Virus record (IMG/VR): IMGVR_UViG_3300042387_000746
Location: 1 to 32,997 of that record
Length of the DNA stretch: 32,997 bases
Reading direction: 5' to 3' (one strand)
DNA from: a virus
Below the pieces are notes generated by a model that saw only the letters and a program-made list of their open reading frames with translations, had not been told where the DNA came from and searched no databases. Below are positions 1-32,997 of the stretch, piece after piece (the first letter of the stretch is position 1; every line of letters starts with the position of its first letter). Position numbers and translations under genes: made by a program.

Positions 1-262
1 CAAGTAAGTGAGCTGATACTAATGATTTACCACTTTGTTCTAATCCCGTAATTTCGGTAATTCTACCAACAGGCAAACCTCCATAAGGTCTATTAGAGAT
101 TGCCACATCCAACATTGATGCTCCGGTTGATACCCAACCTTCTACGTTTGTAGGGGAGTCATTGTTGTCCAAAAAGAATGCTACCTTTTGGTCTTTTGCT
201 TGTTTGTTTAGGGAGTCCGCTAGCACTTCTGCTAAGTCCACTTCCTTAGTTGCTTTCGCCAT
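1..262 (-). CDS. uvsX: UvsX/RecA-like recombinase (partial, N-terminal 87 codons)
   Basis: This is the N-terminal part of a RecA/UvsX-type strand-exchange ATPase, cut by the left window edge. The start is the ATG at 262-260. The visible 87 residues contain the typical sequence around residues 58-72 (NRPYGGLPVGRITEIT), followed by a Walker A motif GLEQSGKS at residues 73-80. This is the RecA arrangement of a conserved GRxxEIxG strand leading into the P-loop. In T4-like phages UvsX forms presynaptic filaments on ssDNA and drives recombination-dependent replication together with gp32. It lies 15 nt downstream of the gp32-like gene, so the two are probably co-transcribed from the tandem promoters at 1183-1305. 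The ATP-binding core beyond the P-loop and the DNA-binding loops are outside the window. UvsX rather than host-type RecA is chosen from the gp32 context. Confidence 0.9.
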   Translation of the reverse strand, partial: MAKATKEVDLAEVLADSLNKQAKDQKVAFFLDNNDSPTNVEGWVSTGASMLDVAISNRPYGGLPVGRITEITGLEQSGKSLVSAHLL

Positions 263-277
263 ATTAACTTATTTATT

Positions 278-1093
278 TTATGAATTGAAAAGGTCATCAA
301 AAGCTGCTGCTACATCATCAACTTTTTTAGCTGGTGCTGCTGGTTTTGATGGGGTTGTATCGAACGGTACTTCATCTTCATCTTTAGCCGTTGATGAAAG
401 GGTTTGGGCAGATGCCGATACCTCATCATCAGAAGTTCCAGATGGATTTAACCAACCTTCTAATACATTTTTCAATTCTGCATAAGTTAATTCTGAATAA
501 AGTTCAGTAATTTCCTTTTGGGAATTTAAGAATTTATCCGTTTCTTCTTTTGAAGTTGCCATTGGAGTTTCCTTTGGTTTAACACGGATAGTTGTTACAG
601 GGTAAGAAGTACCACTGTCTTCAGCCGATACTACTTCAACAGTAATATCTCTACCTTCATTTGGGTCAGTAATATCACCATAATCAGGATCTGCCATATA
701 ACCAAGAATTTCTTGATATACAGTTTTTCCAAAGCCCCAGAATCTTACGCCTTCACCTTCTTCACCTCTTACCAATACAGGTACGAATGTTCTAAGCTTT
801 GGCTCCATTTTCTTGGCCGCTTTCCAATCTTCCTTGTCACCCATTCTTTTAAGTTTATCAGCAAACTCAACAATAGGGTCAGGTCTACCAAAACTCATCG
901 GAGATAAGTAAGATTTGTTGTTAATGTTGTAGTGAAAATAAAGTTCAATAAAAGGATTTTCTTTATTGAATTTGTACGGCACCAATCGGATTGTGTGTTT
1001 ACCGGGTGCTGGTTTCCAAAGTTCTACAGTTGTTCTTTGGGTGTTTTGCAGTTTGTTAAGTCTGCTCTTAATTGCGTCTAAGTTAATAGCCAT
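278..1093 (-). CDS. 32: gp32-like single-stranded DNA-binding protein, zinc ligands absent
   Basis: This 271-aa protein is the T4 gp32-type ssDNA-binding protein, which coats replication and recombination intermediates and recruits partners through its acidic tail. Residues 31-58 (GKHTIRLVPYKF... then a YFHYNINNKSY-like strand) match the start of the gp32 core OB domain. The C-terminus (about 235-271) is acidic and Ala/Pro-rich and ends DDLFNS, as expected for the regulatory tail. T4 gp32 carries a His/Cys3 zinc site directly after the first strands. Here that region reads SPMSFGRPDPIVEF and the whole protein has no cysteine, so the zinc site is lost. It is preceded by two strong Bacteroidota-type promoters and followed 15 nt later by uvsX. 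Confidence 0.9.
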   Translation of the reverse strand: MAINLDAIKSRLNKLQNTQRTTVELWKPAPGKHTIRLVPYKFNKENPFIELYFHYNINNKSYLSPMSFGRPDPIVEFADKLKRMGDKEDWKAAKKMEPKLRTFVPVLVRGEEGEGVRFWGFGKTVYQEILGYMADPDYGDITDPNEGRDITVEVVSAEDSGTSYPVTTIRVKPKETPMATSKEETDKFLNSQKEITELYSELTYAELKNVLEGWLNPSGTSDDEVSASAQTLSSTAKDEDEVPFDTTPSKPAAPAKKVDDVAAAFDDLFNS

Positions 1094-1182
1094 GTCTTTT
1101 AAGTTTTAAGAGTTTATGTTTTATGGTTTTATTTAGGTGAGTGTCCTTCACCTCCGTTACATTAATAAATATAATAGAAATA

Positions 1183-1214
1183 CAAATATACGACAAATTA
1201 TTCAGAATTCCAAA
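1183..1214 (-). promoter_or_regulatory. Promoter P1 of the gp32-uvsX unit (TTTG-N20-TATATTTG)
   Basis: On the minus strand, TTTG at 1214-1211 is separated by exactly 20 nt from TATATTTG at 1190-1183. This fits the known Bacteroidota housekeeping promoter (TTTG, about 19 nt, TAnnTTTG). The -7 element sits in the same CGTATATTTGTATTT context as the tmRNA promoter. It lies about 90 nt upstream of the gp32 start codon. Confidence 0.75.
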
Positions 1215-1273
1215 TCTTTTTTAAAGTATATTTTGTAGAGCTATTGGCATTTATATATGATTGTGGATATACA

Positions 1274-1305
1274 CAAATATACGAAAAATAGTCGAGTATA
1301 CCAAA
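1274..1305 (-). promoter_or_regulatory. Promoter P2 of the gp32-uvsX unit (TTTG-N20-TATATTTG)
   Basis: TTTG at 1305-1302 and TATATTTG at 1281-1274 on the minus strand are again separated by 20 nt. The -33 element begins directly after the T-tract of the terminator at 1307-1338, so gp32 transcription restarts exactly where the upstream unit ends. With P1 it forms a tandem pair 91 nt apart, which is consistent with high gp32 demand. Confidence 0.75.
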
Positions 1306-1306
1306 T

Positions 1307-1338
1307 AAAAAAGGGAGAATTTTTAGTTTCTCCCTTTT
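1307..1338 (-). terminator. Intrinsic terminator after the 417-aa gene
   Basis: On the minus strand an 11-bp stem (AAAAGGGAGAA at 1338-1328 with TTCTCCCTTTT at 1319-1309) encloses an 8-nt loop. A T-run follows. It begins 2 nt after the stop codon of the 417-aa gene. Confidence 0.85.
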
Positions 1339-1340
1339 AT

Positions 1341-2594
1341 TTATTTTTTAATCATTGATGTTAGTTTCGTTGATTCCGTTTTTCCTTTTGAAAATTTAGC
1401 TTTTAGCTTATCATATATCGGTTGGAATTCTTCTTTACTCATTTCACCTTTTAATAGTTTTTGAACTTCAGGCATTTTCATTAAAGCTTTTGTAACTTTA
1501 TATGCTTGCTGTGGTTCTAAATCATTATCACCAGTTAATGCATCGTAATCAGGTTCAAAATATGGTTCACCATTGTAATTTGCAAATACAATTGACATTT
1601 TGCCATCATTGTTTGAACTTCCCACAGATAAAGTAATATAATTATCTTCATCATCGAAATCAGCATTTTTATCCATTATTTGCATAGGTCCTTCCCATCC
1701 ACCCATACCACCACCGCTTTCACGTGTAGTTTCAAATCCATTACCTCTTAAATCCAATTCATCTTCAAGTGCTGTTTCTATTTTATTCAATCTATCAGAT
1801 GTCAATTGAGGCCCTTCACCCCAGCTATCATCATCATCCCAATCATCATCGGCACCCTGTCCTTGTCTTTCACGTTCTGTATCTTTCCAATATGATTTAT
1901 CATCGTATTTAGATGTGTTAGGAGTATTTCCACCCATTTTATCTCTATGATTCCATACTTTATTTTTATCATCATATCGATAACCTAAGTTAGTTGCTGC
2001 ATCAGCGAATCCTTCTTCATCAAAATTCTTACTACCAAATTTTCCAAAATTATATCCCATGTCTGACAAAGCATTGTATAATTCCTTATCACTCTGTCCA
2101 TCTACAGATACATCCTGTTTAACTGATTGTGAATACTTCGTATTAGAATCGGATTTTGGATATTTAGCAATTACAGCTTTAGCGTATTTGTTACCAGGAA
2201 TACCAGTAACGGCGGTCATAAAATCAAATACGTTTAACTTACCTGAATTTAAATCATCGGATACTTTGGAAAGGTCTACACGATTTTTATCTGCCCATCC
2301 TGCTACCGCTTTTGGGACCATTTGAGCTCTAGATGCTACTGCAATAACAGGGTCAGCTTTTGGAGCTTTACCACCTCTATCTTTTGCATAATCTCCACCA
2401 AACATATCATTTGGTTTTACATCTGCTTTAGGCTGTCCACCTTTTTCAGCTTTAGGGTCTTCGTGAGAACCAGCTTTGATTGCCGCTTGATATGCATCTT
2501 TTGACTTGAAGTGTACCAACTTTCCAGTTTGTTTACTTCTTGCCTTAAAATCTTCTGCTTCGGTTAATAATCCTTTTAATTTAATATTTGCCAT
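1341..2594 (-). CDS. Hypothetical acidic protein, 417 aa, possible virion-associated protein
   Basis: I do not recognise a family. The N-terminus is basic and amphipathic (MANIKLKGLLTEAEDF), followed by a Lys/Gly/Asp-rich region (about 15-80), a helical region (about 85-175) and a very acidic low-complexity stretch (about 225-265, DDDWDDDDSWGEGP). A compact C-terminal domain (about 270-400) contains predicted strands such as NYITLSVGSSNN and a helical MPEVQKLLKGEMSKEEF segment. The LLTE-A near residue 11 fits the L-x-E/A consensus that T4 gp21 protease cleaves in capsid-targeted proteins, so an internal head protein is possible; this is inference. The gene has its own promoter (2615-2646) and its own terminator, so it is monocistronic. 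Confidence 0.75.
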   Translation of the reverse strand: MANIKLKGLLTEAEDFKARSKQTGKLVHFKSKDAYQAAIKAGSHEDPKAEKGGQPKADVKPNDMFGGDYAKDRGGKAPKADPVIAVASRAQMVPKAVAGWADKNRVDLSKVSDDLNSGKLNVFDFMTAVTGIPGNKYAKAVIAKYPKSDSNTKYSQSVKQDVSVDGQSDKELYNALSDMGYNFGKFGSKNFDEEGFADAATNLGYRYDDKNKVWNHRDKMGGNTPNTSKYDDKSYWKDTERERQGQGADDDWDDDDSWGEGPQLTSDRLNKIETALEDELDLRGNGFETTRESGGGMGGWEGPMQIMDKNADFDDEDNYITLSVGSSNNDGKMSIVFANYNGEPYFEPDYDALTGDNDLEPQQAYKVTKALMKMPEVQKLLKGEMSKEEFQPIYDKLKAKFSKGKTESTKLTSMIKK

Positions 2595-2613
2595 GTTTCT
2601 AATGTTATATTTT

Positions 2614-2646
2614 ATAAATATACGAAATTATTTTTAATTAAACAAA
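2614..2646 (-). promoter_or_regulatory. Promoter of the 417-aa gene (TTTG-N20-TATATTTA)
   Basis: TTTG at 2646-2643 is followed after exactly 20 nt by TATATTTA at 2622-2615. The same CG precedes TATATTT as in the gp32 and tmRNA promoters. The last base of the -7 element is A instead of G, so the site also contains the ATATTTAT late-type motif (2614-2621). It looks like a hybrid of the two promoter classes. The -7 element is about 20 nt from the ATG. Confidence 0.65.
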
Positions 2647-2648
2647 TT

Positions 2649-3485
2649 TTACGCTAATAAATGATAATATTCTTTGAAATGTTTAATTCTGTCAGCCAAT
2701 CCAATTGTACCACCATTTACTCTTTTTGTAATAGATGTTACCACAGTATCACCTGCTCCACCATCTGCTAATTTGTTCAATCCGTTTTTAGACCAGAACC
2801 ATGCTGCTGATAATAATGCGTATTGAGATGATACTTTATCAGGATTTGATGCGATATCTTCACCAATTGCTTTACCAAATTGTGTGTAGTTATCTCTACC
2901 TGTTAATTGGATATATCCTCTGCCTCTAAATTTGTAGCCATCACCACTTGCTTCCGAACCATTAGCCATACGATTTGCATACACTTTGTTTGCAATCTTT
3001 TGTGGTTGTCTAGCATACGGAGTTGCTGCTGCTTCAGTTGGGAAATATTTCTTAAAGATACCAGCCAATCCTTTAGCTGAATAGTTTAGGTTCTCTTGTG
3101 TTACTCTAAATCCACCACTCTCATGTCCACATTGTGCTAAGAAGTGTGCTAATCTTAATGGAGTATTAATTTGGAACTTAGCTGCCGTATCAGGAATCAT
3201 TTGGATAACTGCATCAGGAATATGTCCTCTCAATTTATCCAATTTCAATCCACCAACATTTGCCACAGGTTGAACTGGTGCTGCTGGTACTGGCGTTGAT
3301 TCTCCCATAATTTTTGCCCAAGTTGCCGGTCCTACTATACCATCCGCAACTAAACCATTCTTTGCTTGCCATTCTTTTACAGCTGCTTCAGTTTTAGGTC
3401 CAAAATTAGTTACTGCTGGTTCGATTCCCAGCTTTTGTTGCATTAACTTAACATTTTCGTTGTTATCGCCTTTTTTAAGTATCAT
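2649..3485 (-). CDS. Endolysin: peptidoglycan-binding domain plus GH19 glycosidase
   Basis: This 278-aa lysis enzyme cleaves the glycan strands of peptidoglycan. Residues 2-60 form a PG_binding_1 domain (KGDNNENVKLMQQKLG... then VADGIVGPATWAKI). A Pro/Val-rich linker covers about 63-78. Residues 80-278 are a glycoside hydrolase 19 (chitinase/lysozyme) domain. It has the catalytic-Glu motif CGHESGGF (Glu122), the NLNYSAKGL segment and the family signature GYKFRGRGYIQLTGRDNY near residue 180. No signal peptide or membrane segment is seen, so release would need a holin; none is recognised nearby. It starts 16 nt after the SpeD-like gene ends, so it is probably in the same transcript. Confidence 0.93.
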   Translation of the reverse strand: MILKKGDNNENVKLMQQKLGIEPAVTNFGPKTEAAVKEWQAKNGLVADGIVGPATWAKIMGESTPVPAAPVQPVANVGGLKLDKLRGHIPDAVIQMIPDTAAKFQINTPLRLAHFLAQCGHESGGFRVTQENLNYSAKGLAGIFKKYFPTEAAATPYARQPQKIANKVYANRMANGSEASGDGYKFRGRGYIQLTGRDNYTQFGKAIGEDIASNPDKVSSQYALLSAAWFWSKNGLNKLADGGAGDTVVTSITKRVNGGTIGLADRIKHFKEYYHLLA

Positions 3486-3501
3486 AATGTTAATATTTAA
3501 A

Positions 3502-3903
3502 TTATTTGTTTTTTGTGAAATGCCCAGAATTTACTAATTCAAAGGTACTTCCGTTTCTATCTATAAACTGCCAATAGGCTTCTTTTAATTCAAACCATTC
3601 ATCAATATGGTCTAATACTTGTGTTGGTGTAAAATCCGAACAACTATATAAATCAAATTGAAACATAGCTGGACTTTCGTTATCCCAAACATGAATACTA
3701 GCATGCGATGTTGCTAGCGTTACCGTTCCAGTTATTCCTTCGTTGCCCGGTTCATTAACATAAACCGATGTAGGACCAGCAACTACTTTCATTCCTACTT
3801 TATTAACTAATTGTCTAAACCATTCGTTTAATACGTTTTCGGTTTGTGGTGGGGTTTTTATGTATCCTTTTACAAGTAAATGTAAATGATTTGGTATAAA
3901 CAT
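3502..3903 (-). CDS. speD: S-adenosylmethionine decarboxylase-like protein (SpeD family)
   Basis: The 133-aa sequence matches the short prokaryotic AdoMet decarboxylase, a self-cleaving pyruvoyl enzyme that makes decarboxylated AdoMet for spermidine synthesis. The core GITGTVTLATSHASIHVW (56-73) corresponds to the family motif around the cleavage site. Ser66 would become the pyruvoyl group, His71 is the processing histidine (spacing of 5 kept) and Cys88 in DLYSCSDF is the catalytic cysteine, with two extra residues before it. The Glu normally preceding the cleaved Ser is Thr65 here, so autoprocessing may differ. A GAGGAA ribosome-binding site within the end of the upstream gene, 10-15 nt before the ATG, supports the start. 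SpeD genes are known in T4-like cyanophages. A non-catalytic homologue is possible. Confidence 0.65.
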   Translation of the reverse strand: MFIPNHLHLLVKGYIKTPPQTENVLNEWFRQLVNKVGMKVVAGPTSVYVNEPGNEGITGTVTLATSHASIHVWDNESPAMFQFDLYSCSDFTPTQVLDHIDEWFELKEAYWQFIDRNGSTFELVNSGHFTKNK

Positions 3904-3910
3904 TTTCTAA

Positions 3911-4342
3911 TTATTCCTCACTATTTTTATTGTTATTCGTTTCAGTCTCACCAAATGACATTACTTCAAAAACTCTTGTCTGAATTTTCTTAGTTCCTTC
4001 CGCATTTGTTAGTATGATTGAATTCTTAAATTTCTGCCAATTAATGACAAACGAAGAATCTAATACCCCACCATTTTCCTCTTTAACCAATTCGTTAAGA
4101 GCATTTATAGTGTATAGTGAATTAGATTCCTTCTTTCTATGTATTAATATTGTATTTTCCAACGGAGTATCCGGTTGGAATGCAGTATCTATATTATATG
4201 TAATAAACAACTCATCCAAATTAGATTTGTTTTGTAATATATAAATGTAATTATACACTATATGATACGTTTCTCTAATTTGTTGTAGAGTATTTTGTAA
4301 CTCTCCTTTTGTTGTAAATGTACAAAGTAACTGTGTCTTCAT
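3911..4342 (-). CDS. Hypothetical protein, 143 aa
   Basis: I do not recognise this family. The protein starts MKTQLLCTFTTKGEL and has an alternating strand/helix pattern, a long helix with the sequence ELQNTLQQIRETYHIVYNYIYILQNK (in part) near residues 14-40, and a hydrophilic Asn/Glu tail. No signal peptide or membrane segment is seen. The early part (LCTFTTKGELQNTLQQI) has the look of a small alpha/beta sandwich, but that is only an impression. It opens a transcription unit: the late-type ATATTTAT motif at 4364-4371 is 22 nt before the ATG, and a speD-like gene follows after 7 nt. Confidence 0.75.
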   Translation of the reverse strand: MKTQLLCTFTTKGELQNTLQQIRETYHIVYNYIYILQNKSNLDELFITYNIDTAFQPDTPLENTILIHRKKESNSLYTINALNELVKEENGGVLDSSFVINWQKFKNSIILTNAEGTKKIQTRVFEVMSFGETETNNNKNSEE

Positions 4343-4363
4343 CCTCTTTTCTTTTAATTAACT

Positions 4364-4371
4364 ATAAATAT
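4364..4371 (-). promoter_or_regulatory. Late-type promoter motif ATATTTAT
   Basis: ATATTTAT on the minus strand lies 22 nt upstream of the 143-aa gene. It is one of a set at similar distance from late transcription-unit starts. No TTTG element is found at 20 nt spacing. Confidence 0.5.
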
Positions 4372-4401
4372 TAAAAATGAAAAGGAAGGATAAAAAACAG
4401 G

Positions 4402-7400
4402 TTATTTTTTAGATTGTGAAGTTTGTTGCTTTATTTGTTGCTTTAATTGATTCATTCTATCTGAATATGGTTTTGTTGCTGCTTCAACATCTCTAACTGC
4501 TTTAGCAAGTGCCAAATCTGTCTTTTTAACATCTTTTTTATTCATAAGTTTTATACCAGCTTGTTTAACAACAGCTAAGAATGATTTTCTCAATTCACCA
4601 ACAGGTTTTGTCAAACCTCTACCTCTAGAACCACCTTGCTGACGTACTCCTCTTGTAATACTTAATGGATGTCTTACCGATGTATCTATTCCTCTTTCTT
4701 TAAGTTTTTCATCATATTTAGGGTCTATTTCTCTAAATTGTTCTGCATCTTTTGTATTTGGGTGATACCAATTCCAAGCTTTACATATTATATTCATTTC
4801 ATCTTGGTTAAATTGCTCTAGTGTTTCTTCATTAATTCCACTATAATCTCCATTTCCAAATGAAGTTACCAAACTTGTTAATAATGCACTACGTCTTACA
4901 TTTTTTAGTTTTGTCTCTAATTCTTTCTTCTCCTTCTCATCAGGAGATGCTGATAATTTTTTATTTATTCTTTCAATTAATGCATTTCCTTCTAACGAGT
5001 TTTTCAATTGATTTAATGGTGTTTCCATCAAATCCCAGTTTTCAGGACTATCTAACTCATCTTGCTCTGCCAATAAAGTTGTTTTAATTCCCTTCTTTTT
5101 CTTATCAGCAACTCTTTGTGCAGCTGAGCTATATGGTACATGGTGGTCTAATTGCATTTGATTAAATGGAACAAACTCACCCGTAATAGCACTTCTTCCA
5201 CCAGTTTCTAAATATTTTTTTATAATATCTCTTACCCTTTGATTACCAGCTTCTCTAGTTGTTAATTGAGAGTCTACACCACCTGCTTTTTTTATTGAAT
5301 TATATACCGATGAAAACTGTGTTTTCAATATTTCTTTCATTGTTTCGATAGCTATATCAATATCTTCCTCACTAACATCGTATTTAGGCAATGGTAATCT
5401 ATATTCAGGATCTTCTATTTGTTTTTTAGTAACCTCTAATAAAGCTTGCATTTGCTTTTCAGTTGGAACAAATACACCAGCCCCAGATAGTTTTTTCTTT
5501 TGGGTTGGGATTAATCCAGATTCAACTATTTTAGCCAACTCCTCTTTTCTATATTTTAATCTAGCTTTATCTTCTGGAGTTGCTACGAATTTTTTTGTTT
5601 TCTTAGTAGAAGCCGCTTTAGTTCCACCAGTTGATTTTGTAGGCTTTTTTGATTGCTTTTCTTTAGCTTTAGCTACAACCGTTGCTTTCTTTTGATTTTT
5701 AGGTGGAATTGTTTTTACTTTAACTGTATTACCACCAGAAGTTCTTTTTGTTACAGTTGCTTCAAATAATAAATAAGCCCAAGTTTCATCACCTTCAATC
5801 AATACCTTTTCAACAACACTTTCGGTTTTTACATATTGTGCAGGTCCATCCGGAGTATCAGAATAATAATTACCACCTACATTATAAATTACACCACCGG
5901 ATTTTGCATCAGCTTGTTTTGGTTCAGGTAGTTTTTCAGTTGGAGCATCTTTTGCTTTACCTTTCATTATATCATCAACCAATTCCGCATGAGATTCACC
6001 TGCCATTACAACAGGTATTTTACCTTGTGCAGCTAATTCCTTTTGTTTTTTAATTAAGTTAAGGTCTCTTGCTTTATTAAATGCAACTTGAACATCATTA
6101 ACACCTGTTTCTTTGTCACCATTATCTTCTGGGAATGATAATCTATATAATGTATCTTTGTCCTGTTCAGATGGATTATCCCAATTTTCTATTGGTGGGA
6201 ATCCAGCTTCTTTAGCTGCGTTTTGTAAGAATTCTTTACCTTCATCATCCAAATAATCATTTGGTGACATTGTATCAGTTCCTTCACCTTGCCCAATCAT
6301 ACTAGCCCAATTACCAGCTTTGATTTTACTTTGTGGAAGACCTGTTTGTTCTTCTTGTGATTTGTACAAATCAGATTGGTCATTATGAACATCTAATTCA
6401 TCACCATCCCAAGTATCTATCGATGCACCCATTTCTTTAAACTTAGGTGCTGAATATTCCATCTCATCGTTAAATTCTAATTCACCACTATCTCCAGTTG
6501 CACCACCTTCACCAACAAATACTATATCCTTCCATCTTTCTTTTGGTACACTTGCTTTGACTTGATTTATAATATCATCAGCCATTTTAGTATCTCTATG
6601 TTGAGTACCAAAAAGGAATCCACCACCTTCTAATTCTACAGTTTTAATTTCCTTTCCAGATGATTCACCTTTAAATGTTTTTACATTTGATGTTGGGTCT
6701 TTTTCGTTTGGTTTTACTTCTGCTGCTTTTGGTTGAGTTGCATCTTCTTTATTCGCATCTGCTTTCTTAGCCGCAATACCCATATCTTCTGCAAACTTAT
6801 TCGCCATTGGAATTGCATCTTTAATATCCATATCCAATACCGTTGTTTTCATTGGTATTTGTGCATCTGGATGTGCTGCATTATATGCTACAATTGCTGC
6901 CCAACGGTGATGTCCATCAATTACATATCCATCTCTACTCACATATATTGGTGCAGTTATTTTTGGATGATTCGGGTCTTTCTCTAAAGCTCCCATCATA
7001 CCAACTACCTTTGCTCCAACTAATTCTGATTGAGTTGCTTTTAATTTATCTGCAGGTACTTCCGTTTGAAGGGTCTTAATACCTTTCTCTTTTAACATTT
7101 CTTTGAATACAGGTTCAGTATCAACTTCACCACTTTCATCGGCTTCCATTCCAGCTGCTCTACTACCAGGTTGAGCCGTTCCTTTAAATTGTGGCATTTC
7201 TGCTCTTGGTATTCCTAAGTTATCATCACAATATAAGTTTGTACCAGGCACAGTCACATCACATAAGTTAATGTTTGGTGCTGGTTCTCCTTTAGCTTTT
7301 GCATCAGCTATTTGTTGTGCTACTTTACTAATATCGGTATTAAATTTATCTAACTCCTCCGGTGTTACACCATCTGGAATATCAGAACCACCTCCAAATG

Positions 7401-8094
7401 TTTCTGGGTCAGCTTGTGGCATTTCCGCTGAAACATCTTTACTATCTATTGGATTAAATTCATTATCTTCTTTTGGTTCTTGCTCCTTTTCAACTTCTTT
7501 ATCAGCTTCAGCATCTTTTGCTAATTGAGCTTGAACTTCTTTTTCTTTATCTAAACGGGCCGCCATTGCTGGGTCTGCTTTAGGGTCAAACATAGCTTGT
7601 GCAGCTTTTGCTTTTTCTTCTTCACCCCCACCTGCAGGTTCTTCACCACCTTTATCATCCTTTGGTTTTTCAGCACCACCAGCTTGTCCTTGTCCACCTA
7701 AATCCTGATTCATCTTATCTCTTTCAGGAGTTCCATCGGCAGGTAAAAGAGCTTCAGCTGCTTTTCTACCAGGGTGGTCAGCAGCTAATCTTAATAGGTT
7801 ACCAACAATACCTTCAGCATCTTCACCTTTTGAATTTTTATATTTAATTTTTTTATTAAGAACTGGATTTGTAAATGAACCTTCTTCTTCTTTAACAGGT
7901 TCAGGTGTTTTTCCTTTTTCCATTAATAGATTTTCTACTAATGTATTCTTAATGTGTGATAACCCCATTTCTGAAAGTACCTCACCCAACTCCTTTAAAT
8001 GGATTGGGTTCTTTGGGTTTGGCATTCCATCATCACAACGGTAAGCCCATTCAGAAAGTATTTCGTTTATTAATTCAGATAAATTCATATTCAT
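4402..8094 (-). CDS. 1230-aa multidomain polyvalent-type protein: ParB-like, possible TraB/Tiki-like, HNH nuclease
   Basis: Several domains are joined by low-complexity linkers. Residues 1-60 form a compact helical N-terminal domain (AYRCDDGMPNPKNPIHLKEL). A Lys/Glu/Pro/Ala-rich linker runs to about 260. Residues about 340-440 hold a ParB/sulfiredoxin-like domain with the hallmark YVIDGHHRWAAIVAY (near 385-400). Residues about 495-705 begin FLFGTQHRDTKMADDI, include DIVFVGEGG and end VVMAGESHAELVDDI, a pattern resembling TraB/Tiki-type hydrolase folds; this is weaker. A basic Lys/Thr/Ala linker (about 775-845) follows. Residues about 955-1050 form an HNH endonuclease with LDHHVPYS and a downstream ENWDLMETPLNQLKNS. 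The C-terminus (1120-1230) is basic. Such architectures are called polyvalent proteins in phages and are thought to be injected with DNA. The start overlaps the nuclease gene stop (TAATG). Confidence 0.8.
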   Translation of the reverse strand: MNMNLSELINEILSEWAYRCDDGMPNPKNPIHLKELGEVLSEMGLSHIKNTLVENLLMEKGKTPEPVKEEEGSFTNPVLNKKIKYKNSKGEDAEGIVGNLLRLAADHPGRKAAEALLPADGTPERDKMNQDLGGQGQAGGAEKPKDDKGGEEPAGGGEEEKAKAAQAMFDPKADPAMAARLDKEKEVQAQLAKDAEADKEVEKEQEPKEDNEFNPIDSKDVSAEMPQADPETFGGGSDIPDGVTPEELDKFNTDISKVAQQIADAKAKGEPAPNINLCDVTVPGTNLYCDDNLGIPRAEMPQFKGTAQPGSRAAGMEADESGEVDTEPVFKEMLKEKGIKTLQTEVPADKLKATQSELVGAKVVGMMGALEKDPNHPKITAPIYVSRDGYVIDGHHRWAAIVAYNAAHPDAQIPMKTTVLDMDIKDAIPMANKFAEDMGIAAKKADANKEDATQPKAAEVKPNEKDPTSNVKTFKGESSGKEIKTVELEGGGFLFGTQHRDTKMADDIINQVKASVPKERWKDIVFVGEGGATGDSGELEFNDEMEYSAPKFKEMGASIDTWDGDELDVHNDQSDLYKSQEEQTGLPQSKIKAGNWASMIGQGEGTDTMSPNDYLDDEGKEFLQNAAKEAGFPPIENWDNPSEQDKDTLYRLSFPEDNGDKETGVNDVQVAFNKARDLNLIKKQKELAAQGKIPVVMAGESHAELVDDIMKGKAKDAPTEKLPEPKQADAKSGGVIYNVGGNYYSDTPDGPAQYVKTESVVEKVLIEGDETWAYLLFEATVTKRTSGGNTVKVKTIPPKNQKKATVVAKAKEKQSKKPTKSTGGTKAASTKKTKKFVATPEDKARLKYRKEELAKIVESGLIPTQKKKLSGAGVFVPTEKQMQALLEVTKKQIEDPEYRLPLPKYDVSEEDIDIAIETMKEILKTQFSSVYNSIKKAGGVDSQLTTREAGNQRVRDIIKKYLETGGRSAITGEFVPFNQMQLDHHVPYSSAAQRVADKKKKGIKTTLLAEQDELDSPENWDLMETPLNQLKNSLEGNALIERINKKLSASPDEKEKKELETKLKNVRRSALLTSLVTSFGNGDYSGINEETLEQFNQDEMNIICKAWNWYHPNTKDAEQFREIDPKYDEKLKERGIDTSVRHPLSITRGVRQQGGSRGRGLTKPVGELRKSFLAVVKQAGIKLMNKKDVKKTDLALAKAVRDVEAATKPYSDRMNQLKQQIKQQTSQSKK

Positions 8095-8696
8095 TAAAAT
8101 TTGTGGTCTTCTTCTTCACATATCATTTCTAACTCATCCCAATGAAATTTTGGTTTTTGATTTAGAAATACAAAACATTTCCATTTATTACTTTTTTCAA
8201 AATAGACATGTTTTTGTAAATATGATGGAATTGCCGCTCCAGTTGGTACTCTTTTTACAGGGGTATCAAAGAATGTTTTTATTAACACAGTGATTGGTTC
8301 GGTATCATCCCATTTACGGATTTGTTCTTCTAACAATCTCCACTCACCTCTATTAAGGTGTTGGTCTTGCATTATACAATTTAAGTATGAGAATGTTTGT
8401 TTTAAGTTTATCATATTATCAGAAAATGATGCAGCTGGTGCACCATGTCCTTTATCGTATATATTCTTAGCGTAATCATTCGCATCTGATGTTTTGATAT
8501 TTGGTTCTTTGTAAAAATCCATAGCTCCTCTATTCACATTTGTAGGGCGATTTGTTGAACGATATTTAATTACTAAGGGTTGTTCTAATGATTGAGAATA
8601 AAGAACTTCAAATACTTCGTTTTTAATTCTTACATCTTGTCCAAAAGAAACTAAAGAAACGATTAGGAATCCAATAAGGATACTGATTTTTTTCAT
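8094..8696 (-). CDS. Exported DNA/RNA non-specific endonuclease (NUC1/NucA family)
   Basis: This 200-aa protein has a clear signal peptide: KK, then a hydrophobic ILIGFLIVSLVSF core, with predicted cleavage just before Gln20, a Bacteroidota habit. The mature part carries the beta-beta-alpha-metal nuclease motifs. DKGHGAPAA at 81-89 corresponds to the DRGHxAPAAD motif with general-base His84. QHLNRGEWRLLEE at 112-124 supplies the metal-ligand Asn115 and Glu123, with the same 8-residue spacing as in the Serratia nuclease. The Arg of DRGH is Lys here. It would degrade DNA or RNA in the periplasm or outside the cell. The stop overlaps the ATG of the 1230-aa gene, so the two are translationally coupled. 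A late-type ATATTTAT motif lies 27 nt upstream. Confidence 0.88.
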   Translation of the reverse strand: MKKISILIGFLIVSLVSFGQDVRIKNEVFEVLYSQSLEQPLVIKYRSTNRPTNVNRGAMDFYKEPNIKTSDANDYAKNIYDKGHGAPAASFSDNMINLKQTFSYLNCIMQDQHLNRGEWRLLEEQIRKWDDTEPITVLIKTFFDTPVKRVPTGAAIPSYLQKHVYFEKSNKWKCFVFLNQKPKFHWDELEMICEEEDHKF

Positions 8697-8722
8697 ATTA
8701 TGGCACTATTTTTGTATATAGT

Positions 8723-8730
8723 ATAAATAT
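8723..8730 (-). promoter_or_regulatory. Late-type promoter motif ATATTTAT
   Basis: This motif lies 27 nt upstream of the exported-nuclease gene and is the only promoter-like element between it and the polymerase gene. No TTTG is present at 20 nt spacing. Confidence 0.5.
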
Positions 8731-8735
8731 GATTG

Positions 8736-10019
8736 TTATAATTTTCCGTAATCTAATCCCCAACTAGCCTTAACAGGAAACCCACTTCCTTCAATTATTT
8801 CCTTCAATCCTTTAACAATATCCTTATCTATACCAATAGGAATATCAAAAAGAAACGAATCGTATGTATAAAGGCAAAATCGGATTCCACTCCCACTCAC
8901 ATAATCTAATATCTTTCGCATCACATCCACATTCATTTCAGTCTCAACCGCTTGTAGGAGATAGTTAAATACCTTTTGAGCATTCGGTTGTTCTATCCAA
9001 TCTAATGGAATATGACGGTGTGGTGTTTGTAAGTACCCTTGCCTTTGTGTTTCAATCCATAGGTTATCAATGTAATCAGCTACCTTATCAAAGTATGGGA
9101 TTTGGCGGAACTCATCATCGATACCACCATACAATAATTGGAATGTTATCCCCTTCGATTCATCTACACTACAACCATATTGGTCTGCTAACCATTGGTG
9201 CATGTTCCCATTCGGTACATCAAATCCAATCAACTTAGCAATCAAGCGTGGGTGATATGCATTGTAATCCATTTGTAGAAATATCCCATCGGAAACGAAC
9301 ACATCTCTACTACCATCGGTTTTGTTTAGGGCGGCATAGTTCACACCACCATGTCTATTGGATGGTCTACCTGTCACCGTAAATGGATTGTATTCGGTGA
9401 ATACTCGATTATCGGAGGAAAGTTGTTTGTGGGCTTGAGGCCATCTATCAATAAATTTTTTCCCATCGACCCGAATCCCATATCGTTCAATATCTGAAAG
9501 GGTAGGTAAGAAAATATCGTTATACCAATTATAAGTTTTATATTTTAGAGGAATACATTTTACGAATTGTGGTTCTATTGCTTCCACAAGTTTAAGAATG
9601 GGAATGGATTGAATGATGTCCTCTTTATAACCCCTATGTAAAAGGGGAGCTACTAAGTGTTGTAGTGGTTGAGAATAATCTATTGTTTTACCATGCTTCA
9701 AGAAATAAGCAGTATCAACATCATTCAATCCTTCCCTTACATTTGTAAAAGATTGTAGTAGCTTTTTCTTTTGAAATACCCACTTTTCTCCGGCAGTATT
9801 CAACACACCTTCTATTTCCTCATTAGAGAGTGATACAGCGTCTGTGTGTTGTTGTGGTATGATATACTTGTCCGATTGGGTACTAACGAATAGGAACGAT
9901 ATACGAGTGTTTTGTGGGTGCTTATCATTATCTACCCACATCGGATACCAAATAGATACTTCGGTTTCCAACAAATCTCTCAATTCGTTTAATTCTGCAA
10001 TAGATTCAATAATTCTCAT
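8736..10019 (-). CDS. Divergent family A DNA polymerase (PolA-like), 427 aa
   Basis: The polymerase core is recognisable from motifs. TGRPSNRHGGVNYAALNK (near 216-233) corresponds to the TGRLSSxxPNLQNIP region. Motif A is QMDYNAYHPRLIA with metal-ligand Asp251. Motif B is KGITFQLLYGG with Lys289, Phe293 and Tyr297 at canonical spacing. Motif C is YTYDSFLFD with Asp387. Several key residues differ: the steric-gate Glu of motif A is His256, the Arg four residues before the motif B Lys is missing, and the HDE of motif C is YDS. The N-terminal 150 residues may be a decayed exonuclease fold (DNDKHP; DVDTAYFLKHG). The ATG at 10019 is chosen because an upstream in-frame ATG at 10100 would lie inside the tmRNA 3' end and behind its terminator. 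It probably replicates or repairs phage DNA. Confidence 0.82.
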   Translation of the reverse strand: MRIIESIAELNELRDLLETEVSIWYPMWVDNDKHPQNTRISFLFVSTQSDKYIIPQQHTDAVSLSNEEIEGVLNTAGEKWVFQKKKLLQSFTNVREGLNDVDTAYFLKHGKTIDYSQPLQHLVAPLLHRGYKEDIIQSIPILKLVEAIEPQFVKCIPLKYKTYNWYNDIFLPTLSDIERYGIRVDGKKFIDRWPQAHKQLSSDNRVFTEYNPFTVTGRPSNRHGGVNYAALNKTDGSRDVFVSDGIFLQMDYNAYHPRLIAKLIGFDVPNGNMHQWLADQYGCSVDESKGITFQLLYGGIDDEFRQIPYFDKVADYIDNLWIETQRQGYLQTPHRHIPLDWIEQPNAQKVFNYLLQAVETEMNVDVMRKILDYVSGSGIRFCLYTYDSFLFDIPIGIDKDIVKGLKEIIEGSGFPVKASWGLDYGKL

Positions 10020-10033
10020 TGGAACAAAGATAC

Positions 10034-10070
10034 AAAAAAAATCCCAAACTACCAAATAATAGTTCGGGAT
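10034..10070 (-). terminator. Intrinsic terminator of tmRNA
   Basis: On the minus strand an 11-bp stem (ATCCCGAACTA with TAGTTTGGGAT, one G-U pair) and an 8-nt loop are followed by a run of eight T. It starts 5 nt after the tmRNA 3' end and finishes 15 nt before the polymerase start codon. Confidence 0.9.
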
Positions 10071-10075
10071 TGTTG

Positions 10076-10462
10076 TGGAGGTGATGGGATTCGAACCCAT
10101 GTCTTACAAAGTAACCATAATACCAGCAAATTACACGTTTAGGATAAGGTTTAATCTTATTCACCTTCCAAAATAATTGGGGCCGAATGGTTAGTTCAGC
10201 GATTCCACCAACCTATCAGTTTTAGGGAGCCGATAAGTAATGCTCCGGGTTGTTCACTTCTATTTAAACCCCACGAGTGATGCGGGTGGTGATTATGCTG
10301 CTACAGCGTAATCGTAAGCTCCTACAAATGCCATAGCATCTTCGAAGTTCCAAGTAGATAATTCTACGTCGGTTATTGTTTTGTACAGATTTAAAGACAT
10401 CTAGCACTTCTGTCTACGTGTGATACTACAATTCTCATTGTAATCAATTCCGAGTCACCCCC
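10076..10462 (-). ncRNA. ssrA: tmRNA (transfer-messenger RNA), phage-encoded
   Basis: This is a complete one-piece tmRNA of 387 nt. The acceptor stem GGGGGTG (10462-10456) pairs with CACCTCC (10083-10077, one G-U pair), with discriminator A at 10076 and no encoded CCA. The T-arm is ATGGG-TTCGAAT-CCCAT. Helix P2 is supported by GTAGTATC with GGTATTAT and ACACGT with ACGTGT. Stems fitting the pseudoknots are visible, e.g. AGACA/TGTCT before the tag and, after it, GGAGC/GCTCC interleaved with TATC/GATA. The tag reading frame (10322-10293) encodes GAYDYAVAA and stop, after the alanine carried by the RNA. tmRNA frees stalled ribosomes and marks nascent proteins for proteolysis with SmpB, which is not encoded here. 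It has its own promoter and terminator between the baseplate and polymerase genes. Confidence 0.95.
10293..10322 (-). other. tmRNA proteolysis-tag reading frame (GAYDYAVAA-stop)
   Basis: Codons GGA GCT TAC GAT TAC GCT GTA GCA GCA TAA. The glycine resume codon matches my recollection of Bacteroidota tags, which begin with Gly. The C-terminus is AVAA rather than the usual ALAA recognised by ClpX. The resume codon is inferred from alignment to known tags. Confidence 0.8.
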
Positions 10463-10475
10463 ATATTGATAAATA

Positions 10476-10507
10476 CAAATATACGAAAAAATAATTAAAT
10501 TTCCAAA
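10476..10507 (-). promoter_or_regulatory. tmRNA promoter (TTTG-N20-TATATTTG)
   Basis: TTTG at 10507-10504 and TATATTTG at 10483-10476 on the minus strand are 20 nt apart, with the same CGTATATTTGTATTT core as gp32 P1. The mature 5' end (10462) is 13-14 nt beyond the -7 element, which leaves a short leader for RNase P to remove. Confidence 0.78.
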
Positions 10508-10512
10508 TTTTT

Positions 10513-10860
10513 TTAAGAAAATTGTAATAAGTAAGGAAGATATAAAAGTATAGATGGGATTGTTTTTGATGCCAATCTAACAGACTTCCCATTTGCTTCT
10601 TTTATTTCAGCATGTGTTCCTGTTATTTTCCAATCCATTTGAACTACAATATAAAAACTATTATTTATTAAATTTGAATAAGTTCTATCATCTATCTCAA
10701 TTATAGGAGATGATTCATCATTTGCTTTTTGTGTAAAGTGTCTTGTTATATAACCCCTTTCATAATCCATATCATCCAATTCAGGAGCATAAGCTTTTAC
10801 AACAGGAAGTTCAAATTCCCTTTTTTCTCTAAAAATATTGTTAAATCTATTCAAATCCAT
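10513..10860 (-). CDS. Hypothetical protein, 115 aa, last gene of the baseplate operon
   Basis: I do not recognise this family. The protein begins MDLNRFNNIFREKREFELPVV. It has a central strand-rich part (SPIIEIDDRTYSNLINNSFYIVVQMDWKITGTH, in part) and ends in a hydrophobic ILLYLPYLLQFS that is too short to be a convincing membrane anchor. It starts 2 nt after the baseplate hub-like gene and is therefore almost certainly co-translated with it. A small baseplate or wedge component, or an assembly chaperone for it, is plausible from position alone. No terminator is seen between it and the tmRNA promoter. Confidence 0.75.
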   Translation of the reverse strand: MDLNRFNNIFREKREFELPVVKAYAPELDDMDYERGYITRHFTQKANDESSPIIEIDDRTYSNLINNSFYIVVQMDWKITGTHAEIKEANGKSVRLASKTIPSILLYLPYLLQFS

Positions 10861-10862
10861 AA

Positions 10863-13154
10863 TTATGCTCCTCCTGATTGAAAATATGTTCTAAACGTTC
10901 CTTTAACTTCAGTTGTCCAATAATCCTCATTTAAAGTTTGTGTTATTCCTGTTACTTGAAAAAATCCACCTTTTTTGTATTGTGGTGGTAGTGCATCTAT
11001 TTTAATTTTATCACCTCTTTTTATACCACTTACGCCATGCATTTTTAATGTCAAATTAATTGGTAGTAAAATTGATACACCTGTACCTGTTTCTTGTGTG
11101 TAATCACTTCCGGTTTTTAATGATTCAAAAAGATTTAAATCATCAAATGCGGTTTGATAACAAATTGAATGTACCTCACCACTTGCAGGCCATGTTACAG
11201 TATTGTTTAACAACACACCAGGAGCCAATCCAACTTTTCCCAAAAATGTTGCAAAATCTCTTTTCTTTCTCTCATTTTCAGCTTTTGCATCTGTTGGTTT
11301 TGCTGTTGTGTTTGTACTTGGTGCTCCCTTTGTGCCCCCAAATACTTCTACTTTTGTTTGTAACATATCATCCACTTGTTTTAAAAATAATCCTTTTACA
11401 GGAGGCATTGATGAGTTATATGCAGCTGCTGATTTATTTAACATAACTTGACTTGCTAATTGTCCCGATATATCCATACTAAGACCAACTTCCAAAAATG
11501 GAGAATTTACACCAGTTGCAACAAATTCATCGCTATGTGTTGTTTTATCAGTTAAGTTTCTATCAATTATATGTAATTGATTAACTCCAGTTTCATTTGG
11601 TAAATCAACAATTTGAAAATCCCAAATACTTCCAGCTGCTCCAGACATTCCATTTAATATTTGGTACAAAGCATCTTTCATAGGTAAACTTTTTGTTTCC
11701 AAAATTCCTTTTGCAAACGCAAAATTAACATATAAATTATCTAACATCCCAGCCGTATAATTTGTTTTTTTTGCAAACTTAACAGTCATTCCTGTTGATG
11801 ATATATTTGGTATTGGTACATCTAACTCGTATGTGGGAAATTCAACTTTTGGACCAGTGGTTCTACTTACTGTATTATCACATATACCCTTAAAATCAGT
11901 TTGAACCCCACCATTTTGTGCAACAGCTACAAAATCTGCTTTAGGAGTATTTTTGTTTGGTATAAATAATTTTGTTTTGTCTGTACTAAATATTTTTTCA
12001 AATGCGGTACATGCAGTTCTGTCTGAACGTATTGCAAATGGTAAAACTTGTCCGGATAAATTAAGTCCTATGATATCACTTGCATTTATAATTTCCATCA
12101 ATGCACCAAACCTAATATATCTTTCATCATTTATTATTTTTGTATCCTCCGCCAATTCGGCTTCAGCAGAACCAAATTTTATAGTAACATCGCCGCCACC
12201 AAATAAACTTGCCCAAAATCCTTTCTTTGTTGTACTGTTTATTGCATCTTTAACACCTTCATCAAAATTTATAAAATTGCCAATATCCGACAATTTACTT
12301 TCCAATCCCTTAACAACAGCAGTTCTTTTATTTGAAGGTAAATCATTAAAACAAAGCATCCATCTTTTTCTACCAGCCAAAGTTTCTGCTGATATTTCGT
12401 TACCAGAATATTCCAATGGAGGTGGTACTGTTCCTGCTGCATTTGATGCTTTTTGTTTTTCTGTAATACCATTGTCAGCTGCCATCATATATGCTGGTAA
12501 TTCCAAGAATCCTCTACAATTTACAGTTATATCCCAATAATCATCTTGCATTGAAACCTCACCGCCAGTAACAAAACCTAAATATGTATCGGAGTGACCG
12601 CTTGTATTAGCTCTGTGTACATTTATGTTATTAAAATCTTTTAATTTAGCAACTGAAGCTGGTTTTATATCATATGTTAAACTACCTTCAGTAGTATTCC
12701 ATCCCCAATGTAAAAATACGCTAATTCCAGGTTCTAAAAAATGTTGTGCAACTGTTTCCATTTGTCCTAAACTAAAGCATCTTATTACAAATTTAGCTTG
12801 TCTAGAAAAATTAGCCGCTCCATCATCTGCGTTTTGTTCTTCTACTTCTAAACTTGTTAAAATTGTAATAGGTCTTAAACCCTGACTTTGGTCTAATGTT
12901 ATTGGTGGTGCAACTTCATTATTGCCCAAATCTCTACCAACACTACCATTAGTTGTAGTTGTACCATACAAAGAACTACCACCACCAACTAATGGTACAT
13001 TTGGGTTACTTGTAATTACCAAGCCCGGCTTTGCATATGAAACCACCTTAGCAAATGCAGATAATTTGGAAGCTGCTACATTTTTTCCTGCTCTTAATTT
13101 TATTGTAGTTTTAGCATAATCTACTATTTCCGAAAAAAATGGTTCTACTGACAT
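10863..13154 (-). CDS. Putative baseplate hub protein (gp27/gpD-like), 763 aa
   Basis: The gene lies in the tail cluster after the tape measure and LysM genes, where the baseplate hub is normally encoded. The C-terminal part (about 685-763) contains LTLKMHGVSGIKRGDKIKID, then FFQVTGITQTLNEDYWTTEVKGTFR. This pattern is typical of the last beta-barrel of gp27, gpD or VgrG-type hub proteins. The N-terminal third has hub-like strands (SRQAKFVIRCFSLGQME, near 118-134; VFLHWGWNT, near 145-155; TYLGFVTGGEVSMQDDYWDITVNCRGF near 190-217). The middle section is not recognised and may be an insertion. It would form the platform joining tube and spike. The assignment is by motif and context, not a full alignment. 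Confidence 0.65.
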   Translation of the reverse strand: MSVEPFFSEIVDYAKTTIKLRAGKNVAASKLSAFAKVVSYAKPGLVITSNPNVPLVGGGSSLYGTTTTNGSVGRDLGNNEVAPPITLDQSQGLRPITILTSLEVEEQNADDGAANFSRQAKFVIRCFSLGQMETVAQHFLEPGISVFLHWGWNTTEGSLTYDIKPASVAKLKDFNNINVHRANTSGHSDTYLGFVTGGEVSMQDDYWDITVNCRGFLELPAYMMAADNGITEKQKASNAAGTVPPPLEYSGNEISAETLAGRKRWMLCFNDLPSNKRTAVVKGLESKLSDIGNFINFDEGVKDAINSTTKKGFWASLFGGGDVTIKFGSAEAELAEDTKIINDERYIRFGALMEIINASDIIGLNLSGQVLPFAIRSDRTACTAFEKIFSTDKTKLFIPNKNTPKADFVAVAQNGGVQTDFKGICDNTVSRTTGPKVEFPTYELDVPIPNISSTGMTVKFAKKTNYTAGMLDNLYVNFAFAKGILETKSLPMKDALYQILNGMSGAAGSIWDFQIVDLPNETGVNQLHIIDRNLTDKTTHSDEFVATGVNSPFLEVGLSMDISGQLASQVMLNKSAAAYNSSMPPVKGLFLKQVDDMLQTKVEVFGGTKGAPSTNTTAKPTDAKAENERKKRDFATFLGKVGLAPGVLLNNTVTWPASGEVHSICYQTAFDDLNLFESLKTGSDYTQETGTGVSILLPINLTLKMHGVSGIKRGDKIKIDALPPQYKKGGFFQVTGITQTLNEDYWTTEVKGTFRTYFQSGGA

Positions 13155-13160
13155 AAATTT

Positions 13161-13451
13161 TTATAATATAAATTGTTGTAAGATATCCATATAGTTTGCT
13201 GGTATTCTTAATATAGTTCCTTCTCTAAGTCCTAATGGTGCTGTATGTATGTTATTTGCTGATGCTATTATCCACCACAATGTTGGGTCTTTATAATATT
13301 GATTTGCCAAACTATCCAATCTATCACCAGCTTCACTCATAACATACAAATCGTAGTTAGATACCGGAATATCTGGGTATATAAAAGGTCTATATACAGT
13401 TCTACCATCAAACGTTTTAGTACTACCATTATTTTTATACCTACTTATCAT
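13161..13451 (-). CDS. LysM-domain baseplate wedge protein (gp53/gpX-like), 96 aa
   Basis: Residues 33-85 form a LysM-like module: a start of YVMSEAGDRLDSLANQYY, then DPTLWWIIASANNI and LREGTILRIP. The strong DPTLWWIIASAN motif is characteristic of phage LysM tail proteins such as T4 gp53 and P2 gpX, which clamp baseplate parts together rather than bind peptidoglycan. The N-terminus (RYKNNGSTKTFDGRTVYRPFIYPDIP) is an extended arm. It sits between the tube-initiator-like paralogues and the hub-like gene with 20 nt and 6 nt spacing. This fits a baseplate operon. Confidence 0.82.
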   Translation of the reverse strand: MISRYKNNGSTKTFDGRTVYRPFIYPDIPVSNYDLYVMSEAGDRLDSLANQYYKDPTLWWIIASANNIHTAPLGLREGTILRIPANYMDILQQFIL

Positions 13452-13471
13452 AATAATAATTATTTAATTTA

Positions 13472-16156
13472 TTAATTTTCAGATTTCCAATTTTTTAATT
13501 GTTCAGCTTCAAATTCTTTCTTTTCTTTTTCCAAATCTGTATCACTCTTAGTTCTTTTATTTAAAAATTGAACATTATATTTGGATTCATATGTGTATGT
13601 ACCATCTTTGTTTAGATATAAATGCGTAGAATCGCCTCTTACTTCAGATACGTTAATATTATAACTTCCACCACCAGGTACTGCCAATTTTACCCTAGCC
13701 TCATTAACCGCATTGTATTCTGCAGCCATCATTGCCAATGTATCCGATTTGGCTGTACCTTTGCCCAAAACAGCTATATCTCCAAACTGTCGTTTAACAT
13801 CATATTTTGGTAAATCAGCTTCACCTTTTTTATCTGTACTGTTGGTTGTTCCCGTAGGTGTATTTGTAATAGCCGCAACATCCGATGGCACATTTGGTGT
13901 AGTAGGTACAGTTTCTCCAGAAATTTTTGATTGTGGTGATTCATTTGTAGTAACCGGCGCACCTCCAATTTTATTACCAGACGATTCCAATGGTTGTATA
14001 TTAGGAATTGTTGGTAATGTTTTTGGTATATTAACATCTGCCAATTTAATTGGTTTGGATGGCAATGTTGGTATTGTGGTTGCTGGTAATATTTTCTTTT
14101 TAGGTGATGATGTGACTGTTACCGCTGGTAAGTTTTGTGGTTGATTTTGTGCAGCTATTGCTGATGCAACTGCTGGGTTATTTGTTCTTTGTGCGTTAGC
14201 TTTTCTAACTTTCCAAAAATCATAAATAACATCACCAGATATAGTATCTTCCATATTTTCTATAAAATGTATAGTAACAGAAATATCTATAATCATAGGT
14301 AATTTGTAACAATCTGCCTTGCTACCACTGTTCAATCCAATTTCCCATGGAAAGTTTACATCAGTTGTATATGTTAAATTTTCAATATATGAATATCTAC
14401 CATCAAACATATCACCTAACCAAAATTTAATTATCGGTGGGTTTGTTGCTTCATTTGCCGTAAATGATTGTGGCATTGTTAAACTTGCCAAATATTGTAA
14501 TCTTTCCCAACAAGCTATATGTTCATCTAAACTCAAAGAGTATGCTTTAAAATTAAATTGTAAAGTTCTTTCTATTGATTCAAATGTATATAGAGGATAT
14601 GCCATACCTATTCCCTGATGTTGTCCGTATGATGGTGAATATGATTCCGAATACCCTGATATAGTTCCTCTAAAATATGCATATCTATCGCTGGTGGTAC
14701 TTCCGAATTTAAGACGTATAAAATCAATTTCATCAAGACTTTTATTCAACGTACCAACTTTGGCAGTTTGTGTTGTTGAATCCATTGGTCCTTGTAAATT
14801 CATCAAATCAGTACCATTACTTATTTCTCTATACGATAAAATACCTCTTTGTAAATCGTATCCTTGTGTTTGTGCAGTTCCATTTCTTTTAGAGTATGGT
14901 TGATAATTTCCCATATCTTCAGGTACACCTTTATCACTAACACCAACTCCCTTTGGTCTACTACTTACTCTAGATGGTTGGCCTAATTCATACTCAATAT
15001 ATGATGATAGAAATGTTGTTAAATCGTTTCTTTCATTTATTGGTGTGTTTGGAGTATCTAAATCAATTGTAGTTGTATATGGAATAGGTAAACCATCATC
15101 AGTAAGTGGTGTTTCCGTAGATTTAGGCATTTCATTACCAACAGCAACAATACCAGCTTTTTTAGATTTTAAAAAATCATCTTTTCTAAATGCTATGAAA
15201 TTTATATTATTTCTATAATTGTAAATACTTTCACCCAAATATGGTATTTGGTATGCATATGAAATTATTTTATTATTTTGATTTTTTTGTGTATCATCAA
15301 ATCTTTTAGCAAAGAAATTTTGTAAACGAATTGGAAAAAATGTATCTACTTTACTAAATTTTCTTAATACATGAAATTTTGTAGATAAATCCGTTCTTAA
15401 AGTTACATCGGTATTTTCTTCATCCACTACATCCGAATATATTGAATTTACATCATAATATCTTCTACCTTCAGGTTTAGAACCCAAACGAACCGCTCCT
15501 GCTTTTCTACTACCAAATAGTGCAGTTTCTATTGCTTTTTTACCAGCACTCAATGCCCCACTTAAAACCTGATTTCCAGCTTGTTCAAACGTACCACTTA
15601 CATTTTTTTGTAAAAATCTACCAAATCCATTACCTTCGGATGCTTTTTTTATTTTAGCTATTTGTTCATATAAATCAGATTCCCCTGCTTTAAATTCAGG
15701 TCTTTCTACAAATCTACTTGGAATCATTTGTTCAGGAAACTTTATACCAAGTAAACCTCCTAATTTTTTAGGTCCGTTTTTAATAAATTTTAAAACACCA
15801 CCTAATAAACCTCTATTACCACCAACACCAGCTCTTGTAGATTCTACCATCACATCTCTACTATCTGTTGTTTTTGTTTTTACTCTAAAATATTCAGTTC
15901 CATAAATGCCAGGTCCTGCTAATAACATTAATGCGTTTAATCCAGTAGTTTCTGCCTCAAAACGAGTTTCCTCTCCTTTAACAGAAAGTCTTTTTCTTAA
16001 TAAATTTTGTCCTCTAAATGCAGTTGCATTTAATATTCCGTTTTTGGATTGAGTTTCTATATCTGTTTTAATATCTCTAATGGCATACTTTTGTTCGGCG
16101 GTAACACCACCCAATAAAGTTTCCGTTTGAAATAATTGTAATATAGTTTTTCCCAT
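13472..16156 (-). CDS. Tube-initiator-like baseplate protein, paralogue 1, 894 aa
   Basis: The N-terminus (MGKTILQLFQTE) and residues 50-150 are clearly similar to the next upstream gene (shared: KLSVK/RLSVK, ETRFE, TGLNALMLL, GLLGG). Residues about 488-640 form the most recognisable domain: YFRGTISGYSESYSP, then a SIERTLQFNFKAYS strand, DEHIACWERLQYLASL and PWEIGLNSG...LPMIIDISVTIHFI. This resembles the tail-tube fold used by T4 gp48/gp54-type tube initiators. A Thr/Pro/Lys-rich linker (about 660-780) leads to a C-terminal domain (about 785-894) with GGGSYNINVSEVRGDSTHLYL and a charged helical tail. It would cap the baseplate and nucleate the tube. It lies 8 nt after the preceding paralogue. 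Confidence 0.72.
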   Translation of the reverse strand: MGKTILQLFQTETLLGGVTAEQKYAIRDIKTDIETQSKNGILNATAFRGQNLLRKRLSVKGEETRFEAETTGLNALMLLAGPGIYGTEYFRVKTKTTDSRDVMVESTRAGVGGNRGLLGGVLKFIKNGPKKLGGLLGIKFPEQMIPSRFVERPEFKAGESDLYEQIAKIKKASEGNGFGRFLQKNVSGTFEQAGNQVLSGALSAGKKAIETALFGSRKAGAVRLGSKPEGRRYYDVNSIYSDVVDEENTDVTLRTDLSTKFHVLRKFSKVDTFFPIRLQNFFAKRFDDTQKNQNNKIISYAYQIPYLGESIYNYRNNINFIAFRKDDFLKSKKAGIVAVGNEMPKSTETPLTDDGLPIPYTTTIDLDTPNTPINERNDLTTFLSSYIEYELGQPSRVSSRPKGVGVSDKGVPEDMGNYQPYSKRNGTAQTQGYDLQRGILSYREISNGTDLMNLQGPMDSTTQTAKVGTLNKSLDEIDFIRLKFGSTTSDRYAYFRGTISGYSESYSPSYGQHQGIGMAYPLYTFESIERTLQFNFKAYSLSLDEHIACWERLQYLASLTMPQSFTANEATNPPIIKFWLGDMFDGRYSYIENLTYTTDVNFPWEIGLNSGSKADCYKLPMIIDISVTIHFIENMEDTISGDVIYDFWKVRKANAQRTNNPAVASAIAAQNQPQNLPAVTVTSSPKKKILPATTIPTLPSKPIKLADVNIPKTLPTIPNIQPLESSGNKIGGAPVTTNESPQSKISGETVPTTPNVPSDVAAITNTPTGTTNSTDKKGEADLPKYDVKRQFGDIAVLGKGTAKSDTLAMMAAEYNAVNEARVKLAVPGGGSYNINVSEVRGDSTHLYLNKDGTYTYESKYNVQFLNKRTKSDTDLEKEKKEFEAEQLKNWKSEN

Positions 16157-16164
16157 TTCTTAAA

Positions 16165-18579
16165 TTATTGAGTTTTAATTATGATAGATGCACTCACTCC
16201 TTTATTATTACCACTAGCGTTTACCAATGAACGCATATTTATTTCCTGTCTTGCATTTCCAAATTCGTTACCATCTTTAAATGGTCTCACAACTAACAAT
16301 GCCGTATTCTCTCCTATACTTCCTTGGTTCAACGCAACCATAGTTACTCTATATTCAGATTGTTTCAAACGTCCGTGGTTTATTATACGTGTTATTGGTT
16401 GACTATACAACGTTTCATTATCTATTATTTTTTGATTATCTACATAAACATCTATTCTATCACCATCTATTTCTGCAGAGTCATAAAAGTAAAGATGTAT
16501 ATTAGTACTTTCTTTTGGTACTACTATTGTTTTCACAGTGTTTATATCCGTACCAGTTATTTGTGATATATCAGGCGGCGGTGGTGGTGGTAGTGGTGGC
16601 GGCGGCGGTGGTGGTAGTGGTGGCGGCGGTGGCGGCGGCGGTACTACTATATTTACATCTGGTGTTGGTGCTGGCGCACCACCAAGCATACCTCCTGAAG
16701 TTGGAGGTGTTGGAGGTGGTGGTGGTGGAGTTGGCACAGGTGGTGGTGGTCCAGTTACCGGTGGTGGTGGAGTTGGCGGTGGTGGCGGCGGTGGCGGTGG
16801 TGGCGGTGGCGGTGGTAGCGGTGGCGGTGGTGGCGGCACTGCTGGTATAATATTAGGTATACCTGTTAATTTTGTAGGAGTAGTACCAATTGTTTTTGTT
16901 GTAGTTATATTTGGCGGTATAGTTTGTACCGGATTTTGTTTCTTCGTAGGAATGGATGGTGGTGGAGGTGGTGGTGGTGGCGTTGCTTTTGGTTTACATT
17001 TACCAAAATCATACAAAGAACTTTCATTAACATTTTCTCTACCAAGTAAGAATTTAAATGTCAATTCAACTTCTATAATCATTGGTGCTTTATAATAATC
17101 ACTATCCCCACCATTCATACCAATTTCCCAAGGAGCATTATCAGGAGCAGTATATGTTAAAGATTCAATAAATCCCAACTTATCAATATACATGTCACCA
17201 ATTGTCATTTTAATAAATGGTGCAGTTGCTTTTAATGCTGCGCCGGAATATCTTTGTGGGTATGCTAATCTACTTAACTCTCCTAATCGTTTCCACATAG
17301 CTTGATGTTCATCAACAGCTTCGGAAAATACTTTAAAATTCAAAGTTACTGCTCTCTCAATGTGTCCATATGAATAAAATGGCAATGGGTTACCAGCAAA
17401 TGCTTTAGATTCCCAGTTTGGAGAAAATACTTCAGATAAACTCGTTAATGTTGCTCTAAAATAAAGATAATTCGATGATGCTAAACCTATAAATTTAAAA
17501 GGTATAAAATCAAAACTATCTATTGGTTTCTTTGTAAATGGATATAATACTTTTCCTGCTGCATTTGCAGTTGCTACACCCAACTTATTCAACATATCAC
17601 CCTTCAAACCCATACCAAAGCCTCTAGTAGTATGAATTGTATTCTTTTTTCTTACTTTGGTATATTCAGTACCATTCATAAGAGAAAAAGTATTTATGTA
17701 ACTAGTTATTTTATTTATTGGAGGATTGAATGTTTTGACTTGCGGTGGTAATTTTTGTCCTCTTAATCTATTTAAATTTCCCCCTTTTGAAGTAAATAGC
17801 ATAATAGTTGATAAATCATTTCTATCACCTATAATTGTATTAGTATAATCAACCGATTTTGAATATAATGCTCCACTATTATACCTCCCACCCGATTTTG
17901 CTAAATTTTGCCCTGCTTCAGTTCTACTACCAAATAATGCTTTACCTAATGCATTTTTTGCAGCAGTTATTCCGCTTGATAATAATCTATTAGGTACTCC
18001 GCTTAATCCACCTTTTGTGTTATCTGCCAAAAACCTGCCTGCCCAACTTCCACTACTACCATCCTTTAAAGTTTTTAAAGTTGTTAATAAATCCGTTTCT
18101 AATCCTTTTTTAAATATATCGTTTTGTACAACTCTTGTTGGGATTAATTTTTCAGGAAAAGTTACACCAAGTTTACTTAAAAGGTTTTTACCAAACTTTT
18201 CAATTTTTTTTATAAATCCACCTAATAAACCATTTGTATTACTACCATTAGATGCTGCTCTCATATCATCAAGCATATTGGTAGTTTTTCTTTTCAATCT
18301 AAATAAATCAGTACCATATAAAGCTGGCCCTGATAATAACATTAATGCGTTTAATCCAGTTACTTCTTCTTCAAATCGTGTCTCTTTATCTTTAACCGAA
18401 AGTTTTTTTCGTATTCCCCTTTGTAATTTGAACGCTGGAACTAATAATGGATTAGATGGTTCGTTATCAATATCTTTACTATTTCTTATCGCAAAATGCT
18501 TTTGCGCAGTTTCAACTTTACCATTATCTTTAAATGATATTTGTTGAGATTGAAATAGTTCTAAAATTGATTTTCCCAT
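16165..18579 (-). CDS. Tube-initiator-like baseplate protein, paralogue 2, with polyproline linker and C-terminal beta domain, 804 aa
   Basis: This is a paralogue of the downstream gene. N-terminus MGKSILELFQS; shared KKLSVKDKETRFEEEVTGLN region and GLLGG; tube-like domain at about 360-520 with YFRATLTSLSEVFSPNWE, DEHQAMWKRLGELSRL and PWEIGMNGG...APMIIEVELTFKF. Residues about 527-668 form an extreme proline tract with several PPPPPP runs, the longest 14 consecutive prolines. This is broken only by short segments such as PPTSGGMLGGAPAPTPD. A C-terminal domain (about 669-804) follows, with IHLYFYDSAEIDGDRIDVYVDNQKI; it looks like a beta-sandwich of a kind seen in surface proteins. The first ATG at 18579 shares one base with the stop of the tape measure gene. 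The tract would need EF-P for translation. Confidence 0.75.
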   Translation of the reverse strand: MGKSILELFQSQQISFKDNGKVETAQKHFAIRNSKDIDNEPSNPLLVPAFKLQRGIRKKLSVKDKETRFEEEVTGLNALMLLSGPALYGTDLFRLKRKTTNMLDDMRAASNGSNTNGLLGGFIKKIEKFGKNLLSKLGVTFPEKLIPTRVVQNDIFKKGLETDLLTTLKTLKDGSSGSWAGRFLADNTKGGLSGVPNRLLSSGITAAKNALGKALFGSRTEAGQNLAKSGGRYNSGALYSKSVDYTNTIIGDRNDLSTIMLFTSKGGNLNRLRGQKLPPQVKTFNPPINKITSYINTFSLMNGTEYTKVRKKNTIHTTRGFGMGLKGDMLNKLGVATANAAGKVLYPFTKKPIDSFDFIPFKFIGLASSNYLYFRATLTSLSEVFSPNWESKAFAGNPLPFYSYGHIERAVTLNFKVFSEAVDEHQAMWKRLGELSRLAYPQRYSGAALKATAPFIKMTIGDMYIDKLGFIESLTYTAPDNAPWEIGMNGGDSDYYKAPMIIEVELTFKFLLGRENVNESSLYDFGKCKPKATPPPPPPPPSIPTKKQNPVQTIPPNITTTKTIGTTPTKLTGIPNIIPAVPPPPPPLPPPPPPPPPPPPPPTPPPPVTGPPPPVPTPPPPPPTPPTSGGMLGGAPAPTPDVNIVVPPPPPPPPLPPPPPPPLPPPPPPDISQITGTDINTVKTIVVPKESTNIHLYFYDSAEIDGDRIDVYVDNQKIIDNETLYSQPITRIINHGRLKQSEYRVTMVALNQGSIGENTALLVVRPFKDGNEFGNARQEINMRSLVNASGNNKGVSASIIIKTQ
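16571..16998 (-). repeat. GC-rich polyproline-coding low-complexity tract
   Basis: On the minus strand this stretch is largely CCA/CCG codons and encodes residues about 527-668 of the 804-aa baseplate paralogue. A run of 14 Pro lies at about 16773-16814. Synonymous mixing of CCA and CCG suggests selection for protein sequence, not simple slippage. It stands out as GC-rich in an AT-rich genome. Confidence 0.9.
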
Positions 18580-21119
18580 TAGCGTTGTACATATGAGTTT
18601 GCTGCGCTTTGTCCTGCTATCTTAGTGATACCTGATGTAACTTTTCTACCATCCATATGTACTGCTATTTTACCAGCTGCCATATCTGCTCTTAATCCTT
18701 GAATTTCTGCAATCAATGGTCCCATATCAACACCAGCACCACTACCACCACCCATCAAACTACTAATACCATTTGCTAACATACCCAAAGGAGACATACT
18801 CATTGCCTTTCCTAATATATCCGAAGGATTTTTAGCTGCTATTAAAGTATCTGCTGGATTGGTTGATATGATTTTTCCGTTTTGTATCACACCATCATTT
18901 ACGGACCCGCCATCAGTAGCTTCATTTGTTGCAGTGTCAGAACCCATTCCCAATAGAGATTGAATAGAACTAGGCAAAAGATTTGTTAATCCACCCTTCA
19001 TCCAAGAAATTATACCATCCCACCACCCCATCAATTTTTCTTTAACTGATGAAAATGAGTCACCTATTGCATCTATTATTGCTTTTGGTATCGATGTTAT
19101 TACTTTTAGTACACCATCAAAAACAGAATTTAAACCCTTTCCCAATTGCCCCATATCCATTGTAATAAGTCCCACAACTATATCGTATATACCACCAAGC
19201 ATATCAACAACTCCCTCTAAAACGTTTGCAAAAAGACTTATACCAACAGACAACACACCACCTATTACACTTCCAATTATATTAAACACTGTAATAAGAA
19301 ATTTTCCAGATTTGGATGTGGAATCAAAAACACCAAATATTCTTGCTACTTGTTCACTAACACGTTTAAATGCTGCTGATAATGGTGTCATAAATCCAGA
19401 ATAAAGTGCTGCTATCATTTTTACAATTGGTGTAACAAAGGCAATAACTGCTTGTCCCATAGGTAAAAATGAATCCATAAATACGTCACCCATTCCCTTT
19501 AGTATATAACCTAATGCATGTATCTGTCCTTGCATTTCCTTCTGCCCTTTTTGTCTTTTAACTAAAGTTTTTAAATCATCTTCATTAATATCACTAAGCT
19601 TTTTACCATTCTTTAATTGTTCTATACCAGCAGCTTGTGCTTCTTTATCTAAATGGGAGAATTTTTCTCTGATATGTAATCCGTTAGCTAATTCGGAAAC
19701 TTGCATACCAGTTGATTGAACAATAGCATCTTGTTCAAATTTTGTTAATTTAGTAATATCACCAACATTACCAACCGCATCTAAAACAGCCTCATACATA
19801 CCAGGCATATCACCGGCAGCTGCTGCTGACCTTGCTATACTTAAATTAAAATTCTTACCTAAAATTGCTCCAGCATTTAACTCATCCGTTAAGCTGGTTT
19901 CAAAGTTAAGTAATTTATCTGCCATACTAGTCATTTGTGTAATGCTAGTACCCATCTTTGCAGCTTGAATAGCTGCAGCTCCCATTTCTTCAACAGAACC
20001 ATGAAAGTAATTGTACATGGCTTCCGAGTTAGCCGCCATATCGGCTATCACTTTAGTAGGTGCAACTTTTGCTAATTTTGCGGCTTCTACTGTGTTGGCA
20101 ATTGCATATTGTGCCTGTTCTTGATTTAAGTGTGCCGATGATTGGAATAAATGATTTAATTTTGTTTGGTCATCAACAGCTATACCAAAGTTTGCGTTGA
20201 GTACAGCCATAGAAGTCAAAACAGCATCAGATGCTCTTTGTGTACCATGAAATGCATTGTAAAAAGATGCTGCATATCCTGCTACTTCTTTCATGCTTAT
20301 TCCTAGTGCTCTGGTCTCTGCACTTATTTTACTTATTTGACGTTCTACATCTTTGGTTTGTGAATTTAGTAATCCAGTAGATTTTCTAAACTCCTCAGCA
20401 GCTGCTTCAATTTGATGCATTCTAATAACACCCAATGCAAGTGTTGCTACTATTGCTGCTACTATTGCTTGAGGACCAGCTAACATTGGTGCTATTCTAG
20501 CTGCTGCTACACTTAATCCTCTTATTCCTCCACCTACACCACTTGTTAAAGCTTTTGTAAAAGTACCTCCACTTTTTAAAACTTTGTTAAATGAACCAGT
20601 AAAACCTCCAGTAAACGCTCTACCCATTCTGTTTATGCCACCATTTATCTTATCAAATGGTATCATATTACTCATCATCTTTCCGATAACAGGAATATCT
20701 TCCAGTTCATGTTTTAAATGATGTAGTTGGTCTTTCATCTTACCAGTAACACCATCAACTTTACTTGCTACTTTTTCTAAAATTTCCTTTCTTTTTGTTT
20801 CTCTTGCTAAAATTAATGATGATGCTTGTAAATATTGTCTTACTATTGTATTTTGCATTTGAAGGGCAACTACAATTCCTCTATTATTACTTATTTGTTT
20901 TGTACCTAAAGCAAGATGTCTTTTCTTCAATTTTTCAATTGCCTCCTCTGCCGTTACGGCATCTTTAATACCGGAAACAATTGATTTTTGAAGTTCCACT
21001 TCATTTTTTAATGCTTTATTAACCTTACCATGACCCTTTAATAATTCATCATAATCTTTGGTCATAGATGCGGTTAATTTTTGCATCTCCTTTAAGTCAT
21101 TTAAACTTGTATCTGCCAT
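18579..21119 (-). CDS. Tail tape measure protein, 846 aa
   Basis: This is a long, largely helical protein. The N-terminal 150 residues are charged coiled coil (KEMQKLTASMTKDYDELLKGHGKV). Gly/Ala-rich hydrophobic stretches follow, e.g. IVAAIVATLALGV near 215-228 and repeated segments from about 535 to 660 (MGQAVIAFVTPIVKMIAALYSGF). The C-terminus ends HMDGRKVTSGITKIAG, a hallmark of phage tape measure proteins. It sets tail length, occupies the tube lumen and is ejected ahead of the DNA. T4 uses gp29, so the Gly/Ala-rich design is closer to siphovirus and P2-like tape measures. The stop overlaps the ATG of the polyproline paralogue by one base, and it starts 10 nt after the 89-aa gene. Confidence 0.9.
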   Translation of the reverse strand: MADTSLNDLKEMQKLTASMTKDYDELLKGHGKVNKALKNEVELQKSIVSGIKDAVTAEEAIEKLKKRHLALGTKQISNNRGIVVALQMQNTIVRQYLQASSLILARETKRKEILEKVASKVDGVTGKMKDQLHHLKHELEDIPVIGKMMSNMIPFDKINGGINRMGRAFTGGFTGSFNKVLKSGGTFTKALTSGVGGGIRGLSVAAARIAPMLAGPQAIVAAIVATLALGVIRMHQIEAAAEEFRKSTGLLNSQTKDVERQISKISAETRALGISMKEVAGYAASFYNAFHGTQRASDAVLTSMAVLNANFGIAVDDQTKLNHLFQSSAHLNQEQAQYAIANTVEAAKLAKVAPTKVIADMAANSEAMYNYFHGSVEEMGAAAIQAAKMGTSITQMTSMADKLLNFETSLTDELNAGAILGKNFNLSIARSAAAAGDMPGMYEAVLDAVGNVGDITKLTKFEQDAIVQSTGMQVSELANGLHIREKFSHLDKEAQAAGIEQLKNGKKLSDINEDDLKTLVKRQKGQKEMQGQIHALGYILKGMGDVFMDSFLPMGQAVIAFVTPIVKMIAALYSGFMTPLSAAFKRVSEQVARIFGVFDSTSKSGKFLITVFNIIGSVIGGVLSVGISLFANVLEGVVDMLGGIYDIVVGLITMDMGQLGKGLNSVFDGVLKVITSIPKAIIDAIGDSFSSVKEKLMGWWDGIISWMKGGLTNLLPSSIQSLLGMGSDTATNEATDGGSVNDGVIQNGKIISTNPADTLIAAKNPSDILGKAMSMSPLGMLANGISSLMGGGSGAGVDMGPLIAEIQGLRADMAAGKIAVHMDGRKVTSGITKIAGQSAANSYVQR

Positions 21120-21129
21120 AAAGCTTTAA

Positions 21130-21399
21130 TTATTTTTTAGTAGCCCATTTCTTCATAAAAGGTGGAACTTCCAATCCTTTATCAATCAAATCATCAATCA
21201 ATACTCTAGCTCTATCCATATCAGCATCTGCGGCTTTAACGGCAGATTGAATATCTTTATCATTTTTGATAGCTTTTTCAATCTGATATCCCAATACTTT
21301 TCCAAGTAAAGTCATTATCAAACTTTCTTTTATAATACCATGCTTTTTAACAACTTCTCTAAAAAGTTGTCTATCTTCGTTTGTTACTTTTAATTTCAT
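21130..21399 (-). CDS. Hypothetical small protein upstream of tape measure, 89 aa
   Basis: I do not recognise a family. The protein is all-helical and highly charged (MKLKVTNEDRQLFREVVKKHG; IEKAIKNDKDIQSAVKAADADMDRARVLIDDL), with no cysteine and no signal peptide. Its place directly before the tape measure gene is where phages usually encode tail assembly chaperones or tape-measure partners. It starts a transcription unit: the upstream terminator ends at about 21436 and a late-type ATATTTAT motif is at 21421-21428, 22 nt before the ATG. Confidence 0.75.
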   Translation of the reverse strand: MKLKVTNEDRQLFREVVKKHGIIKESLIMTLLGKVLGYQIEKAIKNDKDIQSAVKAADADMDRARVLIDDLIDKGLEVPPFMKKWATKK

Positions 21400-21420
21400 A
21401 ATAGACGTTTTTGTATAATC

Positions 21421-21428
21421 ATAAATAT
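21421..21428 (-). promoter_or_regulatory. Late-type promoter motif ATATTTAT
   Basis: This motif lies 22 nt upstream of the 89-aa gene and directly after the terminator at 21436-21465. It would therefore restart transcription of the tape measure and baseplate operon. Confidence 0.55.
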
Positions 21429-21435
21429 TAGGAAT

Positions 21436-21465
21436 AAAAAAAGTGAGGATTATCTCCTCACTTTT
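21436..21465 (-). terminator. Intrinsic terminator overlapping the end of the frameshift extension
   Basis: An 11-bp stem (AAAAGTGAGGA at 21465-21455 with TCCTCACTTTT at 21449-21439) has a 5-nt loop and a T-run. The stop codon of the out-of-frame extension (21452-21450) lies in the loop region, so the terminator coincides with the end of that reading frame and not with the in-frame stop at 21649. Confidence 0.85.
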
Positions 21466-21662
21466 ATCTTAGAATTAGCTTTCTGATTTGATTCTTCCTG
21501 CTGTTTATTTTCTCTCTTTTTTGCTTCAACCAATTCATTGTAATAGAATAATCTCATATGAACCGGCATTGCATATACATCTGATTGTATAAATCCCACA
21601 CCATAATAACATAATTCGAAAATTTGTTTATGTAGGATTTTAAAATAGTTATTCGGAAGGCC
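21450..21662 (-). CDS. Out-of-frame C-terminal extension of the gp26-like protein (candidate programmed frameshift product)
   Basis: After the 251-aa gene stops at 21649, the +1 (equivalently -2) frame is open for 70 codons from 21662 to the TAA at 21450. It encodes a protein-like sequence: NNYFKILHKQIFELCYYG, then FIQSDVYAMPVHMRLFYY and a charged helix NELVEAKKREN. The segment has no early ATG or ribosome-binding site. A TAG in its own frame (21674-21672) lies just upstream, so it can only be reached by shifting near the seven-T run at 21669-21663. A shift there would give a product of about 317 aa. Short and long forms of a tail chaperone encoded just before the tape measure match the G/GT arrangement. 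A sequencing error in the T-run would also explain it. Confidence 0.6.
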   Translation of the reverse strand, partial: GLPNNYFKILHKQIFELCYYGVGFIQSDVYAMPVHMRLFYYNELVEAKKRENKQQEESNQKANSKIKVRR

Positions 21663-22404
21663 AAAAAAAGCCTACGCCCATTGGAATCGAGCGTACCTCC
21701 TTTTCTCCACTATCGGGATTTTCATATTCAAATTCCATTTTAACATCAGGTGACATTTTTTTAATATGTTCTCTGAATGCTTTTGTATCTTTTGTTAAAA
21801 ATCCGTTGTTAATAAAATTAGTAATATAACCCATTTCACCATTACCATCAACCGAAGTAATCATAAATCTATATCGTGTTGTTAATTCAAACGATGCATC
21901 TTTATTCATTTTTTGTAAAGCTTTGATTTCGGTATCAATTTGCTTTTCATCACCATGTGTAAGTAACTTAAACTCTAATACATTTTTAGTTGTTGGAGTT
22001 GTGAATGTATAACGATTTTGTCTATTTAAAACACTCATATCAACATCTTTTGTTTGTACAGTTCTTAAATCTACAACAACTTCGCTTTTGTTTTCCATCT
22101 CATCTTCCATCTCAATTTTATATTCGTGACCATATCCTAAGATACGAGTTGCTAACATAATAGCATTTTTATCACCAATTAAAATATCATCTGGATTAAC
22201 TTCATTATCTACAATAATAGATTCGAATAATTTATCCAAAACTATACCTTTTTTGATAAGATTTGTTGATGCTAGAATTTCTTCTTCTCTAGCAGTCATA
22301 TACTTTATTTCAAGCGTACCTTTTGATAGGGGACTTGATTCTGGGTAACATCTACCTTCCGATGGTAAGGATATAACCTCTGTTGGGAATTGATTTTTGT
22401 TCAT
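21649..22404 (-). CDS. T4_baseplate (gp26-like) protein / tail assembly chaperone, 251 aa
   Basis: The sequence fits the T4_baseplate family (gp26-like). The N-terminal segment contains VISLPSEGRCYPESSPLSKGTLEIKYMT (in part) followed by AREEEILASTNLIKKGIVLDKL near 35-60. The region DILIGDKNAIMLATRILGYGHEY near 73-95 and the end GVGFFWPSE are also typical. It lies between the tail tube and tape measure, where a tail assembly chaperone is expected. The seven-T run eight codons before the stop can shift translation into a 70-codon extension (see 21450-21662). The start ATG is preceded by the ATATTTAT motif at 22428-22435. Confidence 0.8.
   Translation of the reverse strand: MNKNQFPTEVISLPSEGRCYPESSPLSKGTLEIKYMTAREEEILASTNLIKKGIVLDKLFESIIVDNEVNPDDILIGDKNAIMLATRILGYGHEYKIEMEDEMENKSEVVVDLRTVQTKDVDMSVLNRQNRYTFTTPTTKNVLEFKLLTHGDEKQIDTEIKALQKMNKDASFELTTRYRFMITSVDGNGEMGYITNFINNGFLTKDTKAFREHIKKMSPDVKMEFEYENPDSGEKEVRSIPMGVGFFWPSE
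21663..21669 (-). other. Candidate slippery site (seven T on the coding strand)
   Basis: In-frame codons are GGC TTT TTT TGG. A Phe-tRNA can re-pair perfectly with TTT after a +1 or -2 slip and enter the extension frame. The window between the TAG of the new frame and the TAA of the old frame is under 30 nt. Confidence 0.55.
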
Positions 22405-22427
22405 AATAAACCTTTATTTGTTTGTAT

Positions 22428-22435
22428 ATAAATAT
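22428..22435 (-). promoter_or_regulatory. Late-type promoter motif ATATTTAT
   Basis: This motif lies 24 nt upstream of the gp26-like gene, within TATATTTATA. TTTA, not TTTG, is present at the 20-nt spacing (22460-22457), so the -33 element is degenerate. Confidence 0.5.
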
Positions 22436-22457
22436 ATAATTTTAAAAAAGTTGGCAT

Positions 22458-22483
22458 AAAAAAGGGATATCTTTCAATATCCC
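22458..22483 (-). terminator. Intrinsic terminator after the tail tube gene
   Basis: A 7-bp stem GGGATAT/ATATCCC with a 6-nt loop is followed by six T. It lies 23 nt after the tail tube stop codon and allows high separate expression of the tube. Confidence 0.8.
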
Positions 22484-22505
22484 AATTTTTTTTATTTTTC
22501 TTAGA

Positions 22506-23000
22506 TTAGAATTCAAGAATTGCGTAATCGTAAGTCAATGTCATTGTTGCAGTTGCTACTTCATTTGAAGATGCATCCAAATCACCAAAGTTTACCTGTG
22601 TTGGGAATGCTCCTATCAATTTCCATTGTTCAACTTTATCACCAACTGGTCCTAACATAAAGATATCAATATCTTTTTTGTAGAAATCAGCGTATCCATC
22701 TCTACCAGTAATTGATTCGTGTCCTAAACGAACCCACTCCATTACCGCTTGTGCTGCTGAAGGAACAATTGGGTCATAAAGTGTGATTTCTAAGTCTTGC
22801 CATTCACCCTTTCCCTTCAATTGTCTTTTAACGTTGATATGGTCGATTGTTACTTTCTCAAAATTTATTTGAGGTCTGTTACCTGTCTTAACCATAAATG
22901 CAGGTATACCTGTATTGTTGAACTGCATGTAAAAGCGGTTCTTCATTTTTGGTTCGAAGGAGGTGTACATCATATCTCCAAAATCTAAAATATTTGCCAT
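22506..23000 (-). CDS. 19: Tail tube protein (gp19-like), 164 aa
   Basis: Length and order match T4 gp19 (163 aa), which polymerises into the inner tail tube. The sequence starts MANILDFGDMMYTSFEPKMKNRFYMQFN. It contains the family pattern VKRQLKGKGEWQDLEITLYDPI near 57-78, the helix AAQAVMEWVRLGHES near 82-96 and the final strands NEVATATMTLTYDYAILEF. It follows the sheath gene, is preceded by an ATATTTAT motif (23024-23031) and is followed by its own terminator. This suits the many copies needed per virion. Confidence 0.93.
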   Translation of the reverse strand: MANILDFGDMMYTSFEPKMKNRFYMQFNNTGIPAFMVKTGNRPQINFEKVTIDHINVKRQLKGKGEWQDLEITLYDPIVPSAAQAVMEWVRLGHESITGRDGYADFYKKDIDIFMLGPVGDKVEQWKLIGAFPTQVNFGDLDASSNEVATATMTLTYDYAILEF

Positions 23001-23023
23001 TTTCTTATTCCTTTTTTATATTA

Positions 23024-23031
23024 ATAAATAT
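23024..23031 (-). promoter_or_regulatory. Late-type promoter motif ATATTTAT
   Basis: This motif is 24 nt upstream of the tail tube start, in the 52-nt gap after the sheath gene. No TTTG is found at 20 nt. Confidence 0.5.
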
Positions 23032-23052
23032 CAGTTTATTTTCTTTCCAATA

Positions 23053-25392
23053 TTATGCGTTAAAACTTGCTCCAGTTGGTAAGATGTTGAAATCAATTAC
23101 TATGAATTCAGCTGTCTTAGCCGGTTGTAAGAAAATTTGTCCTGCTAATATGTTTCTATCAATTACATCAGGTGTGTTATTAGTTTCATCCATAACAACT
23201 CTGAATGCGTATAAACCTTGTCTTTGTTGGATACCCTCTAAGTAAGGATTCACAGTGTTGATAAATCTTCCTCTAGTCGAATCAGTATTTTGTTCAAACA
23301 CTAAGAAACGAGAAGTAGATGCTATAAACTTCTTAACAGTGATAAGTAATCTTCTTACGTTGATTCTATCTAATGCTGAAGCCTTATCTTGCAATGTCTT
23401 CTGTCCAAATGCTACAATACCTTGTCCAGGGAATACAGCTATTGGGTTTACTTTGTTTTCATATAGAGTATCTCTCTCAGCATGCGTTAATCTATTCAAC
23501 ACACTAACTGCTCCTACGATACCACCTCTATTCAAACCAGCAGGTGCGAACCATTCAGCCGCCAATCTATCGTTACTAGCAAATACTGCCGGTAATAATA
23601 CTGATGGAGGTACGGTTGTTAATTTATTTGTGTTTGTATCAACAGTCTTAACCCAAGGATAGTAAGTTGCTACATAGTTTGAATCTACTGCATTTGCTTG
23701 CTCCGTTGCTTCAGTAATAGTATCATCATAATCGTTGAAATCAGCGATATAGAAACAGTCTGCTCTTTCTTCAACCATATCAATTACTTTTGTAGTAATA
23801 GATGGGTGTAAACCTCTAACAATACCAGGAGTTACTACCATATTGATATCATACTCATCAGGATTAGATACAGCGTTAATTGCTTTTGTATATGCTACTG
23901 AACCATTTGCTGTTGATGTAGAACAATTAAATCCTTGCGTATTTGCTGGTCCCCATACACCAAGATCACCAGCTTTAGCTATCTTTACAGTTGGGTTCAT
24001 ACCATCATATCCACCTTGGAATGCTAATACAAATTGTCTCTTAACCATATCAGTTGATGCTGAACCAGTCATTACATATGATAATTGTGAATCAAATGCG
24101 AAATCAACGTTTGCTCCAACTTCTGCATTTATAGGAAGTGGTTTCAAATATTGTTTGTTATCCATTGCCACACCTTCAGTTTCAAAATCAAATCCACTAA
24201 AATATATTGGAGATGATGATGTGTTACCAGTTGATTTTGTTTGATAAACAACTGCTGGTACTGTTAGTGCTTGTGCATTATTTGTTGTTTCGATTGGATT
24301 TGTGTAAGCTCCATGTCCAAATGGTGCTGCTGATACAGGGAATGTTCCAGCTTCTCTAACTTCCACTCTTACATATTTTGATTGATTTGAGTAATCACCA
24401 TTTTCAGTAATTTTACCATTACTATCAATAGTCATATATCTATCACCAATTCTTCTAGCTATGTAGTTAGGAGATGCAGGGTCTAAGTTTACATTATTAT
24501 ATGTTTCAATTACACTCTTTCTCTTATCAGTATCGGAATATCCTCTTACAGTTACAGTGAAAGTTGAGTAATCAGTTCCACCATCTTCACCAGCTGCTTT
24601 AACGTTAGAAATACCAACTTTAAATTTAGTATTGTAGTTAGAACCATGACCCATTGTAGCAAAACGGAAAAGTTCATACCTTACATCACTTACTATTTGA
24701 GATTTAACCCAAGGAGTAAATGCTTCAGAATATGCAGGTGTTGTTTCATCTCCAGTATATTCTTGATTTGGTAATTCTGCTATTGTAATTACAATATTAT
24801 TTCCACCAGAACCGGTAAATGAACTTGCTACATTTTCAAAGTATGTATAAGTGTATGCTTTTTTAGCTCCAAATGGAGATTCGCCAAACACATCTGATAA
24901 ATCGTTAGTAGCAGTTGGTAGTATTGATGCTGATGTAAATACGCCAGATGCTGATAAATGGAATGAACCATCTAATGCATCATTACTTACTACACTAGCT
25001 CCTTCAAAACCATAGTTTTGAAATCCAGTTTCAGTAGAGTATAGTACTCCAATTAGTTTAGTACCAGGTTTATTTGATGCGGATGAACCACTAGCAAATA
25101 TACCTAAAGGTTTAACTTGAGTATAACCACCGATACCAGCTACTCTTACTACAGTTGCACTTCCTGCTTCTGATAGATATCTTTGTACTGCATATTCAGT
25201 ATAATATGTTCCATCAGGCGTTCCGAAGATTTCTTGGAATTCTGATTGTGTTCTCACAATTGTAGGAACGAATGCAGGTCCTTGCTTAAAAGGTCCTATA
25301 AATGCTGCTCCGATTTCTCCAACTCCTTGCGCTATGAAGGATAGGTCATTTTCTCTTGTGAAGACCCCAGGGGATACGATTCTTTCTGCCAT
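23053..25392 (-). CDS. 18: Contractile tail sheath protein (gp18-like), 779 aa
   Basis: The N-terminus (ERIVSPGVFTRENDLSF) is the standard sheath start, followed by GAAFIGPFKQGPAFVPTIV and an EFQEIFGTPDGTYYTEYAVQ region near 50-70. The C-terminal part (about 600-779) has the conserved sheath core: FAPAGLNRGGIVGAV, NPIAVFPGQGIVAFGQKTL, INVRRLLITVKKFIA and a final beta-strand region FIVIDFNILPTGASFNA. It is longer than T4 gp18 (659 aa), with an extended outer domain at about 120-480. The sheath surrounds the tube and contracts to drive it through the envelope. A late-type motif lies 60 nt upstream. Confidence 0.96.
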   Translation of the reverse strand: MAERIVSPGVFTRENDLSFIAQGVGEIGAAFIGPFKQGPAFVPTIVRTQSEFQEIFGTPDGTYYTEYAVQRYLSEAGSATVVRVAGIGGYTQVKPLGIFASGSSASNKPGTKLIGVLYSTETGFQNYGFEGASVVSNDALDGSFHLSASGVFTSASILPTATNDLSDVFGESPFGAKKAYTYTYFENVASSFTGSGGNNIVITIAELPNQEYTGDETTPAYSEAFTPWVKSQIVSDVRYELFRFATMGHGSNYNTKFKVGISNVKAAGEDGGTDYSTFTVTVRGYSDTDKRKSVIETYNNVNLDPASPNYIARRIGDRYMTIDSNGKITENGDYSNQSKYVRVEVREAGTFPVSAAPFGHGAYTNPIETTNNAQALTVPAVVYQTKSTGNTSSSPIYFSGFDFETEGVAMDNKQYLKPLPINAEVGANVDFAFDSQLSYVMTGSASTDMVKRQFVLAFQGGYDGMNPTVKIAKAGDLGVWGPANTQGFNCSTSTANGSVAYTKAINAVSNPDEYDINMVVTPGIVRGLHPSITTKVIDMVEERADCFYIADFNDYDDTITEATEQANAVDSNYVATYYPWVKTVDTNTNKLTTVPPSVLLPAVFASNDRLAAEWFAPAGLNRGGIVGAVSVLNRLTHAERDTLYENKVNPIAVFPGQGIVAFGQKTLQDKASALDRINVRRLLITVKKFIASTSRFLVFEQNTDSTRGRFINTVNPYLEGIQQRQGLYAFRVVMDETNNTPDVIDRNILAGQIFLQPAKTAEFIVIDFNILPTGASFNA

Positions 25393-25451
25393 TTTATTTC
25401 TGCTATTATTGTTTTTAAATGCTAATATTGAGTGTGTACAATATTACCTAT

Positions 25452-25459
25452 ATAAATAT
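25452..25459 (-). promoter_or_regulatory. Late-type promoter motif ATATTTAT upstream of the sheath gene
   Basis: ATATTTAT lies 60 nt upstream of the sheath ATG, directly after the terminator of the 148-aa gene. A TTTG (25482-25479) lies 18 nt farther upstream. Confidence 0.5.
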
Positions 25460-25512
25460 AAAAAAAATACCCAAAACACAAATTTGTTTTTTAAATTTGC
25501 ACTTTGGGTATT
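25459..25512 (-). terminator. Intrinsic terminator after the 148-aa gene
   Basis: A long imperfect stem (ATACCCAAAGTGCAAATTT with AAATTTGTGTTTTGGGTAT) is followed by eight T on the minus strand. It lies about 24 nt after the stop codon of the 148-aa gene. Confidence 0.85.
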
Positions 25513-25535
25513 AAATATATATTTCCACCAATCTA

Positions 25536-25982
25536 TTAAGATGGAGTTCCACCATAAGCTCCTGCCGATGGTATAATATTTGCATCTGCATTTGGTTCTG
25601 GTATACCAGGCGTAACCGAACCAGATGTTGGTGACCAAGGGAATGCCGTTGCATCTACACGCATCTCAACATATTTGGTTTCATTGATTTGTTTTTCAAT
25701 TCTTCCCATAATATGGTCCCAATAATTCATACTTGAATTTGAACCACTTACCACATTCTTAACCCAATCTATTATTTGAGTTTCTGTTAATTCTTGGTAT
25801 GGCGTAAAACTTCCCGTATTTAATTCGGATACTTTAAATGGAGTTGCTCCATCAAAACTTCCCTGATTGCCATCGGCATCAGTTGCTGTCACTTTCCAGT
25901 GAGTTCCTATAATAACATCGGATAAATTATCAGTATTTGATTTTCTTAATCCGGTCAATTGCCATTCATATGTGTATGCCAT
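25536..25982 (-). CDS. Conserved phage structural-region protein, 148 aa
   Basis: The N-terminal 60 residues form a beta-rich module: YEWQLTGLRKSNTDNL, then VIIGTHWKVTATDADGNQGSFDGATPF. The GTDxDGNxGxxxGxTPF type of pattern occurs in small proteins of T4-like marine phages, usually near tail or neck genes (possibly the DUF7936 group; from memory, not checked). A helical segment (ELTETQIIDWVKNVV, near 63-77; YWDHIMGRIEKQI) follows. The Pro/Gly-rich tail ends GAYGGTPS. It lies between fibre and sheath, with its own motif and terminator. Function is unknown. Confidence 0.75.
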   Translation of the reverse strand: MAYTYEWQLTGLRKSNTDNLSDVIIGTHWKVTATDADGNQGSFDGATPFKVSELNTGSFTPYQELTETQIIDWVKNVVSGSNSSMNYWDHIMGRIEKQINETKYVEMRVDATAFPWSPTSGSVTPGIPEPNADANIIPSAGAYGGTPS

Positions 25983-26004
25983 AATTTTGCTTGTTTTATT
26001 TTAT

Positions 26005-26012
26005 ATAAATAT
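26005..26012 (-). promoter_or_regulatory. Late-type promoter motif ATATTTAT
   Basis: This motif is 23 nt upstream of the 148-aa gene, in the gap after the fibre stop codon, within TATATTTATA. Confidence 0.5.
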
Positions 26013-26030
26013 ATTATTTTTTGAAAATAA

Positions 26031-29000
26031 TTATTCTTTTTTGTTTATTAGTATATTATTCAACATTTCTTTGATATCAGAAATTTCTTTATTTTGATTT
26101 TCTATAATTTTTTGTTGTTCTTTTATAGCTTCAACTAATAAAGGTACTACCTTATCATATTCAATTGTTAAATAATTTTCACCAGTTTTAGAACCGATAA
26201 TATTATTGTCTTCATCAAACTTAGTATCAAATGGTGCTAAGTGTACAATTTCAGGTATAACCGATTGTACTTCTTGTGCCGATAGACCTAATTGTACTTT
26301 AGTTTCTTTATAACCAAATGTTTTTGCCAAATCATTATTAACGTAATAGAAACCATTTAATTTAGAAAGTTTTCCTAAAGCATCTTCGATAGGTCCTAAC
26401 TTAGTTTTTAATCTTTCATCAGAATAGTAAGCGATGATGTTATCTTGCGCAAATATCCATCCGTAAGCGTATAAATAGTTAGCGTTCCATCTATAAACCC
26501 TTGAATCAGTTCTACCATAGAAGTAATATCCAGTATCATATCTATCGTAGTAAATGTTTGCTCTAATATCATTTTCAACAAATACTGTATTACCATTGTG
26601 CCAGTTAAGATACATTGGATAACCATTACGAGAGTCAATGTGTAAGTTACCATTTGATGTAAACATACTTGCCCAACCATCAACTCTTTCGTTTGTACCA
26701 ACTCTTAAATAAGCTCCCCAATACCAGTTAGGTCCGTGAAGTGTACCACCTCTCATTCTTAAACCCTGATTATCAGTATTATGTGGGTCTAAATAGTATC
26801 CAGTATCTTGGTTATCATAGAATATAGGTCCTCTTACAGAACCACCTGCTTCTAAGTATTGGTTTACATATACACCCCATCCTCTACAAGACATTCTCTC
26901 CGAACCAGCATAGTACATATAGAAGTTAGTATCCCAATACCAAACCCATCCATATGAATTATCATGCACACCACAATCACCACCTCTACCCATAAAGACG
27001 AATCTACTACGAATACCATATCCACTCCATCCATTTCTACCACCACCATAAGTTGCTATGTTACCATATGAGTTACCCTCACATTCAGGTGACCATATAC
27101 CATGTCCGTATGATTCAAAATACAACCCACAACATCCTTGAGGTCTAAACCAGTTGTTTGCTAATATAGCTGAAAATTGTGAATATCCATTAGGGTTTGC
27201 ATAGTATCCAGTATCATTTCTATCATAGAAAATAGTACTATAAATTCCACCAACACCATAGATATCATATCCATTCATTTCCAAATAACCATAGAATCTC
27301 ATTGGGTTATTTGTGTAATAGTTCATATAGATACTGTGTGAGTATGAATCTATGTGTAAGTTACCACCTAAGAAAATTCTACCATATCCATTTCTAGACC
27401 ATAATACTCCATCTAATCTTATTTCACTAAATTGTGATTGTGAATTAGGGTCTACATAATATCCTGTATTATTTGCATCGTAATACATTCCGGCATATAA
27501 AGCTCCTCCACTACCATCGTTACGGTCATGCATTGCAACAGTTGTCCAACCAGACCAACCACCCCAGGCATTTCTAAATCTTAAGTTACTTATCGGTCCA
27601 CCCACTAACTGCCAACCAGTGTTACTATTTCCACCATATGCATAGTGGAAAGCTTGTGTACCAACCCAATGGCTTGTTCCACTAGGTTGATTTGGTGGGT
27701 TTGACCAAGAATCAATAAAGCCCGAACCCCAAGAGGCCACCGAGTTCATATCAGTAGTTCCCCATCCCATTGAACCTACCCAATAACCAGTATCTCCAGT
27801 ATAATCATTTCTACGGAAGTTACCTCTACCGGTCAATCCAATTCTCATTTTGGAATAATCATCCAATCCATTCCATCTACTATCACCATCACCATTAAAA
27901 TAAAATGAAGTATTGTGGTCATAATATATAGAAGCTCTAACATCAGCATGTGCATATGCACCATGTGACCTCATTGACATTCTATCAGCCCCTGCCCAAT
28001 AAAGGTTTAGTTCAGCTCCACTCATATACCAAACCCAACCTCTAGCCGAATCATGCACACCAACGTTATCACCGGTAGTACTCATAAACGTATAACGAGA
28101 ACCTATACCATATCCACTCCATCCATTTCTACCACCGCCATAAGTTGTGATATGTCCATATGGATTACCTTGTTGTTCTGCTATTACAAATCCTCTACCA
28201 TATGAATTCCAATACATGCCCAACGCACCATTGATATAATACCAATCGTTTATTGTTAACCAGTTAAAGTTAGAACCAGATGCCGGGTCTACATAGTAAC
28301 CTGTATTATTTGAATCATACATTATATATGCGTACAAATAATACCCTGGATTAGAATTACTCATTACAAATTCCAACCATCCAGATGTAGAACCACCCCA
28401 CTTACCTCTTGCCCAATATCTATTAGCAAGAGCATCGTGTGCTCCTACCATCATCCAACCATACGCAGTTCCACCTCCTGATGTTGCATAGTGTTGTCCG
28501 GATACGATACCTTGAGCGTGAACATATCCACCACCTTGTGGGTGACCTGTTCCACCTCCCCAAATATCCCATCCAGCAAAACCACCTTCCCAAGCAGTGT
28601 CCCAGTTACCATAAGATGTACCCCATCCGTTTGTACCAGTCCAATGGTTTGTATCACCAGTAATATCTCTACGATTTCCTCTTTCTCTACCTAAGTTAAA
28701 TGCCCCTCTACGAGTATAATCAGTAACTGCGTAAATATTTGATGTAGATAATGCATCAACATAATATCCTGTATTATCGTAATCATACATTATCTTAGGT
28801 CTAATACCACCACTACCAGGTATTTGTATAGTATTATTACTTTCACCCATGTACATTGTCATAGATGAGTTGTTACCATACCAATGTTGTGCTTCAACTA
28901 CATATGCTGAGAAATCCCAACGAGGTTCATTGTTTACGTTGTTTACTAATTTAATTCTATTACCAACAATATAGTTTGTACGAGATGTTGATGCAAAGTC

Positions 29001-32000
29001 ACCATAGTATCCAGCATCATTTGAATCATAGTAAATTGGAGCGTACATAGCACCTCCAATAGATACAGTGCCACCTATAAATGCTCCACCAGCAAATCCA
29101 AAACGAGAATAAGTTGTACCATTGTTTCTTAATGCTAAGTGATGGTCATATCCACTTCCATACTCATAACCCAATCCGTACATATTACCTAATGGCCAAC
29201 TTTCACCAATTGTCCAAATTACTTTTGATGATGTACCATTAACGTTGTAATCACCCATCAAACCACCACTGTTTCTACTTACCAAATAGTTACTATACCA
29301 CATTCTACCGGCAAAGTTACCTTCATTTAAGTTAGAATAAGAAGCAGGGTCTGTGTAGTATCCCGTGTTGTTATTATCATAAAATATAGGTGAACGCATT
29401 GAACCATATGCCCATAAATTACCAGATGTATCACCTTCTACAACATTACTACCACCAGAATTTCTAAAAATAAAATAGCTTGCGTATTGAAAATACCAGT
29501 TACTACTATGATATTGAATTTTACCTGCAAATTCACCATCCCAAGAAGATGAGTCTGCTCTCCAAGAACCAACAGTTCTTAATGCAGTTGTTGAGTTAGG
29601 GTCTAAGTAATATCCACTATTATTTGAATCATAATAAATTGGCGAATACATAGCATTTCCTGCTTGTATGTTACTACCAGCATAGAATGATAATGGAGTT
29701 CTTAAATTACGAAGGTCACCAGAGATATATGAGTAAGAATCTGATTCAATTGCTACTGAATATCCTTCGCCCACATTCATTACACCATCGTAATATGTAC
29801 CATTTTGTATTTTACGAAGAACAACTTGTCCATAAGACCAAGATGATGAACCATTACCAATTACGATACAATATCTGCCATCTTTAGTACCAACTCTTAC
29901 AGGTTTATCAGTTTGTCCAACTACTTCTGCATTTATGTTATACCACTGTCCATTCCAATTATGTCCACCAACTATTACGGTTGCTGCTGCATTTCCATTA
30001 TATTCATAAATGTCAATATGAGCATGAATCATACCATAGTTACCAGTTCCACCAGGAAATTTGATAACAACTGCTCCAGTTGCACCAGTTGCTCCCCAAT
30101 ATGCCACAGGTCTACCAACTATATTATTCATAGCAATACCACCCGCTATTCTCAATGAAGTTGCGCTTGTATTTGGGTCTAAATAATATGAGGTATTGTT
30201 TCTATCATAGAATATAGCTGAACGTATATCATTTTGATTGATATAAGTTCCATCATTAATTGTTATTGGTGCATTTAAATAAAAGTTTGGTCTATCTGTA
30301 TAGATATGAGCATGACTTGTATTTGCAGGACCAAAGTTTATATAACCAGAATCCGTTCTAAAGTGTACACCCCAAGTTCCAGCCCCATCGAACCTACCAT
30401 TATTAGTTGATGTACCAAATCTTAAAACGTTATATACAGATGTTGATGCAGGGTCTGAATAGTAATTGGTATTATTATAATCATAGAATATAGGAGAACG
30501 TAATGAACCAAATGCAAATAGGTTTGAACTACTATCAATATATCCTCTTTGGCCATTTCCAGTTACAAATTCAATATAAGTTCCATCCGAACCCAATGAT
30601 AAATATGTAGATGAGTAAACACCAGGTCTACCCCAAGCTGCTCCTAATCGTACATCACTAACACCATTACCTTCAGCGTTTTGAACTCTAAATCCACTAT
30701 CATTTGTAGTATATGTTACTCTATTAGATGTACCACCTCTCATTACGAATCCACCATTTGCAGGATTTGTATAATATGTAGTATCATCCGTATCATAGAA
30801 TATTGGTGCATACATTCCACCAGATTCCATTCTAGTAGTAGTACCATAAACATTAATTACACCATTAACCTCCAAACGTTTGTTCATATAGAAAATAGCT
30901 CTATCAGTTTCCATATGGAAATAAGAACTATTCATTGAACCAAAATCACCATATCCAGTTGAAGTTGATATTCTTAATGAATCAGAACTACCCGGTTGTA
31001 ATATTGCGTATCTTTGGTCAGTTGTACCATGCACATATCTAGTTCCAGAATGTAAATGTATCTTTGAATAAGTTTGTTCTGATTTATATAATTTTAATCC
31101 ACAAATATGAACAACACCAACGTTAGATGCATAGTTTATTAATAAAACAGGACTAGCGTATTGTGTACCAGATATAAACTGATTCAAACTTCCACCTACT
31201 CCACGAATTATACCACTTACTTTATACCACTGTCCATCGTTTCTGCTATTGGTATCAAATTCTTCACCAGCAGCACCCCAATATCTTTGTGTATTTCCAA
31301 ATGATGAGTTTGCTGAATTGTACATTGTCCAACCCAAATATAATCTTTGGTCGGTATCACCACCATCAATTACTTTAATCCAACATTCAAAAATATATTC
31401 ACTATTAACATCTACTTTAATTCTTCTACTATCATCAAAACCAAAATATCCAGTTACTTTAAAACAACCTTCAGCTGGTGCTGTATTATCATTAACTTTT
31501 GTAATTACCGTTGAAGTAGTACCCAATTGAGCTCTAACTTCTGCATCTGTCATTTGGTCAGTTATATTATAGAACGAACCATTATCGATATTTGCTGTAT
31601 AGTTTTCAATTGTACCGCCCGTTACAACACTAAATCCTCCTACGTTTATATTTGCAAAAGTAACCGAATCCGTAGTTCTTACGTTTTGGTCCATCGCATA
31701 TAATTCATTAGCTCCTTGCCCAGTATTAACTGTTGCGAATGTTACACCATCAGTAGAACGAACCGGCTGGTCCATTGCGTATAATTCATTAGCTCCTTGT
31801 CCAGTATTAACAGTAGCAAATGTTACACCATCCGTAGTTCTTACGTTTTGGTCCATTGCGTACAATTCATTAGCTCCTTGCCCAGTATTAACTGTTGCGA
31901 ACGTTACTGCATCTGTTGTTTGAACATTTTGATTCATTAAATAAACTTCAGTTGCACCTTGTCCCGTATTAATTGTACCACTAAGAACTACGTTACCACT

Positions 32001-32997
32001 TACGTTTACGTTATCATCGAATGACCATCTGTCATTTCCTTCATCCCAAATAAATTGTTTTGTTGCTGCATTACCTCTCTTAACTTCTATACCAGAGTTT
32101 TCAGTTGGTGCAGTTGATGCTCCAATATCTGCATTAAGTGTAATAATATTATCACCTATATTAAGAGTTGTTGTATTAATATATGTTGTAGTACCACTTA
32201 CAGTAAGGTCACCACTAATTGTAGCGTTACCAGTTACCGCAAGAGTTGTACCATCAAATCTTAAATTTGCTTCAACGGTTGCATTTGGTGCAGTTCCGTT
32301 TAATGTGATTACACCATTATCAGTTGTACCAGTTAATGCTAATAATCCAGAAGAACCGCTACTTCCACTACTTCCGCTTGTACCAGATGAGCCAGAAGTT
32401 CCGGATGAACCACTACTGCCACTTGTACCAGACGAACCTGATGTGCCAGACGAACCTGATGTACCACTACTTCCAGAAGTTCCTGATGACCCAGAAGAAC
32501 CTGATGAACCACTACTTCCACTTAAACCAGAAGTACCACTACTTCCCGATGAACCAGAAGTTCCCGATGAACCGGATTTTCCGCTTGTTCCCGATGAACC
32601 AGAAGTTCCCGATGAACCAGAAGTTCCAGCAGTACCATCTTTACCAGAAGTTCCCGATGAACCAGAAGTTCCAACAGTACCATCTTTTCCTGATGTACCA
32701 CTACTCCCAGATGTGCCAGACGTTCCGCTACTTCCAGAAGTTCCCGATGTGCCAGATGAACCAGAAGTTCCATCCTTACCTGCCAATCCACTTGAACCAG
32801 AAGACCCGGATGTTCCATCTTTACCATCTGAACCAGATGAACCAGAAGTTCCTGATGTTCCAGACGTTCCCGAAGAACCAGATGTGCCAGAAGACCCAGA
32901 TGAACCTTCAAATCCATCTTTACCACTACTTCCAGAAGTTCCAGATGTGCCAGACGTTCCATCTTTTCCAGTTGAACCATCTTTTCCCGATGTTCCA
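26031..32997 (-). CDS. Giant tail fibre with collagen-like repeats and S74 chaperone domain (N-terminus outside window)
   Basis: The frame is open to the right edge, giving at least 2321 residues; the apparent start at 32786 is only a TTG inside the repeats. In order from the N-terminal side: collagen-like GTS/GSS/GKD triplets (32997-32346); a beta-rich part with SGDLTVSG and NIGDNIITLNAD; four 27-residue repeats (31976-31653); a lectin-like region; thirteen YDxNNTGYYxDP-type modules (30812-26518) with larger domains between them; and a C-terminal S74 intramolecular chaperone (about 26430-26031) with YSDERLK, LGLSAQEVQ and a trimeric coiled coil IKEQQKIIENQNKEI. The S74 Ser-Lys dyad is expected to cut itself off after trimer folding. 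It is a receptor-binding fibre. Upstream virion-attachment residues are not visible. Confidence 0.93.
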   Translation of the reverse strand, partial: GTSGKDGSTGKDGTSGTSGTSGSSGKDGFEGSSGSSGTSGSSGTSGTSGTSGSSGSDGKDGTSGSSGSSGLAGKDGTSGSSGTSGTSGSSGTSGTSGSSGTSGKDGTVGTSGSSGTSGKDGTAGTSGSSGTSGSSGTSGKSGSSGTSGSSGSSGTSGLSGSSGSSGSSGSSGTSGSSGTSGSSGTSGSSGTSGSSGSSGTSGSSGTSGSSGSSGSSGLLALTGTTDNGVITLNGTAPNATVEANLRFDGTTLAVTGNATISGDLTVSGTTTYINTTTLNIGDNIITLNADIGASTAPTENSGIEVKRGNAATKQFIWDEGNDRWSFDDNVNVSGNVVLSGTINTGQGATEVYLMNQNVQTTDAVTFATVNTGQGANELYAMDQNVRTTDGVTFATVNTGQGANELYAMDQPVRSTDGVTFATVNTGQGANELYAMDQNVRTTDSVTFANINVGGFSVVTGGTIENYTANIDNGSFYNITDQMTDAEVRAQLGTTSTVITKVNDNTAPAEGCFKVTGYFGFDDSRRIKVDVNSEYIFECWIKVIDGGDTDQRLYLGWTMYNSANSSFGNTQRYWGAAGEEFDTNSRNDGQWYKVSGIIRGVGGSLNQFISGTQYASPVLLINYASNVGVVHICGLKLYKSEQTYSKIHLHSGTRYVHGTTDQRYAILQPGSSDSLRISTSTGYGDFGSMNSSYFHMETDRAIFYMNKRLEVNGVINVYGTTTRMESGGMYAPIFYDTDDTTYYTNPANGGFVMRGGTSNRVTYTTNDSGFRVQNAEGNGVSDVRLGAAWGRPGVYSSTYLSLGSDGTYIEFVTGNGQRGYIDSSSNLFAFGSLRSPIFYDYNNTNYYSDPASTSVYNVLRFGTSTNNGRFDGAGTWGVHFRTDSGYINFGPANTSHAHIYTDRPNFYLNAPITINDGTYINQNDIRSAIFYDRNNTSYYLDPNTSATSLRIAGGIAMNNIVGRPVAYWGATGATGAVVIKFPGGTGNYGMIHAHIDIYEYNGNAAATVIVGGHNWNGQWYNINAEVVGQTDKPVRVGTKDGRYCIVIGNGSSSWSYGQVVLRKIQNGTYYDGVMNVGEGYSVAIESDSYSYISGDLRNLRTPLSFYAGSNIQAGNAMYSPIYYDSNNSGYYLDPNSTTALRTVGSWRADSSSWDGEFAGKIQYHSSNWYFQYASYFIFRNSGGSNVVEGDTSGNLWAYGSMRSPIFYDNNNTGYYTDPASYSNLNEGNFAGRMWYSNYLVSRNSGGLMGDYNVNGTSSKVIWTIGESWPLGNMYGLGYEYGSGYDHHLALRNNGTTYSRFGFAGGAFIGGTVSIGGAMYAPIYYDSNDAGYYGDFASTSRTNYIVGNRIKLVNNVNNEPRWDFSAYVVEAQHWYGNNSSMTMYMGESNNTIQIPGSGGIRPKIMYDYDNTGYYVDALSTSNIYAVTDYTRRGAFNLGRERGNRRDITGDTNHWTGTNGWGTSYGNWDTAWEGGFAGWDIWGGGTGHPQGGGYVHAQGIVSGQHYATSGGGTAYGWMMVGAHDALANRYWARGKWGGSTSGWLEFVMSNSNPGYYLYAYIMYDSNNTGYYVDPASGSNFNWLTINDWYYINGALGMYWNSYGRGFVIAEQQGNPYGHITTYGGGRNGWSGYGIGSRYTFMSTTGDNVGVHDSARGWVWYMSGAELNLYWAGADRMSMRSHGAYAHADVRASIYYDHNTSFYFNGDGDSRWNGLDDYSKMRIGLTGRGNFRRNDYTGDTGYWVGSMGWGTTDMNSVASWGSGFIDSWSNPPNQPSGTSHWVGTQAFHYAYGGNSNTGWQLVGGPISNLRFRNAWGGWSGWTTVAMHDRNDGSGGALYAGMYYDANNTGYYVDPNSQSQFSEIRLDGVLWSRNGYGRIFLGGNLHIDSYSHSIYMNYYTNNPMRFYGYLEMNGYDIYGVGGIYSTIFYDRNDTGYYANPNGYSQFSAILANNWFRPQGCCGLYFESYGHGIWSPECEGNSYGNIATYGGGRNGWSGYGIRSRFVFMGRGGDCGVHDNSYGWVWYWDTNFYMYYAGSERMSCRGWGVYVNQYLEAGGSVRGPIFYDNQDTGYYLDPHNTDNQGLRMRGGTLHGPNWYWGAYLRVGTNERVDGWASMFTSNGNLHIDSRNGYPMYLNWHNGNTVFVENDIRANIYYDRYDTGYYFYGRTDSRVYRWNANYLYAYGWIFAQDNIIAYYSDERLKTKLGPIEDALGKLSKLNGFYYVNNDLAKTFGYKETKVQLGLSAQEVQSVIPEIVHLAPFDTKFDEDNNIIGSKTGENYLTIEYDKVVPLLVEAIKEQQKIIENQNKEISDIKEMLNNILINKKE
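26518..30812 (-). repeat. 13 copies of a YDxNNTGYYxDP fibre module
   Basis: Thirteen copies with consensus (S/A)PIFYDSNNTGYYxDPxS are spaced unevenly along the fibre. Examples are IFYDTDDTTYYTNP, IYYDSNNSGYYLDP, MYYDANNTGYYVDP and IYYDRYDTGYYFYG. They are probably short stalk or coil repeats between receptor-facing domains. Confidence 0.9.
31653..31976 (-). repeat. Four tandem 81-nt (27-aa) repeats in the fibre
   Basis: The unit is TVNTGQGANELYAMDQNVRT + TDGVTFA. Units begin at 31976, 31895, 31814 and 31733, exactly 81 nt apart. The first (N-terminal) copy is the most diverged; the other three are nearly identical. Confidence 0.92.
32346..32997 (-). repeat. Collagen-like Gly-X-Y repeat region of the fibre
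   Basis: The coding strand is built from GGA/GGT/GGC-TCT-TCA type 9-nt units that encode GTSGSSG repeats with scattered GKD triplets. The DNA is highly self-similar and open to recombination-driven length change. It continues beyond the window. Confidence 0.92.

Follow-up and report, generated by a model that had tools for sequence, protein, structure and literature searches.

The DNA analysed here is the viral record IMGVR_UViG_3300042387_000746, of 32,997 nt, and the window is the whole of it, positions 1-32,997. Its gene set is T4-like and includes a gp32-like ssDNA-binding protein, a baseplate wedge protein, a tape measure, a tail sheath, an endolysin and a DNA polymerase whose relatives are annotated as family A. 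Next to the endolysin gene, an S-adenosylmethionine decarboxylase-like protein is encoded at 3502-3903 (PF02675, E 1.1e-13); a structural protein with long polyproline stretches occupies 16165-18579, and a very long fibre-like protein, with GTSGSSGTSG repeats at its start, occupies 26031-32786. The subject of this report is a tmRNA gene that lies directly before the polymerase gene on the minus strand. The parts of the RNA and the adjoining gene are as follows:

8736..10025, minus strand: DNA polymerase gene (phrog_17, E 7e-14), directly downstream of the tmRNA
10076..10462, minus strand: body of the tmRNA gene, with G1 at 10462 and the discriminator A at 10076, placed by RF00023, ARAGORN and alignment
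10417..10443, minus strand: 5' strands of P2 in three segments, pairing with 10104-10137
10383..10415, minus strand: pseudoknot 1 as drawn, AGACA/TGTCT and GTGC/GTAC
10370..10293, minus strand: predicted tag frame of 25 codons and TAA, DVELSTWNFEDAMAFVGAYDYAVAA, with the resume codon GAC after AATAACC
10293..10322, minus strand: nine codons for GAYDYAVAA and the stop, only the 3' part of the 25-codon frame
10254..10286, minus strand: pseudoknot 2, CCCGC/GTGGG with TCACT/AGTGA
10212..10246, minus strand: pseudoknot 3, GGAGC/GCTCC with CTTATC/GATAGG
10168..10200, minus strand: hairpins of the PK4 region, GCTGAA/TTCGGC and CCAA/TTGG

A preliminary description of this DNA had placed a complete tmRNA at 10076-10462 and proposed a covariance-model search. 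When this search was run, RF00023 matched the minus strand at 10462-10073 with 71.3 bits (E 4.8e-26), above the gathering score of 47, and ARAGORN also called a one-piece tmRNA at the locus, so that the proposal proved correct. The score is low relative to the 117-205 bits of Bacteroidota tmRNAs (among the matches listed), a group in which 277 of 296 genomes scored above the cut-off and 19 gave no match above it. Among 14 relatives of the window scanned with the same model, 13 matched, and the only miss was L002, which is without the gene. The predicted fold of the RNA was better than that of 99 of 100 shuffled sequences (z -3.1).

In order to examine the structure across the family, P1, P2, PK1-PK3, the PK4 hairpins and the T-arm were drawn by hand on the window and counted on 25 distinct sequences. 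Standard pairs were found in 90.3% of cells, as compared with 37-45% when the partner strand was slid. Cells changed on both sides numbered 162 against 48.6 in shuffles, and none of 500 shuffles reached 162. Four of the five covariation measures exceeded all 500 shuffles, the number of further pair types was matched by 252 of them, and all five lay above the slid versions. The 7-bp acceptor stem and the T-arm were each paired in 100% of cells, with changes on both sides, and the three segments of P2 were paired in 96.7, 93.3 and 85.0% of cells, with both-side changes in the first and third and none in the second. The G-U at the third acceptor pair (G3-U70), which is the signal for alanyl-tRNA synthetase, was kept in 25/25 sequences. 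Our counts thus agree with the acceptor stem, T-arm and P2 pairing noticed earlier. Pseudoknot 2 was paired in 90.4 and 92.7% of cells, with both-side changes, and pseudoknot 3 in 77.2 and 86.3%, with such changes in 10 of 11 pairs. The two PK4-region hairpins were paired in 98% of cells each, the second PK4 strand having no place in the drawing. Pseudoknot 1 as drawn was paired in only about 70% of cells, and by eye other members seem to pair differently there. In the window CAA follows the discriminator and CCA is not encoded; CCA is encoded in 16 of the 25 aligned sequences. CCA can be added after transcription, and an encoded CCA is no strict requirement.

The distribution of the gene was assessed in loci fetched by the polymerase protein. 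We used the best 80 of 105 such relatives, which are partly redundant, and together with the window copy (L001) these gave 81 loci. ARAGORN found a tmRNA in 67 of the 81 (best 80 of 105 relatives plus the window), 42 of the 67 being distinct. A profile HMM made from these, and thus built from the same loci that it searched, added six complete copies and four truncated at contig ends (L023, L035, L046, L059). Three loci (L069, L080, L081) start inside the polymerase gene and were excluded as unjudgeable. Accordingly, the tmRNA is present in 76 of 77 testable relatives among the best 80 of 105 polymerase loci, and in these 76 it lies upstream of the polymerase match at a spacing of 46 to 1,189 nt. 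A sequence pattern for the PK4 region further retrieved 25 stretches from viral contigs, 18 from contigs already seen and 7 new; this tmRNA is present in 25/25, each with a tag of the family type. Blastn of the tmRNA locus against named phages gave no match. These results show that in this T4-like phage lineage the tmRNA gene is nearly universal. Phages often integrate at ssrA, and on this ground the locus might be read as the relic of an attachment site or as host chromosomal DNA captured by the phage. We regard this as scarcely credible, given the same synteny with the polymerase gene in the 76 of 77 testable relatives (best 80 of 105), a tag unlike the host tags seen, and T4-like neighbours; no host genes were seen flanking the tmRNA locus.

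L002 is the one testable relative without the tmRNA, although its upstream DNA is present and its polymerase is 93% identical; since so close a relative is without the gene, the tmRNA is not essential there. A 132-aa frame (L002:3571-3969) lies there, separating the upstream gene from the polymerase gene, and the latter retains a promoter-like TTTGG...TATCTTT. Starts similar to that of the 132-aa frame come after the tmRNA in L006, L039 and L076, and therefore the RNA of L002 seems to have been lost, not replaced. The preliminary description had called tmRNA genes rare in phages. This stands for phages at large, with a tmRNA in 402 of 18,146 phage genomes, given as 2.3%, according to a passage in PMC9004378, but it fails within this lineage.

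We then considered the tag. It had been described as nine codons, GAYDYAVAA, beginning with Gly, and only its end withstood analysis: AVAA forms the last residues of a predicted 25-codon frame in which that Gly is codon 17. The resume codon GAC of this frame is tmRNA position 93 (window 10370), and the GGA of the Gly is position 141 (window 10322). PK1 ends at position 80, which leaves 12 nt before GAC and 60 nt before GGA. In E. coli, according to the portion of PMC2481249 consulted, the resume codon also lies 12 nt after PK1, and A86 sets the frame four nucleotides downstream. GAC has an A at -4 (AATAACC), whereas the context of GGA, ATTTGTA, has none; an A at -4 precedes the resume codon in 155/155 usable host tmRNAs, and the phage family and host tmRNAs have contexts such as AATAACT and AATAAAC in common. 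An open frame of 23-26 codons was found in 74/74 tmRNAs covered, the window included (among the best 80 of 105 loci). It opens 3 nt after AAUA in 68 and after AACA in 6 of these 74, and ends with AVAA in 53, AYAA in 19 and AIAA in 2, each followed by a stop (same best 80 of 105 loci). The search patterns for the tag all require an A at -4; 12 of the 74 escaped each of the first two patterns, and none escaped the third. The 74 tmRNAs carry 19 distinct tag peptides.

The part of the frame upstream of the last nine codons bears the marks of a coding sequence. Its pN/pS is 0.447 in the tag frame as compared with 1.163 and 1.787 in the other frames, a figure derived from 23 distinct tags of 62 read, in sequences that are not phylogenetically independent. 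In column shuffles 0/200 were as low, the minimum of 0.434 lying only just above the observed 0.433. Members differ in tag length by whole codons, and the extension follows the consensus E-[LM]-S-[TS]-x-x-[FYW]-[EDG]-x-x-M-x-[FW]. These features point to purifying selection on the upstream part of the frame, and to a conserved predicted tag of about 25 amino acids with AVAA at its C-terminus. The stretch might instead be a small protein gene of 35 aa, MSLNLYKTITDVELST...AVAA, that only overlaps an RNA relic, and in the window the frame does open with an ATG right after a stop. That ATG is missing in other members (for example L003, L007, L010 and L029), and both sides of the RNA helices covary, so that an independent ORF was rejected and this explanation appears extremely unlikely. 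For the window ARAGORN itself gives the tag VNNPEHYLSAP, which we rejected, as it is located in the PK2-PK3 region and not at the resume codon GAC. Across 67 members of this tmRNA family (among the best 80 of 105 loci), the program called the long tag 54 times and a different, downstream tag 13 times; these 13, the window included, are miscalls.

To compare the tag with those of hosts, as the preliminary description had suggested, 155 host tmRNAs were used, almost all of which have Bacteroidota titles or come from Bacteroidota. The comparison is weighted toward short tags, as 120 of the 170 host loci came from a pattern selecting GE..YALAA tags; one of these is titled Limnohabitans, so that the set may include some from outside Bacteroidota. 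The remaining 50 loci were not selected by tag, 30 being the best-scoring of the 296 genomes and 20 hand-picked from the list; one host set of 53 loci includes three from pattern-selected genomes. The 155 exclude two host tmRNAs for which ARAGORN gave implausible tags. Host tags were 9 aa (135), 10 aa (19) or 12 aa (1) long; the loci not selected by tag gave tags in 49 of 50 cases, again of 9 (29), 10 (19) or 12 (1) aa. The 49 ended in ALAA (27), RLAA (8), AMAA (7), SLAA (5), AMTA (1) or AYAA (1), and none in AVAA. The end of the phage tag is indeed absent from these 49, as the suggested contrast with Bacteroidota would have it; host ends vary, however. A change from ALAA to AVAA is in itself of little note, since the third residue from the end varies both in the family and in host tags. 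Nine residues is the commonest host length (135/155, and 29/49 in the loci not selected by tag), which would suit a tag of only GAYDYAVAA preceded by a non-coding spacer. This is very improbable in view of the same-frame coding constraint upstream, the length changes in whole codons, the lack of an A at -4 before GGA and its distance of 60 nt from PK1. With the 25-codon reading, a conserved extension of about 15 residues is predicted to be the striking difference from host tags.

The signals around the gene were examined with respect to its expression, and comprise the following:

10476..10507, minus strand: putative tmRNA promoter, TTTGG-N19-TATATTTG, of the -33/-7 type of Bacteroidota sigma-A
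10034..10071, minus strand: putative tmRNA terminator of the rho-independent type, a hairpin with a T-run, seen in the sequence
10025..10056, minus strand: putative polymerase gene promoter, variant TATCTTTG, overlapping the tmRNA terminator
278..1093, minus strand: gene for the gp32-like ssDNA-binding protein (PF08804, E 1.1e-13)
1183-1214 and 1274-1305, upstream of the gp32-like gene: putative promoters TTTGG-N19-TATATTTG, of the same class as that of the tmRNA
2613, 4363, 8722, 22427, 25451 and 26004, one strand: motif TATTTATA (coding strand), 19-59 nt upstream of six gene starts

The tmRNA promoter is situated 14-45 nt before the mature 5' end and resembles the Bacteroidota consensus, -33/-7 TTTG and TAnnTTTG, as given in passages of PMC2483708 and PMC9723704. 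The full pattern occurs at three sites in the window against 0.05 expected, and 0/100 shuffles reach three, for a pattern that was defined after the sites had been seen. When the second G is omitted the count is 4 against 2.42 expected (19/100 shuffles), which is not above chance. In 40 distinct regions upstream of tmRNAs of the family (best 80 of 105 loci), TTTGG is found with TATATTTG in 20 and with TATATTTA in 19, that is in 39/40; L045 has neither in the stretch examined, and its 5' end was misplaced by ARAGORN. A hairpin and T-run similar to the terminator occur in most of 37 distinct spacers of relatives (best 80 of 105 loci). The terminator and the polymerase promoter are intertwined, the hairpin loop being the -33 box (TTTGG) and the T-run the spacer of the promoter, and this overlap recurs in many relatives. 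The dedicated promoter and terminator described before are thus found, at 10507-10476 and at about 10071-10034.

A different motif, TATTTATA, lies upstream of six other genes, that of the sheath among them. Six of its eight occurrences are upstream of genes, all on one strand (binomial P 4e-7 for position); its number, 8 against 6.72, is not above chance. It is a candidate motif for late promoters in this phage. The preliminary description had suggested that the tmRNA may act during late infection. As the promoter class of the tmRNA is common to the gp32-like gene and, in a variant form, to the polymerase gene, and six genes carry the other motif, late expression is disfavoured. The gene is probably expressed with the replication genes, before or apart from the late genes, early or middle expression being likelier than late. 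A near-match to the motif, TATTTATC, just upstream of the tmRNA leaves room for some added late expression.

With regard to the host, the T4-like gene set and the sigma-A-type promoter are in line with the earlier picture of a T4-like phage with Bacteroidota-type signals. The hosts are most likely Bacteroidota, as suggested by the promoter type and, weakly, by TTGA in place of TTCGA near the 5' end of the phage tmRNA, a replacement seen in at least 106 of 157 host tmRNAs, mostly pattern-selected. The sheath protein counts against this, being 48% identical to that of a Microcystis phage and 40% to that of a Flavobacterium phage. Named relatives are likewise mixed, comprising Flavobacterium phage immuto and Microcystis phage Mel-JY01; no tmRNA above the cut-off was found in Mel-JY01 (a 17-bit fragment only) or in immuto (nothing). 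A scan of genome contigs with the polymerase alignment and two peptide patterns yielded 266 stretches and no relative, and named no host.

We also searched for partner proteins. No SmpB was found in the window, in 13 family contigs or in 3 named phages, the window and the family contigs being possibly incomplete; as the window and these 16 other records gave none, host SmpB is probably needed. No ClpP gene was found in the window or the 13 family contigs, and among 15 records only LR756508 has one; no RF-1-type domain was found in the 15 records, the window included. A self-sufficient phage module for trans-translation, which was also considered, is therefore unsupported.

Taken together, these findings suggest that a T4-like phage lineage, most likely of Bacteroidota hosts, has a functional one-piece tmRNA that works through host factors, a reading to which we assign a probability of about 85%. 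Host RNA polymerase would transcribe the RNA together with replication-class genes, and host enzymes would trim it and add CCA. Once charged by host alanyl-tRNA synthetase, it would be brought by host SmpB to ribosomes that have stalled on broken or non-stop mRNA. Resuming at GAC, translation would add Ala-DVELSTWNFEDAMAFVGAYDYAVAA to the stalled chain, and the ribosome would be freed for phage translation. A C-terminal A-A fits recognition by ClpXP, and the tagged product would be degraded, most likely by host ClpXP via these residues. The acidic N-terminal extension probably alters the handling of the product, as a longer protease initiation region or as a second recognition site. The RNA could instead serve as a competitor that titrates or replaces host trans-translation, a decoy for SmpB or ribosomes not meant for tagging, and the failure to find a phage SmpB would imply competition with host tmRNA for this protein. 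For a decoy there would be no need to conserve an open tag, a stop codon or a resume context, and all three are kept. As the tRNA-like domain, resume context and tag are intact, real tagging is preferred and the decoy is considered improbable.

What the extension does for a tagging RNA is a matter for more tentative proposals. The N-terminal part of the tag may be a specific second signal, recognised by an adaptor, a protease or another partner from host or phage, so that products stalled during infection would be sorted otherwise than those bearing the tag of the host tmRNA. This is consistent with conservation of the extension across the family (pN/pS about 0.45), with host tags of only 9-12 aa (n=155), and with a net charge of -5 in the four variants computed. 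Against it, no ClpP or RF-1-type gene was found in the window or 13 family contigs. In addition, a survey of 120 viral stretches, collected by a generic 5' pattern, gave 97 ARAGORN tmRNAs in 96 stretches and none in 24. Their tags were of 8-18 aa in 87 cases and 22-31 aa in 10, some of which may be ARAGORN errors or host DNA. These 10 indicate that long tags exist in other viruses, and as their sequences differ from that of the present tag, length alone may matter. We therefore put forward with reserve, as a possibility less likely than its alternatives, that the phage re-programmes host trans-translation by a two-part tag, with a separate sorting signal in its conserved N-terminal half, which is acidic and perhaps amphipathic. 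If so, chains stalled during phage replication would be routed differently, by another adaptor, faster unfolding, or another protease or partner.

Phage tmRNAs are already known, and the new part is the conserved long tag. The lineage combines a near-universal tmRNA, a replication-type promoter and a long tag that appears to be under purifying selection and is unlike the host tags examined; therefore an extra function of the phage tag is testable by tag-swap. In the literature searched we met no other phage lineage with a near-universal tmRNA and a conserved long tag unlike host tags, which is not to claim that none is in print. Phage tmRNAs are listed in PMC4131195, with those of huge phages in PMC7162821 and of Bradyrhizobium phages in PMC12656738, as far as the portions consulted go. 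The RNA described here shares with the bacterial one-piece tmRNA (ssrA, RF00023) the G3-U70 acceptor, T-arm, P2, PK2, PK3 and a putative PK1, the A at -4 and a tag ending in AA and a stop. It differs in its tag of 23-26 codons, as against 9-12 aa in hosts (n=155), in an RF00023 score below those of the Bacteroidota listed, and in a CCA that is not always encoded.

Among phages of Bacteroidota, passages in PMC8776804 and PMC11590407 report a tmRNA in the flavobacterial phages Cellulophaga phage Calle and Maribacter phage Panino. When a Flavobacterium tmRNA was compared by blastn with named phages, 3 records matched, including Chryseobacterium phage MA9V-3 (PV245944), which likewise has a tmRNA; there, however, a permuted form is called (L413:2448-2806) with a 17-aa tag, GNVIDINKYVAKLEVAA, unlike the host tags seen. 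The huge phage LR756508 (484 kb) comes close in having a homologous sheath and polymerase, a tmRNA (L205:1501-1944) and a long tag, read by eye as about 35 codons, ...NNADYESAGFTAEDFAQMDGESLYHGSERKPAAV, where ARAGORN gives GRRKPLSW. It differs in that its tmRNA is far from the polymerase gene, its tag ends in PAAV, and a ClpP homologue is present elsewhere. OM43 phage Melnitz also has a tmRNA downstream of a putative early promoter, but a two-piece one with a glutamine riboswitch, according to the part of PMC9004378 consulted. Mycobacteriophages of the Bxz1 type and Bacillus phage G likewise show ssrA in large phages (from a portion of PMC4131195). Beside its tmRNA, phage G has a tRNA cluster in which ARAGORN calls a tRNA with the stop-type anticodon TTA (L414:1373-1446). 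Its tag, as given by ARAGORN, is of 13 aa, AKLNITNNELQVA, unlike the tag of 23-26 codons in the lineage described here.

What the first reader, a model, noticed from the sequence alone, without database searches (positions are those of the whole stretch)
21450..21675. Candidate programmed +1/-2 frameshift in the tail chaperone gene
The gp26-like gene stops at 21649, but the +1 frame is open for 70 codons to a terminator that ends exactly with that frame. Entry is limited to a window under 30 nt containing seven T (TTT TTT T). A TAG in the new frame blocks any earlier entry. The position before the tape measure gene matches the G/GT tail chaperone system, which usually uses -1 slippage, so +1 or -2 would be uncommon.
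Basis: partly seen in the sequence, partly recalled or inferred. Interest (0 to 1): 0.75.

Follow-up and report, generated by a model that had tools for sequence, protein, structure and literature searches.

The report
Conserved +1 frameshift in tail chaperone
A T4-like phage makes a second, longer version of its tail-assembly chaperone by having the ribosome skip forward one base at a run of seven Ts; the same out-of-frame layout is kept in hundreds of related phages, so it is a real, selected signal and not a sequencing slip.

Summary
Confirmed and extended. The gp26-like gene (22404..21649, minus strand) stops within six codons of TTT TTT T. The +1 frame is open for about 70 codons across that stop and encodes a conserved three-helix domain. 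Of 286 non-redundant relatives, 283 keep the extension out of frame: 274 in +1, 8 in -1 at classical T TTT TTC sites, one odd case. None is fused in frame. Relatives with TTC TTT TGG or TTT CTT TGG, which interrupt the T-run, rule out homopolymer slippage and a -2 shift for the family. The common rule is a P-site YUU codon followed by U (UGG, UAY or UUC in the A site), so this is +1 slippage onto UUU. In T7-type sites the preceding base is T in 0 of 139 representatives (68 expected), which avoids a -1 heptamer. A stem-loop ending a few nt before the site is enriched in +1 but not -1 members, and SD-like GGAGG lies farther upstream; a stimulatory role is inferred. Profiles and folds place the protein with T4 gp26/gp51, published as tail assembly chaperones. 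Here one gene with a +1 shift does what T4 does with two genes. Frameshifting in tail chaperones is known; this +1 form in the T4-like family appears to be a new variant.

The parts
21649..22404 (-). TAC-N: gp26-like tail assembly chaperone, 0 frame, 251 aa plus stop
   Evidence: ORF; 70 of 71 aligned relatives match phrog_150, the family of T4 gp26 and gp51; AF2 model pLDDT 93.5 matches baseplate hub proteins and, weakly, two solved tail assembly chaperones
21663..21669 (-). Slip site TTT TTT T; inferred P-site codon TTT at 21666..21664, A-site codon TGG at 21663..21661; +1 slip gives TTT GGC
   Evidence: Invariant in the 80 closest extension loci; class table; 0 TTC among 146 TTT second codons in representatives
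21453..21671 (-). TAC-C extension in the +1 frame (FGLPNNYFKILHKQIF...KIKVRR), entered at 21665; stop TAA 21452..21450
   Evidence: Translation; conserved in 283/286 relatives; AF2 three-helix model pLDDT 87.9
21672..21674 (-). TAG in the +1 frame that blocks entry upstream of the T-run
21673..21695 (-). Stem-loop ending 3 nt before the T-run (8 bp, 7-nt loop), candidate +1 stimulator
   Evidence: pairwise covariation not found within the window's clade
21696..21700 (-). GGAGG, SD-like, directly 5' of the stem-loop
   Evidence: GGAGG within 45 nt upstream in 69% of 160 representatives; 11.5% expected by synonymous randomisation, 0.8% elsewhere in the gene
21439..21465 (-). Terminator-like hairpin whose loop holds the stop codon of the extension
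18579..21119 (-). Tail tape measure protein, 846 aa, downstream of the chaperone
   Evidence: phrog_1272 and phrog_58 tape measure
21130..21399 (-). 89-aa ORF between chaperone and tape measure genes, function not assigned
   Evidence: no credible family match
22506..23000 (-). Tail tube protein (gp19-like)
   Evidence: PF06841 2.5e-14, phrog_4542 5.9e-36
23053..25392 (-). Tail sheath
   Evidence: phrog_23 1e-70, PF04984

Best explanation
It is a tail assembly chaperone gene decoded in two ways. Most ribosomes read the 0 frame and make the short chaperone (TAC-N, 251 aa, ending ...FFWPSE). A minority pause with peptidyl-tRNA-Phe on the second UUU and UGG (Trp, otherwise very rare in this gene family) in the A site. 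The P-site tRNA then slips +1 from UUU to the overlapping UUU, and reading continues GGC CUU CCG ... to give the long form (TAC-NC, 317 aa) with a C-terminal three-helix domain. Shown by comparison: the two frames, their conservation, the +1 direction, the YUU_U rule, and selection against T before the T7 run (a -1 heptamer). Inferred: that the ribosome, and not another process, does this in the cell; the pause at UGG; that an upstream stem-loop at the mRNA exit side of the ribosome (perhaps with the GGAGG) pushes towards +1; and that the two forms coat the tape measure and recruit the tail tube as lambda G and GT do.
For: The extension is out of frame in 283/286 non-redundant loci, 274 of them +1. 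The 0-frame stop is 5-12 codons past the site in every +1 representative and no in-frame fusion was found. The +1 site reads YTT then T in its three main classes: TTTTTTT 241, TTTCTTT 23, TTCTTTT 7. TTC TTT T appears on at least four separate branches, one in the window's own supported 4-row set (L188, SH-aLRT 99), and TTT CTT T on about 3-4; neither allows a -2 re-pairing or a long homopolymer. The second codon is never TTC among 146 TTT representatives although TTC is 24% of Phe codons elsewhere; a T before T7 is 0/139 against 68 expected, while T is allowed in the interrupted classes (5/23, 3/7). Trp is 70 of 71,729 codons elsewhere in these genes, yet UGG is the usual A-site codon. Folding of the 30 nt upstream relative to synonymous randomisation: mean z -1.68, peaking 3 nt before the site in +1 loci, and +0.25 in -1 loci. 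Huang et al. 2018 (PMC6321510) show that an upstream hairpin next to the site stimulates +1 and attenuates -1 on 70S ribosomes. Identity: phrog_150; folds; place between tail tube and tape measure genes.
Against: No protein or ribosome data; all evidence is comparative. In the T7 class itself, -2 and transcriptional slippage remain formally possible. Two distant +1 members (L101 TTT CTA, L105 TTT TTT AGT) need the shift at the first Phe codon or a mismatch, so the exact codon may vary. Base-pair covariation was not found for the hairpin in the window's clade. Representatives are not independent, so the p-values overstate. L247 has the extension in -1 without a -1 site and is unexplained, perhaps an indel.
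Confidence: 0.9

Rival explanations
1. The -2 frameshift: the P-site tRNA-Phe moves back two bases on the T-run and reads an extra Phe.
For: The T7 run allows it, and -2 is known in the phage Mu tail chaperone (PMC5009743).
Against: Sister and related phages with the same extension have TTC TTT TGG/TAC or TTT CTT TGG/TAC, where a -2 move meets mismatches but +1 pairs perfectly.
Confidence: 0.04
2. Transcriptional slippage on the T7 run makes mRNAs with six U that read through in frame, perhaps helped by the hairpin.
For: Seven T and a hairpin just upstream resemble slippage or terminator contexts.
Against: The same extension is kept where the longest T-run is 3 or 4 (30 loci in the TTTCTTT and TTCTTTT classes); 7 is short for slippage (own knowledge).
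Confidence: 0.03
3. Sequencing or assembly error, or a decayed gene: the real gene is a plain in-frame fusion.
For: Single metagenomic contig and a homopolymer.
Against: 274 loci, most from separate assemblies, isolate genomes (Flavobacterium immuto phages, Microcystis phage Mel-JY01, Listeria phage LIS04) and interrupted runs all show the same frame.
Confidence: 0.005
4. The extension is a separate protein translated from its own start (coupled re-initiation), with GGAGG as its ribosome-binding site.
For: An SD-like GGAGG is conserved upstream; some records annotate pieces of the extension as separate genes.
Against: The window has no ATG, GTG or TTG in the extension frame before the conserved FGLP...QIFELCYY part, and 61 of 160 representatives have none at all in that stretch. 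GGAGG lies mostly 22-31 nt before the site, not at a start-codon spacing. T4 gp51 is a natural in-frame fusion of the two parts.
Confidence: 0.025

Closest known systems
T4 gp26 / gp51 tail assembly chaperones (PF12322, phrog_150; Vladimirov, Gautam and Davidson 2022, Virology 566:9, known here only through papers that cite it)
   Same: Same protein family by profile and fold; short form plus long form with a C-terminal domain; the extension's profile resembles the gp51 C-terminus and -1 extensions (score 28.7 against at most 14.7 for 50 column-shuffled controls)
   Different: T4 makes the two forms from two duplicated genes; here one gene with a +1 shift
-1 frameshifted relatives of the same family (cyanophage S-RIM8, Aeromonas 65.2, Nitratidesulfovibrio SRB7757; metagenomic L103, L266-L269, L276, L277, L301)
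   Same: Same gene layout, same Phe-Phe pivot, related extension
   Different: Shift is -1 at a tandem T TTT TTC heptamer, with T before the run; no upstream stem-loop signal in the eight metagenomic -1 loci
Lambda G/GT and other tail chaperone frameshifts (review PMC5009743)
   Same: Position before the tape measure gene, minority long form
   Different: Lambda uses -1; +1 is rare (HSTV-2 is described there as very likely +1)
Bacterial release factor 2 (prfB) +1 frameshift, CUU UGA
   Same: P-site YUU followed by U, slip onto UUU; the TTT CTT TGG relatives have the same CUU U G
   Different: A sense codon (UGG, UAY) in the A site instead of a stop; SD-like GGAGG is mostly 22-31 nt away, with a stem-loop between, instead of about 3 nt
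Engineered upstream hairpin that mimics an internal SD duplex (Huang, Cho and Chang 2018, PMC6321510)
   Same: Hairpin beside the E-site edge, favours +1 and opposes -1 on 70S ribosomes
   Different: There a designed reporter; here a natural context, function not tested

Membership tests
Frameshifted tail assembly chaperone (G/GT type) | Gene lies between tail tube and tape measure genes | tested here: met
   Tube 22506..23000, chaperone, 89-aa ORF, tape measure 18579..21119
Frameshifted tail assembly chaperone (G/GT type) | Conserved out-of-frame extension entered at a conserved slippery site near the 3' end | tested here: met
   283/286 loci
Frameshifted tail assembly chaperone (G/GT type) | Both products made, at a fixed ratio, absent from virions, bind tape measure | not testable with these tools
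   needs expression or mass spectrometry
Frameshifted tail assembly chaperone (G/GT type) | Chaperone fold | tested here: inconclusive
   The two best solved folds are both phage tail chaperones: 2ob9 Z 5.6, rmsd 3.6, 78 aligned, on residues 1-91; 3klu (YqbN) Z 5.1, rmsd 3.7, 85 aligned, on 128-220; the next is 2.6. Z under 8 is not decisive
T4 gp26/gp51 family (phrog_150) | Profile match | tested here: met
   70 of 71 aligned family members match phrog_150 at E <= 0.001, best 2.3e-22; the window's own protein alone does not reach the cut-off and falls under the family through its relatives
T4 gp26/gp51 family (phrog_150) | Fold of baseplate hub / gp26-like proteins | tested here: met
   BFVD best matches E 7e-21 to 3e-18, among them the SP-15 baseplate hub subunit, TM 0.83
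prfB-type +1 site | P-site YUU followed by U | tested here: met
prfB-type +1 site | In-frame stop codon in the A site and SD about 3 nt upstream | tested here: not met
   A site is UGG; GGAGG is 31 nt upstream in the window, mostly 22-31 nt in relatives
Canonical -1 heptamer X XXY YYZ | T before TTT TTY so that both tRNAs re-pair | tested here: not met
   C precedes the run in the window; 0/139 T7-class representatives have T
Transcriptional slippage site | Long homopolymer conserved in the family | tested here: not met
   30 loci have runs of 3-4 T only

The most novel reading that the evidence does not exclude
A natural class of +1 frameshift signals in T4-like phages in which a co-translationally refolding stem-loop just upstream of YUU_U, with an SD-like element beyond it, does the work that the SD:anti-SD duplex does in prfB. 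It would suit hosts that make little use of SD pairing. The same gene family would have switched between -1 (T TTT TTC, no hairpin), +1 (YUU_U with hairpin) and gene duplication (T4).
Probability: 0.45. Interest if true: 0.75.

Novelty: new variant of a known kind. Interest (0 to 1): 0.6.

Why it matters
No general motif for +1 frameshifting has been set out (stated in PMC10885494), and few natural +1 sites have many aligned relatives. This family gives hundreds, with a simple rule (YUU_U, sense codon in the A site), clear selection against the -1 alternative, and related genes that use -1 at the same two codons. That makes it a natural experiment on what sets frameshift direction, and it predicts a testable upstream stimulator. 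It also corrects annotation: the extension is missed or listed as a small separate gene in the records checked.

Tried and rejected
Rejected: a -2 shift, transcriptional slippage, sequencing error and separate initiation (see rivals). A downstream RNA stimulator: mean z -0.44 over 90 nt, no clear signal. Pairwise covariation of the 8-bp hairpin in 31 window-clade sequences: none (0 double changes, 74.2% paired against 75.5% in shuffles); stems in sub-clades use shifted registers, so only the stability test supports the hairpin. Constant effective spacing from GGAGG to the P site with the hairpin looped out: the spread was too wide to support it. The extension alone matched no PHROG and its fold gave no significant match. 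Foldseek against PDB gave no significant match to the 0-frame model. The Vladimirov 2022 paper is not held, so whether it already lists +1 members is unknown to me. Pfam gave no credible match to the window protein.

Full report
What is there. On the minus strand the gene 22404..21649 encodes 251 aa and ends ATG GGC GTA GGC TTT TTT TGG CCT TCC GAA TAA. Seven T lie at 21669..21663. The +1 frame is closed by TAG at 21674..21672, then open to TAA at 21452..21450. Upstream are the tail tube and sheath genes, downstream an 89-aa ORF and the tape measure gene. The record is a 33-kb virus contig.

Is it conserved? The 80 best matches to the extension in viral contigs all carry an upstream gene in the same relative frame, with invariant TTT TTT TGG CCT NCC GAN TAA. 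More distant searches with isolate phages gave 286 non-redundant loci. 283 have the extension by HMM: 274 in +1, 9 in -1. The three without it are two truncated contigs and L221. In all 160 +1 representatives the 0-frame stop lies 5-12 codons from the start of the site, so none is an in-frame fusion. Substitutions in the extension fall mostly at third codon positions (1437/912/2383 for positions 1/2/3).

Which direction? The +1 sites are TTT TTT TGG CCT (201), TTT TTT TAC CCT (28), TTT CTT TGG CCT (20), TTC TTT TGG CCT (4), TTT CTT TAC CCT (3), TTT TTT TTC CCT (3) and rarer forms. A -2 move needs TTT two bases back, which TTC TTT T and TTT CTT T do not offer; +1 onto TTT works in all three main classes if the second codon slips. 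On a tree of the 0-frame protein these variants arise several times inside the +1 group. L188 (TTC TTT TAC) shares a supported 4-row set with the window. Homopolymer slippage fails for the same reason. Eight -1 members all read T TTT TTC, a classical heptamer; cyanophage S-RIM8, Aeromonas 65.2 and Nitratidesulfovibrio SRB7757 do the same. L247 is an unexplained exception.

Selection on the site. In 139 T7-class representatives (under 75% identity) the base before the run is never T, against 68 expected from codon usage, while interrupted classes allow T. One non-representative locus (L250) has T there. T there would create U UUU UUU, a -1 heptamer, or an eight-T run; the data do not separate these two reasons. 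The second codon is never TTC (0 against 146 TTT; background 24%). UGG sits in the A site although Trp is 0.1% of codons elsewhere. These counts are not independent, so the numbers show direction and size, not exact probability.

Upstream context. The 30 nt before the site fold better than synonymous randomisations (mean z -1.56 to -1.68, peak with the stem ending about 3 nt before the T-run), falling to -0.3 further upstream. The eight -1 loci show +0.25 there. With codon use taken from the site region itself the signal remains (36 nt, mean -8.1 against -6.2 kcal/mol, Wilcoxon p 3.5e-12). GGAGG occurs within 45 nt upstream in 69% of representatives, 11.5% expected. In the window the stem is 21695..21673 and GGAGG 21700..21696. 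Pairwise covariation was not found. Huang et al. 2018 (PMC6321510) showed on 70S ribosomes that a hairpin juxtaposed to the site stimulates +1 and attenuates -1, mimicking an internal SD. I infer the same here; it is not shown.

Identity and function. T4 gp26 and gp51 both match phrog_150 and PF12322. 70 of 71 aligned family members match phrog_150; the window protein itself does not reach the cut-off. Its AF2 model (pLDDT 93.5) matches baseplate hub proteins. Among solved folds the top two are phage tail chaperones, 2ob9 (Z 5.6, residues 1-91) and 3klu (Z 5.1, residues 128-220; YqbN as a tail chaperone is from my own knowledge), which hints at two chaperone-like domains in tandem (below the level that would be decisive). 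The extension is a three-helix unit (pLDDT 87.9) whose profile resembles the gp51 C-terminus and -1 extensions (score 28.7; best of 50 shuffled controls 14.7). Papers citing Vladimirov et al. 2022 state that some T4-like phages carry a short and a fused long chaperone gene instead of frameshifting, and that polyT -1 signals occur in T4-like TAC-N genes (PMC10885494; PMC12846349). The review PMC5009743 says tail chaperones use -1, -2 or +1 in different phages.

Verdict. A real, conserved +1 programmed frameshift in a T4-like tail chaperone gene. The kind is known; the +1 YUU_U form in this family, its avoidance of -1 and its upstream stem-loop look new, subject to the unread 2022 paper.

Noticed in passing
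window 10073-10462 (-): A complete phage-encoded tmRNA gene (Rfam RF00023, 71.3 bits; ARAGORN tag VNNPEHYLSAP) with intact tRNA-like ends; the predicted tag does not end in the usual Ala-Ala.
   Followed up: partly
L247 around its 0-frame stop: Only locus whose extension is in -1 without a T TTT TTC heptamer (TTC TTT TGG CCC TCC CGG TAA); one extra C relative to its kin would explain it, real or error.
   Followed up: partly
L346 3732-3869, L349 3309-3482, L100 5746-5982: In isolate genomes (S-RIM8, Cygsa01, Mel-JY01) the frameshift extension is annotated as a separate small gene, in two of them named baseplate hub assembly catalyst.
   Followed up: yes
window 21649-22404 protein: The model's N-terminal part and its second half each resemble a different solved phage tail chaperone, suggesting a tandem duplication of the chaperone fold in the gp26 family.
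   Followed up: no
L349 (Pseudomonas phage Cygsa01) end of gp26-like gene: Extension lies in -1 but the site reads AGC ATT TTC ACC, not a standard heptamer.
   Followed up: no
window 26031-32786 (-): A 2251-aa ORF (TTG start as listed), not examined.
   Followed up: no
window 22464-22483: Terminator-like hairpin readable on both strands between the chaperone and tail tube genes.
   Followed up: no
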